DNA from: an uncultured Alphaproteobacteria bacterium
GTDB taxonomy: Bacteria > Pseudomonadota > Alphaproteobacteria > UBA11222
Length of the DNA stretch: 64,000 nucleotides
Assembly (NCBI GenBank): GCA_947258435.1
Contig: CAMYID010000004.1
Coordinates: 1-64,000 of the forward strand
Direction of reading: 5' to 3'
Below, in pieces: positions 1-64,000 of this stretch. Under the pieces are notes generated by a model that saw only the letters and a program-made list of their open reading frames with translations, did no database searches and had not been told where the DNA came from. Numbering within the stretch: position 1 is the stretch's first letter; each line of letters opens with the position of its first letter. The translations under genes were made by a program, and so were the position numbers.

Positions 1-91
1 AAAGACTGAACCAGGGATAGTTTCAGCGCCGGTAAGCGGCCCTCTTGTGTCTGATTGCCTGGCGTAGTGCGTCGGGGGAGCGGGGGAGGCC

Positions 92-105
92 GGGGGGGGG
101 GGGGG
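92..105. repeat. 14-nt poly-G homopolymer
   Basis: An uninterrupted run of 14 G residues lies a few bases beyond the 3' end of tRNA-Val. A shorter G run lies near 317-325. Such tracts are prone to slippage and to sequencing error, so the exact length is uncertain. No gene depends on it. Confidence 0.8.
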
Positions 106-111
106 ACAGGG

Positions 112-183
112 TGGGCGCGGCTGGGATTGAACCAGCGACCCCTTCGATGTCAACGAAGTGCTCTCCCACTGAGCTACGCGCCC
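112..183 (-). tRNA. tRNA-Val (anticodon GAC)
   Basis: The minus strand folds into a complete 72-nt cloverleaf. The 7-bp acceptor stem is GGGCGCG/CGCGCCC and the D-stem is GCTC/GAGC. The 5-bp anticodon stem CTTCG/CGAAG closes a TTGACAT loop that gives anticodon GAC (reads GUC). The T-stem is GCTGG/CCAGC with loop TTCAATC, followed by discriminator A. The CCA tail is not encoded (the next bases are CCC), so it must be added by the CCA-adding enzyme. It lies downstream of ctrA on the same strand, but the ctrA terminator separates them. Confidence 0.95.
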
Positions 184-273
184 CCGAGGAATGCGGGTAT
201 ATCGGCAAATGCCGTCGGCTTGCAAGTCTTTCTTGGTCGGCACCGCTCAGGGGAGTGGCGAAGCTGTCGGCAG

Positions 274-311
274 GCAAAACAAAGCCGGGTCGCAATTTCG
301 CGATACCCGGC
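274..311 (-). terminator. Probable intrinsic terminator of ctrA
   Basis: On the minus strand a GC-rich stem with arms GCCGGGT and ACCCGGC, extended by a further GCG/CGC pairing past a small bulge, is followed by a T-rich stretch (TTTGTTTTG). It lies about 70 nt past the ctrA stop codon and ahead of the tRNA-Val gene on the same strand. Confidence 0.55.
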
Positions 312-383
312 CTGTCAGGGGGGGGGCCGCACGGCGCCCGCAGGGGATGGCGCATGCGGCAGGCTGCAAGAGGGATGCGTCTG

Positions 384-1097
384 TTACGCCGCTTTTTCCG
401 CGGGCGCGGCCTCTTCCTGCACGTCGGGGTCCCGCAATACATAGCCGCGGCCCCAGACCGTCTCGATATAGTGATCGCTGCCGGTAGCGGCGGACAATTT
501 CTTGCGCAGCTTGCAGATGAACACATCGATGATCTTGAGTTCGGGCTCGTCCATGCCGCCATACAGATGGTTGAGGAACATCTCCTTGGTGAGTGTGGTT
601 CCCTTGCGCAGCGACAACAGCTCCAGCATGGCATATTCCTTGCCGGTCAGATGCACCCGCTGGCCATCCACCTCCACTGTTTTGGCGTCCAGATTGACCG
701 TCAGCTTGCCGGTCGTGATGACCGACTGGGCATGACCCTGCGAGCGTCGCACAATCGCATTGATCCGTGCGACCAGCTCTTCCTTATGGAACGGCTTGGT
801 CATGAAGTCATCGGCACCGAAGCCAAGACCCTGAACCTTGCTGTCCATATCCGACAGGCCCGACAGGATAAGGATCGGGGTTTCGACCTTTGACAGCCGC
901 AGTTTCTTGAGCACGTCGAAACCGTTCATATCCGGCAGATTCAGATCAAGAATAATAATGTCGTAATCATAAAGCTTGCCCAGATCCAGGCCTTCTTCGC
1001 CCAGATCGGTAATGTATAAATTGAAACCGGCCTGATTAAGCATCAGCTCAATACCCTGGGCGGTTGCCATATCGTCTTCAATCAACAGAACTCGCAT
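384..1097 (-). CDS. ctrA: Cell-cycle master response regulator CtrA
   Basis: 237-aa OmpR/PhoB-type response regulator. The N-terminal receiver domain (about 1-120) has the acidic pair E7-D8-D9, phospho-acceptor D51 and K101 in the TKPF motif. The C-terminal winged-helix domain (about 130-225) includes the recognition region [10 protein letters not shown]. In this class CtrA binds TTAA-N7-TTAA boxes and controls flagellar, chemotaxis, division and replication genes; length and D51 match Caulobacter CtrA. The C-terminus ends in Ala-Ala, as expected for the ClpXP degron that works with CpdR, and a cpdR-like gene is also in this window (57163-57525). Upstream TTAA half-sites suggest autoregulation (inference). 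It sits at the edge of the flagellar cluster, divergent from fliI. Confidence 0.97.
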
Positions 1098-1152
1098 CGC
1101 TGCCTCGTCCCTTCAAAGTGGCTTTGGTTAATGGAACCATAAAGTGAAATAG

Positions 1153-1186
1153 TTAACAAAAGTTAATTTCAGGCGGAAAAAGTTAA
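1153..1186. promoter_or_regulatory. CtrA-like TTAA half-sites between ctrA and fliI
   Basis: TTAA occurs at 1153-1156, 1163-1166 and 1183-1186, with a fourth copy at 1128-1131. The first two are 6 bases apart rather than the consensus 7, so this is a degenerate cluster and not a perfect box. The location in the divergent ctrA/fliI intergenic region fits CtrA autoregulation and control of fliIJ, but this is inferred from motif and position only. Confidence 0.4.
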
Positions 1187-1344
1187 TTTTTTTGTCGTTC
1201 CCGGCCGGCAACCGGCGCCCAGCCCCCTCATGCCTTCATCGGTCCGGCCGTTTGCGGCCTTCTGGCAAGTCCCGCTTACAATTTCGCCGCTATGCGCGTT
1301 CAGGTGGAATTGTTTTACGTCGCCTTAAATTCTTGGTGCCATAA

Positions 1345-2766
1345 TTGCGGCTCAAGACGTCACCACAGTTTGGAACGGGCCCCGGTTTGCAGTCACTTCT
1401 CACAGAATTACAACGGCTTCCGACCTATCGCTATTACGGGCGCGTGGTCAGTGTTCAGGGGTTATTGGTCGAGGTTGCCGGTTTCCAGCACAGCCTGAGT
1501 GTCGGATCGCATCTGTCGATCCAGGGGCAGGACGGGTCTGAACTGACCTGTGAAGTGGTGGGGTTCCGTAATGAGCGCGCCTTGTGCATGCCGTTCGGGC
1601 CGGTTGAAGGGGTCGGGCTTGGCTGCAAGGTGGTGGTCAGTGAAGACGAACCTGCAATCTGGCCATCGAATGGCTGGCTTGGCCGGGTTGTCAATGCGAT
1701 GGGGCAGCCAATTGACGGGCGCGGTCCGATTCCGTCGGGTGCGCACGCCTATCCGTTGCGCGCCAGTCCGCCGCCTGCCCATAGCCGCGCCCCGGTCGGC
1801 GACAAGCTTAATCTGGGTGTGCGGGCGCTGAATTGTTTTGCAACCTGTTGCCGCGGGCAGCGGATGGGTATTTTCGCGGGCTCCGGCGTTGGCAAATCTG
1901 TTCTGCTGTCAATGCTGGCCCGACAGACCGAATCGGATATTGCGGTGGTTGGGCTGATCGGCGAACGCGGTCGGGAGGTTCAGGAATTTATCCGCGAAAA
2001 TCTCGGGGAAGAGGGGCTTGCCCGTTCGGTGGTGGTTGTCGCGACTTCTGACGAGCCGGCGCTGATGCGCCGTCAGGCCGCCTATCTTACCCTGTCGATT
2101 TCGGAATTTTTCCGCGACCAGGGGGCCGATGTGCTGTGCCTGATGGATTCGGTCACCCGTTTTGCCATGGCGCAGCGCGAAATCGGTCTGTCCTGCGGTG
2201 AACCGCCGGCCAGCAAAGGTTATACGCCAACGGTTTTTTCTGAATTGCCCAAGCTGCTTGAACGGGCCGGTACCGGAGATGGTCAGGGGACGATTACCGG
2301 ACTTTTCACGGTTCTGGTCGAGGGCGATGATCACAGTGAACCGGTGGCCGATGCGGTGCGCTCGATCCTGGATGGGCATATCGTGCTTGAGCGTGCCATT
2401 GCCGAACGGGGGCGTTATCCCGCGGTCGATGTACTGCGCTCGGTCTCGCGTACCATGCCCAAATGCAACAACCCCGAAGAAACCGCACTGATCCGCCGTG
2501 CCCGGCAGCTTCTTGCAAGCTATGAGGATATGGCCGAGATGGTGCGGCTTGGGGCCTATCGGGCGGGCAGCGATCCGGAAGTCGATGAAGCGGTTGCCCG
2601 TTTCCCTCATTTTGAGGCCTTTCTCAATCAGGCCCCCGATGAAACGACCGATTTCGCCACCGCAATCGGGCAACTGGCTGAAATTATTGCGATGCCGGTG
2701 GCCCTGCCCGGGGCAATGGCAGCGTCAGACACCGGTCCCCACATGCAGTCAGAAGTACAGGAATAA
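1345..2766 (+). CDS. fliI: Flagellar export ATPase FliI
   Basis: 473-aa F1-beta-like ATPase that energises flagellar type III export at the cytoplasmic face of the basal body. The Walker A motif GSGVGKS is at about residues 179-185. [10 protein letters not shown] and the Walker B region ([18 protein letters not shown]) follow in family order. The extreme N-terminus is uncertain: the longest frame begins with TTG at 1345, right after an in-frame stop and without a clear ribosome-binding site. A second TTG at 1387 would give a start closer to family members, whose YGRV motif lies near residue 15-20. fliJ follows directly. Confidence 0.95.
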
Positions 2767-2772
2767 CAGTCA

Positions 2773-3204
2773 ATGCGCGTAAAGCAGACCCTCATTCGTA
2801 TGAACAAATGGCAGGTTGATGAAAAGCGGCGGCATCTGTCCGATCTGCTTGTGCTGCGCGATGATATGGTGCGTAAGCTTACAGCGCTTGAGGAGCGTTT
2901 GCAGCGTGAGCAGGCGCTTGTCCGGGCATCTGCGGATACGGCGGAGGATGTCAGCCATGCTTACGGCGTCTACGCCGCATCGGTTATCAAACAGCGTGAA
3001 AATCTGAAGCAGTCCATCACCGCGATCGACGGTCAGGTGAACGACGCGGAGGCAGCGGTCACCGAAGCATTTCAGGCTCTCAAGCGTCAGGAAGCCGCGC
3101 TTGCAAGTCAACAGCGGCGCGAGCAGAAAAGGCGCGAAAGGAAAATGCAGCAGGAACTGGACGAGCGCGCATTGGAGCAGCATCGCCGCCGCCGCAGATT
3201 ATAA
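2773..3204 (+). CDS. fliJ: Flagellar export chaperone FliJ
   Basis: 143-aa, highly charged, almost entirely helical protein with heptad-like spacing and an Arg/Lys/Gln-rich C-terminus. This is typical of FliJ, the coiled-coil stalk that couples the FliI ring to the FlhA export gate. Sequence conservation in this family is low, so the call rests on the coiled-coil character, the size and the position 6 bases after fliI with an AGGAA-type ribosome-binding site. It converges on flhG. Confidence 0.85.
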   Translation: MRVKQTLIRMNKWQVDEKRRHLSDLLVLRDDMVRKLTALEERLQREQALVRASADTAEDVSHAYGVYAASVIKQRENLKQSITAIDGQVNDAEAAVTEAFQALKRQEAALASQQRREQKRRERKMQQELDERALEQHRRRRRL

Positions 3205-3291
3205 TTCGTTGATCGCGCGCGATCTTGCTGAATTGGAAGCCGCCGGGCAGGCGGTGGATTTCGGCCAACGCATAGCTGGTCTCTTTACAAT

Positions 3292-3337
3292 ATTTATAAT
3301 GCGATCCAGTCGCGATTTATAATGCGATCCGGTCGCG
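3292..3337. repeat. Two-copy 23-bp tandem repeat
   Basis: Units at 3292-3314 and 3315-3337 both read ATTTATAATGCGATCC followed by (A/G)GTCGCG, with a single mismatch. The repeat lies in the short spacer between the convergent fliJ and flhG genes. No function is recognised. Confidence 0.8.
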
Positions 3338-3353
3338 GAGCCTGCGGGCGCCG

Positions 3354-4253
3354 CTAAATCAGGCCGCGCGGGGATTTCGGCCGCAGGCCAGCCGCGATTT
3401 TCCGCACATCTTCGGCAGCAATACTTTGCGGGTGTCGCGTCAACAGGGGGGCTTGCGCGCGAATCGCACTGGCAACCGATTTGTCGCTTCTCACCGTGCC
3501 GCGCAGTTGCGGGCAGAATTGCAGGAAATGCTCGCTGGCGCGTTTCACGGCACCATATGTTTTTTCCGCCGCCTTCTCGCTTTCCGCGCGATTGACGATA
3601 ATCTCGATATCGATATTGGGAAAACGGGTGACGAGCGATTTCAGAAAGGCATAGGCGTCGGTGATCGAGGTGGGATCGTCGGTAACAACAATCAGTACAC
3701 GCCCTATTTGCTGAAAGACCGGCATCATATGCGTGTTCATGCCTGCCGCCAGATCAACGATCACATGATCGTAAAGCACCGACAGCTTGCATAATTCCCG
3801 GCACAGGACCGCGATCTGGTTTCTGCTCATCCCGTCAAGGGTGCCCGATCCCGACCGTCCGGCAAGCACATCAAAGCCGCGCAGAGGCCGGCCTGCCTTT
3901 GCGGAGTTTTCGCTTTCCATCGCACCGGCACCGCCGTCGAACGGCGTGATCGCATCGGCAAGTTTCACGCGGCCGGTCACCACGCTGGCGAGATCGCGCT
4001 CAGGCCCCATGGCAAGTTGTACATCCACATTGGCAAGTCCCAGATCTCCGTCGACCAGAAGCACCCGGTCGCCCGCCAGCGCCAGCGCCTGGGACACGGT
4101 AATGGAAAACCAGGTCTTGCCGACCCCGCCCTTGCCCGAACCCACCGCGATCAGATTGCGGATGCGGGGCAGGTTGCGCGCTTCTTCAGCGACATGATTG
4201 CCCTGTGCGGAAAGAACCTTGGCAGGTGAGGTCAGGATCGGTTCTTCGTTCAT
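3354..4253 (-). CDS. flhG: Flagellar number regulator FlhG (MinD-like ATPase)
   Basis: 299-aa ParA/MinD-family P-loop ATPase. The deviant Walker A motif GSGKGGVGKT begins near residue 38, a switch I-type DGDLGLANVD follows, and a Walker B-like VIVDLAAG lies mid-protein. Known FlhG proteins work with the SRP-like GTPase FlhF to set flagellar number and position. The start ATG overlaps the flhF stop by 4 bases, indicating translational coupling as the last gene of the fliF-to-flhG operon. Confidence 0.9.
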   Translation of the reverse strand: MNEEPILTSPAKVLSAQGNHVAEEARNLPRIRNLIAVGSGKGGVGKTWFSITVSQALALAGDRVLLVDGDLGLANVDVQLAMGPERDLASVVTGRVKLADAITPFDGGAGAMESENSAKAGRPLRGFDVLAGRSGSGTLDGMSRNQIAVLCRELCKLSVLYDHVIVDLAAGMNTHMMPVFQQIGRVLIVVTDDPTSITDAYAFLKSLVTRFPNIDIEIIVNRAESEKAAEKTYGAVKRASEHFLQFCPQLRGTVRSDKSVASAIRAQAPLLTRHPQSIAAEDVRKIAAGLRPKSPRGLI

Positions 4254-5269
4254 AGGGATGCGCGCTCCAATTCTTGGTAGGTATCTTGTTCGAACGGATC
4301 TTCCATGAAGATATGCGCCAGGGCGCCAGGGCTGATAGGCGCAAGGCCCTTTGCGATATAGGGGGTGACGCTGACATGGTGCAGGGTCATCGCGCCGCTA
4401 TCCATGGCGGTCAGAAGACTGCCCAGACGGCGCGTGGCATCAAGCCGGGTCACGATCATGCCGCGCGCCCCAAGCCCGCTGAAAATATGAACGATCTCGG
4501 CGGCCTCCGCCGCATCGCCGCCCGCGGGCAGTGTCAGAACCGGGTCGACATCGGCTGCCATGATCAGCGTTTTCACAAGCTCGAGTTCGGTCAGATTGAA
4601 CGGTGAACAGGCGGGCGTATCGATAAAGCAGGCCGTCCCGGGCGGCCGCTGCGCCAACAGTGCCGCCAGATCTTCCGGACCGGATGCCTCATGAAGCGCG
4701 CAACCCATGATTTCGGTCAGCTCACGCAGTTGCGCACTCGCGCCGGTGCGGGTGACATCGGTCGTGATCAGCATTGCGTCATGCCCGGCAAGCAAGGCGC
4801 GTGCAGTCAGTTTGACGCTTGTGACTGTCTTGCCCGCGCCCGCCGGACCGATCAGCATAACCGGCCGGTCGGGGGCTGCGGGCAGCGGTGAAAAGCCAAA
4901 CAGCCCGTCAAAGGTCGCCGACAGTGCCGATATCGCATCCGACACGGCAAACGCACTTGCGGTTTTTGTCAGCCGGGCAATCAGTTCATCCGACACCCGG
5001 TGAAAGGCCAGCGCGTCGGAAATCTCGGTAATGACGCCGGTTTCCTCTGCCGGATCCGCAAGCGGGAAGGCGAAAGGATTATCCGTCTCCGCCATGGCGT
5101 CTTCATGCAAGGCGTCGGGTTCCGCGCGCCGCTCAAGGGCTGCGCGCAGGATGACACTACCGTCGGCACCGCATTGTGTGTTCAGGATAATCGCATCAGG
5201 CCCCATGCTGTCGCGCAGCATCTGCATTGCTTCACGCATGGAGGGGGCGGTGAATGTTTTAAAGCGCAT
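4250..5269 (-). CDS. flhF: Flagellar biosynthesis GTPase FlhF
   Basis: 339-aa SRP-family GTPase. The N-terminus has the FlhF signature (MRFKTFTAPSMREAM, DAIILNT). The NG domain follows, with P-loop GPAGAGKT near residue 145 and a guanine-specificity segment TRLDATRRLG where the family often has TKLDE. FlhF recruits early basal-body components to the correct membrane site. It lies between flhA (14 bases upstream) and flhG (overlapping). The central B domain is short compared with polar-flagellate gammaproteobacterial homologues. Confidence 0.92.
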   Translation of the reverse strand: MRFKTFTAPSMREAMQMLRDSMGPDAIILNTQCGADGSVILRAALERRAEPDALHEDAMAETDNPFAFPLADPAEETGVITEISDALAFHRVSDELIARLTKTASAFAVSDAISALSATFDGLFGFSPLPAAPDRPVMLIGPAGAGKTVTSVKLTARALLAGHDAMLITTDVTRTGASAQLRELTEIMGCALHEASGPEDLAALLAQRPPGTACFIDTPACSPFNLTELELVKTLIMAADVDPVLTLPAGGDAAEAAEIVHIFSGLGARGMIVTRLDATRRLGSLLTAMDSGAMTLHHVSVTPYIAKGLAPISPGALAHIFMEDPFEQDTYQELERASL

Positions 5270-5283
5270 GGATCAGTTCGCCA

Positions 5284-7404
5284 CTAAACCTGCCCGACCG
5301 TGCGAATGCGGGCCTGCGGATGAATTTCATTCTGCGACAATACCGGGGTTTGCGGGCGGAAACGTTCCACGATCGAGCGGACGATCGGCCGGATCGCCGG
5401 GCTTGTCAGAAGGGCGGGGGTTTCACCTTGCTGCCCCAGCTCGTCAAAACGCATCCGCACATCGGTGATGAAGTCCTGCAAGCGGCTTGGGGACATGGCA
5501 AGCTGCGTATCCTCGCCCTGCCCGACCATCGCCTCGGCGAAGGATTGTTCCCATTCCGGACTGAGGCTCACCAGCGGGACGTAACCGGCGGGCGACAGAT
5601 TGGCATGGCAGATCTGCCGTGCCAGCCGGGTGCGGACATGTTCGGTAATCGCGGTGATATTCTGCGTGAAACTGGTGGCTTCCGAGATGCCTTCCAGAAT
5701 GGTGGGCAGATCACGGATCGAAATCCGCTCCGAAAGCAGGGTTTGCAGCAACCTCTGAATACCCGACAGCGAAATCTGGCCGGGCACCAGATCGTCGATA
5801 AGTTTCTGCTGATCTGCCGACAGATCGTCGAGCAGTTTGCGTGTTTCCGCATAAGACAGCAGTTCGGACATATTCTGCTGTACGGTTTCGGTCAGATGGG
5901 TGGTGATGACGGTCGCGGGATCGACGACGGTATAGCCACGGAAGGAGGCTTCCTCGCGCATTGAATCGTCAACCCAGCTTGCCGGCATGCCGAAGGTGGG
6001 TTCCACGGTTTCCTCACCGGGCAGTTCGATGGGCTGGCCCCGGGGGTCCATGACAAGAAGATGTCCCGGTTTCAGCATGCCGCGGCCCGATTCCACTTCC
6101 TTGACCCGGATTACATATTCATTCGCGCCGAGCTGAATATTATCAAGGATACGGATCGAGGGCATGACAAACCCCATTTCAGAAGCGATCTGCCGGCGCA
6201 GCGCCTTGATCTGCTCGGTCAGCGGATGCGCGCCCTGCTCTTTATTTATGAGCGGCAGCAGCCCGTAACCCAGTTCCAGCCGCAGATCATCCATCGCCAG
6301 GGCGGTCTGTATCGGCTCATCGGTGGGTTGCGCCTCGATTTCCGCCTGTTCGGCTTCGGCTTCGGCCGTGGCGCGTTTTTGCGCCGCATTGCGTCCGGCC
6401 TGCCAGGCCAGAAAGCCCGTGCCGCCCGATAAAACCAGAAAGGGCAATGCGGGCATGCCGGGCAGAATCGACATTGCCAGCAGCAGAAAGGAGGAAATGC
6501 CAAGCGCCTTGGGATAGCCTGACAGCTGCCCGAACAGCACCACATCCGCCGAGCCTGTCAGCCCGGCCTTGGACACGAGCAGACCCGCCGCCGTTGACAC
6601 GATCAGGGCGGGAATTTGTGAAACAAGCCCGTCACCCACCGTCAGCAGGGTGTAGCTTGTACTGGCATCGGCAAAGCTCATATCCATTTGCGCCACACCG
6701 ACGATAATACCGCCAATCACATTGATGAAGGTGATCAGCAGTCCCGCAATCGCATCGCCGCGCACGAATTTCGCCGCGCCGTCCATGGCGCCGAAAAATG
6801 TCGATTCATCCTCCAGTTCACGGCGGCGGGATTTTGCTTCCGCCTCATTGATGAGCCCCGCGCTCAGATCGGCATCGATGGCCATCTGCTTGCCGGGCAT
6901 GGCGTCCAGGCTGAAGCGTGCGGCAACCTCGGCGATCCGGCCCGAGCCTTTCGTGATGACAACGAAATTCACGATCACCAATATGCCGAACACGATAATG
7001 CCGATGACGAAATTGCCGCCCATGACAAAGGCTGCAAAGCCTTCGATGACATGGCCGGCCGCATCGGAGCCGGTATGCCCATCCGCGAGGATCAGCCGGG
7101 TGGAGGCCAGGTTCAGCGAAAGTCTGATCATGGTGGCGATCAGCAGGACAGTGGGAAAGGCGCTGAATTCAAGGGGCTTTTCGATGAACAGACAGGTCAT
7201 CAGGATGAGCACGGAAAAAGTGATCGAGATCGCCAGGGCAAAATCCAGAAGCCAGCTTGGCATCGGCAGGATCAGAACGATCAGGATCACCACAACGCCG
7301 AGCGCCAGCGCAACATCGCCGCGCAGGGCATTGGCGCGCAGCATGCCAAACAGGCTGTTGCCGCCGGGCAGGTTGTTGCCGCTTGTTGCCGAACTGTCCG
7401 TCAT
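5284..7404 (-). CDS. flhA: Flagellar type III export gate protein FlhA
   Basis: 706-aa inner-membrane protein. The N-terminal half has about eight hydrophobic segments (for example MPSWLLDFALAISITFSVL) and the conserved FHIPEP-like charged cytoplasmic loop around the GSGRIAEVAARFSLDAMPGK stretch. The C-terminal half is the soluble cytosolic domain (FlhA-C) that docks chaperone-substrate complexes. Length is normal for the family. It lies in the minus-strand operon downstream of flbD. Confidence 0.97.
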   Translation of the reverse strand: MTDSSATSGNNLPGGNSLFGMLRANALRGDVALALGVVVILIVLILPMPSWLLDFALAISITFSVLILMTCLFIEKPLEFSAFPTVLLIATMIRLSLNLASTRLILADGHTGSDAAGHVIEGFAAFVMGGNFVIGIIVFGILVIVNFVVITKGSGRIAEVAARFSLDAMPGKQMAIDADLSAGLINEAEAKSRRRELEDESTFFGAMDGAAKFVRGDAIAGLLITFINVIGGIIVGVAQMDMSFADASTSYTLLTVGDGLVSQIPALIVSTAAGLLVSKAGLTGSADVVLFGQLSGYPKALGISSFLLLAMSILPGMPALPFLVLSGGTGFLAWQAGRNAAQKRATAEAEAEQAEIEAQPTDEPIQTALAMDDLRLELGYGLLPLINKEQGAHPLTEQIKALRRQIASEMGFVMPSIRILDNIQLGANEYVIRVKEVESGRGMLKPGHLLVMDPRGQPIELPGEETVEPTFGMPASWVDDSMREEASFRGYTVVDPATVITTHLTETVQQNMSELLSYAETRKLLDDLSADQQKLIDDLVPGQISLSGIQRLLQTLLSERISIRDLPTILEGISEATSFTQNITAITEHVRTRLARQICHANLSPAGYVPLVSLSPEWEQSFAEAMVGQGEDTQLAMSPSRLQDFITDVRMRFDELGQQGETPALLTSPAIRPIVRSIVERFRPQTPVLSQNEIHPQARIRTVGQV

Positions 7405-7445
7405 TCTACGCAGTTACCTTTGCAATTGCCGCACGGGGCGGTCGA

Positions 7446-8831
7446 TCAGGCGTGCATCCGGCCCGATTCACTGGGGGAGGGGATGTCGACACCCGCCTGC
7501 CGGTAGCTGTTCAGCTTGTTGCGCAATGTCCGGATGGAAATGCCCAGAATATTGGCGGCGTGGGTCCGGTTGCCCAGGCAGTGATCCAGCGTATCCAGAA
7601 TAAGATCCTGCTCCACATCGGCGACGGTGCGGCCGACCAGCGTTGTGCCACCGCCCTCGGCCAGACCCGCTGATTGCGCAAGCGTTGCCTTTTCAAGCAG
7701 ATTGCCGGTCACGCTGGGGGCCTGCGGTGTGCTGCCGTCGGGAAGTACGATCGCCGCGGGCTCGATCTCATCGTCGGCCGAGAGCAGAACCGCCCGGTGG
7801 ATCGTGTTTTCCAGCTCGCGCACATTGCCCTGCCAGTGATGACCGACCAGGATCCGCTTGCTCTGTTCACTGATCCCCTTGAGCGACAGGCCGTTTGATT
7901 TGGCATATTTGGCGGCGAAATGGTCGGCCAGTGCGACGATATCGGCAGGCCGTTCGCGCAGGGGCGGCATGGCAAGATTGACGACATTGAGCCGGTAAAG
8001 CAGATCCTCGCGGAAATTGCCCGCGCTGACTTCCTTGGCGATATCGCGGTTGGAGGTGGCGATGACGCGAATATCGACCTTGATGGGTTTGGCACCGCCG
8101 ACCCGGTCGATTTCGCGCTCCTGAAGCGCGCGCAGCAGCTTTGCCTGCAGCCGGATATCCATTTCGCTGATTTCATCGAGCAGCAGCGTGCCGCGATTGG
8201 CCTCCTCGAACTTGCCGACCCGGCGTGCAACCGCTCCGGTGAAGGCACCTTTTTCATGGCCGAACAATTCCGATTCCAGAAGGTTATCGGGAATTGCCGC
8301 GCAATTGACCGAGATGAACGGACCGTTCGCACGCTTTGACTGGCGGTGCACATAATGCGCCATGATTTCCTTGCCGGTACCCGATTCGCCGGTGATCATG
8401 ATGCTTGCATCGCTTGGTGCGATCTGATCGGCAAGCTTCAGCACCGCTGCGGTTGCGGGATCGGCGTGGATCAACTGATGATCCTCATGGGTCACCGCTT
8501 CCAGAATGGCGGCAATCAGATCCGGATCGGGGGGCAGAGGCAGATATTCCTTGGCACCCGCGCGGATCGCGGCGGCGGCGCTGTCGGCGCTGGCATCGAT
8601 GCCGCAGGCTACGACGGGAATATGAATATGCTCTGTTTCCAGCTGCTGTATCAGTGTGTCGATCGGCTGTGCGATATCGACCATCAGCATATCCGCGCCG
8701 CGCCCGGCCCGCAGCGCGGCCAAGGCGGTTTCAATGGATTCGGCGGTGCTGACCCGTGCGCCACGATCCATCGCCATCTTCGACGCGGTGCCCAGTTCCC
8801 CGCTCAGATTTCCGACGATTAATAAACGCAT
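7446..8831 (-). CDS. flbD: Sigma-54-dependent flagellar activator FlbD
   Basis: 461-aa NtrC-family enhancer-binding protein. Residues 1-115 are a receiver-like fold lacking the usual N-terminal acidic pair (it starts MRLLIVGN). The AAA+ domain has Walker A GESGTGKE at 148-155 and the sigma-54-contacting GAFTGA loop at 195-200. A Fis-type helix-turn-helix (AANILGISIRTLRNKL) ends the protein. In Caulobacter FlbD activates hook and filament genes from sigma-54 promoters. Two such promoters are visible here, upstream of fliK and flgK, making these the likely local targets. Confidence 0.93.
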   Translation of the reverse strand: MRLLIVGNLSGELGTASKMAMDRGARVSTAESIETALAALRAGRGADMLMVDIAQPIDTLIQQLETEHIHIPVVACGIDASADSAAAAIRAGAKEYLPLPPDPDLIAAILEAVTHEDHQLIHADPATAAVLKLADQIAPSDASIMITGESGTGKEIMAHYVHRQSKRANGPFISVNCAAIPDNLLESELFGHEKGAFTGAVARRVGKFEEANRGTLLLDEISEMDIRLQAKLLRALQEREIDRVGGAKPIKVDIRVIATSNRDIAKEVSAGNFREDLLYRLNVVNLAMPPLRERPADIVALADHFAAKYAKSNGLSLKGISEQSKRILVGHHWQGNVRELENTIHRAVLLSADDEIEPAAIVLPDGSTPQAPSVTGNLLEKATLAQSAGLAEGGGTTLVGRTVADVEQDLILDTLDHCLGNRTHAANILGISIRTLRNKLNSYRQAGVDIPSPSESGRMHA

Positions 8832-8851
8832 GTGAATTTCCTTCCGTACAA

Positions 8852-9622
8852 CTAGTCAAAATAGTGAATGCGCTGCGCGGGGGGCAGCGTGGCATTGATT
8901 GACATTTCAAGCCGCCGCGGATTTTCCTTGCGGCTGATCGAACCCGCAGCCAGCGCGAACAGGTTCAGCAACAGCGCCTCATCGGCTGAATTGCGCTCCA
9001 GTTTGCTGGCCAGGGGCGAAAAAACCATATTGCCCAGAATGGCCCCGTAGAATGTGGTCAGCAGTGCGACCGCCATGGCGGGGCCGATGGTTTCAGGCTG
9101 TTGCAGATTGCCAAGCAGCTGCACCAGTCCGACAAGCGTGCCGATCAGGCCCATGGCCGGCGCGACTTCCGCCGCGCGGCGCAGGACGCCGGCACTGCGG
9201 CTGTGACGCAATGCCATCGCGCTGACTTCCTGGCGCATGGTACGTTCGACCTCGTCGGGCTGCGCGCCGTCCAGAATCATTCGTATGCCGCGCGCCAGAA
9301 ACGGGGCCCAGCTCAGCGTACGCATGATGCGTTCCATATCCTGTTCGCCCGCGCGCCGCGATTGCTCGGCGATCTTGATCATTTCCCTGGCGACGGTCTG
9401 GACATCGAGCCGTGAGCGAAAAATCGTTCGCAGGACAAGTTTCTGCGCGTTTTTGATTTCCGACAGCGAAAAGGAGATCGTCGTCACGGCCAAAGTGCCG
9501 CCAATCACAATCAGCATGGCGGGCCAGTTGACGAATGCCGCAGGGCTGCCGCTGGCGAAAATTGCCAGCGCGACCAGCGCAAAAGCGGCACCCAGGCCAA
9601 TGATTGTCGCACTATCTATCAT
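8852..9622 (-). CDS. MotA/PomA-family flagellar stator subunit
   Basis: 256-aa membrane protein with four predicted helices: two near residues 5-25 and 30-50, and two around residues 155-205 containing the family motif APAMGLIGTLVGLVQLL. It resembles the PomA/MotP branch of proton- or sodium-driven stator proteins. A motB partner is not adjacent, which is unusual because stator subunits are normally paired; the partner must lie outside the window. The gene sits between fliN and flbD in the fliF operon. Confidence 0.88.
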   Translation of the reverse strand: MIDSATIIGLGAAFALVALAIFASGSPAAFVNWPAMLIVIGGTLAVTTISFSLSEIKNAQKLVLRTIFRSRLDVQTVAREMIKIAEQSRRAGEQDMERIMRTLSWAPFLARGIRMILDGAQPDEVERTMRQEVSAMALRHSRSAGVLRRAAEVAPAMGLIGTLVGLVQLLGNLQQPETIGPAMAVALLTTFYGAILGNMVFSPLASKLERNSADEALLLNLFALAAGSISRKENPRRLEMSINATLPPAQRIHYFD

Positions 9623-9646
9623 CTCAGTTCATCAACAGCGGTCGGG

Positions 9647-10042
9647 CTAAACGCTGTCCCCTTTAATAATCTCGGTCATGGTGACGCCAAGCCGTTCGTC
9701 GATCACGACAACCTCGCCACGCGCGACAAGCCGGTTATTGACGAAAATATCGATGGCTTCACCGACCTTGCGATCCAGCTCGACGATCGTGCCGGGCCCA
9801 AGCTGCATAAGCTGGCTGACTTCCAGATGCGTCTTGCCAAGCACCGCCGAGACATTCACGGGAATATCGAATACCGGTTCCAGATCGGCCGCAGTGCGTG
9901 TGAATTCGCCGTCGGGTGCTGCCTCATCTGCCGTGGCGGTCTCATCGGTTTCAGGGTCGGAAGCCGTGATTACGGCGCCGTCTTCAGCGGCGTCGTCTTC
10001 AGCCAGATCGTCCCATTCCACGCCGTCTTGCTCGTCACTCAT
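9647..10042 (-). CDS. fliN: Flagellar motor switch protein FliN
   Basis: 131-aa protein. The first 50 residues are acidic and low in complexity (Asp, Glu, Ala-rich). The C-terminal SpoA/FliN domain carries the family motif VLGKTHLEVSQLMQLGPGTIVELDRKVGE. FliN forms the C-ring rim with FliM and FliG. Its start overlaps the fliH stop by 4 bases. No fliM gene is present in the window. Confidence 0.93.
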   Translation of the reverse strand: MSDEQDGVEWDDLAEDDAAEDGAVITASDPETDETATADEAAPDGEFTRTAADLEPVFDIPVNVSAVLGKTHLEVSQLMQLGPGTIVELDRKVGEAIDIFVNNRLVARGEVVVIDERLGVTMTEIIKGDSV

Positions 10043-10773
10043 AGCTCACTGCTTTCGGTTGTCATCTGACGGGGTTCACTATCTGTGCCGGCCTGTTCGG
10101 ATGCCGGAACTTCCTGCTTCCGGCCGGCCGGCACAGCCTGATCGGCTGTGCTGCTGTCGGCAATATAGGTTGCGACAATTGTCTCGATTTCCCGGCTTTG
10201 CGCGGGCGAACCCTGGGTCACGCCGCCATCGGGCCATTCCATCTGACATTCGGTGGCGGTGAAGTCGGGTTCCCCCAGCACGACGATGCGTCCCGGATAG
10301 CCGACCTGTCGCCCGATCTCGTCGATCCTTTCGCTCAAGGTCTCCGCGAGCTGTTGCGGAATGCGGATAACGATGCGGGGCTCACTGCGGAGGCTGGCGG
10401 CGCATTCGCGAAACAGGGCTTCGATCTCTGCCAGCGGCTCCCGGGCCATCAATGCGGGCGCGAGTTGCCGGGCGGCAAGCAGGCCGAGTTTTGCTGCCTC
10501 GGCCTGCAGGCTCGTCAGTTGCTGATCGACCTGCTGCAGCAGGCTGCCGAAATTTGCCGACAAGTCAGCCAGTGCCTCGGCGGTCGTCTGCTCAACCTGG
10601 GACAGGGCTGCGCTTCTGCCCGCCGCCTCGCCCGCAGTGAAGGCTTCCTGCTTCAGCGCCTCGATCTCCGCTTCGCTGAAACGTGTCTTGCGTTTCGGCG
10701 CATTGGCGGTGACATGCAGCTTCTCGTTCGGATCGAGGGTTTCGAAATCGAATTTTACAGCTTGTTCCATCAC
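10039..10773 (-). CDS. fliH: Flagellar assembly protein FliH
   Basis: 244-aa soluble protein with an Ala/Gln/Glu-rich helical central region and a C-terminal domain with the FliH-like motif RIPQQLAETLSERI and GRIVVLGEPDFTATECQMEWPDGG. FliH binds and regulates the FliI ATPase and links it to the C-ring. Family conservation is low; position between fliG and fliN supports the call. Two adjacent start codons (Met-Met) are possible. Confidence 0.85.
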   Translation of the reverse strand: MMEQAVKFDFETLDPNEKLHVTANAPKRKTRFSEAEIEALKQEAFTAGEAAGRSAALSQVEQTTAEALADLSANFGSLLQQVDQQLTSLQAEAAKLGLLAARQLAPALMAREPLAEIEALFRECAASLRSEPRIVIRIPQQLAETLSERIDEIGRQVGYPGRIVVLGEPDFTATECQMEWPDGGVTQGSPAQSREIETIVATYIADSSTADQAVPAGRKQEVPASEQAGTDSEPRQMTTESSEL

Positions 10774-10788
10774 GACTACCCGTCCGGC

Positions 10789-11802
10789 CTAATAGATCAG
10801 TTCATCATCGCTGTTGCCGTCAGCGATCATAATGTCGCCACTGGCGGCAAGGTCCTTGGCCAGCATGACCATCGACATCTGTGCTTCATCCACCTCGCTC
10901 AGCCGCACGGGGCCCATCGCCTCCATGTCCTCACGCAGGATCTTGCCTGCCCGTTCCGACATGTTGGAGAAGAACATATCGCGCAACCCGTCCGAGGCTC
11001 CTTTGAGGGCAAGCCCCAGCTTGTCCTTGTCAAAGTTGCGCAGCAGGGTCTGCACACTGCCCGGGTCAAGTTTGCCAAGGTCCTCGAACGTAAACATCAG
11101 TGCACGGATGCGTTCGGCGGATTCGCGGTTGCGCTCTTCCAGGGAACTGAGGAAGCGGCCCTCTGTCTGGCGGTCGAAATTGTTGAAGATATCCGCCATC
11201 ACCTCATGGGCATCGCGCCTGTTTGTGCGCGCCAGATTGTTCATGAATTCGGTGCGCAGGGTGCTTTCAACCTTGTCCAGAATATCCTTCTGAACCGCCT
11301 CCATCCGCAGCATGCGCATAATAACTTCCTGCGCGAAATCCTCGGGCAGGGCGCTCAGTACGCGTGCCGCATGGTCGGGCTTGACCTTGGTCATCACGAC
11401 GGCGACGGTTTGCGGATATTCATTCTTCAAAAAGTTTGCCAGGACGCTTTCATTCACATTGCCAAGCTTGTCCCACATCGTCCGGCCGGCGGGGCCGCGG
11501 ATTTCATCCATAATCTGGGCGACGCGATCATCATCCAGGATCTGGCGCAGCAACCGTTCAGTGCCCTCATAGGAGCCGGTAACCGATCCGGTTGAAGACA
11601 GTTTGGAGACAAATTCATGCAGCAGGTTTTCGACGGTGTCCGAAGAGACCTGCCCCAGATTGGACATGGCCTGAGATACTTCGCGTATCTCTTCCTCATC
11701 CATCAGTTTCCACAGGGGCAGCCCGTGTTCGTCCCCGAGTGCCAGCATCACGATGGCGGCTTTTTCGGTGCCGTCGATATTTCTCAAGTCGCGTCCAGCC
11801 AT
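10789..11802 (-). CDS. fliG: Flagellar motor switch protein FliG
   Basis: 337-aa protein with three FliG domains. The N-terminal domain binds FliF (starts about residue 8, [18 protein letters not shown]). The middle domain contains the EHPQ-like segment, here [11 protein letters not shown]. The C-terminal domain carries the charged torque helix ([30 protein letters not shown]). It transmits torque between stator and rotor. It follows fliF closely in the operon. Confidence 0.97.
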
Positions 11803-11823
11803 AATATTATCAGGTCAGGAGAG

Positions 11824-13518
11824 TTAGTTCTTGTCATGCAGCCAACTGCGCATGATGGCGATTGCTTCATCGGGGTGACGTTCAACCACCTCCCCGACTT
11901 TACGGATCGAGGATTCCTTTACCTGCCCCTCGATCTGGGAAACGTCGATCATGCTTTCGATCGGATCGGTACTGCCCGGCAGCAAGGCGGTGCCATCTGT
12001 CCCCTGGGCGAGTGCGGCCTGCGCCGCCCCATCGGCCTGCCCGGGCGCGGCCAGTTGTGGCACACCCTCTGCAACGCCGCTTGCCAGTGCAGGTTGCAGG
12101 TCACCGGGCATGCCCGGTGAAATGTCCAGCAAGCGGTTGATCAGGGGGCGGAATACGAACAGGGCGGTCAGCAGCGCAACGATGGCAATAATCGCTGTTT
12201 CAGCGAATTTCAGCCATTGACGCCCCTCAAGCCCCAGAAACGGCGCTTCTTCTTCCGCCAGCTCGGTAGTAGGGAATTCGAATTCGGAAAATTGCAGATT
12301 AATGACCCGCACCTCGTCGCCGCGATCTTCGCTGAAGCCGATTGCGGTACGAACAAGCGCTTCAATCTGCTCAAGCTCTTCTTCGCTGCGCGGTTGATAG
12401 GTACGGCTGCCATCTTCCTGCTGCACATAGGTGCCATTGACCAGCACTGCGACGGAAATGCGCTGAATCTCGCCTGCTTCCTTGATAAGGGTGCGTGTTG
12501 TCCGCGAAATCTCGAAATTCGATGTTTCTTCCGAACGCAGATCGCGCGTCACGCTTTGCTCGGTGCTTTCCTGTGCTGTCTGCTCCTCCTGTTCGGGAAG
12601 CGCATTGCCAACGGTTACAGGCTCTGTGTCGCTTTCGGTCGAGGAGGATTCCTGCTCGATCACATTGGTCGAGCGCATGACCCTGCCGTCCGGATCGAAA
12701 ATCTCGGAATTTTCGGTGATACGGTTCAGATTGACCGAAGCCGTAACCTGAATGCGGCTGTTTTCAGGGCCCACGATGCTGCTGACCAGCGATTGAATGC
12801 GGCCCGAAAGGCGCGCCTCGAAGCTTGCATTCGTATCCTGAATGCCTGCGACAATGTTGCCTTCAAATTCGTCTTCCACCCCGCGCGACAGCAATTTGCC
12901 TTTATCGTCCACGATGGCGATCCGGCCGGGGGTGAGGCCCGGAACCGCAGCGGCGACAAGGTGCTGGATCGCGGTCACCTGGCTTGTGCCGAAATTCCGG
13001 CGCACCTTGACGACGATGGATGCTGTGGGCTCCTGCCGGTTGGCGGCAAACAGTTCGCGTTTGGGGATCACAAGATGAACCCGCGCATTCACCACCGAAT
13101 CGATCGACCGGATCGTGCGCGCAAGCTCCCCTTCCATGGCGCGCAGGCGGTTCACATTCTGGATAAAACTTGTCTGTCCCAGAGTGCTGCTGTTGTCGAA
13201 CAGCTCGTAACCCGCATTATCGCCGCTCGGCAGACCTTCCTCGGCCAGCAACATGCGTAGCCTGCGGGCCTGTTCATCGGGGACGAGGATCGTCGTGCCA
13301 TCGCCCTGAAGCTGATAGGGGATGTTCAGCGCCTCCAGCTTGGCGATGATTTCGCCGGAGTCGGAACTGTCGAGATTGGAATATAGCAGTGCCATCGACG
13401 GCGCGGTAAAGCGCATCGTCATGAAGATGAAGAAGGCAACAAGTGCCGCCGTCACAATCCCCATGGCAATCAGACGCCCCGCGCCCAGCTTACCTAAGAA
13501 CTCCAGAAATCCACTCAA
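11824..13518 (-). CDS. fliF: Flagellar MS-ring protein FliF
   Basis: 564-aa inner-membrane ring protein. The first transmembrane helix is at about residues 17-38 and the second near 430-452 (AETAIIAIVALLTALFVF). The periplasmic ring-building region between them contains the YscJ/FliF motif YNNLDSSDSG-type segment (read here as LLYSNLDSSDSG). A C-terminal FliG-binding tail ends in AIMRSWLHD. FliF is the first structural component assembled. It is the first gene of the large minus-strand operon, preceded by a CtrA-like box. Confidence 0.96.
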   Translation of the reverse strand: MSGFLEFLGKLGAGRLIAMGIVTAALVAFFIFMTMRFTAPSMALLYSNLDSSDSGEIIAKLEALNIPYQLQGDGTTILVPDEQARRLRMLLAEEGLPSGDNAGYELFDNSSTLGQTSFIQNVNRLRAMEGELARTIRSIDSVVNARVHLVIPKRELFAANRQEPTASIVVKVRRNFGTSQVTAIQHLVAAAVPGLTPGRIAIVDDKGKLLSRGVEDEFEGNIVAGIQDTNASFEARLSGRIQSLVSSIVGPENSRIQVTASVNLNRITENSEIFDPDGRVMRSTNVIEQESSSTESDTEPVTVGNALPEQEEQTAQESTEQSVTRDLRSEETSNFEISRTTRTLIKEAGEIQRISVAVLVNGTYVQQEDGSRTYQPRSEEELEQIEALVRTAIGFSEDRGDEVRVINLQFSEFEFPTTELAEEEAPFLGLEGRQWLKFAETAIIAIVALLTALFVFRPLINRLLDISPGMPGDLQPALASGVAEGVPQLAAPGQADGAAQAALAQGTDGTALLPGSTDPIESMIDVSQIEGQVKESSIRKVGEVVERHPDEAIAIMRSWLHDKN

Positions 13519-13625
13519 ACCAGGTCACCAAGAACTAAGGGTTGCCAGACGAATTATGGTGCGATGCCATTTCCGGCTATTCGCGTGCCGCTTTCTGCGA
13601 TGGGCAATATTTTCCCAGTCGAGCG

Positions 13626-13640
13626 TGAATATCTGGTTAA
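13626..13640 (-). promoter_or_regulatory. CtrA-like box upstream of fliF
   Basis: The minus strand reads TTAA-CCAGATA-TTCA, one mismatch from TTAA-N7-TTAA, and the first half-site is the preferred TTAACC. It lies about 110 bases upstream of the fliF start. In Caulobacter the fliF operon is CtrA-activated, so position and motif agree, but binding is not shown by sequence alone. Confidence 0.4.
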
Positions 13641-13695
13641 CCGCATTGGCCGATTTGGGATCGCCGCATCGATTTGTGCATTTGCGTTTGCGCGG

Positions 13696-13731
13696 AAAAA
13701 AAAAAAGGCCGGTCGCGCAAGGCGGCCGGCC
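13696..13731 (-). terminator. Strong intrinsic terminator downstream of sciP
   Basis: On the minus strand, stem arms GGCCGG and CCGGCC (with a further CGC/GCG pairing across one mismatch) are followed directly by 11 T residues. It lies 38 bases after the sciP stop codon and separates sciP transcription from the fliF operon. Confidence 0.88.
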
Positions 13732-13768
13732 GAATTCTTTCGGTTTTGTAACTAATTCCCGTTGGCCA

Positions 13769-14053
13769 TTATCCGCCTGCATCGCGATAGTCCTGCAGCC
13801 GCGTCGTGCGCAGGCCGGCAAGCCCATGACGGTCGAGCGCGCTTTGCCAGGACAGGAATTCCTCGACAGTCAGGGTGTAGCGCTCACAGGCGTCATGCAA
13901 GCTCAGAAGTCCGCCCCGGACAGCCGCTACAACCTCTGCCTTGCGGCGAATGACCCAGCGTTTTGTATTGGGCGGTGGCAAGTCATCAAGCGAGATGGGC
14001 ATGCCATGGGGACCCATTACGGTCGCGTTTATTTGCTGTGCTGTGTTTGACAT
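13769..14053 (-). CDS. sciP: CtrA inhibitory protein SciP (DUF1153)
   Basis: 94-aa helix-turn-helix protein with the SciP/DUF1153 signature: LDDLPPPNTKRWVIRRKAEV, then AVRGGLLSLHDACERY, then LTVEEFLSW and GLRTTRLQDYR. In Caulobacter SciP represses CtrA-dependent promoters in G1-phase cells, and its own gene is CtrA-activated. Here a consensus CtrA box lies upstream (14212-14226) and a strong terminator follows, so it appears to be a stand-alone transcription unit between the fliF and hook operons. Length and motif order are normal for the family. Confidence 0.9.
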   Translation of the reverse strand: MSNTAQQINATVMGPHGMPISLDDLPPPNTKRWVIRRKAEVVAAVRGGLLSLHDACERYTLTVEEFLSWQSALDRHGLAGLRTTRLQDYRDAGG

Positions 14054-14211
14054 TTCTCCAGTTCCGAGACTGATCGGCCTCGACTACCCCCTTGAGTGGT
14101 TGCGTTGCGATCGCCCTGTTGCGCTGTACCGCTGCTGATGCCGACCAAGGTAGCGTCGGGGCTTTAAGGAAGCGCTAAAAATCATTCCTAATTCTGCGAT
14201 AAAGATTAACA

Positions 14212-14226
14212 TTAACAATGACTTAA
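14212..14226. promoter_or_regulatory. Consensus CtrA-binding box upstream of sciP
   Basis: TTAA-CAATGAC-TTAA has the exact TTAA-N7-TTAA architecture of a CtrA box. It lies about 160 bases upstream of the sciP start in an AT-rich patch that also has a further ATTAAC half-site at 14205-14210. It is the best CtrA site in the window. Confidence 0.7.
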
Positions 14227-14265
14227 GTTCATATATCGCTAACCATCGCGCGCGGCCTTTCAGCG

Positions 14266-14299
14266 TCTGAACCGGGCCACATCGCGGGCCCGGTTCAGA
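14266..14299 (-). terminator. 13-bp inverted repeat after flgE, probable terminator
   Basis: Arms TCTGAACCGGGCC (14266-14278) and GGCCCGGTTCAGA (14287-14299) are perfectly complementary around an 8-base loop, starting 7 bases past the flgE stop. No T tract follows on the minus strand, so it may act as a weak or Rho-assisted terminator or as an mRNA 3'-end stabiliser. Confidence 0.5.
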
Positions 14300-14305
14300 T
14301 TCTAT

Positions 14306-15640
14306 TTACCGTTTGATCCGGATCAGCTCATCGAGCATCTCATCGGCGGTCTGAATAATTTTCGAATTTGCCGAATAGGCCCGCTGGGCGGTGATCAGGC
14401 TTGTGAATTCTCCCGCAAGCTCCACCGTTGAGGCTTCAAGCACATTGGAATCGATGCGCCCCGCGCCTGCTGTCGTCGCCTGCAGCAATGTGAAGGCACC
14501 TGATGAATCAGATTGTCCGTAGGTATTGCCCGACCGCGCCGAAAGCCCGTTGGGGTTCGGGAAGACCGCAAGCGGTATCTTGTAGATCTGCGTCCGGATA
14601 CCATTTTCGAACGTGGCGGTCACATTGCCCGAAACGTCGACTTCAAGTCCCTGCAGGCTACCGAATACCGCGCCGTTGACCGAAGCGGAAGAGAGTGTCG
14701 AATTGGTCGCAAACTGGGTCAGCCCGTCCGGTCGCCCGACCGTCCCGAGATCGAGCTCGATCGCGCTGGTCGACAAGCCGGTGCTTGCCGCATCCCATGT
14801 GATGTTCAACGTGTTTGTAACATTTGGAAAAGTCGTTGTAGCATCCAGTGTGCCATCGGGCTGGAACAGGACATTGCCTGAATCGATCAGACCGTTGGGA
14901 TGCGTGCCCGCATCGACATCGGCAGCCGGCTCCACATAGACTTCTGCGGCCCATGTATTGGCGGCAGTCTTGATAAAGCCGAAGGTCAGGGTCCGGTTGC
15001 CGCCCTTGCTGTCGAAAATCTGAATGCTGGTTGCAAAGTCAGGATTGGTGATAGTGCCATCTGCAATTTGTCCGGGCGCATAAGTGCCCGCATTGGGATG
15101 CACCGGCGTTCCATCGCGCAGATTGGCCTGTAAGGACATGGCGGTGGTCGGGTCGGCAGTGCCGGTCAGGCTGCTGATATCGATGGGCTCAAGCGCGGAA
15201 AGATCGCTCAAATTCTTCGGCAGATTGCCAAGATTGTCGATCGGCCAGCCCAACAGGAAGTCGCCGGCGGCGTTTTTCAGAAAACCGTTTTCATCGGTGC
15301 GGAAGGAACCTGCGCGGGTGAAACGGGATTCACCGGTCGTCGGATCCGTTGTCGAGTTCGTAACGAAAAAGCCCCGACCGGTAATTGCCAGATCGGTTGC
15401 CGAATCCGATGCCTGCAACAGACCCTGCTGGTCGATATTCTGCACCGGAACGATCTGCACACCGCCCGGGCTGTAGGACCGGTCCGAGGCGGGCGAGGTA
15501 ACCAGCGTCGCAAAATTCGCTTCTGTCTGCTTATAGCCGACGGTGTTCACATTCGCGATATTGTCCGAAATGATCCCCAGCGCGGATGCGTTGGCGGTCA
15601 GGCCGGAAACACCGCTGAATAAGGCGCCGTAGATACTCAT
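14306..15640 (-). CDS. flgE: Flagellar hook protein FlgE
   Basis: 444-aa rod/hook-class protein. The N-terminus has the flagellar rod motif (MSIYGALFSGVSGLTANASALGIISDNIANVNTVGYK) and the C-terminus the matching amphipathic helix (ELAGEFTSLITAQRAYSANSKIIQTADEML), which together form the coiled-coil D0 domain. The central region is the variable surface domain. It is the last gene of the fliK-flgD-flgE hook operon. Confidence 0.95.
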   Translation of the reverse strand: MSIYGALFSGVSGLTANASALGIISDNIANVNTVGYKQTEANFATLVTSPASDRSYSPGGVQIVPVQNIDQQGLLQASDSATDLAITGRGFFVTNSTTDPTTGESRFTRAGSFRTDENGFLKNAAGDFLLGWPIDNLGNLPKNLSDLSALEPIDISSLTGTADPTTAMSLQANLRDGTPVHPNAGTYAPGQIADGTITNPDFATSIQIFDSKGGNRTLTFGFIKTAANTWAAEVYVEPAADVDAGTHPNGLIDSGNVLFQPDGTLDATTTFPNVTNTLNITWDAASTGLSTSAIELDLGTVGRPDGLTQFATNSTLSSASVNGAVFGSLQGLEVDVSGNVTATFENGIRTQIYKIPLAVFPNPNGLSARSGNTYGQSDSSGAFTLLQATTAGAGRIDSNVLEASTVELAGEFTSLITAQRAYSANSKIIQTADEMLDELIRIKR

Positions 15641-15727
15641 CTTTGTTCTCCTGTCACCTTGGCTTCTTCGAAGCGGCGGTGTGAAAAATGACGCATGTTC
15701 TTTGCGTGCAATGATATTTTCAATTGG

Positions 15728-16387
15728 TTACTTGTTCTGGCTGATCTCACGCACGTTGGTCAGCGGCTGCGTGATTGCACCCAGCGACAGCAACGGATCG
15801 GTTGCCGTCACATCCACGCCGGTAACAGTGCCGGATGAGAAAATCTCGGCACTGACCGGATTCTGGGCCTTGTCGATGGCGGAAATGCTGAGACTGTAGA
15901 CACCGTCGGGCAGATCCTGGCCATTATTGTCTTTCCCGTTCCAGGCGAACTGATGCGCGCCGCCATCTTCGGGGCCGTCTGCGGCGAATACCACCTTGCC
16001 GGTTGCATCCTTCACGGCGATCGAGCTTGCGATCGCATCGGGATCGAGAATGTAGGACCAGTCGATGCCGGCACCCTGCAGATTGCTGTCCGCACCGGTA
16101 TAGGTGACCTGCCTGCCCAGATAATCGAGCGCTGCGCTTGTCGTATTGGCCGAAGTCAGCGAGATCAGGGTTTCAAAGTTCTTGTTGGTCTGAATGGCCT
16201 GTTCGACGGAGGCGAACTGTACAAGCTGACTTGTGAACTCACTTGAATCCATCGGTTCGAGGGGGTCCTGATTTTGCAGCTGCGATGTCAGCAAAGTCAG
16301 GAAGGTATCGAAATCCTGGGCCAGTGTTTTGGCCGCACCGGTCGCCGCGCTATTGGCAAGCGATGTTGTATTGGGCGTAATTTCCAT
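15728..16387 (-). CDS. flgD: Hook-capping scaffold FlgD
   Basis: 219-aa protein that caps the growing hook and directs FlgE assembly. The N-terminal motif FLTLLTSQLQNQDPLEPMDSSEFTSQLVQFASVEQ is diagnostic. The C-terminal half is a FLIP-like beta domain (HQFAWNGKDNNGQDLPDGVY). I chose the ATG at 16387 (protein starting MEITPN) rather than an upstream TTG because it has a GGGAG ribosome-binding site and matches the typical start. Confidence 0.92.
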   Translation of the reverse strand: MEITPNTTSLANSAATGAAKTLAQDFDTFLTLLTSQLQNQDPLEPMDSSEFTSQLVQFASVEQAIQTNKNFETLISLTSANTTSAALDYLGRQVTYTGADSNLQGAGIDWSYILDPDAIASSIAVKDATGKVVFAADGPEDGGAHQFAWNGKDNNGQDLPDGVYSLSISAIDKAQNPVSAEIFSSGTVTGVDVTATDPLLSLGAITQPLTNVREISQNK

Positions 16388-16448
16388 TCGACTATTTTCT
16401 CCCGACAGGCCCGCTATCAAACGGACGGGTATCTGCCTTCCTGTTTTC

Positions 16449-18299
16449 TCAAATCCGAATATTTAGGGCGCGATCGGTGAAACGGTGGTTTGCGGCCAGG
16501 TTCTCCGGGGGAATCTCCCAGCCATCGTCGTCGCCGCCTGCTGCACTTGCTTCTTCATTGCCGCGCCAGCCCGCAAAGCTTTTGCCGCTATCCTTCAGCG
16601 AGAAGTTCAGCGACTGCGAATCTGTCTTCAGGCCGGCATCCTGCAGGCTGCGCTCCAGCGCGCGCGCGTCGCGCTGCAACAGATCGATCGTTTCAGGATG
16701 TTCGGCTGCGACGATGAGTGAAAGCTTCCCGTCCTGGGTGACCTGCATGCGAATATCGATCCGGCCAAGCTCCGGCGGGTCAAGCCGCATCTGGAAATGG
16801 TTTGTTCCTGCGTCAAAATGCCGGGTGATCTGCATGCTGAGGTCGCGGATCGGCGGACTGGGGGGCGGCGTTGTAGCGCGCTGCGGGGATTCCGTTGCGG
16901 CGCGGGCCGCATCGTTTGCCTGCGCCAGGCCCGATCCCGCCTCACTTGTTGAAAAACCCGTCGCCCGGCTTGTTGCGGCATCATTCCTGACTTCAGCGCT
17001 TTTGAGTGTATCGCCAAAGGTGCCATTGTCGCGGACGGTTGCGGCAGGCCGTGCTGCTGTATCAGGAGGTGTCATTGCCGCGGACTGATCGGGTGCAACA
17101 GTCGGGCCATTGCCTGATGTGTGCATGGTCGTCCCCGCACTTGCTGCTGGCTGTGTGGTGCCTGTCGCCGGGGCGCCATTTGCCGCAGTAGCAGCCGCTG
17201 CCTGATTGCCCGGTGCGGCCGCGGGGGTGGCGGCATCAGCTCTGGGCCGGTTTTCAGCTTGCGGGATCTCCATATTGCCCGGACGCGATGCCGCCCCCGG
17301 CTGCCCGGCCACTCCTGGGTTGCCCGCCGTTGCGGCGGGCTGAGCCCCGTTTGCTGTTTCAGGCGCGGCCTGAACGCTATTGGGTTTGTCTGCTGCCTGC
17401 GCAGGATGGTTTGTTCCTGTAACCGGCCGGGTTGCGGAATCCGGCTTTTCGGCGGTGATGCTTGTGCTTTCGGCCATTGCGCCCGGCGCGCCCGGAGCCC
17501 CCGGCGCGCCCGGAGCCCCCGGAATTCCCGTTGCGCCCGTAACGGTGTTCTCAACACCCTCTGTGCTGCTGGTGGAGGAGATACTGGCTGAGGCGGTGTT
17601 CGCTATATCCCCGATCGGGTCTGACGCGGCTGCAATGTCGGTGGTGCCTGTTTCCGGGCTGACCCCTGAGGTCGCAGAGAGTTTCGGGTCACCGCCTGCT
17701 GACGGTTGCCGCGGGGCAGCGCTGTCACCATCAGCCCTGCCTTCAGTGATGTCGGAGGCCTGCGATGTCGCAAGCCCTGCGCTTGCTGGCTGCGCGCCCC
17801 CGTTACCCGGATGCGAAATGGCTGCCCCGGAACCGTCTGTCGTTGACATGGCCGGAGTCAGGGCCGTTTTTGGGGCGTCCGATCCGCTTGCGGGCAGCAG
17901 GCCGGATTGTGGGGTGCTGTCGGCCTTTCCGGGTTGTGCGGCAGCGGACGGGGCGATGCCGGACTGTCCGTTCACATTCGGTGCCGCCATCTGGTCTGTC
18001 CGGGATGGCCGGGCTGCGGCTTGTGGCTGCAATGTGGTTGGCGTCGGTGAGTTTTGGGCATTGACTGCCGTGCCGGCAGATTGTGCGGGTGTCGCGGTGG
18101 CTGTTTCCGGTGACGCCGCATCGCGCCCGGGCTGCCGCGTTGTTTGAGTGGTCTGCGTCATCTGCGCGCCAAAGGCGGATGTGTCTGAAACGGTCGCCGC
18201 GCCGCCGGAATCCGCATGGCGGGGCGGGCCCGTCTCCGACGGGTTGCGCCCGGGACGGGGCGCTGCGGGCAGGAATGTATCAATCGCATTCATGGACAT
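16449..18299 (-). CDS. fliK: Flagellar hook-length control protein FliK
   Basis: 616-aa protein. About 470 residues of low-complexity Ala/Gly/Pro/Thr/Ser sequence precede a conserved C-terminal FliK domain (LSMQITRHFDAGTNHFQMRLDPPELGRIDIRM), which switches export specificity when the hook reaches length. The disordered N-terminal region acts as the molecular ruler. It contains a collagen-like Gly-Ala-Pro repeat. I placed the start at the ATG at 18299 (MSMNAID), which has an AGG-type ribosome-binding site and lies just downstream of a sigma-54 promoter; a longer frame extends upstream but would overlap the promoter. Confidence 0.9.
   Translation of the reverse strand: MSMNAIDTFLPAAPRPGRNPSETGPPRHADSGGAATVSDTSAFGAQMTQTTQTTRQPGRDAASPETATATPAQSAGTAVNAQNSPTPTTLQPQAAARPSRTDQMAAPNVNGQSGIAPSAAAQPGKADSTPQSGLLPASGSDAPKTALTPAMSTTDGSGAAISHPGNGGAQPASAGLATSQASDITEGRADGDSAAPRQPSAGGDPKLSATSGVSPETGTTDIAAASDPIGDIANTASASISSTSSTEGVENTVTGATGIPGAPGAPGAPGAPGAMAESTSITAEKPDSATRPVTGTNHPAQAADKPNSVQAAPETANGAQPAATAGNPGVAGQPGAASRPGNMEIPQAENRPRADAATPAAAPGNQAAAATAANGAPATGTTQPAASAGTTMHTSGNGPTVAPDQSAAMTPPDTAARPAATVRDNGTFGDTLKSAEVRNDAATSRATGFSTSEAGSGLAQANDAARAATESPQRATTPPPSPPIRDLSMQITRHFDAGTNHFQMRLDPPELGRIDIRMQVTQDGKLSLIVAAEHPETIDLLQRDARALERSLQDAGLKTDSQSLNFSLKDSGKSFAGWRGNEEASAAGGDDDGWEIPPENLAANHRFTDRALNIRI
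17485..17520. repeat. Perfect 18-bp tandem duplication inside fliK
   Basis: GGCGCGCCCGGAGCCCCC occurs twice back to back. In the fliK frame it encodes Gly-Ala-Pro triplets, part of a run that reads GAP about four times. Copy-number change would lengthen or shorten the FliK ruler in frame. Confidence 0.85.
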
Positions 18300-18346
18300 A
18301 TCGACCTGTTGGCGGCGGAACGCATTGCAAACATGGCGAGAGGGGA

Positions 18347-18362
18347 AGCAAATGACGGGCCA
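18347..18362 (-). promoter_or_regulatory. Sigma-54 promoter of fliK-flgD-flgE
   Basis: The minus strand reads TGGCCCGTCATTTGCT, one mismatch from the -24/-12 consensus TGGCACR-N4-TTGCW, with correct spacing. The predicted start near 18336 is about 37 bases upstream of the fliK ATG at 18299. The window's FlbD is the likely activator. Confidence 0.7.
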
Positions 18363-18594
18363 ACTTTCACAGCGCGCGGTTTTCAAGGGGTTCAGGGCAT
18401 TTACGGCCCCGTACCGGGCAATGCGGACAGGGCAAGAAGGGGCGAATGCAGGGAAAGAACTGCCCTGATGCGGCAAGAACTACCCGGTTGGCAGTGAAAA
18501 TATCCCGGGGCGCGGGGGAAAGGTGCCGCGCGCCCCCGGCGGATCAGCACCGGTTCCCGCCAGATCATGCGTGTCGGGGCAGCTTGCCGCGAAC

Positions 18595-18610
18595 TGGCAT
18601 CGCGCTTGCA
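18595..18610 (+). promoter_or_regulatory. Sigma-54 promoter of flgK-flgL
   Basis: TGGCATCGCGCTTGCA matches the -24/-12 consensus with invariant GG and GC at the required 10-base separation. The predicted transcription start near 18621 is about 80 bases upstream of the flgK ATG. The rest of the 18300-18701 gap shows the divergent fliK promoter but no gene. Confidence 0.72.
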
Positions 18611-18701
18611 TATCTGTCGGCGCGGAAGTCTGTCAGCAAAGGCTTCCCGGCTTGCAATTCTGCTCCGGCAGTTCTGCAAACTGTCAGTGGAAGGAAAGAA
18701 T

Positions 18702-20840
18702 ATGGCTGCCGTTACCGGCATACTTGGGAATGCGATCAGCGGGATCACCGCCAACCAGATTGCCCTGCGCAATACATCGACGAATGTTGCCAATGTCAAC
18801 AATCCCGACTATGCGCGCCGTGAGGCCGTGTTTCAGGCCCGCTCGCTCGGCGGTGTCGACATTACCGAAATCCGCCGTATCACCAATGATTTCCTGATAC
18901 GTGAGGGGCTTGCCGCAAACTCCGCCTATGGCGCGGCCGCGGCCATTTCCACTCTGCATGACCGTTTGCAGTCGGTCTATGGCGACCCCAGTGCGAATAA
19001 TTCACTGCCTGGCAAGCTGGATGCGATGTTTGCCGATCTTTCCGAGTTGCAGCTCGATCCCGCATCACCCATTCGTCGTTCCACCGCAATCCTGGGGATT
19101 GAAGCGATGCTGGAGGAGGTTGCGCGGGTCGCCGCCTCGTTGCAGGAATTCCGTCTTGATGCCGACCGTCAGGTGGCAAGCCGTGTGCCGGCCATCAACG
19201 AACTGCTGTTCAATATCCATGAACTCAACCAGGATATTGTCGTAGGCAAGGCGCAAAGTGTCGATATCAACGGGCTGATCGACCGCCGTCAGCAGGCGCT
19301 GAGCGAACTGTCGGAACTGGTTGAAGTCCGCATTTCCGAGCAGGGTAATGGCCGGGTCGATGTGGCAACGCCTGATGGCACCTTTCTTGTCAGCAGTACA
19401 CTGACGGAACTCCGCTATTCGGGGGTTGCGGCGGCCGATCCGGACGCGATTTTCCCGCGGATCACATTGCATCGGATTGATGCGGCATCCGGCATTCCCA
19501 ATGCCACCGGTATCGCGTTCGAACCGCATTTGTCTTCAGGTGAATTGCGCGGCCTGCTGAATATGCGCGATGTGCAGTTGCCTGAATTCGCTGAGGAGCT
19601 GGGTGAATTTTCAGCGAAACTGATCGATACACTGAATGCCATTCACAATGACAATTCCGCTGTGCCGGCGCCAAACCAGCTTGTCGGGCGCAATACAGGA
19701 TTGCTTGCGACCGACGCACATGGTTTCAGCGGTACGACCGATCTCAGCGTCGTGGATGCATCGGGTGCGACGGTCGTCAGTGTTTCCGTCGATTTCACCG
19801 CCAATCAGTATTCTGTCAATGGCGGTGCGCCGGTTGCATTCGGCGGTACGCTGAATGACGTTGTGACTGCGATCGATACAGGGCTTGGCGCGAATGGCAG
19901 CGCAAGCCTGAGCGGCGGTGTGCTGACCATCGATGCGACCAATGCGGCGCACGGGGTGGCATTCCTGCAGGATGCCGCAGCGCCAAGCGACCGGGCCGGT
20001 CGCGGATTTTCACATTTCTTCGGGCTGAACGATCTTGTGCAGGCAGCCGTGCCCAACCATTACCAGACCGGCTTTTCGGTTGGTCAGGCACATGGCTTTA
20101 CCGGTGGCCAGACCATGCAGCTCAAGCTGATCAACAGTCTTGGTCAGGAAGCGATCGACTATACGCTGACAATCGCGGGTGCAAGTTTCAACGATATTAT
20201 CACGCAGCTGAACGATCCCACTACGGGGGTGGGCACGTTCGCGACCTTCGCCATGGATGCCAATGGGCAGATCGCCGTCACGCCGCAGCCGGGTTATGAA
20301 GATTACACCTTGTTCGTACCCAATGACCAGACGAGCCGCGGCGCAACCGGCGTCAGCCTGTCGCAGCTTTTCGGTCTCGGTCCGGGGGCGCGGCAGAATC
20401 AGGCGACCGGGCTTGTTGTCGATCCGGATATCGTTGCCGACAATAACCGGTTGGCATTGGCCAAACTCGATATTTCTGCGGTGGGCGGGCTGGCGCTGTC
20501 AATCGGCGATGATCGCGGCGCACTGGCCCTTGATGCGGCGGAAAACCAGGTGCAGCAATTCGCGGCCGCGGGCAGCTTGTCAGGTGCGCCGCTGACGCTC
20601 AGCGATTATAGCGCGCAGCTGATTGCCAGTGCGGCACGCGCGGCGGCCCAGGCCGAAAGCGTTGCGGAAAACCGGGAAGGGATTCGCGAGGAAATCCGTA
20701 GTCAGCTTGGTGAAGTTTCAGGCGTAAATCTGGATGAGGAGCTTGCCAATCTCATCGTATATCAGAATGCGTATAACGCCTCTGCCCGGTTGATCCGTGC
20801 CGCGGAAGAGCTGCTCGATACGCTGATCAATATCATTTAG
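18702..20840 (+). CDS. flgK: Flagellar hook-associated protein 1 FlgK
   Basis: 712-aa hook-filament junction protein. The N-terminal helix motif (NAISGITANQIALRNTSTNVANVNNPDYARREAVFQ) and C-terminal helix (NLIVYQNAYNASARLIRAAEELLDTLI) form the D0 coiled coil. The long middle part is a variable surface region. The ATG at 18702 is preceded by AAGGAAAG and matches the family start; a longer frame back to 18567 would run through the promoter region and is rejected. Confidence 0.93.
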   Translation: MAAVTGILGNAISGITANQIALRNTSTNVANVNNPDYARREAVFQARSLGGVDITEIRRITNDFLIREGLAANSAYGAAAAISTLHDRLQSVYGDPSANNSLPGKLDAMFADLSELQLDPASPIRRSTAILGIEAMLEEVARVAASLQEFRLDADRQVASRVPAINELLFNIHELNQDIVVGKAQSVDINGLIDRRQQALSELSELVEVRISEQGNGRVDVATPDGTFLVSSTLTELRYSGVAAADPDAIFPRITLHRIDAASGIPNATGIAFEPHLSSGELRGLLNMRDVQLPEFAEELGEFSAKLIDTLNAIHNDNSAVPAPNQLVGRNTGLLATDAHGFSGTTDLSVVDASGATVVSVSVDFTANQYSVNGGAPVAFGGTLNDVVTAIDTGLGANGSASLSGGVLTIDATNAAHGVAFLQDAAAPSDRAGRGFSHFFGLNDLVQAAVPNHYQTGFSVGQAHGFTGGQTMQLKLINSLGQEAIDYTLTIAGASFNDIITQLNDPTTGVGTFATFAMDANGQIAVTPQPGYEDYTLFVPNDQTSRGATGVSLSQLFGLGPGARQNQATGLVVDPDIVADNNRLALAKLDISAVGGLALSIGDDRGALALDAAENQVQQFAAAGSLSGAPLTLSDYSAQLIASAARAAAQAESVAENREGIREEIRSQLGEVSGVNLDEELANLIVYQNAYNASARLIRAAEELLDTLINII

Positions 20841-20857
20841 ACCGGAAAGGAACGGCA

Positions 20858-21778
20858 ATGCCCCGTATTTCCACACTCGCACAGAATCAGGCGGTGGTTG
20901 CGCGTATGCTGCAGGCGCAGCAGCAGGTCGCCGACACGCAGCGTCAGGTCGGCAGCGGCGTGGTCGCCGACCGTTTCAAGGGTATCGCGAAAGATGCAAA
21001 TGCCCTGATCAGTGCCAAGGCGGTTGAGGCGCGCACGACCTCCTATATCGAGCTTGGCACGCAGACCGGATTGCGGCTGGAGGTGCAGGATGCGGCGATC
21101 ACCAATCTGTACGATGCGGCCAAGAATCTGCGCGAGGATCTGCTCGGAGCGCTGGCCAATGATTCAGGACGCACCCTGTCGGTAAATATCGAGAATGCTT
21201 TCGGTGCGTCGAAAAGCGTGCTGAATACGCGTTTTGCGGGAAGTTATATCTTCGCCGGTGGCCGTACCGATACCCCGCCATTTTCGGCAACGGATCTGCC
21301 TGATCTCGCAACGGTTGCCAATCCGATCGCGGATTACTTCGTGAACAGTCAGCAGAAACCGCAGGTCCGGCTGGATCAGAGTCTGGTAATCGAATATGGC
21401 GTGCTGGCCGACGATCTGGGGCAGGGGCTGCTTGCCTCGGTCAAACGGCTGGCTGAGTATAACGCGGCGACACCGTTCGGCACCAATCTGTCGCCCGCCG
21501 ATGAGGCGGTCGTGCAGGCAGAGATTGCCAATCTCGATCAGGTGATGAGCGATATCATCCAGATTCAGGCAAATAACGGCCTCACCCAACAGCGGGTCGA
21601 GGAAACCATCATTCGCCATGAAGAATTCATTACCGTCAACAAGGGCTTCATCGCGGCGATTGAGGAAGTCGATATCGCGGAAGCCATCTCGCGTCTGAAC
21701 CGTCAGCAACTGGCGGTAGAGGCATCCTACAGCCTTGTCCGGAAGCTGAATGAGGTGTCGCTCCTCGATTTCATATAA
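20858..21778 (+). CDS. flgL: Flagellar hook-associated protein 3 FlgL
   Basis: 306-aa flagellin-like junction protein. N-terminal (MPRISTLAQNQAVVARMLQAQQQVADTQRQVGSG) and C-terminal (EEVDIAEAISRLNRQQLAVEASYSLVRKLNEVSLLDFI) helices match the flagellin/FlgL terminal domains. FlgL links FlgK to the filament. It follows flgK with a GGAAAGGAA ribosome-binding site and shares its sigma-54 promoter. No flagellin gene is in the window. Confidence 0.9.
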   Translation: MPRISTLAQNQAVVARMLQAQQQVADTQRQVGSGVVADRFKGIAKDANALISAKAVEARTTSYIELGTQTGLRLEVQDAAITNLYDAAKNLREDLLGALANDSGRTLSVNIENAFGASKSVLNTRFAGSYIFAGGRTDTPPFSATDLPDLATVANPIADYFVNSQQKPQVRLDQSLVIEYGVLADDLGQGLLASVKRLAEYNAATPFGTNLSPADEAVVQAEIANLDQVMSDIIQIQANNGLTQQRVEETIIRHEEFITVNKGFIAAIEEVDIAEAISRLNRQQLAVEASYSLVRKLNEVSLLDFI

Positions 21779-21920
21779 TCGGGAAGTTCATATTGCCCGC
21801 AACGGGCCGCCATCGGGGTGGTGACCAAGCGGCACTTGCACAATGGCCGGAACGGTTATATCTCCCTAGGCAGGCGCACGCCCATTGCGCGCGCCTCACT
21901 CCGATATGTGAAAGTCCCTG

Positions 21921-23090
21921 ATGCAGCGCGAAATCAGATTGCATGATGTTCCGGCGGGTGGACGCGTTGTCGTCGCCATGTCCGGCGGTGTCGACTCGTC
22001 GGTCGCCGCGGCGCTGATGCATGAAGCCGGTTATGAAACAATCGGGGTGACGCTGCAGCTCTATGATCATGGCATGGCGGTCACGCGACCGGGCTCATGC
22101 TGCGCGGGGCAGGATATTCACGATGCGCGCCGGGTCGCTGAAATGGTGGGTATACCCCATTATGTGCTGGATTATGAAAGCCGGTTCCGGCAGTCGGTTA
22201 TCGACGATTTCGCCGATACCTATCTGGCCGGCGAAACCCCGATCCCCTGCGTGAAATGCAATCAGACTGTGAAATTCACCGATCTGCTTGCAATGGCGCG
22301 GGATCTGGGCGCTGAAGCGCTTGTGACCGGACATTATGTGATCCGCAAGGCCGGGAAAGACGGGGCCGAGCTGCATCGCGCGGTCGACCCGGACCGGGAT
22401 CAGAGCTATTTCCTGTTCGCGACAACCCGACCGCAGCTTGATTATCTCCGCTTTCCGCTGGGCGATCTGCACAAGGCGGAAACGCGAGCGATCGCGACAC
22501 GCCTGGGGCTTACGGTGGCGGAAAAACCCGATAGTCAGGACATCTGCTTCGTGCCCAATGGCAATTATGCCGGCGTTATCGAAAAGCTGCGCCCCGAAGC
22601 GCTTGACCCGGGTGATATTGTGCATCTGGATGGCCGCGTGCTGGGCCGTCATGACGGGATTATCAATTTTACGGTGGGCCAGCGGCGCGGGCTGGGAATT
22701 GGCGGGGGCGATCCGCTTTATGTGATCCGGATCGATGCGCCGCGCCGGCGGGTCATTGTCGGGCCGCGTGATGCCCTGCAAAAAACGGCGCTGCTTGTGC
22801 GCGAGCTGAACTGGCTCGCCACGCCGTTAGGCGAAGGCGACAAGGTGCGTGTGCAGGTGAAGGTCCGTTCGACCCGTCCGCCGGTGCCCGCAACCCTTGA
22901 AAAGCTTGACGGCGATCAGGCGCGCATCGCGCTTGATATCGCGGAAGAAGGTGTCGCGCCGGGGCAGGCCTGCGTCGCCTATGCCGCAGATGACGGCGGT
23001 CGCGTGCTGGGCGGCGGCTGGATTGTTGCAGGCGAAACCGCACTGCACCAAGCCGCCGAAATTTCTGTTGGCCGCTCCTGTCTGTCCTGA
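21921..23090 (+). CDS. mnmA: tRNA 2-thiouridylase MnmA
   Basis: 389-aa ATP-dependent thiouridylase that makes the 2-thio group of U34 in tRNA-Glu/Lys/Gln. The PP-loop SGGVDS is at residues 21-26. The catalytic cysteines are C113 (in [11 protein letters not shown]) and C208 (in SQDICFV), and the C-terminal beta-barrel domain is complete. The start has only a weak ribosome-binding site. It stands alone after flgL. Confidence 0.96.
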
Positions 23091-23199
23091 CCGGCGGGAA
23101 CAAATTTACCTTCTGCTCACCATTTAACGCTAGATTTACGACAATGCCCTGATCGTTGATATCATGGGCTTCGGTTGATTTTTCAGGCGTGAGGTAACG

Positions 23200-24822
23200 G
23201 TGTCGGCAAGTCGGAATATTGCGCTGATCGGTTGCGGTTATTGGGGCAGAAATCTTGCCCGTGTTCTTGCCGAAAAATCGGTGCTGGCCGGAATTGCGGA
23301 TCCAAGCCCCGAGGCCCGGACACTGGCCGCGCAATATGGTGTCGAGCACTGGCCCGACAGCAACGTGCTGCTTGCCCGGGCTGATATTGCGGCGGTCATG
23401 ATCGCAACGCCTGCGGAAACCCATTACCGTTTCGCCTGCGATGCGTTATGGGCGGACAAGGATGTGTTCGTCGAGAAACCCATTGCGCTCGACAGCCGTG
23501 ATGCGACGGAGCTTGCCGCCCTTGCCGCCTCGAAAGACCGCATTCTGATGGTCGGGCATTTGCTGCACTATCATAACGGATTTTTGCGGCTCAAAGAGCT
23601 GGTCGACAAGGGCGAACTGGGGCAGTTGCGCTATATCTATTCCAACCGGCTCAATATGGGAAAGCTGCGGCGCGAGGAAAATGTGCTGTGGAGCTTCGCG
23701 CCGCATGACTTTTCGATGATTCTGGCGCTGGCAGGTGGTATGCCGGAGCAGGTTACGGCCACAGGTGCCGCCTATCTGCATCCCAAAATCGCCGATACGA
23801 CGATGACGCATATGACCTTTGCGTCCGGTTTGCGGGCCCATGTCTATGTCTCATGGCTGCACCCGATGAAGGAACAGCGGCTTGTCGTCATTGGCGAAAA
23901 GGGCATGCTGGTATTTGACGACACCCGCGACTGGGAGGGTAAGCTCAGCCTTTACCGCCATGCGGTCGAGTGGCAACAGGGGGCACCGGTCGCAAGCAAG
24001 GCGGAGGCGGAAAGTGTTGCACTTGTCAAAGCCGAACCGCTTTCGGCGGAGGTCGGACATTTCCTTGAATGCGTGGCGCAACGGCGCGCGCCCCGCACCG
24101 ACGCGCAGGAAGCAACGCGTGTATTACAGGCGCTCAACTGTGCGCAACGGTCAATGGAAACCGGTTTGCCGGTCCGGCTCGATACGCAGCTAGGGGAAGA
24201 TCCGATGAGCGCTGGCGGGGGCAATTATTTCGCGCATGATACGGTGGCCATCGATCCCGGGGTTGAGATCGGCGCGGGATCCAGGATCTGGCATTTTTCG
24301 CATATTCTGGGCAACAGCCGTATCGGTCGCGATTGCGTGATCGGGCAGAATTGCGCCATCGGGCCCGATGTGACAATCGGCAATCGCTGCAAGTTCCAGA
24401 ACAATGTCTCGGTCTATAAGGGCGTGAGCATCGAGGATGATGTGTTTTGCGGCCCCAGCATCGTTTTCACAAATGTGCTCAATCCCCGCGCCCATGTCGA
24501 ACGCAAGGAAGAGTTTGCCCCGACCATGGTGCGCAAGGGCGCAACATTGGGGGCCAATGCGACCATCGTCTGCGGTAACGAGATCGGCGCCTATGCCATG
24601 GTCGGCGCGGGTGCGGTGGTGACGCGCGACGTGCCCGCCCATGCGCTGGTCGTGGGCAACCCGGCGCGGCAGATCGGCTGGGTCAGCCATGTCGGCGAAA
24701 GGCTGGGGGAGGATCTGGTCTGCCCGCGTAGCGCGGATCGCTATCATTTGAGCGAGCAGGGACTTGTCCGGGAAGGGGAGCCTTCCTCCCTGCCCCATAC
24801 AACCGCCCGCCAAGCGCGTTGA
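23200..24822 (+). CDS. Fused WbpB-like dehydrogenase and WbpD-like N-acetyltransferase
   Basis: 540-aa bifunctional protein starting with GTG behind a GAGGTAAC ribosome-binding site. Residues 1-330 are a Gfo/Idh/MocA NAD-dependent oxidoreductase (GCGYWGRN at 11-18, EKP at 92-94), like WbpB, which oxidises C3 of UDP-GlcNAc uronic acid. Residues 343-500 are a left-handed beta-helix acetyltransferase with hexapeptide repeats (IGQNCAIGPDVTIG), like WbpD. An in-frame ATG at 24205 (residue 336), preceded by GGGGAAG, could also start a stand-alone acetyltransferase. The aminotransferase and 6-dehydrogenase genes follow in the same operon, completing the predicted route to UDP-2,3-diacetamido-2,3-dideoxy-glucuronate. 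The exact sugar product is inferred. Confidence 0.88.
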   Translation: MSASRNIALIGCGYWGRNLARVLAEKSVLAGIADPSPEARTLAAQYGVEHWPDSNVLLARADIAAVMIATPAETHYRFACDALWADKDVFVEKPIALDSRDATELAALAASKDRILMVGHLLHYHNGFLRLKELVDKGELGQLRYIYSNRLNMGKLRREENVLWSFAPHDFSMILALAGGMPEQVTATGAAYLHPKIADTTMTHMTFASGLRAHVYVSWLHPMKEQRLVVIGEKGMLVFDDTRDWEGKLSLYRHAVEWQQGAPVASKAEAESVALVKAEPLSAEVGHFLECVAQRRAPRTDAQEATRVLQALNCAQRSMETGLPVRLDTQLGEDPMSAGGGNYFAHDTVAIDPGVEIGAGSRIWHFSHILGNSRIGRDCVIGQNCAIGPDVTIGNRCKFQNNVSVYKGVSIEDDVFCGPSIVFTNVLNPRAHVERKEEFAPTMVRKGATLGANATIVCGNEIGAYAMVGAGAVVTRDVPAHALVVGNPARQIGWVSHVGERLGEDLVCPRSADRYHLSEQGLVREGEPSSLPHTTARQAR

Positions 24823-24833
24823 GGCCTGTTGCG

Positions 24834-25970
24834 ATGAAAATACCGTTTATCGATCTGGCCGCGCAGCAGGCGCATTTGCAGCCTGAAATCGATGCCCGGA
24901 TGCAGCAGGTGCTGGCACATGGGCAGTATATCATGGGGCCCGAAGTGGGCGAGCTTGAGCAGGCGCTGGCCGATTTTGTGGGCGGCGGCTTCGTGATCGG
25001 CGTATCAAGCGGCACCGATGCCCTGCTGATGGCGTTGCTGGCACTGGGGGTCGGGCGCGGTGATGCGGTATTCGTGCCTGCTTTTACCTTTACGGCGACG
25101 GCTGAAGTGGTTCTGTTGCTGGGGGCGACGCCGGTCTTTGTCGATGTCTGCGAGGATAGCTGCAATCTGGACCCCGAAGATCTGGAGCGTCGGATTGCGC
25201 AGGTCACGCGATCGGGCGCGCTGCGCCCCAAAGCGGTGATTGCTGTCGATCTTTACGGATTGCCTGCTGATTACCCGCGCCTGCGGGCCGTTACGGATAC
25301 GCATGGTTTGCGGCTGATCGGTGACGGGGCGCAAAGCCTGTCGGCAAGCTGTCAGGGCCGGCAGGTCGGGCGGCTTGCCGATGTCACGGCGACAAGCTTT
25401 TTTCCCGCAAAGCCGCTTGGCTGCTTTGGCGATGGTGGCGCGGTCTTTACCTGCGATCATGCGCTTGCCGAAACTTTGCGCTCGATCCGTGCGCACGGCA
25501 AGGGCACGGAGAAATATGACATCGTCCGGGTCGGGGTGAATGGCAGGCTGGATACCTTGCAGGCCGCCGTGCTGCTGGCGAAGCTGCCCGCACTGCGGGC
25601 GGAGCAAAGCCGCCGCGAACAATTGAGCCGTCGCTATGATGCAGCCCTTGCAGGGGCCGCGCGCCTGCCTGCACGGGGTGAGGCGTATGTTTCCGCCTGG
25701 GCGCAATATACGATACAGATCCCCCGGCGCGATCGCTTGCAACAGCAGCTGTCAGAGGCCGGTATCCCGACGCAAATCTATTATCCAAGACCGATGCATC
25801 TGCAGCCCGCCTACCGCCCCTATGGCGGCGGCGAGGGGAGCCTGCCGGTCGCCGAGCGTCTGTCACAAACGGTATTGAGTTTGCCGATGCACCCCTATAT
25901 GCCGGGAGATGTTGCTGATTATATCTGCGAGCAGTTGTCGCAGATCGTATCCGCCTATGCGGAGGGATAG
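24834..25970 (+). CDS. wbpE: WbpE-like DegT/DnrJ/EryC1 aminotransferase
   Basis: 378-aa PLP-dependent sugar aminotransferase. The Schiff-base lysine is K193 in SFFPAKPLGCFGDGG, and the cofactor-binding SSGTDAL lies near residue 58. It most likely transaminates the 3-keto sugar made by the upstream dehydrogenase. I chose the ATG at 24834 (MKIPFIDL) over an upstream TTG overlapping the previous stop, since family members begin with a similar FIDL motif. Confidence 0.9.
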   Translation: MKIPFIDLAAQQAHLQPEIDARMQQVLAHGQYIMGPEVGELEQALADFVGGGFVIGVSSGTDALLMALLALGVGRGDAVFVPAFTFTATAEVVLLLGATPVFVDVCEDSCNLDPEDLERRIAQVTRSGALRPKAVIAVDLYGLPADYPRLRAVTDTHGLRLIGDGAQSLSASCQGRQVGRLADVTATSFFPAKPLGCFGDGGAVFTCDHALAETLRSIRAHGKGTEKYDIVRVGVNGRLDTLQAAVLLAKLPALRAEQSRREQLSRRYDAALAGAARLPARGEAYVSAWAQYTIQIPRRDRLQQQLSEAGIPTQIYYPRPMHLQPAYRPYGGGEGSLPVAERLSQTVLSLPMHPYMPGDVADYICEQLSQIVSAYAEG

Positions 25971-25975
25971 TTAAG

Positions 25976-27313
25976 GTGCAGGGCAAAGAAGCGGCCGCGC
26001 TTGCCGCAAAAATTTCATCGCGGGATGCCTGTGTCGGGGTTATCGGTCTGGGCTATGTCGGCCTGCCGCTTGCCAGCGCCGTTACGGGCGCGCGTTTCAG
26101 GGTGCTGGGCTTTGACGTCAATCAGGCCCGTGTATCGCGGATCAATGACGGTAATTCCCCCATCGGCAGTGTGCCGGATGCGAAAATCGCCGCCATGCGC
26201 GAAAGCGGCCTGTTTGAGGCGACCGCCGATTTCGCGCGGCTGGGGGATGCTGACATCATCCTGATCTGCGTGCCGACGCCCTTGAATATCTATCGCGAGC
26301 CGGATCTGGCATTTGTGGAGGAGAGCGCGCGCGCCATTGCCCGCAGCCTGCGCCCCGGGCAGCTTGTCATTCTGGAATCAACAACCTATCCCGGGACGAC
26401 CGATGAGATCATGCGCCCGATCCTGGAAAGGAACGGATTGCGTTCCGGCAAGGATTTCTTCCTCGCCTATTCCCCCGAACGCGAAGACCCCGGCAATCCG
26501 CAGTTCAACACATCCGACATACCAAAGGTCGTGGGTGGCGATGGCGAGCCGGCCTGCGACCTTGCCTGCGATTTCTATGGCTGCTTCGTACCCGGTGTGG
26601 TGCGCGTGTCTTCGGCTGCGACCGCCGAGGCGGTCAAGCTGATGGAGAATATTTTCCGCTCGGTCAATATCGCCCTCGTCAATGAGCTCAAGCATGTCTA
26701 TGGCAGCATGGGTGTCGATATCTGGGAGGTGATCGATGCGGCGAAGACGAAGCCGTTCGGTTTCATGCCGTTTTATCCGGGCCCCGGGCTTGGCGGACAC
26801 TGTATCCCGATCGATCCTTTCTATCTGACCTGGAAGGCGCGTGAATATGACGTGCCGACCCGCTTTATCGAGCTGGCGGGCGAGATCAACAGTCGCGCGC
26901 CGCATCTTGTTGTGGAACGGCTGGTGCGCGAACTGAGCGACAGAAAAGCGCTGAGCGCCAGGGGTGCGCGGATATTGATGCTGGGTGTGGCCTACAAGAA
27001 AAATGTCGATGACATGCGTGAGTCTCCCGCATTGGTCCTGATGCAGCAACTGGAGCGGCGCGGCGCGCGCGTGGATTACTATGATCCTCATGTGCCGATA
27101 TTGAGTGTGACCCGTGCCCATAGCGAGCTTGCCGGCCGAACCTCGGTCAGCTGGGATCCGGTGGCATTTGCGGATTATGATGCGGCGCTGATCTGCACCG
27201 ATCATGACGATGTTGATTATGCGGCGCTTGTCGATGCGGTCACGCTTGTCGTCGATACCCGCAATGCGACCGCGCAGGTAAGCCGGAACCGCGACAGGAT
27301 TATTCGCGCCTGA
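25976..27313 (+). CDS. wbpA: UDP-GlcNAc 6-dehydrogenase (WbpA-like)
   Basis: 445-aa UDP-glucose/GDP-mannose dehydrogenase family enzyme. NAD motif GLGYVGLPLA is at residues 24-33, the catalytic cysteine is C276 in GLGGHCIPIDP, and the C-terminal UDP-binding domain has YKKNVDDMRESPAL. It carries out the two-step oxidation of UDP-GlcNAc to UDP-GlcNAc uronic acid, the first step of the pathway, although it is the last gene of the operon. The start is GTG after a GGAGG motif. The WecC (ManNAc) branch cannot be excluded by reading, but the neighbours favour WbpA. Confidence 0.88.
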   Translation: MQGKEAAALAAKISSRDACVGVIGLGYVGLPLASAVTGARFRVLGFDVNQARVSRINDGNSPIGSVPDAKIAAMRESGLFEATADFARLGDADIILICVPTPLNIYREPDLAFVEESARAIARSLRPGQLVILESTTYPGTTDEIMRPILERNGLRSGKDFFLAYSPEREDPGNPQFNTSDIPKVVGGDGEPACDLACDFYGCFVPGVVRVSSAATAEAVKLMENIFRSVNIALVNELKHVYGSMGVDIWEVIDAAKTKPFGFMPFYPGPGLGGHCIPIDPFYLTWKAREYDVPTRFIELAGEINSRAPHLVVERLVRELSDRKALSARGARILMLGVAYKKNVDDMRESPALVLMQQLERRGARVDYYDPHVPILSVTRAHSELAGRTSVSWDPVAFADYDAALICTDHDDVDYAALVDAVTLVVDTRNATAQVSRNRDRIIRA

Positions 27314-27485
27314 GCCCGATGATCGCCCGCGCCGCAGGTTTATCACAATTACGTGGGCATGCGGATTGCCGCCCCTCAATGGCTGGTCCCGCTCTCGCGG
27401 GCAGGTTACACTTGTTTCTTCATTCCAACTTTGCCGGATGTTTGGTCATTCGGCCAGATCCATGCGCAGCAAAAGGGTGGTTCAT

Positions 27486-28646
27486 ATGGTGCTTGCGGCA
27501 ACTGACACGGAGCAGGAAGTTCTGAAACGTTATGGAGATGCGTCGCAAATTCGCGAGGAGGCGCTTTGTTGTCCGGTCGATTACGACACCCGCTATCTTG
27601 AGGTCATTCCGGAAGAAATTATCGAGCGCGACTATGGTTGCGGCGATCCCTCGCAATTCATTCAGCCCGGCGAGACGGTTCTCGATCTGGGGAGTGGCGG
27701 CGGCAAGATCTGCTACATCATTTCGCAGATCGTGGGGCCTGAAGGAAAAGTCACGGGTATCGATTTCAACCCGCCGATGCTCGCGCTTGCGGAAAAGTAT
27801 CGTGGGCAGATCGCGGAAAGCATTGGCTGGGACAATGTATCGTTCCGGCGCGGCAAGATTCAGGATCTGAAAACCGATATTGATGCGGTTGAAGCCTATT
27901 TGGCCGACCATCCGGTGCAGTCATATGCGGACTTTCAGGCCTTTGAGAATTTCCACAAGACCCAGGCCGCGCAGGCGCCGCTGATCGCGGATAATTCCAT
28001 CGATGTGATTGTCTCGAACTGCGTTCTCAATCTCGTGGCCGCCGAAGACAAGGTTGCATTATTTGACGAGATGTTTCGTGTACTCAAGCTTGGCGGCCGG
28101 GTCGCCATTTCCGATATTGTGTCGGATGAGGCAGTGCCGCAACATCTGCGCGACGATCCCGATCTCTGGTCCGGCTGCGTATCGGGTGCCTTTCAGGAGC
28201 GGGAGTTTCTGCGTGCATTCGAGGCGGCGGGGTTTCACGGGATTGCGATTGCCAAACGCGATGCGGAACCCTGGCAGACCGTTGAGGGGATTGAGTTTCG
28301 CTCGGTTACTGTCACCGCCTATAAGGGCAAGCAGGGGCCGTGTCTTGAGCGCAACCAGGCGGTGATTTACGGCGGCCCCTGGTCAAAGGTCGAAGATGAT
28401 GACGGGCATGTGTTCGAACGTGGTGTGCCGGTTGCAGTGTGCGACAAGACATTCCGCCTTCTGACCGCGCAGCCTTATCAGGAACAGGTCCATCCGGTGC
28501 CGCCCAGGGTTGAGGTTCCGCTTGCCGATGCCGGGGTTTTCGATTGCATGCGGTCTGCGCTTCGCACGCCGGCGGAAACCAAGGGCACTGATTACAATGT
28601 CACCGCAGATGGCGCAAATGCCTGCGGGCCGGAGGAGTGCTGCTGA
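27486..28646 (+). CDS. ArsM-like SAM-dependent methyltransferase
   Basis: 386-aa methyltransferase with the SAM motif VLDLGSGGGK, an N-terminal CCP motif (EALCCPVDYD) followed by DYGCGDP, and a Cys-rich C-terminus ending in ECC. This architecture resembles arsenite methyltransferases of the ArsM/arsenosugar type, where cysteines bind As(III). No arsR, arsB or other ars genes are adjacent, so the substrate is uncertain; tellurium or a thiol metabolite are alternatives. The ATG at 27486 has an AAGGG ribosome-binding site; a longer frame from 27366 lacks homology. Confidence 0.7.
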   Translation: MVLAATDTEQEVLKRYGDASQIREEALCCPVDYDTRYLEVIPEEIIERDYGCGDPSQFIQPGETVLDLGSGGGKICYIISQIVGPEGKVTGIDFNPPMLALAEKYRGQIAESIGWDNVSFRRGKIQDLKTDIDAVEAYLADHPVQSYADFQAFENFHKTQAAQAPLIADNSIDVIVSNCVLNLVAAEDKVALFDEMFRVLKLGGRVAISDIVSDEAVPQHLRDDPDLWSGCVSGAFQEREFLRAFEAAGFHGIAIAKRDAEPWQTVEGIEFRSVTVTAYKGKQGPCLERNQAVIYGGPWSKVEDDDGHVFERGVPVAVCDKTFRLLTAQPYQEQVHPVPPRVEVPLADAGVFDCMRSALRTPAETKGTDYNVTADGANACGPEECC

Positions 28647-28740
28647 CCGCTTGAGCCCGACAGCTCCGCATAAACAGGGTATGGATTTTCAGCCCGAAGG
28701 TACGGTGCAAGGGTACGGCGAGAGATGGCGCGGCAGGGGG

Positions 28741-29700
28741 TCAGTGCAGCCCTTGCCGCCCCATCGCCAGGAATTTCTCGCGACGGCCCTGCTTGAGTTC
28801 GTCCGGGCTCAGCTTTTCAAGTTTTGCCAGTGTTTTGCGGATTTCCTCGCCTGCCTGGTGGATTGCTTGAGCCGGCTCGCGATGCGCACCGCCCATCGGT
28901 TCGGGAATAATCTCGTCGATGATCTTGAGGCTGAGCAGTTCCTGCGCGGTCAGCTTCATGGCCGCCGCCGCCTCTTCCGCATTATCGGATGAACGCCACA
29001 AAATGGATGAGCAGCCTTCCGGGCTGATCACCGAATAAATCGCATGTTCGAGCATCAGCACATCATTGCCCGCCGCCAGGGCAATGGCGCCACCGGACAT
29101 GCCTTCACCGATAATGACGGCAATCAGCGGCACGGTCAGTGACAGGCTGCGCTCGATCGAGCTGGCGATGGCCTGCGCCTGACCCCTTTCCTCCGCACCG
29201 ATGCCGGGATAGGCGCCGGGTGTGTCGATCAGTGTGATGACCGGCAGGCGGAACTGTTCGGCCAGGTTCATCAGCCGGATCGCCTTGCGGTATCCCTCCG
29301 GTCGGGCCATGCCGAAATTGTGCCGCATCCGGCTTTCGATATCATTGCCCTTTTCCTGGCCGATAATCATGACCGGCCGGCCCTTGAGTTTCCCCAGCCC
29401 CGCAATGATGGCCGCGTCCTCGGCGAATCCGCGGTCCCCGGCAAGCGGGGTGAAATCATCGATCAGCCGGTCGATATAATCCTGACAGTGGGGGCGGTTC
29501 GGATGGCGCGCGACAAGTGTCTTCTGCCAGGGCGACAGCTTGGCATAGCTTTGCCGCAGCAAATTATCGGCTTTGAGCTCGAGCTTGGCGACCTCGTCGC
29601 TGATATTCATGGTCGGATCTTCGGCCGCAAGCTGGCGCAGTTCCTCGACCTTGCCTTCGAGTTCGGCAATCGGCTTTTCAAAATCCAGATAGGTCCGCAT
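28741..29700 (-). CDS. accA: Acetyl-CoA carboxylase carboxyltransferase subunit alpha
   Basis: 319-aa AccA. The N-terminal helix (MRTYLDFEKPIAELEGKVEEL) and the catalytic carboxyltransferase region (RPVMIIGQEKG, GYRKAIRLMNLAEQF, TLIDTPGAYPGIGAEERGQ, GEGMSGGAIALA) are all present. It transfers carboxyl from carboxybiotin to acetyl-CoA in the first step of fatty-acid synthesis. I trimmed a longer frame to the ATG at 29700, the family start. A TTGACA-type promoter lies about 70-100 bases upstream. Confidence 0.97.
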   Translation of the reverse strand: MRTYLDFEKPIAELEGKVEELRQLAAEDPTMNISDEVAKLELKADNLLRQSYAKLSPWQKTLVARHPNRPHCQDYIDRLIDDFTPLAGDRGFAEDAAIIAGLGKLKGRPVMIIGQEKGNDIESRMRHNFGMARPEGYRKAIRLMNLAEQFRLPVITLIDTPGAYPGIGAEERGQAQAIASSIERSLSLTVPLIAVIIGEGMSGGAIALAAGNDVLMLEHAIYSVISPEGCSSILWRSSDNAEEAAAAMKLTAQELLSLKIIDEIIPEPMGGAHREPAQAIHQAGEEIRKTLAKLEKLSPDELKQGRREKFLAMGRQGLH

Positions 29701-29776
29701 TATTTCTGTCCGGCTCCGTTCGTTTGCCTTCATCCATGCCTGTGCCAAATAGCGGCACGATCAGAGGTCAGCTTCT

Positions 29777-29804
29777 TTGTTACCTTGTCAGCTAGCCGTG
29801 TCAA
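29777..29804 (-). promoter_or_regulatory. Candidate housekeeping promoter of accA
   Basis: On the minus strand TTGACA and TAACAA are separated by 16 bases, giving a start near 29770 and a leader of about 70 nt before accA. The -35 is perfect and the -10 is weak. Otherwise the 281-base gap between xerD and accA shows no gene. Confidence 0.4.
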
Positions 29805-29981
29805 TCCCGCCCCCTTGGTGAACCGGGGACAATGCGGACTGACCTGCTCCAATGCCGGGCAAGGGGACAGGGACGGTCGGCGATCCGCAGACCCGGTATC
29901 AAGCGGCGCCAGGTGATGGATGAACCGGGCCGCCTCGTCTGGTTGCCGCTTTGCCCCTCACGCCGGTACCCGCCGCCCGCA

Positions 29982-30911
29982 TCAACCCCCACCCTTGCGC
30001 ATTGTCGCGCTGGCCAGGGGATGATGCGACCGCACAAGCTGTTGCATTCTGGCATCCAGAATATGGGTATAGATCTCTGTCGTTGAAATGTCCGCATGGC
30101 CAAGCATTTGCTGCACCGCACGCAGATCCGCGCCGCGCGACAGAAGATGGGTCGCAAAGGCGTGCCGTAATGTGTGTGGTGAGATTTTCATGTGGGGCAG
30201 GCCGGCTTCCATGGCAAGCACGGACAGGATCTGCGCAAAACGGTGACGGGTCAGATGGCCGCTCTTGCCCCGTGAGGGGAACAGATAGGCGGCGCCTTTG
30301 GCGGTCTGAAAATCGGGCCGGTAGCGGATATAATTCGCCACTGCCGCGCAGGCCGCGGCGCTGAGAGGCACAAGCCGTTCGCGGCCCCCCTTGCCGGTGA
30401 CAAGCAGCATGTCGCGTTCCCCCGCCAATGCCGAAAGCGGCAGGCTGACAAGCTCGCTGACCCGCAGGCCGGTGGCATAGAGCAGCTCCATCAGACAGGC
30501 GGTGCGGGCGCCCCTGGGGCTGTCGGTATCGCGCCGCGCGGCCGCAAGTAACAGGCCGACATCCGCTTCGCTCAGACTATGGGGCAGCGGGCGGCGATGT
30601 TTGGGGGTGGCGATCGTCTGTGTGGGATCATCGGGCCGCATCGCCTCGGAACAGAGGAATTTGTAAAATTGCCGCAATGCCGATAAACGCCGTGCATTGG
30701 TCGCCGCCGACAGACCCTGCTGCGTCAGCGTGCCCAGATAGGCCTCGATCTGTTCGGTCGTCGCCTGCGCCATCCTTGCGGGCTGTTTGTGCAGGAACCG
30801 GCTGAACTCTGAAAGGTCGCGCCCATAGGCGGCAAGGGTGTTGCCTGCCGCGCCCCGTTCCGCGCTCAGCATTTCCAGGAAAGCATCGATCAAGTGGCTG
30901 TCTTGGGACAT
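29982..30911 (-). CDS. xerD: Site-specific tyrosine recombinase XerD
   Basis: 309-aa tyrosine recombinase that resolves chromosome dimers at dif with XerC. The N-terminal core-binding SAM-like domain is at about 1-95. The catalytic set is visible: Arg in GLRVSEL, Lys in the beta-hairpin, His/Arg in HTLRHAFATHLL and Tyr in STTEIYTHI. The name XerD rather than XerC rests on the common alphaproteobacterial linkage to accA and aroK. Confidence 0.9.
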   Translation of the reverse strand: MSQDSHLIDAFLEMLSAERGAAGNTLAAYGRDLSEFSRFLHKQPARMAQATTEQIEAYLGTLTQQGLSAATNARRLSALRQFYKFLCSEAMRPDDPTQTIATPKHRRPLPHSLSEADVGLLLAAARRDTDSPRGARTACLMELLYATGLRVSELVSLPLSALAGERDMLLVTGKGGRERLVPLSAAACAAVANYIRYRPDFQTAKGAAYLFPSRGKSGHLTRHRFAQILSVLAMEAGLPHMKISPHTLRHAFATHLLSRGADLRAVQQMLGHADISTTEIYTHILDARMQQLVRSHHPLASATMRKGGG

Positions 30912-30943
30912 GGCAATCCGTTCGGTGAAGTATCGTGGCGCAG

Positions 30944-32845
30944 CTACAGCCCCGCCGCAATGGCCAGTTCGACGGCAATCTGTCGCGCTTCGGCTTCAAG
31001 TCCGATGGCGCGCAATGCGCGCAGCATCGCTGCCAGTGCCTCCGGATTGCGCATCAGCGCCCTGTCGGCCCCGGGCAAATTGAGCGCCATCAGCAAGCTT
31101 GCGCCGACCCGCCGGTCGGCGGTTGCCAGGTGCAGCAGCCGCTCCAGCGTGAAATCCGCAGCAGCTTTTGGCGTGTCGGCATCTTCGGGAAAAAGTGCCA
31201 GCCGGACAAGCGCGGCTTCGGATACCGACAGCCCCAGCCCATCCATCGCGGCCAGCATCAGCTCGGCCTGCATCCGGGTTTCGGGTCGGGTGCGCTCAAG
31301 GTGCCGGTCGAGCCAGAGGACAAGCTGTGTCGGATCGTCGGCCATCTGCGTTTCCGTCAGGGCAAGACGCATCAAAGGCCATAAAAACCGTGCCAAACGC
31401 CGGGCTTCGATATTGGCGGGCGAGGCGGCGAGCCGAACCATCTGATACCAGCTCAGCGCCGTGGAGAAATCCCCCGCCACAAGCAGGCCCCGGGTCAGAT
31501 TGCCTGACAGCCACAAGAGCTCGCGCCCGGGCTGCAAGGATGCCATTGCGCTCACATTGGCGCGCGCGACCGGGCCAAGTGTGCCGCTTTCATGGGCGGT
31601 ATCGAATGCGGCAGATAATGCAAGCGCGCGCGCGCGGCTTGCCTGTTGTGCCTGCACCGACTGGTAAAGCCCGGCATTGCGCAGTGGCGCGGCAATGGTC
31701 TTTATTGTTTCAGGGTCTTCGGGCAGGGGCGGTGCGGCGGCGTAGATTTTGACAAGTTCGGCTGTCGGCAAAGCCCCGGCTGCCTCCGCACGTTCTGCCG
31801 CCGCAATCGCCAGGGCCGGATCGGAGTCGCGCATGCGTGTGAGGGCGATCAGGCTTGCCGGTGATGCTGTTGCGGGCACGGTATCAGGCAGCGCCAGATC
31901 AAGCCTGCGGATGAGCATAAGCTGCGGCAGGGTCGGGCTGAAATCTGCGGGCAGCGTGGCAGGCGTGCCGCCCGTTGCCTGCAGGAACAGGCTTTGAAAG
32001 ACGGTATCGCGGGGATCCAGCTCGGCGATCAGTTCGGCTGCAAGCTGCGCGGCGCGTAAATTCTCGCTCTCCAGCTTGCAGATCGCCGACAGCTTCAGCC
32101 AGAAAATATCCTCACTCTCCCCCACCAGCCGATCCGTAATCGGGCAGGCGGTTTGCAGATCATCTTGCACGATCAGATATGCGGCGTAGCTGCGCAGTAT
32201 GGCGGGGCTTTTGTCCGGTTCTGCCAGTTTGTCGACAAGTTGCCCGACTGCCTCAAGCCGGCCGGCAGCAATCAGACGCTCAAGCCGTAATGCCAGCAAT
32301 CTGTCTGCGTTCCCTGCACGGCCGGCCGGCGGGCTGGCGCGGGTAAGCAGAAGCCGGGCGGCAATGAGATTGCGTGTGCGTGACCGGCTTTGCATCGGCA
32401 GTTGCGCGATCAGCGTTTCAACCAGCTCGCGGTCTGCCCGTGCCCACAGATCCGGTCCGAACCCGCCATTGTCGGCATCGAGCAGGCCGAATGCCGACAC
32501 ATCAAAGGCAGGCAGCTCGCCGATCTGTATTCCCCGGGCCTGCGCCGTGTCGGCAGCGGGCGTTTCGCCGTCGGGCGGGGCTGCGCTATCGGTCGAGGAT
32601 GCGCGCGAGGGTGCATCCGGGGCCGGCTGTGTCAGTCGTGGCGCCTGGGGTTGCTGATAGGCGGGGGCCGCCGGGGCGGGTGTGGCCTGTGTGGCAGGCG
32701 GATAGAGCGGGGTCGGCTGCGCTGCGGCGTTGCCAATTGCGCAAAGCCCCGCAATCGGCACCAGCGTCATCAGGGCAAACCCTGAATACCGCAGCCGAGC
32801 GCGCCGCAGCCGATGGTGCCGCCGCACCGGTTGCCGCTCCCGCAT
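30944..32845 (-). CDS. Large exported alpha-helical repeat protein of unknown function
   Basis: 633-aa protein. A signal or anchor segment (YSGFALMTLVPIAGLCAIGNAAA) follows a basic N-terminus. A Pro/Ala-rich low-complexity linker comes next, then several hundred residues of Ala/Leu/Arg-rich helices in TPR-like repeats. It is probably periplasmic. It sits between aroK/aroB and xerD, and with the small membrane protein just upstream it forms a conserved-looking pair. No function is recognised. The start at 32845 (MRERQ) precedes the signal segment; in-frame upstream codons would overlap the preceding gene. Confidence 0.75.
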   Translation of the reverse strand: MRERQPVRRHHRLRRARLRYSGFALMTLVPIAGLCAIGNAAAQPTPLYPPATQATPAPAAPAYQQPQAPRLTQPAPDAPSRASSTDSAAPPDGETPAADTAQARGIQIGELPAFDVSAFGLLDADNGGFGPDLWARADRELVETLIAQLPMQSRSRTRNLIAARLLLTRASPPAGRAGNADRLLALRLERLIAAGRLEAVGQLVDKLAEPDKSPAILRSYAAYLIVQDDLQTACPITDRLVGESEDIFWLKLSAICKLESENLRAAQLAAELIAELDPRDTVFQSLFLQATGGTPATLPADFSPTLPQLMLIRRLDLALPDTVPATASPASLIALTRMRDSDPALAIAAAERAEAAGALPTAELVKIYAAAPPLPEDPETIKTIAAPLRNAGLYQSVQAQQASRARALALSAAFDTAHESGTLGPVARANVSAMASLQPGRELLWLSGNLTRGLLVAGDFSTALSWYQMVRLAASPANIEARRLARFLWPLMRLALTETQMADDPTQLVLWLDRHLERTRPETRMQAELMLAAMDGLGLSVSEAALVRLALFPEDADTPKAAADFTLERLLHLATADRRVGASLLMALNLPGADRALMRNPEALAAMLRALRAIGLEAEARQIAVELAIAAGL

Positions 32846-32882
32846 TTGGTTGCCGTTCCTGCCGCCTATGCCGTTCCGGCAG

Positions 32883-33023
32883 CTAGTGAGTAAGTGCAGC
32901 ATCGGGCAGCACTTTCTCAACGGTCTGAACAGGGGGCGGAATATCCCATACCGCTAGGAAGGCAACACCGCCAAGCAATGTGACAAACAGCAAAAGCAGG
33001 ATGAAGCGGGTCAGTTTGGGCAT
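32883..33023 (-). CDS. Small single-span membrane protein
   Basis: 46-aa protein (MPKLTRF start) with one hydrophobic helix (ILLLLFVTLLGGVAFLAVW), then a short periplasmic tail beginning DIPPP and ending with a VEKVLPD motif. Length and layout suggest a conserved small inner-membrane protein. It lies 37 bases upstream of the exported repeat protein on the same strand, so the two may function together. Longer starts at 33044 or 33083 (GTG) are possible. Function unknown. Confidence 0.65.
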   Translation of the reverse strand: MPKLTRFILLLLFVTLLGGVAFLAVWDIPPPVQTVEKVLPDAALTH

Positions 33024-33247
33024 TGAAATCGGCTGGCCTTCCATATCTGGCTGCGTGTGGGGCGAATCGGCGATCAAGCGCACCGCGGATGTGGCTGACT
33101 TTATCGGTACAGGGGCAGCGGTTCAATTCCCGCCATTGGCTGAGACTGATGCCGATGCATGATTGCCCCCATGGCGACAAAGGGGTAGCTATAGACGCCA
33201 AACTGCCTGTGCGCTGCGGGTTTTCCTGTCTGCAGCCGGAAAGACTG

Positions 33248-33847
33248 ATGAACGAAAACATGGATAATCAAGACGCCATGAATGGCGAGCCGGTGCCAAA
33301 CCCGGCGGGCGGGCGCGTGATTGTGCTTGTCGGGTTGATGGGAGCGGGCAAGACTACGGTCGGTCGCCGCCTCGCCAACCGGCTTGGTGTGCCATTTGTC
33401 GATGCGGATGCGGAAATCGAGGCGGCTGCGGGCATGACGATCCCCGAAATCTTCGCACAGCACGGGGAGCAGCATTTTCGTGCAGGTGAGCGGAAGGTGA
33501 TCGCGCGCCTGCTGCAGGAAAATGGTGGCGTGCTTGCGACCGGCGGGGGCGCGTTCATGGACCCTGATACCCGGGCCCAGATCAAGCGCGATGGGGTATC
33601 GGTCTGGCTCAGGGCGGAGGTTGCACTGCTGCTCAGGCGGGTGGCGCGGCGTAACAACCGGCCCTTGCTGAAACAGGGCGATCCGGCGGAAATCATGACC
33701 CGTCTGCGTGATGAGCGCTATCCTGTGTATGCAGAAGCCGATATTACGGTGGACAGCACCGATGTCCCGCATGAGGAAATCGTCGATGCCATCATCGCGG
33801 CGCTGCAGCGCTATTTTTCAGACCCCGAGCGGCAGGTGGACCGGTAG
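33248..33847 (+). CDS. aroK: Shikimate kinase AroK
   Basis: 199-aa P-loop kinase that phosphorylates shikimate in aromatic amino-acid synthesis. Walker A GLMGAGKTT is at residues 29-37, and the shikimate-binding D51-type DADAEIE, FRAGE and GGGAF motifs are present. The first 22 residues are an extension not usual for short AroK proteins. The ATG at 33248 follows GGAAAG. The stop TAG directly abuts the aroB start. Confidence 0.95.
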   Translation: MNENMDNQDAMNGEPVPNPAGGRVIVLVGLMGAGKTTVGRRLANRLGVPFVDADAEIEAAAGMTIPEIFAQHGEQHFRAGERKVIARLLQENGGVLATGGGAFMDPDTRAQIKRDGVSVWLRAEVALLLRRVARRNNRPLLKQGDPAEIMTRLRDERYPVYAEADITVDSTDVPHEEIVDAIIAALQRYFSDPERQVDR

Positions 33848-34969
33848 ATGAACGCGCCACAGGAACAGCTGGTCAATGTTGCGCTGGGCGACAGGTCCTA
33901 TCCAATCCATATCGGCCCGGGATTGCTTGCGGGTCTGGGCAACCGGCTTGCCCCGTTCCTCAAACGCAATCGCGTGGCACTTGTGACCGACAGCCATGTC
34001 GCGGCGCTGCATCTGGCGGCAGCCGAGCAGTCATTGCGGGCGGCAGACGTCGCCTGTGTGACGCAAATCCTGCCGCCGGGGGAGCAGACCAAGAATTTCG
34101 CGACGCTGGAACGGGTGCTCGACTGGCTGCTTGCCGAAAAGATCGAACGCGGGGACCTGATACTGGCGCTTGGCGGGGGCGTCATTGGCGATCTGACAGG
34201 TTTTGCCGCGGCGATCCTGCGCCGTGGCGTCGATTTTGCGCAGATCCCCACAACCTTGCTTGCGCAGGTGGATTCGTCTGTTGGGGGGAAGACCGCAATC
34301 AACAGTCCGCATGGCAAGAATCTGATCGGTGCGTTTCATCAGCCGCGGATCGTGTTGGCCGATATTTCCCTGCTCGACAGTTTACCGCGTCGCGAATTAC
34401 GGGCCGGCTATGCGGAGGTTGTGAAATACGGATTGCTTGGGGATGCAGCGTTCTTTGACTGGCTGGAGCAGCATGGCGCGGCGCTGTGCGCGGGCGATCT
34501 GCCGGCACGGGTGGAGGCTGTAACCCGGAGCTGTCGCGCCAAGGCGCGGATCGTGGCAGCCGATGAGCGGGAGGCGGGGCAGCGGGCGCTGCTGAATCTC
34601 GGTCATACTTTCGGCCATGCGCTTGAGCAGGCGACCAACTATGACGCGCGGCTGCTGCATGGGGAAGGGGTTGCGATCGGCATGTGCCTGGCTTTTGAGC
34701 TGTCTGCGGCGATGGGCATGGCGACGGGACAGGAAGCGGGACGGGTAAAGCAGCACTTGTCGGCTATCGGATTGCCGGTCCGTGCAGCGCAGATTGACGC
34801 CGTGGATTTCGATGCCGATACGCTGCTTGCGGGCATGGCACAGGACAAGAAAGTTGCCGATGGGCGGATCAATTTCATCCTGCCGCGCGCAATCGGCGAC
34901 AGCTTCGTCACCGACCAGGTGGACCTCTCCCTCCTGCGGCAGGTGCTTGAGGCCTCACTGGCCCGGTAA
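33848..34969 (+). CDS. aroB: 3-dehydroquinate synthase AroB
   Basis: 373-aa NAD- and metal-dependent enzyme converting DAHP to 3-dehydroquinate. Motifs in order: PPGEQTKNF, GGGVIGDLTGFAAAILRRGV, PTTLLAQVDSSVGGKTAIN, and the metal-binding NLGHTFGHALE and HGEGVAIGM. It forms an operon with aroK with no spacer. Confidence 0.97.
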   Translation: MNAPQEQLVNVALGDRSYPIHIGPGLLAGLGNRLAPFLKRNRVALVTDSHVAALHLAAAEQSLRAADVACVTQILPPGEQTKNFATLERVLDWLLAEKIERGDLILALGGGVIGDLTGFAAAILRRGVDFAQIPTTLLAQVDSSVGGKTAINSPHGKNLIGAFHQPRIVLADISLLDSLPRRELRAGYAEVVKYGLLGDAAFFDWLEQHGAALCAGDLPARVEAVTRSCRAKARIVAADEREAGQRALLNLGHTFGHALEQATNYDARLLHGEGVAIGMCLAFELSAAMGMATGQEAGRVKQHLSAIGLPVRAAQIDAVDFDADTLLAGMAQDKKVADGRINFILPRAIGDSFVTDQVDLSLLRQVLEASLAR

Positions 34970-35012
34970 CATGTGCCCCTGGCAGGAAGCCGGCACAGGT
35001 GAACCGGCTTCG

Positions 35013-35918
35013 TCAGTGCACCAGCCGTAATTTGAAGGGTTTGGCCGCCTTGGGGATGGCGTTGACCGGCATGCGGAAATAGGACAGGCCATTGGTATCG
35101 GGGGCGGGGAGTTGCGCGCCCGCCATATTGAATTGCAGCGCCTGATAATAGCAATCCGGTTTCGACAGGCCCCGGTCGCGGCGGTTGCGGAATTCACGGA
35201 AGTCAGCCTCGCTCACCCCGTCCTTGATGTGGATGTTCTTTTCCTTCTGTTCCGCGACAGTCGATTCCCAGGCGATGTCGCGTCCGCGATGTTCGGGATC
35301 ATGGCCGGTGAAGATGCGTGTTTCATCGGGCAGGCCGTAAAGCGCCTGCACCGAACGGAACATTTCGGCGGCGCTGCCCCCCGGCAAATCGCACCGCGCG
35401 GTGCCATTGTCGGGCATCAGCAAAGTATCGCCGACAAAGGCGCAGTCGCCGATCAGATAATTTGTGCAGGAACCGGAATGGCCGGGCATTGCATAGGCGC
35501 GTGCGGGAATATCGCCGACCTCGAATGTATCGCCATTGCCAAGCAGCCGATCGAATTGCTGCCCGTCACAGGGAAAATCGGGCAGATGGAATAATTGCTG
35601 TAATTCGGTCTGTGCCGCGGTGATCGCGGTGCCGATGGCGAATTGCCCGCCCAGCGCCTCGCGCAGATAGGGGGCGGCCGAAAGATGATCATCATGCAGC
35701 TGGGTCTCGAGAATCCAGTCGACCACAAGATTTTCCTGCCGGATATGACCGATGATCGCGTCAGCCGATTCGGTATCGGTCAAACATCCCCCGACATCGA
35801 AATCGAGCACCGGATCGATAATGGCGGCGCGCTTGGCCCGCGGGTCAGCGATCACATAGCTGACCGTTTTGCTCGGGCTGTGAAAAAAACCAGTGACCTC
35901 AAGCGTGATCTCCGACAT
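35013..35918 (-). CDS. MBL-fold hydrolase with altered HxHxDH motif
   Basis: 301-aa metallo-beta-lactamase-fold protein of the ETHE1/Blh type (PGHSGSC and VGDTLL are present). The usual first metal motif HxHxDH reads QLHDDH (Q73, H75, D77, H78), so the first histidine ligand is replaced by glutamine (codon CAG, checked on the DNA). Either metal binding is altered or a different residue compensates. The C-terminal third is a typical extension. It converges on aroB and lies alone on its strand. Confidence 0.8.
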   Translation of the reverse strand: MSEITLEVTGFFHSPSKTVSYVIADPRAKRAAIIDPVLDFDVGGCLTDTESADAIIGHIRQENLVVDWILETQLHDDHLSAAPYLREALGGQFAIGTAITAAQTELQQLFHLPDFPCDGQQFDRLLGNGDTFEVGDIPARAYAMPGHSGSCTNYLIGDCAFVGDTLLMPDNGTARCDLPGGSAAEMFRSVQALYGLPDETRIFTGHDPEHRGRDIAWESTVAEQKEKNIHIKDGVSEADFREFRNRRDRGLSKPDCYYQALQFNMAGAQLPAPDTNGLSYFRMPVNAIPKAAKPFKLRLVH

Positions 35919-36082
35919 GCCGACCCTGTCCCCTGACTCTGCTTTTTCTGCTCATTATCGCGCAAATATATGCCGGTAGGTTACTGCGAAGCGGCCGGCT
36001 TTCATAGGGGTGCGCGCTCAGGTGATGATGCGGATGTGTCTTGTTCGCACAGCTGGCCCGGTCACGATATTTGCCGGGCGAT

Positions 36083-36128
36083 AAAAAATGACGGCCGGCA
36101 CGCCCGTTGGGGCCGTGCCGCGCCGTCA
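36083..36128 (-). terminator. Intrinsic terminator on the minus strand without an assigned gene
   Basis: A stem of about 14 bp with one bulged base (36089-36128) is followed on the minus strand by TTTTTT. The plus strand has no T tract after the hairpin. The rest of the 35937-36290 gap shows no convincing coding frame. Confidence 0.65.
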
Positions 36129-36153
36129 GAGTGTCGGGTCTGGTCGCCCGGCA
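36083..36153 (-). ncRNA. Candidate small RNA with orphan terminator
   Basis: Within the 354-base gap 35937-36290, the minus strand shows a GTGCCGGG...CCCGACAC hairpin (about 36131-36154), then a larger hairpin with arms TGACGGC/GCCGTCA and CGGCACG-type pairing (36089-36128), then T6. No annotated gene feeds this terminator. A TATAAC -10-like element lies just upstream, with a weak -35. This layout suggests a short structured transcript, but promoter evidence is weak, so the 5' end is a guess. Confidence 0.3.
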
Positions 36154-36290
36154 CGCGTTATAGAGGCATGCGTGTCCAGATCACGCATCCCTGTTACGAC
36201 CGGTAGCAGACAATCCGTCGCCTTCGGGCTGTGATCTGCGCTGCAATTGCGCGATAGTGCGTTTCCTGCTGATCAAACCGGAAGGCCATC

Positions 36291-36869
36291 ATGTCGCAAC
36301 CCGATCATCTGACTGCCCTTGATATCAAGCCCTTGCCGCGCGAGGCGATGTCCCCCGACCTGCGGAAATATTTCGATATATGCCAGGAAAAGCTTGGCAT
36401 GGTTCCCAATGTGCTGCTGGCCTATGCCCATGATGAGGAAAAGCTGCGTGGTTTCATGGGGATGTATAACAATCTGATGCTGGCCGAATGCGGTTTGAGC
36501 AAACTTGAGCGTGAGATGATCGCGGTCGCGGTCAGCAGCGCCAATCATTGTTTCTATTGTCTGACCGCCCATGGTGCGATGGTGCGCGAATTGTCCGGCA
36601 CCCCCGAACTGGGGGAGCTTCTGGCAATGAATTATCGTGCCGCCGATTTGCCTCCGCGACAGCGCGCCATGCTCGATTTCGCGGTCAAGATGACCGAAAC
36701 CCCCGACAGGGTGCTTGAATCAGACCGGCAGGCGCTGCGCGATGCGGGCTTTTCGGATGTCGATATCTGGGATATCGCCGCTGTCGCGTCATTCTTCAAT
36801 ATGACCAACCGTATGGCGGCCGCCACCGATATGATGCCGAATCCCGAATATCACCGCCAGGCGCGCTGA
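36291..36869 (+). CDS. AhpD-like peroxidase-related protein
   Basis: 192-aa alkylhydroperoxidase/carboxymuconolactone-decarboxylase-fold protein of the uncharacterised peroxidase-related type. The redox motif is C-x-x-C within HCFYCLTAH, with conserved flanking His. It probably reduces peroxides or organic hydroperoxides using a thiol partner, though the substrate is unknown. The start ATG follows GGAAGGCC. It is followed by a stress/iron cluster. Confidence 0.85.
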   Translation: MSQPDHLTALDIKPLPREAMSPDLRKYFDICQEKLGMVPNVLLAYAHDEEKLRGFMGMYNNLMLAECGLSKLEREMIAVAVSSANHCFYCLTAHGAMVRELSGTPELGELLAMNYRAADLPPRQRAMLDFAVKMTETPDRVLESDRQALRDAGFSDVDIWDIAAVASFFNMTNRMAAATDMMPNPEYHRQAR

Positions 36870-36975
36870 GCCTATTGCAGTATCGTCCCGACGCCCCAAA
36901 TCTTTAAAAGGGCATATGTTCTGAGGGATATATCTGCCCGCCACTGTTTCACTCTGGATGGGTTGAGGGATTCTT

Positions 36976-37542
36976 ATGACCGATACTGGCGAAAATATGG
37001 ATAAAGTTCGGGAAGCCGTTGGTATTTTCGATAATCCTGAAACTCTTGAAACAACAATTGATGCCCTGATGATCGGCGGTTTCGACAGGGCCGATATCAG
37101 TATCCTCGCCGGGACGGAGGCGGTGGAGAAAAAGTTGCGGCGGCATTTTTCCCGGGTTGAGGAATTGGAAGACGATGCCAATGCCGCGCGGGGGAACTAT
37201 ATCTCGCAGGAATCGTTAGGTGCGGCAGAGGGCATGCTGTTTGGCTTGCCGATCTATGTCGCGGCGGGTGTTGCCGCCGGTCTGGCAACGGCTGCTGGCG
37301 GGCCATTGGGCGCGACCCTCGCGGCGGCGGTTGCCAGCGGCGGTGCCGGCGCGGCGATCGGTGCCGTGCTTGCGCGGCTTCTGGGTAAAAAACACGCTGC
37401 GGAACTGGAAAGCCAGCTTGCCCGAGGCGGGCTGCTGTTGTGGGTGCGGGTCTGGACACCGCAACAGGAGAAAGTGGCGCTTGACATATTGTCTGAACAT
37501 TCCGCGCATGATGTTCATGTGCATGAACTTGCGGGAGATTAA
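36976..37542 (+). CDS. Uncharacterised protein with glycine-zipper core
   Basis: 188-aa protein. The N-terminal 60 residues resemble a small alpha-beta stress domain (AVGIFDNPETLETTIDALMIGGFDRADISILAG). The middle (about 85-140) is a Gly/Ala-rich hydrophobic glycine-zipper segment (AAGVAAGLATAAGGPLGATL), and the C-terminus returns to an alpha-beta motif (LLLWVRVWTPQQE). This layout is reminiscent of general stress protein 17M-like families. Function unknown; it leads a small group that includes an encapsulated ferritin. Confidence 0.75.
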   Translation: MTDTGENMDKVREAVGIFDNPETLETTIDALMIGGFDRADISILAGTEAVEKKLRRHFSRVEELEDDANAARGNYISQESLGAAEGMLFGLPIYVAAGVAAGLATAAGGPLGATLAAAVASGGAGAAIGAVLARLLGKKHAAELESQLARGGLLLWVRVWTPQQEKVALDILSEHSAHDVHVHELAGD

Positions 37543-37608
37543 CCGTACAGTGCATATGACTTGCGGGAAATCGCCGGTATGGTGGATATATCGTCCAGGA
37601 GATTTACG

Positions 37609-37878
37609 ATGAGCCAACCTGGAAAGGAACTTACCTATCTGGATTTCCGCCAGCCGGCGGACATCGTTATCGATCCCCGCCTTGATCGGGTGTCGAAGGT
37701 AAAACTCCTGCGCGATTGGGAGTATGACGCGCGGGAGATGGAGGTTGCCGAAGAAGAAGGTATGATAGCGCCGACACCGGATTTGCTGGAGGACATAATT
37801 GCCGCACTGCGCGTGCTGGGCGATCAGGATGAAAAATCATCGACCGAAGCACCGCCCACCAAACAGGGGGGCTGCTGA
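37609..37878 (+). CDS. Uncharacterised small soluble protein
   Basis: 89-aa acidic protein starting MSQPGKELTYLDF, with a conserved-looking centre (DPRLDRVSKVKLLRDWEYDAREMEVAEEEGM) and a tail ending GGC. No domain is recognised. The ATG at 37609 has an AGGAG ribosome-binding site. Its position between the glycine-zipper protein and EncFtn suggests a shared role in stress or iron handling (inference). Confidence 0.75.
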   Translation: MSQPGKELTYLDFRQPADIVIDPRLDRVSKVKLLRDWEYDAREMEVAEEEGMIAPTPDLLEDIIAALRVLGDQDEKSSTEAPPTKQGGC

Positions 37879-37948
37879 GATGGTGGCGGCTGAATTTTTA
37901 CGTTTCACAGATTTATTTGTTCACACTTTAACCCGGAGAAAATGAACT

Positions 37949-38257
37949 ATGTCGAGTGACGGTTTGCATGCCCCGCGCGAAAGATTGTCGGCCCAGACGT
38001 TGGCGATGCATCAGGCGATTGTATCGCTGATGGAGGAGCTTGAGGCGGTGGACTGGTACCGGCAACGGGCCGATGATTGCGACGATACCGCGCTGAAAGC
38101 GATCCTTTTGCATAATATGCGCGAAGAAATCGAACATGCGGCGATGGCGCTTGAATGGCTGCGGCGCAACAGTCCCGATTTCGAAAAGGAGCTGAAGGAG
38201 TATCTGTTCACCGAAGGCGATATTGCCGCGCTTGAGGAAGAAGCGACCGGAGGGTGA
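37949..38257 (+). CDS. Encapsulated-ferritin-like protein (EncFtn)
   Basis: 102-aa two-helix ferritin-like protein. The motif MEELEAVDWY and the EEIEHAAMALEWLRRN segment match EncFtn of Rhodospirillum rubrum; E30, E60 and H63 align with its ferroxidase residues E32, E62 and H65. EncFtn proteins form decamers of dimers that oxidise Fe(II) and deliver it into an encapsulin shell. Here the C-terminus ends after FTEGDIAALEEEATGG, with no obvious encapsulin-targeting peptide, and no encapsulin gene is in the window. A terminator follows. Confidence 0.85.
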   Translation: MSSDGLHAPRERLSAQTLAMHQAIVSLMEELEAVDWYRQRADDCDDTALKAILLHNMREEIEHAAMALEWLRRNSPDFEKELKEYLFTEGDIAALEEEATGG

Positions 38258-38324
38258 GCCCAGGGGCCGTTCTGGTCCTGCGCCCGCGATCTTGCCCCGG
38301 ACCGCGCAAATAAGTTAGGAATGC

Positions 38325-38363
38325 GCGCCCGCCTCCCGTAAAACGGGGCGGGCGCTGATTTTT
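38325..38363 (+). terminator. Intrinsic terminator after EncFtn
   Basis: A stem with arms GCGCCCGCC and GGGCGGGCGC-type pairing (one bulge) is followed by TGATTTTT on the plus strand, between encFtn and hisS. Confidence 0.65.
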
Positions 38364-38399
38364 GACCTGCACCGGGTCAGGCAAGGCAAAGTAGGGCGC

Positions 38400-39911
38400 A
38401 TGGCAAAAAAGAAGACATTCCGACCCAAGGCGCGGGTGCCGCGGGGGTTGCGCGATCAGTTCGCCGATGATGTGATGGCGCGCCGCGCCGCGCTTGAGAC
38501 GATCCGCGCAGTTTATGAATCCTACGGATTCGAGCCGCTTGAAACCTCCGCATTTGAATATGCCGATGCGCTGGGTAAATTCCTGCCCGATTCGGATCGC
38601 CCCAATGAAGGGGTGTTTGCCCTGCGCGATGACGATGATCAGTGGCTGGCGCTGCGCTATGATCTGACCGCGCCGCTGGCGCGGCTTGTGGCGGAGCATT
38701 TCGACGCCCTGCCCAAACCGTTCCGGCGCTATCAGTTTGGTCCTGTCTGGCGCAATGAAAAGCCCGGTCCCGGCCGTTACCGTGAATTCTTCCAGTTCGA
38801 TATCGATACGGTCGGTGCGCCGGTTATGGCCGCGGATGCGGAATTGTGCATGGTGCTTGCCGATGCGCTGGAGGCGCTGGGGATCGCGCGTGGCGACTAT
38901 ATGGTGCGTGTCAACAATCGCAAGATCCTGAACGGCGTGCTTGAGACGGTCGGCGCCGCGCATGGTGACGATCCTGAAATTGTGCAGAAACGGCTGACCG
39001 TTCTGCGCGCGATCGATAAGCTTGACCGGCTGGGTGTCGAAGGGGTGCGGCTGCTGCTGGGAGCGGGACGGCGCGACGAGTCGGGGGATTTCACCGAAGG
39101 CGCGCATCTCGATGAGGATCAGATTGCCCGGATTATCGCCTTCATCGAGGCTGGCGACGCGGATCGGACGAAAGTCTGCGCCACGCTGCGCGCACTTGTC
39201 GGCGACAGTGAAGTAGGCCGTGACGGGGTGGCCGAGCTTGAGGAAATCGACCATCTGCTGAACGCGGCGGGTTTTGGGGGCGAGCGGGTGTGTTTCGATC
39301 CCTCTGTCGTGCGCGGGCTTGGCTATTACACAGGCCCGGTGATCGAGGCGGAGCTGACTTTTGAAGTGCGCGATGAAAAGGGCAATAAGGTGCAGTTCGG
39401 CTCTGTCGCCGGTGGCGGCCGCTATGACGATCTGGTCAAACGCTTCAAAGGGGTCGAGGTGCCCGCGACGGGTGTATCGATCGGGGTGGACCGGCTGCTG
39501 GCGGCCCTGCGGCTGCTCGGGAAGCAGAGCGCGCAGCTTGTCGGGCCGGTCATTGTGCTGGCCCTTGATGCCGCAAAGATGGGCGATTATCAGAAAATGG
39601 TGGGCGAATTGCGTGCCGCGGGCATCCGTGCGGAACTTTACCTGGGGGGCAGCGGCATGCGCGCCCAGCTTAAATATGCCGACAAGCGCAATGCGCCGGT
39701 CGCCGTCATCGTCGGGGAAGATGAATTCGCCGCCGGTGAGGTGACGCTGAAAGACCTGCTGCTTGGTAAGCGTCTGTCCGCTGAAATCAGCGACAACAAG
39801 ACCTGGCGTGAAGATCAGCCGGCACAGATTTCGGTGCCGCGGGCGGCGCTTGTCGGTGCGGTGCGCGATATGCTGGCGCGTGACAGGGGCCTGGATGACG
39901 TGGCATCCTGA
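38400..39911 (+). CDS. hisS: Histidyl-tRNA synthetase HisS
   Basis: 503-aa class II synthetase. It has motif 2 ([32 protein letters not shown]), the HisA motif (GLGYYTG) and motif 3 ([18 protein letters not shown]), then a C-terminal anticodon-binding domain. It charges tRNA-His. It is followed by hisZ and hisG, the paralogous pair for histidine biosynthesis. Immediately upstream is the EncFtn terminator, so it probably has its own promoter. Confidence 0.97.
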
Positions 39912-40038
39912 ACGCCATCGCCGCGCGTCTGGCGCTTGCTCACATCGTGCCGCTCTTTACCCGCCTGCTCAGCAGGGTATAAGTGCCGCTGTGATATCGG
40001 CCTGACAATTAGATGCCGGAATTGAAGGAACAGATGTG

Positions 40039-41217
40039 ATGCGTATCCCCGGAATGCCGGATTACGATGCGGCGGCGCTTGCCAGACTGCGCGCCCAGGA
40101 TGCAGAAATTGCGGCGGTATTCGACAGCCACGGCTATGCCCTTGTCGAGCCCCCCATACTGGAGCCGGCCGATGTCTTTCTGGAACAGTCGGGCGAGGAT
40201 ATCCGGCGGCGGCTTTATGCGTTCAACGACGCATCGGGACAGGAGCTGTGCCTGCGGCCCGAGCTGACGATTCCTGCCTGCCGGATGTATTTGCGCGGTG
40301 CCGGGGCGGGCGCGCCTGCGCGGCTGAGCTATAACGGACCGGCCTTCCGGTTTCAGCCGCCCGGTCGCGACCGTCCCTGCCAGTTTCTGCAGGCAGGTGT
40401 GGAATGTCTGGGTATTGAGGATAAGGAAGCCGCAGATGCGGAGGTGCTGGCGGTGACCCTTGCCGCCGTGCAGGCAGCAGGGCTGCCCGATTGTGAGATC
40501 GAGATCGGCGATGTGGGCTTGTTCTTCGGTCTGATCGATCAGTTGCAACTGCCCGAAAGATGGCGATTGCGCCTGAAACATCAGTTCTGGCGACCCGGGC
40601 AGTTGCAGGATCTGATCAACCGTCTGAGCGGGGCCGATGGCGATGCGGCCAGCGCCGACCGTACAGCATTCCTTGCGGCTCTGGGGGCGCTTGAGGGGGA
40701 GCAGGCGAAGGCCGCGGTGGAAGATGTGCTGCAGATGGCGGGGATCGCGCCTGCCGGCGGCCGCACAACGGACGAGATTACGGTGCGCTTCCTCGAACAG
40801 GCGGCGGATGCGCGCAGTGGCGCCCTGTCGCAGGAGATTGTGGCGCTGTTTGACGCGTTTTTTGAGATCAGCGAGGGCTGTGCCGCAGCGATTGGCCGGT
40901 TGCGCGACCTGACGCGGCAGGCGGGCATCACATTGGACAAAGATATTGCGTGTTTCGAGCGGCGCTGCGAACTGGCTGAGAAACGGGGCGTGCCGGTGGA
41001 CCGGCTACAATTTGCCGCCCGGTTCGAGCGCGGGCTGCAATATTATACAGGCTTTGTTTTCGAACTGCATGCCAAGGGGCAGGCGGTGCCCGGTCCGATT
41101 GCCGGCGGCGGCCGTTATGACCGCCTGCTGGCGCAGTTGGGCGCGGACAGGGAAATACCCGCGATCGGTGGGGCGATCCGTACCGAATGGCTGCTGCTTG
41201 CCAGGGGAGAGGCATAA
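40039..41217 (+). CDS. hisZ: ATP phosphoribosyltransferase regulatory subunit HisZ
   Basis: 392-aa HisRS-like protein lacking anticodon binding. It retains class II motifs (RPELTIPACRMYLR, FRFQPPGRDRPCQFLQAGVECLG, FERGLQYYTGF, GGGRYDRLL) and acts as the regulatory partner of short-form HisG. I chose the ATG at 40039 directly after a GTG, with an AAGGAA ribosome-binding site. Its TAA stop overlaps the hisG ATG by one base. Confidence 0.93.
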   Translation: MRIPGMPDYDAAALARLRAQDAEIAAVFDSHGYALVEPPILEPADVFLEQSGEDIRRRLYAFNDASGQELCLRPELTIPACRMYLRGAGAGAPARLSYNGPAFRFQPPGRDRPCQFLQAGVECLGIEDKEAADAEVLAVTLAAVQAAGLPDCEIEIGDVGLFFGLIDQLQLPERWRLRLKHQFWRPGQLQDLINRLSGADGDAASADRTAFLAALGALEGEQAKAAVEDVLQMAGIAPAGGRTTDEITVRFLEQAADARSGALSQEIVALFDAFFEISEGCAAAIGRLRDLTRQAGITLDKDIACFERRCELAEKRGVPVDRLQFAARFERGLQYYTGFVFELHAKGQAVPGPIAGGGRYDRLLAQLGADREIPAIGGAIRTEWLLLARGEA

Positions 41218-42185
41218 TGGGCGGTAAACTGGTGCTCGCCATCCAAAGCAAGGGGCGGCTTGCGGAACAGACCCATGACTATCTGAAGCGCTGCGGTATT
41301 CCGATTTCAGGGGGGACGGGCCGTGAATATGTCGGCTCTATGCCGGCCGTGCCCGATGTGGAGATTGCATTTCTGCAATCGGGGGAAATTCCGGCCTATC
41401 TGGAAAGCGGTGCGGTTCATCTTGGCATTACCGGCGAGGATCTGATGCGTGAAAAAACGCTTGATCTGGAAGCCTGCATGATGCTGTTGAAACCGCTTGG
41501 CTTCGGTAAGGCCGATCTTGTAGTCGCGGTGCCGCGATCCTGGATCGATGTGCATTCAATGGTCGATCTTGACGAGGTCAGCACTGCCTTCCACCGCCGT
41601 CACGGGCGCAGATTGCGGGTGGCGACAAAATATCTCACCCTGACGCGCGACTTTTTCGCGCAGCATGGGGTTGCCGATTATCGCATCGTCGAAAGTTTGG
41701 GGGCAACAGAGGGTGCGCCCAATTCCGGCGCGGCGGAGGCAATTGTCGATATTACCTCCACCGGCACGACACTGGCGGCCAATAACCTCAAAATTCTGAA
41801 GGACGGGGTTATTCTGCGCAGCCAGGCCTGTCTTGCCGCCTCGCGCAATGCGGAATGGGACGATGCGGCGAAGTCCGCGCTGCGCCGGATCCTCGATATG
41901 ATCGAAGGCAGCGCCCGCGCCGATGCGGAACGGATCATCCGCTTCGTCGCACCGGCCGATGCGGCGGTCATGGACGCAGCGATGGCCGCGCTTGAGGTGG
42001 AGTTTGGCTGCCAGGTTGCATTAAGCGGCAATCAGGGCAGTCTGCAATGCGGGGCGGAGCTGCTTTATCCGGTGGTCAGCGCCCTGCATGCGGCCGGATG
42101 CAGCCAGGTCAGCGCCGCGCAGGCAGATTATATCTTCGCGCCCGACAATGCCTTGTATGAACGTTTCATCGCCGCACTGGACTAA
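41217..42185 (+). CDS. hisG: ATP phosphoribosyltransferase catalytic subunit HisG
   Basis: 322-aa enzyme for the first step of histidine synthesis. Residues 1-220 hold the catalytic fold (AIQSKGRL, EIAFLQSGEIPAYLESGAVHLGITGEDL, and the PRPP motif EAIVDITSTGTTL). The remaining 100 residues form an extra C-terminal segment. HisZ-dependent HisG proteins are usually about 200-230 aa, so this is long for the class, though alphaproteobacterial versions near this size exist. Overlap with hisZ indicates coupling. Confidence 0.93.
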   Translation: MGGKLVLAIQSKGRLAEQTHDYLKRCGIPISGGTGREYVGSMPAVPDVEIAFLQSGEIPAYLESGAVHLGITGEDLMREKTLDLEACMMLLKPLGFGKADLVVAVPRSWIDVHSMVDLDEVSTAFHRRHGRRLRVATKYLTLTRDFFAQHGVADYRIVESLGATEGAPNSGAAEAIVDITSTGTTLAANNLKILKDGVILRSQACLAASRNAEWDDAAKSALRRILDMIEGSARADAERIIRFVAPADAAVMDAAMAALEVEFGCQVALSGNQGSLQCGAELLYPVVSALHAAGCSQVSAAQADYIFAPDNALYERFIAALD

Positions 42186-42274
42186 AGTTCGGGGCGGGGG
42201 AATTGCGGCGTCCGGCGCTGCGCGGTGAATGCTGTGCGGTGAATATCGCGCCCACTTCAGCAAGCTGAGTGCAC

Positions 42275-42304
42275 AAAAAAGGGGCTGCGAAAATCGCAGC
42301 CCCT
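42275..42304. terminator. Bidirectional terminator between hisG and groEL
   Basis: A perfect 10-bp stem (AGGGGCTGCG/CGCAGCCCCT) is flanked by A6 on the left and a T-rich stretch on the right. It serves as an intrinsic terminator for groEL on the minus strand and probably for hisG on the plus strand. Confidence 0.8.
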
Positions 42305-42329
42305 CTGATTTTTGCGGTGATGTAACGGG

Positions 42330-44006
<1,677 letters not shown>

Positions 44007-44069
44007 CTATCTCGATCTGTTGGATTTGCGGTGAGAGCCGGGTATTTGCCCGGCGGCGCAAACCGTCGA

Positions 44070-44357
44070 TCAGCCGATCACCCCGAGGATGTCGCTTTCC
44101 TTCATGATCATCAGCTCTTCGCCGTCGATCTTGATTTCGGTGCCGGACCATTTGCCATACAGCACCCGGTCGCCTTTCTTCACGTCCATCGGCGCGATAG
44201 AACCGTCTTCGCGGCGCGCGCCCGGTCCGACGGCGACAACTTCACCTTCCTGGGGCTTTTCCTGCGCGGTGCCAGGAATGATGATGCCGCCACTTGTCTT
44301 CTCTTCCTGCTCAGCCTGACGGACAAGCACTCTGTCATGCAAAGGTCGAAACGCCAT
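44070..44357 (-). CDS. groES: Co-chaperonin GroES
   Basis: 95-aa GroES with the mobile loop around [12 protein letters not shown] and the family start [10 protein letters not shown] trimmed a longer frame to the ATG at 44357, which has a GGGAG ribosome-binding site. It is the first gene of the groESL operon, with a perfect CIRCE operator about 100 bases upstream. Confidence 0.97.
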
Positions 44358-44454
44358 TTGCCTGGTCTCCCTTGAATAAACCTGTATCTGCGATAGGATT
44401 GGGCGATATGCTCCCATGACTGACGGGACGCACCGCCACCTACCCATGACCGTG

Positions 44455-44481
44455 TTAGCACTCTGATATCATGAGTGCTAA
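44455..44481 (-). promoter_or_regulatory. CIRCE operator (HrcA site) upstream of groES
   Basis: TTAGCACTC-N9-GAGTGCTAA is a perfect CIRCE inverted repeat upstream of groESL, so HrcA repression with heat-shock release is expected. hrcA itself is not in the window. Confidence 0.95.
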
Positions 44482-44579
44482 ACTGGGCGGGTTGTAGAAC
44501 CGATAGAGGGCTGTGTCAAGGCTGTTGCCGGCCGGGTCGGGTCTGTCTCAATACGCGTTTGAACGGGCCTGGCGTTGCA

Positions 44580-45047
44580 TCAGCGATTATTGGGAAGCCG
44601 TGTCAGATTGGCGCCGATCAGCAGCATATCGACGGAGCGGCCATCCCCTGCCAGCGGCAGAACCAAACGTTCGAAATTGAAGCGCACATCATCGCTCTTG
44701 CGCAGATATTCGCCGGCCTGAAAGGCGGGTTTGCCATTTTCGGTCGTGTAGTGGCAGAGCGCCAGCGCCTCATGCCAGCTATCGCCAACATCCAGGTCTT
44801 CGACGAACTGACCGGTCAACTCGGTTCCGTGGACATCGACAATATGCGTGCCCACCAGGCGAAAGCGGAATTTCTTCGCCTCAGCAGTTTCAATGATGTC
44901 TATCAGGGCGGTATGGGCAAGAAATTGCCGCATTTCGACAGGATCAATGTCTTTGCGCCCCGGTAGGCGTTTTTTCTTATTTTTCTTCTGCCAATAGCCA
45001 TATAACAAAGATAAGGGCTGCGGCAGGTCTTCAACTGAGAATTGCAC
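44580..45047 (-). CDS. PAS_5-domain protein
   Basis: 155-aa single-domain protein of the alphaproteobacterial PAS_5 type, with the characteristic LPGRKDIDPVEMRQFL motif followed by a PAS-like core (FRFRLVGTHIVDVHGTELTGQFVEDL). These stand-alone PAS proteins are presumed sensory or scaffold factors; the ligand and partner are unknown. It lies upstream of groESL on the same strand, beyond the CIRCE site. Confidence 0.8.
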   Translation of the reverse strand: MQFSVEDLPQPLSLLYGYWQKKNKKKRLPGRKDIDPVEMRQFLAHTALIDIIETAEAKKFRFRLVGTHIVDVHGTELTGQFVEDLDVGDSWHEALALCHYTTENGKPAFQAGEYLRKSDDVRFNFERLVLPLAGDGRSVDMLLIGANLTRLPNNR

Positions 45048-45243
45048 AGTCTGCTACCTTCGCAACTCAACGATCCGCCAATGCGATCGAAACCAGTATT
45101 CCATGTTGCTGCAGGTGTTATCGTACCCGCTCTGAACAATCAATAGTAGTATGTAGCATTCGGCAAATATGGAATTCTGTATTTGTGTTCGTTGACACAA
45201 CTTTTTTAAACTGACATCGTTGTATAAAAGTAATTTACTATAT

Positions 45244-45261
45244 TTTCTAATATGTTAGAAA
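45244..45261. promoter_or_regulatory. Inverted repeat upstream of chaC
   Basis: TTTCTAA-TATG-TTAGAAA is a perfect palindrome with a 4-base centre, 20 bases before the chaC GTG start, in the unusually AT-rich 45048-45281 spacer. It could be a repressor operator. No known regulator consensus was recognised. Confidence 0.35.
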
Positions 45262-45281
45262 TTATTAACTAGGGATTTATT

Positions 45282-45893
45282 GTGGTCGGTCAGGATTTCT
45301 GGGTATTTGGCTATGGATCGCTGATGTGGCGTCCAGGCTTCGATAGTTTGGAATCCCGCCACGCCCGGATCTTTGGTTTTCACCGCTCTTTCTGTGTCTT
45401 GTCCCATGTTCACCGGGGCACCCCGGAAAAACCCGGGCTTGTTTTCGGGCTTGATCGCGGGGGGTCGTGCCATGGCATCGCCTTTCGTGTTGCGGCGGAC
45501 AGGGCTGAGGCTGTGCGCGACTATCTGATCGCGCGCGAACAGGTCACGCTTGTTTATCGCGAGTCGCAACTGCCGGTCTATCTGCGGGACGGGCAGCTTG
45601 TACGGGCCTTGTGCTTCACCGTTGATCACAGCCATCCGCAATATGCTGGCAAACTGGCTTTTGCCGATCAGGTTGCGCTGATCCGTCAGGGAATCGGGCA
45701 GAGCGGTGCAAATTGCGATTATCTGGCAGATACGGTGGCACATCTGCGCGGCATGGGCATTACCGACCGCGCCCTGCAGGCACTGCATCAGGCAGTTTCA
45801 GGGCAGCAGGCCAATGCAGGTATTCCGGGGAATGTCGGCAAGATAGGCAATAATGGCGGTGCTGGCGGTGCGCGCAGCCCTGTGTCAGACTAG
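45282..45893 (+). CDS. ChaC-family gamma-glutamylcyclotransferase
   Basis: 203-aa protein of the ChaC family with the glutamyl-binding motif FGYGSLMW at residues 9-16. It degrades glutathione to cysteinylglycine and 5-oxoproline. The start is GTG with a TAGGGA ribosome-binding site. An AT-rich upstream region holds an inverted repeat. The C-terminal 25 residues are Gly/Asn-rich and specific to this protein. Confidence 0.85.
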   Translation: MVGQDFWVFGYGSLMWRPGFDSLESRHARIFGFHRSFCVLSHVHRGTPEKPGLVFGLDRGGSCHGIAFRVAADRAEAVRDYLIAREQVTLVYRESQLPVYLRDGQLVRALCFTVDHSHPQYAGKLAFADQVALIRQGIGQSGANCDYLADTVAHLRGMGITDRALQALHQAVSGQQANAGIPGNVGKIGNNGGAGGARSPVSD

Positions 45894-45990
45894 GTCAGGC
45901 AGAAAACAAATCAAAAACGCTGGCCAGGCCGGGGCGACAGACGCGCCCGCACAGGGTTTGCCCTGAGGGCAAAAAAAGGGAGAGCAGGGA

Positions 45991-46755
45991 ATGGAACTCA
46001 ATCTGACGGGAAAGACCGCCATCGTCACCGGGGCGTCCAAGGGGATCGGCAAGGCGGTCGCTGAAGGGCTGGCGGCAGAAGGCTGCCATCTGCATATCGT
46101 CTCGCGCACCGCCGCGGATCTGGAAAAACTACGCGACGCCATTACCGGCCGGCATCAGGTCTCGGTGACGGTGCATGCGATGGACCTCAGCGATGGCGGC
46201 AATGCGAAAAAGCTGATTGCCGCCTGTCCCGATGCCGACATTCTGGTGAATAATGCCGGGGCAATCCCGGGGGGCAGCCTGACAAAGATCGCGGAAGAGC
46301 GCTGGCGCGAGGCGTGGGATCTGAAAGTGTTCGGCTATATCAATCTATGCCGCGAGATGTATCGGCACATGGCGGAGCGTCACGCGGGGGTGATCATCAA
46401 TATTATCGGTGTGGGCGGTGAAAAACCGACTGCGGGTTACATTGTCGGCAGTGCGGGCAATGCCAGCCTGATGGCTTTCACCCGGGGCCTTGGCGGCGGC
46501 AGTGCAGATGACGGAATCCGGGTTGTCGGCGTCAATCCCGGCATGATCGAAACCGAACGCCTGCGGTCGCTGACCGGCAGCCTTGCGGGGTCCGATCCCA
46601 AGGGACTTGAGCGGATGTTGCAGGCGCTGCCTTTCGGGCGTCCGGGTAAACCTGAGGAAGTTGCCGATCTTGTGACTTTCCTTGCGTCTGACAGGGCAAG
46701 CTATATCAGCGGCACGATTATCACGGTGGATGCAGGTGCTGCGCATCGCAACTGA
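45991..46755 (+). CDS. SDR-family oxidoreductase
   Basis: 254-aa short-chain dehydrogenase. It has the dinucleotide-binding motif TGASKGIGKAV and the structural NNAG motif. The catalytic Ser-Tyr-Lys triad is unusual: the region corresponding to YxxxK reads YIVGSAGNASLMAF, with no lysine at the expected position, so catalysis or identity is uncertain. Some SDRs of this subgroup act on fatty-acyl or hydroxyacyl substrates. It precedes a thioesterase. Confidence 0.8.
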   Translation: MELNLTGKTAIVTGASKGIGKAVAEGLAAEGCHLHIVSRTAADLEKLRDAITGRHQVSVTVHAMDLSDGGNAKKLIAACPDADILVNNAGAIPGGSLTKIAEERWREAWDLKVFGYINLCREMYRHMAERHAGVIINIIGVGGEKPTAGYIVGSAGNASLMAFTRGLGGGSADDGIRVVGVNPGMIETERLRSLTGSLAGSDPKGLERMLQALPFGRPGKPEEVADLVTFLASDRASYISGTIITVDAGAAHRN

Positions 46756-46857
46756 TCTGCAAACTCCGATTTGATCTGACGGCCATTTCCGCTATTAGCT
46801 TCCACTCTGCGTCCGGTTTCGGGACGGGCGGTCAAGTTGGAGTGGAAGTCGGCAGTT

Positions 46858-47283
46858 ATGACGGATCAGGAGATATTGGCGGTCCTGCAGCAGCGGGATC
46901 TCAAATTCATGCAATATCTGGGCGGCGGTATTGTTGGCGCGGACAAGCAAAAGCGGGAAGCAGTCATGGTTTTTGAACCCGGTGACGATCTGTGTCATTC
47001 GGGTAATGTCATCCAGGGCGGTTTTCTGACCGCGATGCTTGATGCGGCCATGGCGCATGCGGTGATGGTCGCCTCGGAAATGGCGCTGACCCCGCCGACC
47101 CTGGAACTGAAGATCAGCTTCCTTAAACCCGGTTTGCCCGGCCCGCACCGGGCGGTGGGCCGTGTGGTGCGGATGGGCAAGACTGTCGGCTTTCTGGAAG
47201 GGGAGCTTTATAATGTGGATGATGAACTGATCGCCAAATCTTCGGCGACGGCCCGGCTCGTTCCGGCTGCGCCCGCCAGCTAG
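46858..47283 (+). CDS. PaaI-type hotdog thioesterase
   Basis: 141-aa acyl-CoA thioesterase fold with the CHSGNVIQGGFLTAMLDAAMAHAV segment, which carries the active-site Asn/Gly/Asp region of PaaI-like proteins. I chose the ATG at 46858 (GGAAG ribosome-binding site) over an upstream frame start. It lies between an SDR and a small membrane protein near fatty-acid oxidation genes. Confidence 0.82.
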   Translation: MTDQEILAVLQQRDLKFMQYLGGGIVGADKQKREAVMVFEPGDDLCHSGNVIQGGFLTAMLDAAMAHAVMVASEMALTPPTLELKISFLKPGLPGPHRAVGRVVRMGKTVGFLEGELYNVDDELIAKSSATARLVPAAPAS

Positions 47284-47336
47284 CGTTTTTGCGGGACGGT
47301 CGGTACTAGGCGGTTTTTCTGGCAGGAGGTGCCGGC

Positions 47337-47537
47337 ATGGCAGAGTTTTTCGAAACGCTTATTCCCTTTGCGCTGGGCATTGTGCTTCTTATCCTGCTGG
47401 TGGGGATCTTCGTGATGTTCCGCGGCGGGCGCGTCAACAAGAGCTGGAGCAACCGGTTGATGCGCTGGCGGGTGGGGGCGCAGTTCGTGGCGATCTGCAT
47501 CATCATGGCGGCGTTGTATTTCGCGGGGCGCGGCTAA
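47337..47537 (+). CDS. HIG1-like twin-helix membrane protein
   Basis: 66-aa protein with two hydrophobic helices (PFALGIVLLILLVGIFVMF and FVAICIIMAALYFA) separated by a short basic loop. It matches the hypoxia-induced HIG1 or twin-transmembrane small protein family, thought to assist respiratory complexes. It lies 17 bases before the PduO-type adenosyltransferase. Confidence 0.8.
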   Translation: MAEFFETLIPFALGIVLLILLVGIFVMFRGGRVNKSWSNRLMRWRVGAQFVAICIIMAALYFAGRG

Positions 47538-47554
47538 GGGAAGAGGAGCAGGTC

Positions 47555-48148
47555 ATGGTTGTACTGAACAAGATCTATACGCGGACGGGTGATCAGGGCA
47601 GCACGGCCCTGGGTTCGGGTGCGCGGGTTGCCAAATTTGATCTGCGCGTCTGTGCCTATGGCACGGTTGATGAGACCAACGCGGCAATCGGCATTGCACG
47701 GCTTCATACCGACGCGGATGCCGATCAGGCTTTGGCCCGCATCCAGAACGATCTGTTTGACCTTGGTGCCGATCTTTGCCGGCCGCCGGCAGAACCTTCC
47801 GGGGGGGCGGAGCCGGCCGCGGCCGGTCAGGAAGAGACCGCCTTGCGCATTACCGATGTGCAGGTCGGGCGGCTTGAGGACGAAATCGATGCAATGAATG
47901 CGGCGCTTGCGCCCTTGCGCTCATTTGTCTTGCCCGGCGGAACACCGGCTGCGGCGCATCTGCATCTTGCGCGGACGATTTGCCGGCGGGCCGAGCGGCT
48001 GGCCGTAGAGCTTGCGGCGCAGGAAAATGTGGGATCGGCGGTGTTGCGCTATCTTAACAGATTGTCGGATTATTTGTTTGTCATGAGCCGCAAACTGAAT
48101 GATAACGGGGCGAAAGATACATTATGGCGGCCCGGTCAGCATCGTTGA
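47555..48148 (+). CDS. PduO-type cob(I)yrinic acid a,c-diamide adenosyltransferase
   Basis: 197-aa PduO/CobA2 adenosyltransferase with YTRTGDQGSTALGSGARV at the N-terminus and the conserved LRYLNRLSDYLFVMSRKLN near the C-terminus. It makes adenosylcobalamin, which the NrdJ ribonucleotide reductase in this window would need. Operon partner of the HIG1-like gene. Confidence 0.9.
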   Translation: MVVLNKIYTRTGDQGSTALGSGARVAKFDLRVCAYGTVDETNAAIGIARLHTDADADQALARIQNDLFDLGADLCRPPAEPSGGAEPAAAGQEETALRITDVQVGRLEDEIDAMNAALAPLRSFVLPGGTPAAAHLHLARTICRRAERLAVELAAQENVGSAVLRYLNRLSDYLFVMSRKLNDNGAKDTLWRPGQHR

Positions 48149-48326
48149 GCTGATTTTGCCAAGTGGTTGGAAAATGTTTTTCGTCCATTCGGTGACGATT
48201 CGTTGACACAGGCAAAGACGGAAATTAGTTTCCGCACCTGCGAAATAGGTTGCTGGGGCGCCTGAGCGTAATGATGCGACACATGGATCGCCCTGATCTG
48301 GATTATAAGATTTGGAGAAGAAATAG

Positions 48327-49076
48327 ATGAAAGTCCTCGTGCCCGTGAAACGGGTGGTCGACTATAACGTCAAGATCCGCGTAAAGCCGGACGGGTCGGG
48401 CGTTGATTTGGCCAACGTAAAGATGTCCATGAATCCGTTCGACGAAATCAGTGTCGAAGAAGCGGTGCGGATGAAGGAAGCGGGCACCGCCAGCGAAGTG
48501 ATCATCGTATCGATCGGGCCCGCCGGTGCGCAGGAAACGATCCGCACGGCACTGGCCATGGGCGGCGATCGCGGCATTCTGGTCAAGACCGATGCAGATG
48601 TCGAACCGCTGGCTGTTGCAAAAATTCTCAAGGCGATCACCGAGGAAGAGCAGGCCGATCTTGTCATTCTGGGCAAGCAGGCGATTGATGATGATTCAAA
48701 CCAGACCGGGCAGATGCTGGCGGCATTGCTGGGCCGGTCGCAGGCGACCTTCGCCAGCGAAGTCAAAATCGATGGCGACAAGCTGGAAGTCACCCGTGAG
48801 GTCGATGCGGGGCTGCAAGTGATCCGTGTGGCGATGCCGTCAGTCGTGACCGTCGATCTGCGGCTCAATGAGCCGCGCTATGCGTCGCTGCCCAATATTA
48901 TGAAAGCGCGCAAGAAGCCGATCGACGAAAAAGCGCCGGAAGATTACAGCGTCGATATCGCGCCGCGCCTGACGGTGCTCAAGACGACGGAACCGCCAGT
49001 GCGGACTGCCGGTATCAAAGTTGAATCCGTGCAGGAACTGGTCCAGAAGCTGCGCGACGAAGCGGGAGTGATTTGA
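48327..49076 (+). CDS. etfB: Electron transfer flavoprotein beta subunit
   Basis: 249-aa EtfB with the family start [20 protein letters not shown] and the AMP-binding region near [27 protein letters not shown]. It transfers electrons from acyl-CoA dehydrogenases to EtfD and ubiquinone. First gene of etfBA. A TTGACA element lies within the 178-base upstream gap. Confidence 0.96.
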
Positions 49077-49078
49077 GC

Positions 49079-50020
49079 ATGGCAACCCTTGTAGTAGCTG
49101 ATCACGACAATGCGACGCTGGCCGATGTAACGCCGAAAGTCGTAACCGCCGCCAAAGATCTGGGTGATGAAATTCACGTTCTGGTTGCCGGTTCAGGCTG
49201 TAACGCGGTTGCCGAACAGGCAGCCAAGCTTGATGGTGTGGCCAAGGTGCTTGTTGCCGACGATGCGCAATATGCCAACGGGCTGGCGGAACCGCTGGCC
49301 GCGCTTGTAACCGGGCTGATGGATAGCCATGCCACGGTTATGGGCAGCGCCACCACGGTTGCCAAGAATTTCATGCCACGTGTGGCGATTGCGCTCGATG
49401 TTGCGCAGATCTCCGAAATCGTGGCGGTGGAATCGAGCGACACTTTCATTCGTCCCATCTATGCCGGTAATGCGATGCAGACCGTGCAAAGCAGTGATTC
49501 CAAGAAAGTGATCACGGTTCGGACGACTGCGTTTGCCGCCACGGGCGACGGAGGATCGGCCGCGATCGAGACGGTTTCGGCAGCCGAGAATCCCGGCCTG
49601 TCCGAATATGTCGAGGATCGGGTGTCGGAATCGGAACGTCCGCAGCTGACCTCCGCCAAGCGGATTATCTCCGGTGGTCGGGGCATGCAGTCGGCCGACA
49701 ACTTCCCGATGATCGAAAAGATCGCCGACAAGCTCGGTGCTGCGGTCGGTGCGTCGCGTGCCGCCGTTGACGCGGGTTTTGCACCCAACGATATGCAGGT
49801 CGGCCAGACCGGTAAGGTGGTTGCGCCGGAATTGTATATTGCCGTGGGTATTTCCGGTGCGATCCAGCATCTGGCCGGCATGAAAGATTCCAAGATTATT
49901 GTGGCCATCAATAAGGATGAAGAAGCGCCAATCTTCCAGGTCGCTGATTACGGTCTGGTTGCGGATCTGTTCAAGGCTGTGCCAGAACTTGAGGAAGAAT
50001 TGGGTAAAATAGGCCTTTAA
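49079..50020 (+). CDS. etfA: Electron transfer flavoprotein alpha subunit
   Basis: 313-aa EtfA with the FAD-binding C-terminal motif ([40 protein letters not shown]). The ATG at 49079 was preferred over an adjacent TTG. It overlaps closely with etfB, so the two are translationally coupled. Confidence 0.96.
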
Positions 50021-50093
50021 GAGCCTGGCCCGGAATTCTGAGGGAAACGCGCGTGAGGGATATGGCCTTGTCAAATAAGAAGGTGATCCCAGC

Positions 50094-50969
50094 ATGACGA
50101 TTGAAAAGGTAGGTGTCATCGGAGCCGGCCAGATGGGCAACGGCATTGCACATGTCTGCGCTTTGGCCGGTTATGATGTATTGCTGCAGGATATCGATCC
50201 GGACAGTCTGAAAAAGGCGATCGATACGATCACCTATAATCTGACCCGTCAGGTCGCGCGCGGAATCATCAAAGACGAAGACAGGGACAAGGCGCTGCCC
50301 CGCATTGTCCCTGTCAACGATCTGGCATCATTTGCCGATGTCGATCTGGTTATCGAGGCCGCCACCGAAAAGGAAGAGGTGAAGCGGGCTATTTTCGAAA
50401 AATTATGTCCCGTACTGCAACAGGACGCATTGATATCGTCCAATACCTCGTCGATTTCGATCACCCGCCTTGCGGCGGCGACCGACCGGCCCGAGCAGTT
50501 TATCGGTCTGCATTTCATGAACCCGGTGCCGGTGATGAAGCTTGTCGAGCTTATCCGCGGTATCGCGACCGATGAGGAAACTTTCAAGACTGCCCGCGAA
50601 TTCACCAACCGGCTGGGCAAGACCACGACCAATGCCGAGGATTTCCCCGCCTTCATTGTGAATCGCATCCTGATGCCGATGATCAACGAAGCGGTCTACA
50701 CACTTTATGAGGGCGTCGGTAATGTCGAGGCGATCGACACTGCGATGCGGCTGGGTGCCAATCATCCGATGGGGCCGCTTGAGCTTGCTGACTTTATCGG
50801 GCTCGATACCTGCCTGTCGGTCATGCAGGTGCTTTATGAGGGGCTGGCCGATACCAAATACCGCCCCTGCCCCCTGCTTGTGAAATATGTCGAGGCCGGC
50901 TGGGTCGGCAAGAAGGCTGATCGCGGCTTTTACGATTACCGTGGCGATGTGCCGGTGCCGACGCGCTGA
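50094..50969 (+). CDS. 3-hydroxybutyryl-CoA dehydrogenase
   Basis: 291-aa enzyme with the NAD-binding motif GAGQMGNGIAHVCALAGYDVLLQDID, the substrate region SSNTSSISITRLAAATDRPEQFIGLHFMNPVPVMKLVE, and the C-terminal LGANHPMGPLELADFIGLDT. It oxidises (S)-3-hydroxyacyl-CoA, coupling to the neighbouring ETF in fatty-acid or butyrate metabolism. Confidence 0.92.
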   Translation: MTIEKVGVIGAGQMGNGIAHVCALAGYDVLLQDIDPDSLKKAIDTITYNLTRQVARGIIKDEDRDKALPRIVPVNDLASFADVDLVIEAATEKEEVKRAIFEKLCPVLQQDALISSNTSSISITRLAAATDRPEQFIGLHFMNPVPVMKLVELIRGIATDEETFKTAREFTNRLGKTTTNAEDFPAFIVNRILMPMINEAVYTLYEGVGNVEAIDTAMRLGANHPMGPLELADFIGLDTCLSVMQVLYEGLADTKYRPCPLLVKYVEAGWVGKKADRGFYDYRGDVPVPTR

Positions 50970-50973
50970 CCAG

Positions 50974-51016
50974 ACGCGGACTGCCCACTGACTACACGCG
51001 GACTGCCCCACTGACT
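50974..51016. repeat. Two-copy tandem repeat between hbd and tlpA-like gene
   Basis: ACGCGGACTGCCC(C)ACTGACT occurs twice nearly perfectly, with the second copy one base longer, in the convergent-gene spacer. Function unknown; similar in style to the 23-bp pair near 3300. Confidence 0.7.
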
Positions 51017-51064
51017 GCCGACCGGTGCGCTGCCGACGAGCGGCGGAGGGCCCGGCCTTCCGGC

Positions 51065-51649
51065 CTATCGTTTGTTGATATGGGCGATGATCAGGGCTTT
51101 TGCCTCCGGCGCGTCCCATTCAGCGGGGCCTGCGAGGCGCCCGATTTCGTCCCCTTTGCGGTTCAGCAACATCGTCGTGGGCAGGCCAAGCGCCCCTAAT
51201 GTGCGGGCGGACTTATTGCTGGGATCGATAAAGCTGTCCAGATGCTGCATCTCGATTTGCTCAAGGAAGGCGGATGCCTTGTCATAGCCTGACCGGTCGA
51301 GATTGATCAGAACCACCTCGAATTGCTCGCTTCCCAATTCAGCCTGCAACCGGTCGAGCGATGGCATTTCGCGGCGACAGGGCGCACACCAGCTGGCCCA
51401 GAAATTGACCAGAATGACTTTGCCGGCATATTCATCAAAGGCATGCGGATTGTCTGCGGCGTCGAAAAACTGCACATGCGGCAACGGTTTGGGTACAGCG
51501 CGTGTGACAAAATTCTTAACGGTGCCAACCCGTAATTGTGCTGCTGTGGGCTCATTTGCCAGGGCAGTGGCATTGCCAGCAACCGCAAGCATGCCGTATA
51601 CCGCCGCAACATGTCCGATCCGCTTCAGCAGCCGGTAGGGTTTGCGCAT
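51065..51649 (-). CDS. TlpA-like membrane-anchored thiol-disulfide oxidoreductase
   Basis: 194-aa protein. An N-terminal anchor or signal helix (IGHVAAVYGMLAVAGNATALA) precedes a thioredoxin fold with the active site WCAPC (in FWASWCAPCRREMP) and a cis-Pro region (LGLPTTMLL). It probably reduces disulfides in the periplasm, for example during cytochrome c maturation. It is divergent from argH. Confidence 0.88.
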   Translation of the reverse strand: MRKPYRLLKRIGHVAAVYGMLAVAGNATALANEPTAAQLRVGTVKNFVTRAVPKPLPHVQFFDAADNPHAFDEYAGKVILVNFWASWCAPCRREMPSLDRLQAELGSEQFEVVLINLDRSGYDKASAFLEQIEMQHLDSFIDPSNKSARTLGALGLPTTMLLNRKGDEIGRLAGPAEWDAPEAKALIIAHINKR

Positions 51650-51728
51650 TAAGTTAACTCCCTGTTCTGTGGCATTGTTCTGCTAGGTTGTTAAGTTCAG
51701 TTAATTGCTTGAAACGAGCCTGAAACCC

Positions 51729-53159
51729 ATGTCTTCCAAATCACCCTCAAAAGATGCGCAAGACCCGGCCGCCCTGCCTGCGGCGAATGCCTTGTGGGGG
51801 GGCCGTTTTGCGGCCGGTCCCGCAGATATCATGTCGCGCATCAATGCCTCGATCAATTTTGACCAGCGACTGTTCGCACAGGATATAGCCGGTTCCCGGG
51901 CGCATTGCGAGATGCTGGTCGCGCAAGGCATTATAAGCGCAGAAGATGGGGCACAAATATGTTCAGGGCTTGAAAAAATCCTTGCCGAAATCGAGGCGGG
52001 TGAATTTCAGTTCAGCGAGGCTCTGGAAGATATTCATATGAATATCGAATCGCGCCTGAGCGAAATGATCGGCCCGGCGGCGGGACGCTTGCATACCGCG
52101 CGTTCGCGCAACGATCAGGTGGCGACCGATTTCAGGCTCTGGACCCGTGATGCCATCGACGAGGTGATGGCGCAGCTGGCCGCGCTGCAGGGCATTCTGC
52201 TTGACAGGGCGGAGGAGGCGGCCGATGCGGTCATGCCCGGTTTTACGCATCTGCAAAGCGCGCAGCCGGTAACGTTCGGGCATCATCTGATGGCCTATTA
52301 CGAAATGTTCGGGCGCGATCTGAGCCGGTTCCGCGATGCGCGGGTGCGGCTGAATGAGTCGCCCCTGGGGTCAGCCGCGCTTGCAGGCACATCCTTCCCC
52401 ATCGACCGCATGGCCACTGCGGCCGCATTGGGGTTCGATCGGCCCACGCGCAACTCTCTTGATGCGGTGTCGGACCGGGATTTCGCGTTGGAATTTTTGT
52501 CGGCAGCGGCGATTTGCGCGACGCATCTGTCACGGATTGCGGAGGAAATCGTGATCTGGTCATCGGCGCAGTTCGGCTTTGTGACATTACCCGACAGCTT
52601 TTCTACCGGCTCCTCGATCATGCCGCAGAAGCGCAATCCGGATGCCGCTGAACTTGCGCGGGCCAAGGCTGGCCGCATTATCGGTGCGCTGAATGCGTTG
52701 CTGATCGTCATGAAGGGGCTGCCACTCGCCTATTCGAAGGATATGCAGGAAGATAAGGAGCAGCTGTTCGACGCCGCCGATAATCTGGCGCTTTGTCTGG
52801 CGGCGATGGGCGGCATGCTGGCGGAGTTGCATTTCAATCGGGAGAAGATGGCCGCAGCCGCCGGGCTTGGCTTCAGTACGGCCACCGATCTTGCGGACTG
52901 GCTGGTGCGCGAACTTAATCTGCCTTTCCGGCAGGCGCATCATGTGGTTGGTGAAATCGTCCAACTGGCCGAAACGCGCGGCGTCGGGCTTGAAGCATTA
53001 AGCTTGCAGGACTTGCAGTCGGTGGAAGCGCGCATCACCGATGCGGCGCGTGCAGTGCTGAATGTGCAGGCCTCTGTTGCCAGCCGTGTGAGTGTCGGGG
53101 GAACCGCCCCCCGGCAGGTGCGCGCGGCGATCGCTGCCGCGCGGCGGGGGGAAAGCTGA
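51729..53159 (+). CDS. argH: Argininosuccinate lyase ArgH
   Basis: 476-aa fumarase/aspartase-superfamily enzyme, last step of arginine synthesis. Motifs in order: [31 protein letters not shown], and the signature [13 protein letters not shown] trimmed an upstream TTG start to the ATG at 51729. It overlaps lptM by the TGATG arrangement. Confidence 0.96.
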
Positions 53160-53299
53160 TGCGGCGGATTTTGCAGATCGGTTTTGTTCTGCTGTTGCTG
53201 ATGCCGCTCGGCCTGTCGGCTTGCGGCAAGAAAGGCAGCCTCGAACCGCCGCCCGGCACGACCGAGGATGAACGCGTCAAGCGCGAGTGGGGTGGCTGA
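53159..53299 (+). CDS. lptM: LptM-like small lipoprotein
   Basis: 46-aa protein with a signal peptide ending in the lipobox LSAC, then a short charged tail starting GKKGSLEPPPG. It corresponds to the LptM/YifL-type lipoprotein commonly found between argH and lysA, which assists LptD maturation. The ATG shares an A with the argH stop (TGATG), and the TGA abuts the lysA start. Confidence 0.85.
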   Translation: MRRILQIGFVLLLLMPLGLSACGKKGSLEPPPGTTEDERVKREWGG

Positions 53300-54577
53300 A
53301 TGCACCACTTCACCTATCGCGACGGCGTGTTGCATGCCGAAGATGTATCGCTGGGCGAAATTGCCGCAGCGGTGGGTACGCCCTTTTACTGCTACGCCTC
53401 AGCTACGGTGGAGCGGCACTACAAGGTTTTTGCCGAAGCATTCGGCGCGCTTGATGCGCTGGTCTGCTATTCGGTCAAAGCAAACAGCAATCAGGCAATC
53501 ATCGCGACCCTGGCGCAATGCGGGGCGGGTGCCGACATTGTCAGTGCGGGCGAATTGCAGCGGGCGCTGAAGGCAGGTGTGCCCGCTGACAGAATCGTGT
53601 TTTCAGGTGTGGGTAAGACGCGTGCGGAAATCGCCCAGGCACTGATGGCGGGTATTCTTCAGTTCAATGTGGAATCAGAGCCGGAGATGCAGGCGCTGAG
53701 CGCGGTTGCTGTTGAACTTGACCGGACCGCGAATATCGCCATTCGGGTTAATCCCGATGTGGATGCAAAGACCCATGCGAAGATTTCAACCGGCAAGGCT
53801 GAGAACAAATTCGGCATTCCCCTGTCTGAGGCGCGCGCTGTCTATCGGCGCGCCGCACAATTGCCGGGTATCGAGATTGTCGGGATCGATGTGCATATCG
53901 GAAGCCAGCTCACAACGCTTGACCCGTTCCGCACGGCATTTCTGAAAACCCGCGAATTGGCGGCGGCGCTGCGCGCGGATGGTCATGCTATCAGGCAGCT
54001 CGATCTTGGGGGCGGGCTTGGTATTCCCTACATGCATTCCAACGAGAACCCGCCGCTGCCGGTGGATTATGGCGCGCTTGTGCAGGAGGTGTTCGGGGAT
54101 TTCGGGTGCCGTATTCTGCTGGAGCCGGGGCGGTTGGTTGTCGGCAATGCCGGTATTCTCGTTTGTCAGGTGATTTATGTGAAATCGGGGGAGAACAGGG
54201 AATTTGCGATTGTCGATGCGGCGATGAACGATTTGATCCGACCGACCCTTTACGATGCCTATCACGAAATCTGGCCGGTGGTTGAGCCCGCTCCGGCGGT
54301 TGCGGTTGTCGATTACGATATTGTCGGTCCGGTCTGCGAAACCGGCGACAGTTTTGCCACCGCAAGGCCCATGCCTGCATTGGCGCAGGGGGATATGCTG
54401 GCTATTCTGTCTGCGGGCGCTTACGGTGCGGTGCAGTCCGGAACCTATAACAGCCGCCCGCTTGTGCCCGAAATACTCGTCCGCGGCACCGAGTTTGCCG
54501 TGGTGCGCCCGCGTCAGACCATTGAGGCGCTGATCGGTCTGGACCGCTTGCCCGATTGGCTGAACAGGATGGAATAG
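53300..54577 (+). CDS. lysA: Diaminopimelate decarboxylase LysA
   Basis: 425-aa PLP-dependent decarboxylase, last step of lysine synthesis. The PLP lysine lies in YSVKANSN (about residue 59). HIGSQ and the GGGLGIPY and EPGRLVVGNAG motifs follow, with YDA(Y)HEI near the C-terminus. It is translationally adjacent to lptM. Confidence 0.96.
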   Translation: MHHFTYRDGVLHAEDVSLGEIAAAVGTPFYCYASATVERHYKVFAEAFGALDALVCYSVKANSNQAIIATLAQCGAGADIVSAGELQRALKAGVPADRIVFSGVGKTRAEIAQALMAGILQFNVESEPEMQALSAVAVELDRTANIAIRVNPDVDAKTHAKISTGKAENKFGIPLSEARAVYRRAAQLPGIEIVGIDVHIGSQLTTLDPFRTAFLKTRELAAALRADGHAIRQLDLGGGLGIPYMHSNENPPLPVDYGALVQEVFGDFGCRILLEPGRLVVGNAGILVCQVIYVKSGENREFAIVDAAMNDLIRPTLYDAYHEIWPVVEPAPAVAVVDYDIVGPVCETGDSFATARPMPALAQGDMLAILSAGAYGAVQSGTYNSRPLVPEILVRGTEFAVVRPRQTIEALIGLDRLPDWLNRME

Positions 54578-54581
54578 CGTC

Positions 54582-57101
54582 TTGCCCGAACCGCCCGCCA
54601 CCCGAACAGAAACAGCCGCAGCCTTGCTGGGGCTTGTATGGCGGCTGGCTTTTACCCGTGCGGTTATTTACTGGGAGCGGCTGTGGCGCGCATTCTGGCC
54701 GATTGCCGCGGGGTGGGGGATCTATCTCGCATTGGGGCTGTTCGGGCTGTGGGGGATGTTGCCCCACAGTCTGCATCTTGCGGCCTTTGCTGCACTGATC
54801 GGCTTGTCAGCCTGGCTGATCTGGCAAAGACATGCCGGGGTGCACTGGCCTCGCCCCAACGATGCCGAGCGCCGGCTTGAGCGTGAAAACGGCCTTGCCA
54901 ATCAGCCGCTGGCGGTACTTGGCGACCGGCTGTCACTCAATGCTGCTGACCCGATGGCGCAGCAATTATGGCGTCTGCATGTCGACCGGAATCTCGCGGC
55001 CATTCAGAAGTTACGTCTGCCGCTGCCGCGCCCGCAACTGGTTGAGATGGATCCATATGGCCTGCGTATGCTGGCCGGGATCATGCTGGTTGCGGCCTTG
55101 TTTGCGGCCGGTACAAACGGGGCCGGGCGATTATGGCATATCATATTGCCATTGCCGCATGCCGCCGCTTCAACGCCGCTGCAGGTTGAAGCCTGGGTGA
55201 CCGCGCCGGAATATACCGGGGTGCCACCACTGTTTCTGTCGGGCAGTGCGGCCAATCTGCTGGTCGATGACGGCCAGGTGCCGGCGGTCTTCGAGGTGCC
55301 GGTGAACAGCATTCTGTCTGTCAGAACATTTGGCGACGGGCAGGCGCCGCATATCATCTACCGCATGGTGCCGGGTTCGCGCGGTACCGCCGGCGAGACT
55401 GAGCTGGAGATCGACCTTACGACGATTGACAGGCGGAATTTCGCCGGTGATCTGCCGTTGAAATTTGCCGGATCGGTGGAATTACGGCACGGATTTAGCC
55501 AGGTTGCGCAATGGCCTTTCGGCATAATCCCCGATACGCCACCTGAAATTGGCTTTGCCGGCGATCTTGCGGTGACCGCGCAGCGGGCGCTGGAGATCCG
55601 CTTCGCATTTACCGATGATTATGGGGTCAGCGAAGTCTGGGCTGAATTCCGGCCCGAGGCAGGTTTTCCCGAAGCCGCAGGGGGGCTTGTTCAGCAATCA
55701 GATGAGGGGGCATTCCGGTTGCCGCTGCCCCTGTCCGCACCCGGACAAAAGAAAGCGCAGCAGCGCGCTATCGAGGATATGACGGCGCATCCATGGGCGG
55801 GTCTGCCGGTGCGGTTGCGGCTGGTTGCGCAGGATGCGGCGGGGCAAACAGGCTTTTCGGCAAGTCTGCCGATGGTTTTGCCGGAACGGATTTTCGAGAA
55901 TCCACTGGCGCGCGCGCTTGTTGAACAGCGCCGCAAGCTGATGCTGGGAACCGAGAAAAGCGATCAGGTCATCGCCGCGCTTGATGCGCTCAGTCTTTTC
56001 CCCGATTTGTTCATCGACGATTTGCGGATCTATGTCGGGATGCGGGTGGCGCGCTACCGGCTGGCGGAAATGCGCGATAAGCGGGCTGCTGCGGCGGATG
56101 TGTCGGATCTGCTGTGGGAGCTTGCGCTGCGGCTGGAGGATGGCGATGTTTCCCTGGCCGCGGACGAGTTGCGGTCGCTGCAGAAAGCGCTGCGTGAGGC
56201 GTTGCGTAACGGTGCGCCCGATACCGAGATCGCGGCGTTGATGTCACAGCTGCGCGAGGCGATTGACCGCTTCTTCCAGGCAATGGTCGATCAGGCAATC
56301 GAGGATGCGCAGGAAGGTATGCCCCCGCCCGGACAGGACCCCGATGCGGAGCAGGTGGAAACGGCCGATCTTCAGGCGCTGCTCGACAAGATCGAGCAAT
56401 TGGGAAAAGCTGGCGCGCGGGATGCGGCGCAAAGCCTGCTGAACGAACTGCAGTCGATCCTTGAGAATATGCAGATGAGTTTCGGGGGCGATCAGGCAGG
56501 GGAAGAGGCCCCCTATAATCAGGCGCTCGACGCACTTGCGGATTTGATGCGCAAGCAGCAGGCATTGCAGGACGAAACCTATCAGCAATCGCGGGCGGGC
56601 CAGTCGGGGGAAGGATCGCCGTCGGCCCAGGGTAAACCCGACAACCCGTCCCTGTCCGATCAGCAAGAGGCGCTGCGCGGTCAGCTCGATGCCCTGATGC
56701 GTCAGCTCGGGGCGGCGCAGGGGGAAGTGCCGCAATCCCTGGGACGGGCGGGTGAGGCAATGGAGGATGCGGCGGCGGCGCTGGGGCGTGGCGAACGGCA
56801 AGCCGCGCTCGATGAGCAGGTCGAAACACTTGAACAGCTGCGCGACGGGGCGGAGGCGATCGCCCAGTCCATGGCTCAGGAGCAGGAAGGCGGCGAAGGA
56901 GATTATGGCGAGACGCAGGACCCGCTGGGCCGCCAGTTACCCGCCGGCCAGAGCGAGCGTAGCGGCGCGGATGCGGTGCCGGAGGAATTCGACATAGAGC
57001 GCGCCCTTGAGCTGCGCAAGGAGCTGGAGCGGCGCGCAGGCGAGCGCCGTCGTCCGGCGGAGGAACTGAATTACATCGACCGCTTGCTTGATTTGTTCTG
57101 A
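54582..57101 (+). CDS. TIGR02302/DUF4175 membrane protein
   Basis: 839-aa protein. Two to four N-terminal transmembrane helices (about residues 40-80 and 155-180) precede a large periplasmic domain and a Gln/Glu/Ala-rich coiled C-terminal region. This is the alphaproteobacterial TIGR02302 family usually found downstream of lysA; function is unknown. The start is a TTG with only a short spacer after lysA. Confidence 0.82.
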   Translation: MPEPPATRTETAAALLGLVWRLAFTRAVIYWERLWRAFWPIAAGWGIYLALGLFGLWGMLPHSLHLAAFAALIGLSAWLIWQRHAGVHWPRPNDAERRLERENGLANQPLAVLGDRLSLNAADPMAQQLWRLHVDRNLAAIQKLRLPLPRPQLVEMDPYGLRMLAGIMLVAALFAAGTNGAGRLWHIILPLPHAAASTPLQVEAWVTAPEYTGVPPLFLSGSAANLLVDDGQVPAVFEVPVNSILSVRTFGDGQAPHIIYRMVPGSRGTAGETELEIDLTTIDRRNFAGDLPLKFAGSVELRHGFSQVAQWPFGIIPDTPPEIGFAGDLAVTAQRALEIRFAFTDDYGVSEVWAEFRPEAGFPEAAGGLVQQSDEGAFRLPLPLSAPGQKKAQQRAIEDMTAHPWAGLPVRLRLVAQDAAGQTGFSASLPMVLPERIFENPLARALVEQRRKLMLGTEKSDQVIAALDALSLFPDLFIDDLRIYVGMRVARYRLAEMRDKRAAAADVSDLLWELALRLEDGDVSLAADELRSLQKALREALRNGAPDTEIAALMSQLREAIDRFFQAMVDQAIEDAQEGMPPPGQDPDAEQVETADLQALLDKIEQLGKAGARDAAQSLLNELQSILENMQMSFGGDQAGEEAPYNQALDALADLMRKQQALQDETYQQSRAGQSGEGSPSAQGKPDNPSLSDQQEALRGQLDALMRQLGAAQGEVPQSLGRAGEAMEDAAAALGRGERQAALDEQVETLEQLRDGAEAIAQSMAQEQEGGEGDYGETQDPLGRQLPAGQSERSGADAVPEEFDIERALELRKELERRAGERRRPAEELNYIDRLLDLF

Positions 57102-57162
57102 GGCATAACCAGCCTGGCGATGCCGCTTGCCTGCTATACCGCCTGTTATGTTCAGGCGGGGA

Positions 57163-57525
57163 TCAGCCTGTCAGGGCCGACTCAACGGCATTGCCGATTT
57201 CTTCCATCGTAAACGGTTTCAGCACCACATCGTGGATAAGTTCGTCCAGATTATGCGCCCGCTGTCTTTCGGCCGCATAGCCCGTCATCATCAGAATCCG
57301 CATTTCAGGATCCTGCCGGGAGGCTTTCAGGGACAGTGCAATGCCGTCGACGATCGGCATGACGATATCCGTCAGAAGCAGATCGAAGCGGTCCTGTTGC
57401 AGGGCTGACAAGGCTTGTGATCCGTCTGCGACAGCCTGCACATCATGGCCGCGGCTGCGAAGGGAAAGTGCAAGCAGGTCTCTGACTGAATGTTCGTCTT
57501 CGGCCACAAGTATTTTGGCCATCTT
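57163..57525 (-). CDS. CpdR-like single-domain response regulator
   Basis: 120-aa receiver domain with no output domain. It starts MAKILVAEDE and has the phosphoacceptor D52 in LLLTDIVMP and a Lys in VVLKPF. In Caulobacter CpdR directs ClpXP to degrade CtrA when unphosphorylated. I trimmed a longer frame to the ATG at 57525 with an AAAGG ribosome-binding site. Assignment as CpdR rather than another receiver rests on similarity and length. Confidence 0.78.
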   Translation of the reverse strand, partial: KMAKILVAEDEHSVRDLLALSLRSRGHDVQAVADGSQALSALQQDRFDLLLTDIVMPIVDGIALSLKASRQDPEMRILMMTGYAAERQRAHNLDELIHDVVLKPFTMEEIGNAVESALTG

Positions 57526-57673
57526 CGTACCTTTCGCCTGATAAACGGATCGGCCCGTTTCGATCATCCCCTTGCCCGACGCCAAGCTATCGCTCAACTA
57601 TTAATGACTGGTTAACGGCAAGATTCCGTTTACTGTTTTTGTTGGGAATTTTGTGTGCCACGCGCTTTTCGCC

Positions 57674-58351
57674 CTATCGGGGCGTGTCTGTCAGTGTGAC
57701 TTCCAGTTTCTCTGCGTTTGCGGGCAGTTGGCTACGCGCGGTTGTGAATGCGATTTCACCTTCGGCGGGCACGCTGCCCGCTTCGGTGCGGTGACGCCAC
57801 TGATAGACGATATTGCCTTGTGCATCGCGCAGTATGACGCGTATTTCAGGTAGTTGCAGCGTGGTTGAGCTTTCATTGACAACTTTGCCCGAAACTTCAA
57901 GAAAGCTGATGCCATCCCTGTCTTTCCGCGCAAAACTGACCCCGACAAGCTTCAGGGCATGCTCGTTAAGAGCAATGCCCAAAGTATCGTAGAGCTTGGC
58001 AGCCGGTGGCCAGCTCGCGACAATTGCCGCCCGGAACAGATAGCCGCCCAAAGTGATCGCCGCGACGAAGCTGAGCAGACCGAACCAGGGCAGCGCGGCG
58101 CGCAAACGGCTGCGTTTTGTGGGAATGGCCGGCAAATTCGCGCCGGCACGCAGGGGTTGCGGTTTGCGGCGTGCGGCGGCAGCCTGTGCGTCGTCGATTG
58201 CCAGTGATTTAGGCAGATCGAGCGGTGGTTCCTGAAACCAGACATGCAGGCATTTGGCGCAACGGACATGCCGGCCTTCCCGGCCAACCGCTGCCGGGTC
58301 GACCAGAAAACGCGTCGCACATGCTGAACAGGTTAGTATCATTCGCCGCAA
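57674..58351 (-). CDS. MJ0042-type zinc-ribbon membrane protein
   Basis: 225-aa protein. The N-terminus carries an MJ0042 zinc ribbon (CSACATRF ... VRCAKCLHVW, two CxxC pairs). A Pro/basic linker, one transmembrane helix (about residues 95-115, WFGLLSFVAAITLGGYLF) and a DUF3426-like C-terminal domain follow. It is divergent from ftsE. Function unknown. Confidence 0.82.
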   Translation of the reverse strand: MRRMILTCSACATRFLVDPAAVGREGRHVRCAKCLHVWFQEPPLDLPKSLAIDDAQAAAARRKPQPLRAGANLPAIPTKRSRLRAALPWFGLLSFVAAITLGGYLFRAAIVASWPPAAKLYDTLGIALNEHALKLVGVSFARKDRDGISFLEVSGKVVNESSTTLQLPEIRVILRDAQGNIVYQWRHRTEAGSVPAEGEIAFTTARSQLPANAEKLEVTLTDTPR

Positions 58352-58456
58352 GGTCCCTCATTGGACGGCTTATATAGGCCGTCACATGTCGCAAAGGCAA
58401 GAATCGCGCGCCAAAAGCTATTATGCTGTTGGTGAAGATTCGCCGAAAGGAATTTG

Positions 58457-59158
58457 ATGATACAGGTCGAAAATGTCGATCTCGCCTATCCGGGCGGTCC
58501 TGTTGTACTTCGGGGGCTGAACTTTCAGCTCGCTGCGGGGAGTTTTCATTTCCTGACCGGTAAATCGGGTGCGGGAAAGACCACTTTGCTGCGTGCGCTG
58601 TATCTCGACCATCGGCCCGAAAGGGGGGCGATCCGGATGTTCGGTGAAGATATCGCAACGCTGCCCCATGAGGCGCTGCCTGCCTTGCGTCGCCGTATCG
58701 GTGTTGTGTTTCAGGATTTTCGGCTGCTCGATCATCTGACGGTGGCGCAGAATGTCGGTCTGCCGCTGACGGTCGCGGGTATCGAGCCTGACAGGCGCGA
58801 CAAGAATGTGGCGGAGCTGCTCGACTGGGTGGGACTTGGCGATAAATCGGGCAGCTATCCGCCGCGCCTGTCTGGCGGAGAGAAGCAGCAGGTTGCCATT
58901 GCCAGAGCGGTGATCGGCAATCCCCGTATCGTGCTTGCGGATGAGCCGACCGGTAATGTGGATTCGGATATCGGCGGGCGGCTCATGTGGTTGCTGGCGC
59001 AGCTTAACAGGCAGGGGACGACCCTTGTCATTGCGACCCATGACCAGACATTGCTGCGTGATTATGCCGCACAGGCGGGGGTGTTGCATCTGGACGGGAC
59101 AGGTGGGGTCGTGCAGCAGTCTTCGGCGCCCGTGCAAATGCCGCATACGGGATCCTGA
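58457..59158 (+). CDS. ftsE: Cell-division ABC transporter ATPase FtsE
   Basis: 233-aa ABC ATPase. Walker A GKSGAGKT is at residues 35-42, LSGGE at 138-142 and Walker B LADEPTG at 161-167. With FtsX it controls periplasmic peptidoglycan hydrolases at the division site. The ATG at 58457, with AAAGGAA, was preferred over an upstream TTG. Confidence 0.95.
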   Translation: MIQVENVDLAYPGGPVVLRGLNFQLAAGSFHFLTGKSGAGKTTLLRALYLDHRPERGAIRMFGEDIATLPHEALPALRRRIGVVFQDFRLLDHLTVAQNVGLPLTVAGIEPDRRDKNVAELLDWVGLGDKSGSYPPRLSGGEKQQVAIARAVIGNPRIVLADEPTGNVDSDIGGRLMWLLAQLNRQGTTLVIATHDQTLLRDYAAQAGVLHLDGTGGVVQQSSAPVQMPHTGS

Positions 59159-59167
59159 GGTGAATTG

Positions 59168-60031
59168 ATGTTTCTGCGTTCGGCTATCCTGCCCAAACAG
59201 ATGCTTGGCGATCGCGCGCTGCCGCTTGTCATCGCGGTCAATGTGTTCCTGGCGGGGCTGACCATTCTGGTTGCTGTCACGGTGATCGGCATGGTTGACC
59301 GTTGGTCCGGGGATGTGGCGCGGCTTGCGTCGGTTCAACTGCCGCCTGCGGGTAACAGCCTCGGCCAGGCGGAAGCTGTTTTGGCCCTGCTTGACGACGA
59401 ACCCGACATCGTTCGGGCGCAAAGACTTGATGAAAAAGCCGTCTCCGAACTGCTTGCGCCCTGGCTTGGCCGTGGCAATGTGGTGGGCGATTTGCCAATT
59501 CCGCAGATCATCGATATCGAATTGGCCCCGCAGGCTGACGTGGCGGCCCTGCGTGCGCGGCTCGAAGCGGCCGTTCCGGGTATCGTGGTGGACGACCATG
59601 CGGACTGGCAGGCCAAAACCACGCGTATTCGTCTGCTTGTCTATTATGCGGCGGGGAGTGTAATTCTGCTGATCATCCTGGCGGGTATCATCATGATCGT
59701 GTTCACCACGCGGGCCAATTTGCGCGATCATCGTCACCTTGTCGAAACGATGCATCTGATCGGTGCAACCGATGCCTTTACCGCATTGCAGTTTCAGAAG
59801 CATTTCCTCGATTTGGGAATCCGGGGCGGTCTGCTTGGTGCTGTGCCTGTCCTTGCCGTGACATACGGGCTTGCAAGGCTGGCGGAATATCAACCGGATC
59901 TGTGGCTGCCGGGCAATGGAGTGCCGCTGACAAGCTACACCGTGCTCATATTGCCGCCGGTCATCGCGGCGCTTTTGACCATGGCCACCGCCCGTATTGC
60001 GGTATTGCGCATTTTGCGGCAAATGAATTAG
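59168..60031 (+). CDS. ftsX: Cell-division ABC permease FtsX
   Basis: 287-aa membrane protein with an N-terminal helix (LVIAVNVFLAGLTILVAVTVIG), a periplasmic domain and three further C-terminal helices (for example SVILLIILAGIIMIVF). It is the permease partner of FtsE. I chose the ATG at 59168 next to a TTG. It is followed closely by plsC. Confidence 0.93.
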   Translation: MFLRSAILPKQMLGDRALPLVIAVNVFLAGLTILVAVTVIGMVDRWSGDVARLASVQLPPAGNSLGQAEAVLALLDDEPDIVRAQRLDEKAVSELLAPWLGRGNVVGDLPIPQIIDIELAPQADVAALRARLEAAVPGIVVDDHADWQAKTTRIRLLVYYAAGSVILLIILAGIIMIVFTTRANLRDHRHLVETMHLIGATDAFTALQFQKHFLDLGIRGGLLGAVPVLAVTYGLARLAEYQPDLWLPGNGVPLTSYTVLILPPVIAALLTMATARIAVLRILRQMN

Positions 60032-60057
60032 ACGCGCGGTGCGCGGGGAGGCGGTTT

Positions 60058-60822
60058 GTGCTCTATATCCGTTCGATAATCTTCAATATTTATCTTTATC
60101 TGCTGACAGTGCTGCTGGCGGTGGTTGGGCTGCCTGTTCTGCTGCTGCCGCAGCGGGCCGTAACCTGCGTGCTGCGGCTCTGGGCGCGGCTTGTGAATTG
60201 GGGGTTGCGGGGCATATGCAATATTCGGGTTGAAATCCGTGGCCGCGACCAACTGCCTGCCGGGGCGGTGCTGATTGCAGCCAAGCATCAGTCCATGTGG
60301 GATACGATCATATTTTTCGATTTGCTGCCCGATATCGTCTATGTGCTGAAGAAAGAGCTCGCCTATATCCCGCTTTATGGCTGGTTTGCGGTGCGTGCCG
60401 GCATGATCCGGGTCGATCGCGAAGCCCATGCGAAAGCGCTGCGCCATCTGGTGAAACAGGCGCGGGCGAAAGCCGCCCAGGGGCGCCCCATCCTGATCTT
60501 TCCCGAAGGTACCCGCGTCGCGCCGGGGGCGCATATTGGCTACAAACCCGGTATTGCGGCTTTGTATAGCCAGCTCGATATCCCTTGTGTGCCGGTGGCG
60601 GTAAATTCAGGCTTGTTCTGGCCGCGCCGTCGTTTCCTGCGGCAACCCGGAACGATCGTGCTGGAGTTTCTGCCGCCGATCCCCCCCGGGCTCAAGCGGC
60701 GCGAATTCATGCCACGGCTTGAAACCATACTTGAGGGGGCAAGCAATGCACTGGTTCTGGAAGCGGGCGGCACGGTTGCTGCGGCGCCGGTACCTGCCCC
60801 CTGCGCGGCGGTGAACCCGTGA
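60058..60822 (+). CDS. plsC: 1-acyl-sn-glycerol-3-phosphate acyltransferase PlsC
   Basis: 254-aa acyltransferase. An N-terminal transmembrane helix precedes the HX4D motif (KHQSMWDT) and the glycerol-phosphate-binding FPEGTR motif. It makes phosphatidic acid. The start is GTG at 60058 with a GGGGAGG ribosome-binding site. It lies in an apparent ftsE-ftsX-plsC operon. Confidence 0.93.
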   Translation: MLYIRSIIFNIYLYLLTVLLAVVGLPVLLLPQRAVTCVLRLWARLVNWGLRGICNIRVEIRGRDQLPAGAVLIAAKHQSMWDTIIFFDLLPDIVYVLKKELAYIPLYGWFAVRAGMIRVDREAHAKALRHLVKQARAKAAQGRPILIFPEGTRVAPGAHIGYKPGIAALYSQLDIPCVPVAVNSGLFWPRRRFLRQPGTIVLEFLPPIPPGLKRREFMPRLETILEGASNALVLEAGGTVAAAPVPAPCAAVNP

Positions 60823-60923
60823 GCCGCTAATATTTGCAGCGGGGCTGATTGGCTGAATTTACCGAAACTGACCGCAAGCGGCGGTTCGGTATAGATTGAT
60901 TGACGGGTTTGACCAACTGCATG

Positions 60924-60938
60924 GAACAAAAATAGAAC
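60924..60938 (+). promoter_or_regulatory. Alphaproteobacterial LexA box upstream of nrdJ
   Basis: GAAC-AAAAATA-GAAC matches the direct-repeat SOS box of Alphaproteobacteria. It lies about 150 bases upstream of the class II ribonucleotide reductase, in a 241-base gap that otherwise shows no gene and no cobalamin riboswitch B12-box. Confidence 0.65.
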
Positions 60939-61063
60939 AATTTTCTTGAGCGGTGTATGGAATCGGCGTTATCCTGCCTGCCCGATATTTGCACCCGATT
61001 GTTTCTGGCAATGCGACCTTGTTGTCATGACCGGGGGGTGGCGGGTGATGATAACTAGTCTGA

Positions 61064-63406
61064 ATGGGGAAAATGGATCCTGCGATGCCCGTGCCAAGTG
61101 AAATTTCGCAACAGATCTGGGATATGAAATACCGCCTGAAGCAGCCTGACGGGACGCCGGTGGATCAGGATATGGATGCGACGTGGCGGCGCGTCGCCGC
61201 GGCGTTGGCCGCGCCCGAGGCGGCGGCACAGCAGGGGCTTTGGGCAGACCGGTTTTTTACTGCCATGTCGGCGCAGAAGTTCCTGCCCGCGGGCCGTATC
61301 ATCGCGGGGGCGGGGACGGATCGGAACGTGACCCTGTTCAACTGCTTTGTGATGGGCACGATCCCTGACGATATGGGGGGTATTTTTGACCATCTGAAGG
61401 AAGCGGCGCTCACCATGCAGCAGGGGGGTGGCATCGGTTATGATTTCTCCACCCTGCGGCCCAAGGGGGCACCTGTGCACGGTGTGGGGGCCGATGCGTC
61501 CGGGGCGGTCAGCTTCATGGATGTCTGGGATGCGATGTGCCGGACGATTATGTCGGCAGGCGCGCGGCGCGGTGCGATGATGGCGACCATGCGCTGCGAT
61601 CACCCCGATATTGAGGAATTCATCGCCGCCAAACGCGCGGCAGGGCGGCTGCGGATGTTCAATCTGTCGGTGCTTGTAAGCGATGCCTTCATGGCGGCGT
61701 TGCGTGCCGATCAGGACTGGCCGCTGCGTTTTGCCGGCAAGGTATGGAAGACAGTTTCCGCGCGCGAATTATGGCACAGCATTATGCGCGCGACCTATGA
61801 TTATGCCGAGCCCGGCGTGATTTTCATCGACCGCATCAATGCGCGCAACAATCTTTATTATTGCGAGGATATTGCCGCCACTAATCCGTGTGGGGAGCAG
61901 CCCTTGCCGCCCTATGGGGCCTGTCTGCTCGGTTCTGTCAATCTGGCGCGTCTTGTGCGTGACCCTTTCGGTGACGCGGCTCGTATCGATAGTGAAGAGC
62001 TGGCGGATATAACCCGGCTTGCGGTCCGTGCGCTCGATAATGTGATCGATATTTCCCGCTTTCCGCTACCTGCCCAGCGGCATGAGGCGCAGGCCAAGCG
62101 GCGTATCGGCCTTGGGGTCACCGGGCTTGGGGATGCGTTCATCATGTGCAGGGCGCGTTATGGGGAAGCCGCCTCTGTCGGCCTGTGTCGCGAATGGATG
62201 GCGGTAATTCAGACGGCGGCCTATGAAGCCTCCGCCGCGCTGGCGGCGGAGAAGGGAAGTTTTGCGCTGTTTGACGCGGATAAATATCTCGCCGGGGAGA
62301 CGGTGGCGGGACTGCCCGCTGCGGTGCGTGACAGTATTGCAGAAAACGGCATGCGTAATGCGCTTGTCACCTCGATTGCGCCAACCGGTACAATTTCTCT
62401 GCTTGCGGACAATGTCTCAAGCGGGCTTGAGCCGGTTTTCAGCTATACTTACCGACGCCGGATATTATTGCCCGATGGGCGCCATGAGGAGCAGACGGTC
62501 AGCGATTATGCCTATCGCTGCTATCGCGCGAAATTCGGTGAAACCAGCACGCTGCCCGATTACTTCGTCAATGCCATGGAATTGACGCCCGCGGCGCATC
62601 TGGCGATTCAGGCGGCGGCACAGGATTATATCGACAGCTCGATCTCCAAAACGATCAACTGCCCCGAAGATATCGGTTTCGAGGCGTTTCAGTCGGTCTA
62701 TAGCGAAGCTTATGATACGGGCTGCAAGGGCTGCACAACCTATCGCCCGAATGAGATTACGGGCACCGTGCTGTCGGTCGAGGCGGATCCCCCACCCGCG
62801 CCGGCGGCCGAACTGTCCGCAGATCTGGCGGGCGGCGCGCCGCTGGTGCCGGCCGATGATGGCGTCGTCTATATGACCGAGCCGCTCGACCGCCCCGGTG
62901 TGCTGCAGGGGCAGACCTATAAGGTGCGGTGGCCTGATTCCGATCACGCGATTTACATCACGATCAATGATGTGATGCAGGATGGCCGGCGGCGACCGTT
63001 CGAGATTTTTATCAACTCGAAAAACATGGAACATTTCGCCTGGACGGTGGCGTTGACGCGGATGATCAGCGCGGTGTTCCGGCGGGGCGGCGATGTCTCC
63101 TTCGTGGTGGAGGAGCTGAAGGCCGTCTTCGATCCGCGTGGTGGTCACTGGATGAAGGGGAAATATATCCCCTCCCTGCTTGCTGCGATCGGCGGTGTGA
63201 TTGAGCAGCATATGATTGAGATCGGCTTTATCAGCGTCCCCACGGATAATGACGCGGTCGAGCAGCCGGTCCGCGCCGTAGCTGGCGAAGATGCGGTGCG
63301 TGACGCCGTGAAGTTGCGCCCCTGTCCCAAATGCGGTGCGCCCACTCTCATCCGCAGCGAAGGCTGCGATAGCTGCCTCAGCTGCGATTATTCCCGCTGC
63401 GGATAG
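61064..63406 (+). CDS. nrdJ: Vitamin B12-dependent (class II) ribonucleotide reductase
   Basis: 780-aa adenosylcobalamin-dependent ribonucleotide reductase. Conserved active-site motifs include NCFVMG (residues 93-98), NPCGEQPLPPYGACLLGSVNL (from 274), a TSIAPTGT loop and a TSCPD-type C-terminal domain, followed by a zinc ribbon (CPKCGAP...CDSCLSCDYSRC). It makes deoxynucleotides without oxygen or an NrdB partner. Three start codons lie within 24 bases (61064, 61073, 61085); the second has GGGGA in front. A LexA box lies upstream. Confidence 0.94.
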   Translation: MGKMDPAMPVPSEISQQIWDMKYRLKQPDGTPVDQDMDATWRRVAAALAAPEAAAQQGLWADRFFTAMSAQKFLPAGRIIAGAGTDRNVTLFNCFVMGTIPDDMGGIFDHLKEAALTMQQGGGIGYDFSTLRPKGAPVHGVGADASGAVSFMDVWDAMCRTIMSAGARRGAMMATMRCDHPDIEEFIAAKRAAGRLRMFNLSVLVSDAFMAALRADQDWPLRFAGKVWKTVSARELWHSIMRATYDYAEPGVIFIDRINARNNLYYCEDIAATNPCGEQPLPPYGACLLGSVNLARLVRDPFGDAARIDSEELADITRLAVRALDNVIDISRFPLPAQRHEAQAKRRIGLGVTGLGDAFIMCRARYGEAASVGLCREWMAVIQTAAYEASAALAAEKGSFALFDADKYLAGETVAGLPAAVRDSIAENGMRNALVTSIAPTGTISLLADNVSSGLEPVFSYTYRRRILLPDGRHEEQTVSDYAYRCYRAKFGETSTLPDYFVNAMELTPAAHLAIQAAAQDYIDSSISKTINCPEDIGFEAFQSVYSEAYDTGCKGCTTYRPNEITGTVLSVEADPPPAPAAELSADLAGGAPLVPADDGVVYMTEPLDRPGVLQGQTYKVRWPDSDHAIYITINDVMQDGRRRPFEIFINSKNMEHFAWTVALTRMISAVFRRGGDVSFVVEELKAVFDPRGGHWMKGKYIPSLLAAIGGVIEQHMIEIGFISVPTDNDAVEQPVRAVAGEDAVRDAVKLRPCPKCGAPTLIRSEGCDSCLSCDYSRCG

Positions 63407-63557
63407 CCGCGGTTTTCTCTTCATTGCGCCTTATGCCAGCTTGACAACGGCATAAAAAACAAAGTTATTGTGTAGATTGGTGGCGTGTTCAGCAATCTGC
63501 GCAGTTGCCGGCCGGAATGTCCGCAGTGGGTCTTTCGATATATTCGTGGCGACGGGA

Positions 63558-64000
63558 ATGATCTTTCGACAGCTTTTTGACACGGTATCAAGCACATACA
63601 CATATCTGATCGGCAACCAGCGCGGCGGCGGGGCAATATTGATTGATCCGGTGCTGGAGCATGCGGATCAGTATCTCAAATTGCTTGATGAGCTGGAGTT
63701 GCGTTTGCTGAAGGCGGTGGATACCCATCTGCATGCAGACCATATTACCGCGCTTGGTGTGCTGCGCGACAAGACCCGCTGTGTTACCGTGATGGGTGAA
63801 CAAAGCAGCGCGGATAGGGTATCGGTCCGGGTTTCAGACGGTGATATGATCGAAGCAGACGGCATCTGTCTGACCGCATTATACACGCCTGGCCATACAG
63901 ACGATTCCTACTGCTATCTGATGCAGGACCGCGTGTTTACCGGCGATACGCTGCTTATTCGTGGGACGGGCCGGACAGACTTTCAGAACGGTGATGCGGG
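63558..64000 (+). CDS. ETHE1-like persulfide dioxygenase, 5' part
   Basis: The reading frame is open to the window end, giving 147 residues. The MBL-fold metal motif THLHADH (His-x-His-x-Asp-His) is intact here, unlike in the related gene at 35013, and PGHTDDS and GDTLLIRGTGRTDFQNGD follow. These match ETHE1-type sulfur dioxygenases, which oxidise glutathione persulfide. The ATG at 63558 follows GACGGGA; a GTG at 63546 is also in frame. A TTGACA element lies near 63453. Confidence 0.8.
   Translation, partial: MIFRQLFDTVSSTYTYLIGNQRGGGAILIDPVLEHADQYLKLLDELELRLLKAVDTHLHADHITALGVLRDKTRCVTVMGEQSSADRVSVRVSDGDMIEADGICLTALYTPGHTDDSYCYLMQDRVFTGDTLLIRGTGRTDFQNGDA

What the first reader, a model, noticed from the sequence alone, without database searches (positions are those of the whole stretch)
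36976..38257. EncFtn with two uncharacterised genes and no encapsulin
EncFtn normally pairs with an encapsulin, with a targeting peptide at its C-terminus. Here no encapsulin is near and the tail appears too short for one. Two unknown small proteins precede it. They may form an encapsulin-independent iron-oxidising system.
Basis: partly seen in the sequence, partly recalled or inferred. Interest (0 to 1): 0.5.

Follow-up and report, generated by a model that had tools for sequence, protein, structure and literature searches.

The report
Shell-free EncFtn ferroxidase with new neighbours
This bacterium carries a relative of an iron-oxidising protein that is known for working inside an encapsulin shell, but here no classical shell gene or shell-targeting tail was found, and two uncharacterised neighbour genes recur beside some other shell-free relatives, so the shell-dependent picture of the family does not seem to fit here.

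Summary
37949-38257 encodes a 102-aa EncFtn (PF22277, E 6e-40) with the R. rubrum ferroxidase ligands, a 15-residue tail after F87, no targeting peptide, and no classical encapsulin found in the 95%-complete genome. It is not an oddity: among 63 class genomes with a strong EncFtn hit (385 searched), 14 have long targeting-peptide tails and all 14 hold an encapsulin; 49 have short tails (one cut by a contig end) and in none was one found. Short EncFtn is already described as 's-FLP' (3k6c), its shell question left open.

What my searches did not find in print is the neighbourhood. g1 (188 aa) is predicted to be a ferredoxin-like fold split by a Gly/Ala-rich hydrophobic segment, resembling ActD/YflT; g2 (89 aa) is a small helical protein of a wider family. 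Both recur beside short EncFtn in changed gene orders, in some loci with a second ferritin-like (DUF2202-like) protein. But only 5 of the 80 nearest EncFtn loci carry g1, so the partnership is not obligate.

Most likely: an encapsulin-independent ferroxidase in an iron/oxidative-stress cluster. Activity, decamer and any role of g1/g2 are inferred, not shown.

The parts
36291..36869 (+). AhpD-like 'peroxidase-related enzyme'; possible first gene of the same transcript (106-nt gap to g1)
   Evidence: TIGR01926 215.8 bits against cut-off 81.8; CMD PF02627; a like gene is upstream of g1 in congener L001. Co-transcription is inferred.
36871..36897 (+). 27-nt block identical in window and congener, between the AhpD-like gene and g1; possible regulatory element
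   Evidence: Two-sequence alignment with L103; function unknown.
36976..37542 (+). g1: 188-aa predicted membrane protein, ferredoxin-like fold split by a Gly/Ala-rich hydrophobic segment (about residues 84-135)
   Evidence: Sub-threshold YflT/ActD matches; model with strand-helix-strand at each end, mean pLDDT 53; ActD 6btm_D top Foldseek row at E 0.19 and VIA Z 9.0, level with PII proteins; hydropathy and dN/dS 0.07
37609..37878 (+). g2: 89-aa predicted helical protein with motif W-x-Y-D-x-x-E-x-x-V-A-E-E-E-G-M and a C-terminal P-x-K
   Evidence: No Pfam family at E<=1; one chance-level NCBIfam match far below its cut-off; no PHROG or PADLOC family; conserved motif in 5 of 5 aligned; homologues in 35 of 385 class genomes at E<=0.01; model pLDDT 77; dN/dS 0.18
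37949..38257 (+). Short EncFtn (s-FLP type), 102 aa, no targeting peptide
   Evidence: PF22277 E 6.2e-40; PDB matches 7oe2, 5n5f, 3k6c, 5da5; tail 15 residues
38036..38038 (+). Codon of E30 (R. rubrum E32, ferroxidase-centre ligand)
   Evidence: Ungapped +2 alignment to 5da5; residue role from a passage of PMC5012862
38126..38137 (+). Codons E60 to H63 (R. rubrum E62 and H65, ferroxidase-centre ligands)
   Evidence: E62A abolishes activity in R. rubrum (passage)
38335..38352 (+). Terminator-like hairpin after EncFtn; weak
   Evidence: 2 found in the region against 2.0 expected in shuffles

Best explanation
A short, encapsulin-independent EncFtn (about 0.85 for this part). By homology it should form dimers and probably the D5 decamer ring, bind two irons between subunits and oxidise Fe2+ with O2. 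It is not loaded into a classical shell: it has no targeting peptide and no such shell gene was found. Oxidised iron more likely ends in the cell's ordinary ferritin-domain protein, or the protein mainly removes Fe2+ under stress. g1 and g2 are functionally linked accessory proteins (about 0.55): g1 a small inner-membrane protein whose two ends form one ActD/PII-like domain facing the cytosol, g2 a small stress-type helical protein. Shown: sequence family, conserved ligands, no classical encapsulin found, recurrent linkage, purifying selection. Inferred: oligomer, activity, membrane placement, operon, fate of the iron, physiological role.
For: EncFtn family and residues E30, E60, H63, Y37 plus entry-site E29 and E32, all invariant in 10 of 10 aligned clade members. 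No PF04454 in the genome. Of 63 strong class hits, 14 of 14 long-tail genomes have encapsulin and 0 of 49 short-tail ones do, Fisher P 3e-14. Of the 80 nearest loci, 77 have short tails without encapsulin in the locus and 3 long tails with it. g1, g2 and EncFtn linked in differing orders: g1-g2-Enc (window, L103), Enc-DUF2202L-g2-g1 (L107), g2-g1-Enc-DUF2202L (L143), g1-Enc-DUF2202L (L134), g1-Enc (L125), Enc-g1 (G142). Four g1-bearing loci besides the congener among 79, against 0.03 expected under random placement. A ferritin-domain protein and a rubrerythrin lie elsewhere in the genome.
Against: R. rubrum EncFtn alone gave precipitate and aggregated on iron addition, and a review states that EncFtn need encapsulin to keep mineral soluble; what a shell-free form does with Fe3+ is unexplained. 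g1 accompanies only 5 of the 80 nearest EncFtn loci (26 of the 80 have shortened flanks). g2 homologues are in 35 of 385 class genomes, mostly away from EncFtn. EncFtn is patchy in the window's own family: 4 of 6 genomes, one of them (G005) with the classical tail and encapsulin. The g1 model is weak overall.
Confidence: 0.62

Rival explanations
1. The neighbours are incidental: EncFtn works alone, and g1 and g2 are general stress proteins that merely sit nearby.
For: Only 5 of the 80 nearest EncFtn loci carry g1. A g2 homologue lies beside a Dps/ferritin-domain gene elsewhere (L072), most others beside unrelated genes. g1 at E<=1e-25 is in 20 class genomes without a short EncFtn.
Against: Linkage recurs on several branches with changed gene order and exceeds chance under random placement. 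Genome-level co-occurrence of g1 with short EncFtn is enriched, 15 of 49 (window included) against 20 of 336, Fisher P 2e-6, relatedness and genome size not corrected for.
Confidence: 0.3
2. A shell exists but is not recognised (family-2 encapsulin or an unrelated capsid), and the short C-terminus is an uncharacterised targeting sequence, as the 2024 review considers possible for s-FLPs.
For: The review lists LFTD(E/N)KPIAHE as a putative, uncharacterised s-FLP targeting sequence. The family-2 search had a silent control. The genome is 95% complete.
Against: The LFTEGxI stretch also occurs in EncFtns that carry a true targeting peptide some 25-35 residues further on (L058, L061, L195, L196, L198), so it looks like part of the folded domain. 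Seven single-contig class genomes with short EncFtn (G033, G126, G201, G207, G304, G314, G381) have no classical encapsulin.
Confidence: 0.08
3. The protein has left ferroxidase chemistry and acts as another di-iron or metal-binding protein, for example a sensor or an oxygen- or peroxide-linked enzyme.
For: The upstream neighbour is AhpD-like here; in other loci a 1-Cys peroxiredoxin lies near g1 (L008; a relative 1 kb from g1 on the other strand in L107) or a DUF302 gene near EncFtn (L147).
Against: Ferroxidase and entry-site residues are kept in the window clade.
Confidence: 0.12

Closest known systems
s-FLP (short EncFtn), Nitrosomonas europaea NE0167, PDB 3k6c
   Same: 95-102 aa, no long tail, no targeting peptide, aligned without gaps; 3k6c is a decamer according to review PMC11202242 (section read)
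   Different: By sequence likeness NE0167 resembles the 'MANEGYHEP...' class proteins, which lie apart from the window's group in my tree (NE0167 itself was not in the tree); the window protein has a slightly longer tail and g1 and g2 as neighbours
Encapsulated ferritins of Haliangium ochraceum (7oe2, 5n5f) and R. rubrum (5da5)
   Same: Among the closest solved sequences, ungapped alignments over 95-101 residues
   Different: According to PMC11202242 (table passage) those carry targeting peptides and belong to encapsulins; this one has neither
ActD subunit of alternative complex III (6btm_D) and YflT (PF11181), for g1
   Same: YflT matches 11 of 15 and ActD 7 of 15 family members at E<=0.01; fold match to ActD Z 9.0 over 86 residues
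   Different: Below curated cut-offs; PII proteins score as high on the fold; alternative complex III genes beside g1 were not searched for systematically
DUF2202 (PF09968), for the second ferritin-like protein of sister clusters
   Same: One of two such proteins tested passes the cut-off (L007, 26.1 against 22; L035 does not, 16.6)
   Different: Not found in the window's genome at E<=1

Membership tests
EncFtn-like (PF22277) | Profile match above curated cut-off | tested here: met
   135 bits against 27
EncFtn-like (PF22277) | Ferroxidase residues E32, E62, H65 and Y39 (R. rubrum numbering) | tested here: met
   E30, E60, H63, Y37 in an ungapped +2 alignment (roles)
EncFtn-like (PF22277) | Metal-dependent decamer and ferroxidase activity | not testable with these tools
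   Needs the purified protein
Encapsulin-associated FLP-TP (TIGR04535) | C-terminal targeting peptide | tested here: not met
   15-residue tail without a targeting motif
Encapsulin-associated FLP-TP (TIGR04535) | NCBIfam curated cut-off | tested here: not met
   122 bits against 125
Encapsulin-associated FLP-TP (TIGR04535) | Classical encapsulin encoded in the genome | tested here: not met
   0 hits, control rings; genome 95% complete
Family-2 encapsulin system | SrpI-like shell (PF19307) in the genome | tested here: inconclusive
   No hit at E<=0.1, but no control genome rang
s-FLP (short EncFtn) | EncFtn core without long tail or apparent targeting peptide | tested here: met
   definition from PMC11202242
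ActD / YflT (for g1) | Curated Pfam cut-off | tested here: not met
   YflT 17.1 against 26.2 for g1 itself; best relatives: YflT 25.4 against 26.2, ActD 18.6 against 25.7
ActD / YflT (for g1) | Ferredoxin-like domain with membrane segments | tested here: inconclusive
   Low-confidence model; fold match shared with PII proteins

The most novel reading that the evidence does not exclude
g1 is a membrane scaffold that holds open EncFtn rings at the inner membrane, with g2 as adaptor and, in sister lineages, a DUF2202-like protein as second ferritin-like partner: a membrane-stationed, shell-free iron-oxidising assembly that takes the place of the encapsulin compartment.
Probability: 0.13. Interest if true: 0.72.

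Novelty: new variant of a known kind. Interest (0 to 1): 0.45.

Why it matters
EncFtn is described as a cargo that needs its shell (PMC7762939, passage), yet in the class sample most strong EncFtn hits sit in genomes where no classical shell gene was found. That makes the open question about s-FLPs testable: how an open ferroxidase ring handles Fe3+ without a compartment. The recurring g1, g2 and DUF2202-like neighbours name proteins to test first. The tree also places a second targeting-peptide/encapsulin group among short-tail rows, which suggests that tail and shell changed together more than once.

Tried and rejected
Sigma-70 promoter and terminator scan of the region: counts at chance level, not used as evidence. 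PHROGs: no match for g1 or g2. PADLOC: only a LeoBC match to g1 at E 0.003, 14.8 bits, which I take for glycine-rich noise. The g1 profile against PDB sequences gave designed TIM barrels (E 2e-5 to 6e-5) and weaker chains; rejected as composition-driven, my judgement. The g2 fold search gave no match at E<=0.001. DUF2202-like partner in the window's own genome: none at E<=1 (the tool warns that an empty answer without a positive control shows little, though the same profile matched 12 of 385 class genomes).

Circularity. Alignment A5 (DUF2202-like) was seeded from five loci found beside g1 or EncFtn; of its seven strong class hits (E<1e-25) four are seeds (G121, G206, G344, G164). Of the other three, G142 is linked (a degraded frame), and G048 and G122 have no g1 or EncFtn hit beside them by the coordinates. 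L107 and L147 are linked and not seeds. A4 (g2) was seeded from window, L001 and L007; linked non-seeds are L107, L112 and L147 (only a partial g2 frame in L147); L152 has one 1.6 kb away on the opposite strand. A1 (g1) was seeded from window, L001 and L004; linked non-seeds are G121/L143, G142, L107 and L125.

Rows dropped or doubled. Ten weak PF22277 genomes of the 73 (two just over the cut-off, eight below) are not among the 63. 28 of the 63 g1 genomes (E above 1e-25) are not. L001=L103, L004=L134, L007=L183=L143 and L013=L205 are the same DNA and were counted once for linkage. The 80 loci and the class sample overlap: seven further tested pairs are the same DNA and L155 shares L051's, so the two sets are not independent; the tree of 143 rows has 130 different ones. 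Targeting-peptide rows with g1, g2 or DUF2202L in the stretch held: 0 of 17, short rows 12 of 126; P 0.36, no difference shown.

Literature. Of PMC11202242 I read two sections and passages; of PMC5012862, PMC8346489 and PMC7762939 passages; of the rest the listing only.

Full report
What is there. The window is C4:1-64000 of a 2.88-Mb, 24-contig, 95%-complete genome. On the + strand, before a gene that I recognise as hisS (38400-39911, name by recall), lie an AhpD-like gene (36291-36869), g1 (36976-37542), g2 (37609-37878) and EncFtn (37949-38257), with gaps of 106, 66 and 70 nt. EncFtn matches PF22277 at 135 bits against a cut-off of 27 and TIGR04535, the encapsulin-associated subfamily, at 122 bits, just under its cut-off of 125. 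g1 and g2 reach no curated cut-off. Against L103, which is the same DNA as L001 of a genome in the window's genus, all three genes are under purifying selection: dN/dS 0.07, 0.18 and 0.07.

Active site. The protein aligns without gaps to R. rubrum EncFtn (5da5) at an offset of two. Its E30, E60, H63 and Y37 stand where that protein has E32, E62, H65 and Y39, the ferroxidase centre, and its E29 and E32 stand at the entry site (roles from a passage of PMC5012862). In R. rubrum E62A abolishes activity (passage). Activity of the window protein is expected, not shown.

No shell. No PF04454 encapsulin was found in the genome (control rang in 3 of 14 reference genomes). Family 2 (PF19307) gave no hit, but its control was silent, so that is undecided. 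The tail after F87 has 15 residues and no targeting motif. In a sample of 385 genomes of the class PF22277 hits 73, 65 over the cut-off; I analysed the 63 strong ones. PF04454 hits 14. All 14 hold an EncFtn with a long tail (38-49 residues after F87, with SLGIGSL-like or GLTIGRM-like peptides); the other 49 have tails of 22 residues or fewer and no encapsulin hit in the genome (Fisher P 3e-14). One of the 49 (G345) runs off its contig and groups with targeting-peptide rows in the tree, so 48 of 62 complete tails is the safe count. Seven short-tail genomes are single contigs. In the window's own family EncFtn is patchy, 4 of 6 genomes, and G005 has the classical tail and encapsulin. Among the 80 loci kept as nearest out of 289 in the GTDB collection, 77 have short tails (25 residues or fewer) without encapsulin in the locus and 3 long tails with it; of the 54 with full flanks 2 hold encapsulin. 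That search used motifs of the short clade and is biased towards it; the class sample is not. The two sets overlap in at least nine genomes.

History. In a quick tree of 143 rows (130 different, 95 columns, 65 of 127 inner branches open) the tail state needs five changes. Eleven of 17 targeting-peptide rows fall in one open group with G345. Five more (Rhodospira, Roseospira, G038, G166, G263), with one short row among them (G328), lie among short-tail rows and have an encapsulin that is more distant from that of G005 (phmmer E 8e-22 to 2e-27, against 8e-74 or better for the other group); one further row (L157) does too. Support is mostly unstarred and the root is unknown, so gain and loss cannot be told apart.

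g1. The model has strand-helix-strand at both ends (pLDDT mostly 70-85) and a low-confidence middle (mean pLDDT 53 overall); residues 82-137 are 57% Gly or Ala, and 19-residue windows there reach a mean hydropathy of 1.8. Sub-threshold YflT matches appear in 11 of 15 family members and ActD in 7 of 15. The best Foldseek row is ActD, 6btm_D, at E 0.19; with VIA-align ActD scores Z 9.0 over 86 residues, level with PII proteins. I read g1 as a ferredoxin-like domain split by a membrane-type hairpin; this is inference.

g2. Three helices, pLDDT 77, no significant fold match. Homologues occur in 35 of 385 genomes at E<=0.01, mostly not beside EncFtn; one lies beside a ferritin-domain gene (L072). 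I take it for a stress-type protein; this is inference.

Linkage. Orders found: g1-g2-Enc (window, L103); Enc-DUF2202L-g2-g1 (L107); g2-g1-Enc-DUF2202L (L143, the same DNA as G121); g1-Enc-DUF2202L (L134, the same as L004); g1-Enc (L125); Enc-g1 with a degraded DUF2202-like frame beyond (G142); Enc-g2 (L112); partial g2-Enc-DUF2202L (L147); a g1 remnant before Enc (L123); DUF2202L opposite an NE0167-like EncFtn (L035). Away from EncFtn, g1 and DUF2202L are adjacent in L006 and have a 1-Cys peroxiredoxin between them in L008. In the class sample g1 (E<=1e-25) is in 35 genomes and EncFtn in 63; 18 have both and in 3 they are adjacent, against 0.02 expected (without the window 2 of 17, P 3e-4). 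Among 79 loci four carry g1 within 6 kb besides the congener, against 0.03 expected; L143 and G121 are one genome, so the two tests share a case. The figures assume random placement and do not correct for relatedness. Rows with g1, g2 or DUF2202L nearby need nine changes on the tree, which argues against one inherited block. Yet 75 of the 80 nearest loci have no intact g1 in the stretch held (26 have shortened flanks), so the partnership is optional.

Cell context. The genome also has a ferritin-domain protein at C16 (PF00210, 124 bits), which I read as bacterioferritin from recall; a rubrerythrin beside a Fur-family regulator at C18; and no DUF2202-like hit at E<=1. Ordinary iron storage is thus likely available.

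Against the literature. A 2024 review (PMC11202242; two sections and passages read) names short EncFtn 's-FLP', notes that they were first classed as non-encapsulated, and leaves open whether the short tail holds an undefined binding sequence. The stretch it lists as putative, LFTD(E/N)KPIAHE, corresponds to one present also in EncFtns that carry a separate targeting peptide further on, which makes a targeting role less likely. A 2020 review (PMC7762939, passages) says EncFtn need encapsulin to keep mineral soluble; R. rubrum EncFtn alone aggregated with iron (PMC5012862, passages). Shell-free forms therefore need another outlet for Fe3+, which this work does not identify.

Verdict. Real, and largely an instance of a described but little-studied subtype. 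What I add is its extent in this class sample, the exceptionless tail-encapsulin correspondence in it, and a recurring, reshuffled neighbourhood with an ActD/YflT-like putative membrane protein, a small helical protein and, in some loci, a second ferritin-like protein.

Noticed in passing
L055, L057, L060, L156, L172, L180, L182 (and L163): Directly after short EncFtn, on the same strand and overlapping it, lies an MFS permease (PF07690 for L057) in 7 of the 8 loci of this neighbour cluster (in L163 it lies upstream on the other strand): possibly a transport-coupled short EncFtn.
   Followed up: partly
L161, L166, L195, L196, L198: A second targeting-peptide/encapsulin EncFtn group lies among short-tail rows of the tree and has a clearly different encapsulin (phmmer E 8e-22 to 2e-27 to the G005 shell, against 8e-74 or better for the other group).
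   Followed up: partly
L109, L110, L120, L127, L129, L133, L141, L150, L151, L164, L167: Records titled Marinimicrobia, Planctomycetota, Anaerolineae or Myxococcales carry EncFtn that groups with alphaproteobacterial ones: transfer or mistitled assemblies.
   Followed up: no
L048, L052, L053, L054: Short EncFtn beside a glutathione-S-transferase-fold gene on the same strand (Pfam checked for L052 only).
   Followed up: no
window 36871-36897: 27-nt block identical with the congener in the gap before g1; candidate regulatory site.
   Followed up: no
L123:5696-6040: Apparent remnant of g1 (its C-terminal motif only, E 7e-4) just before an intact EncFtn.
   Followed up: no
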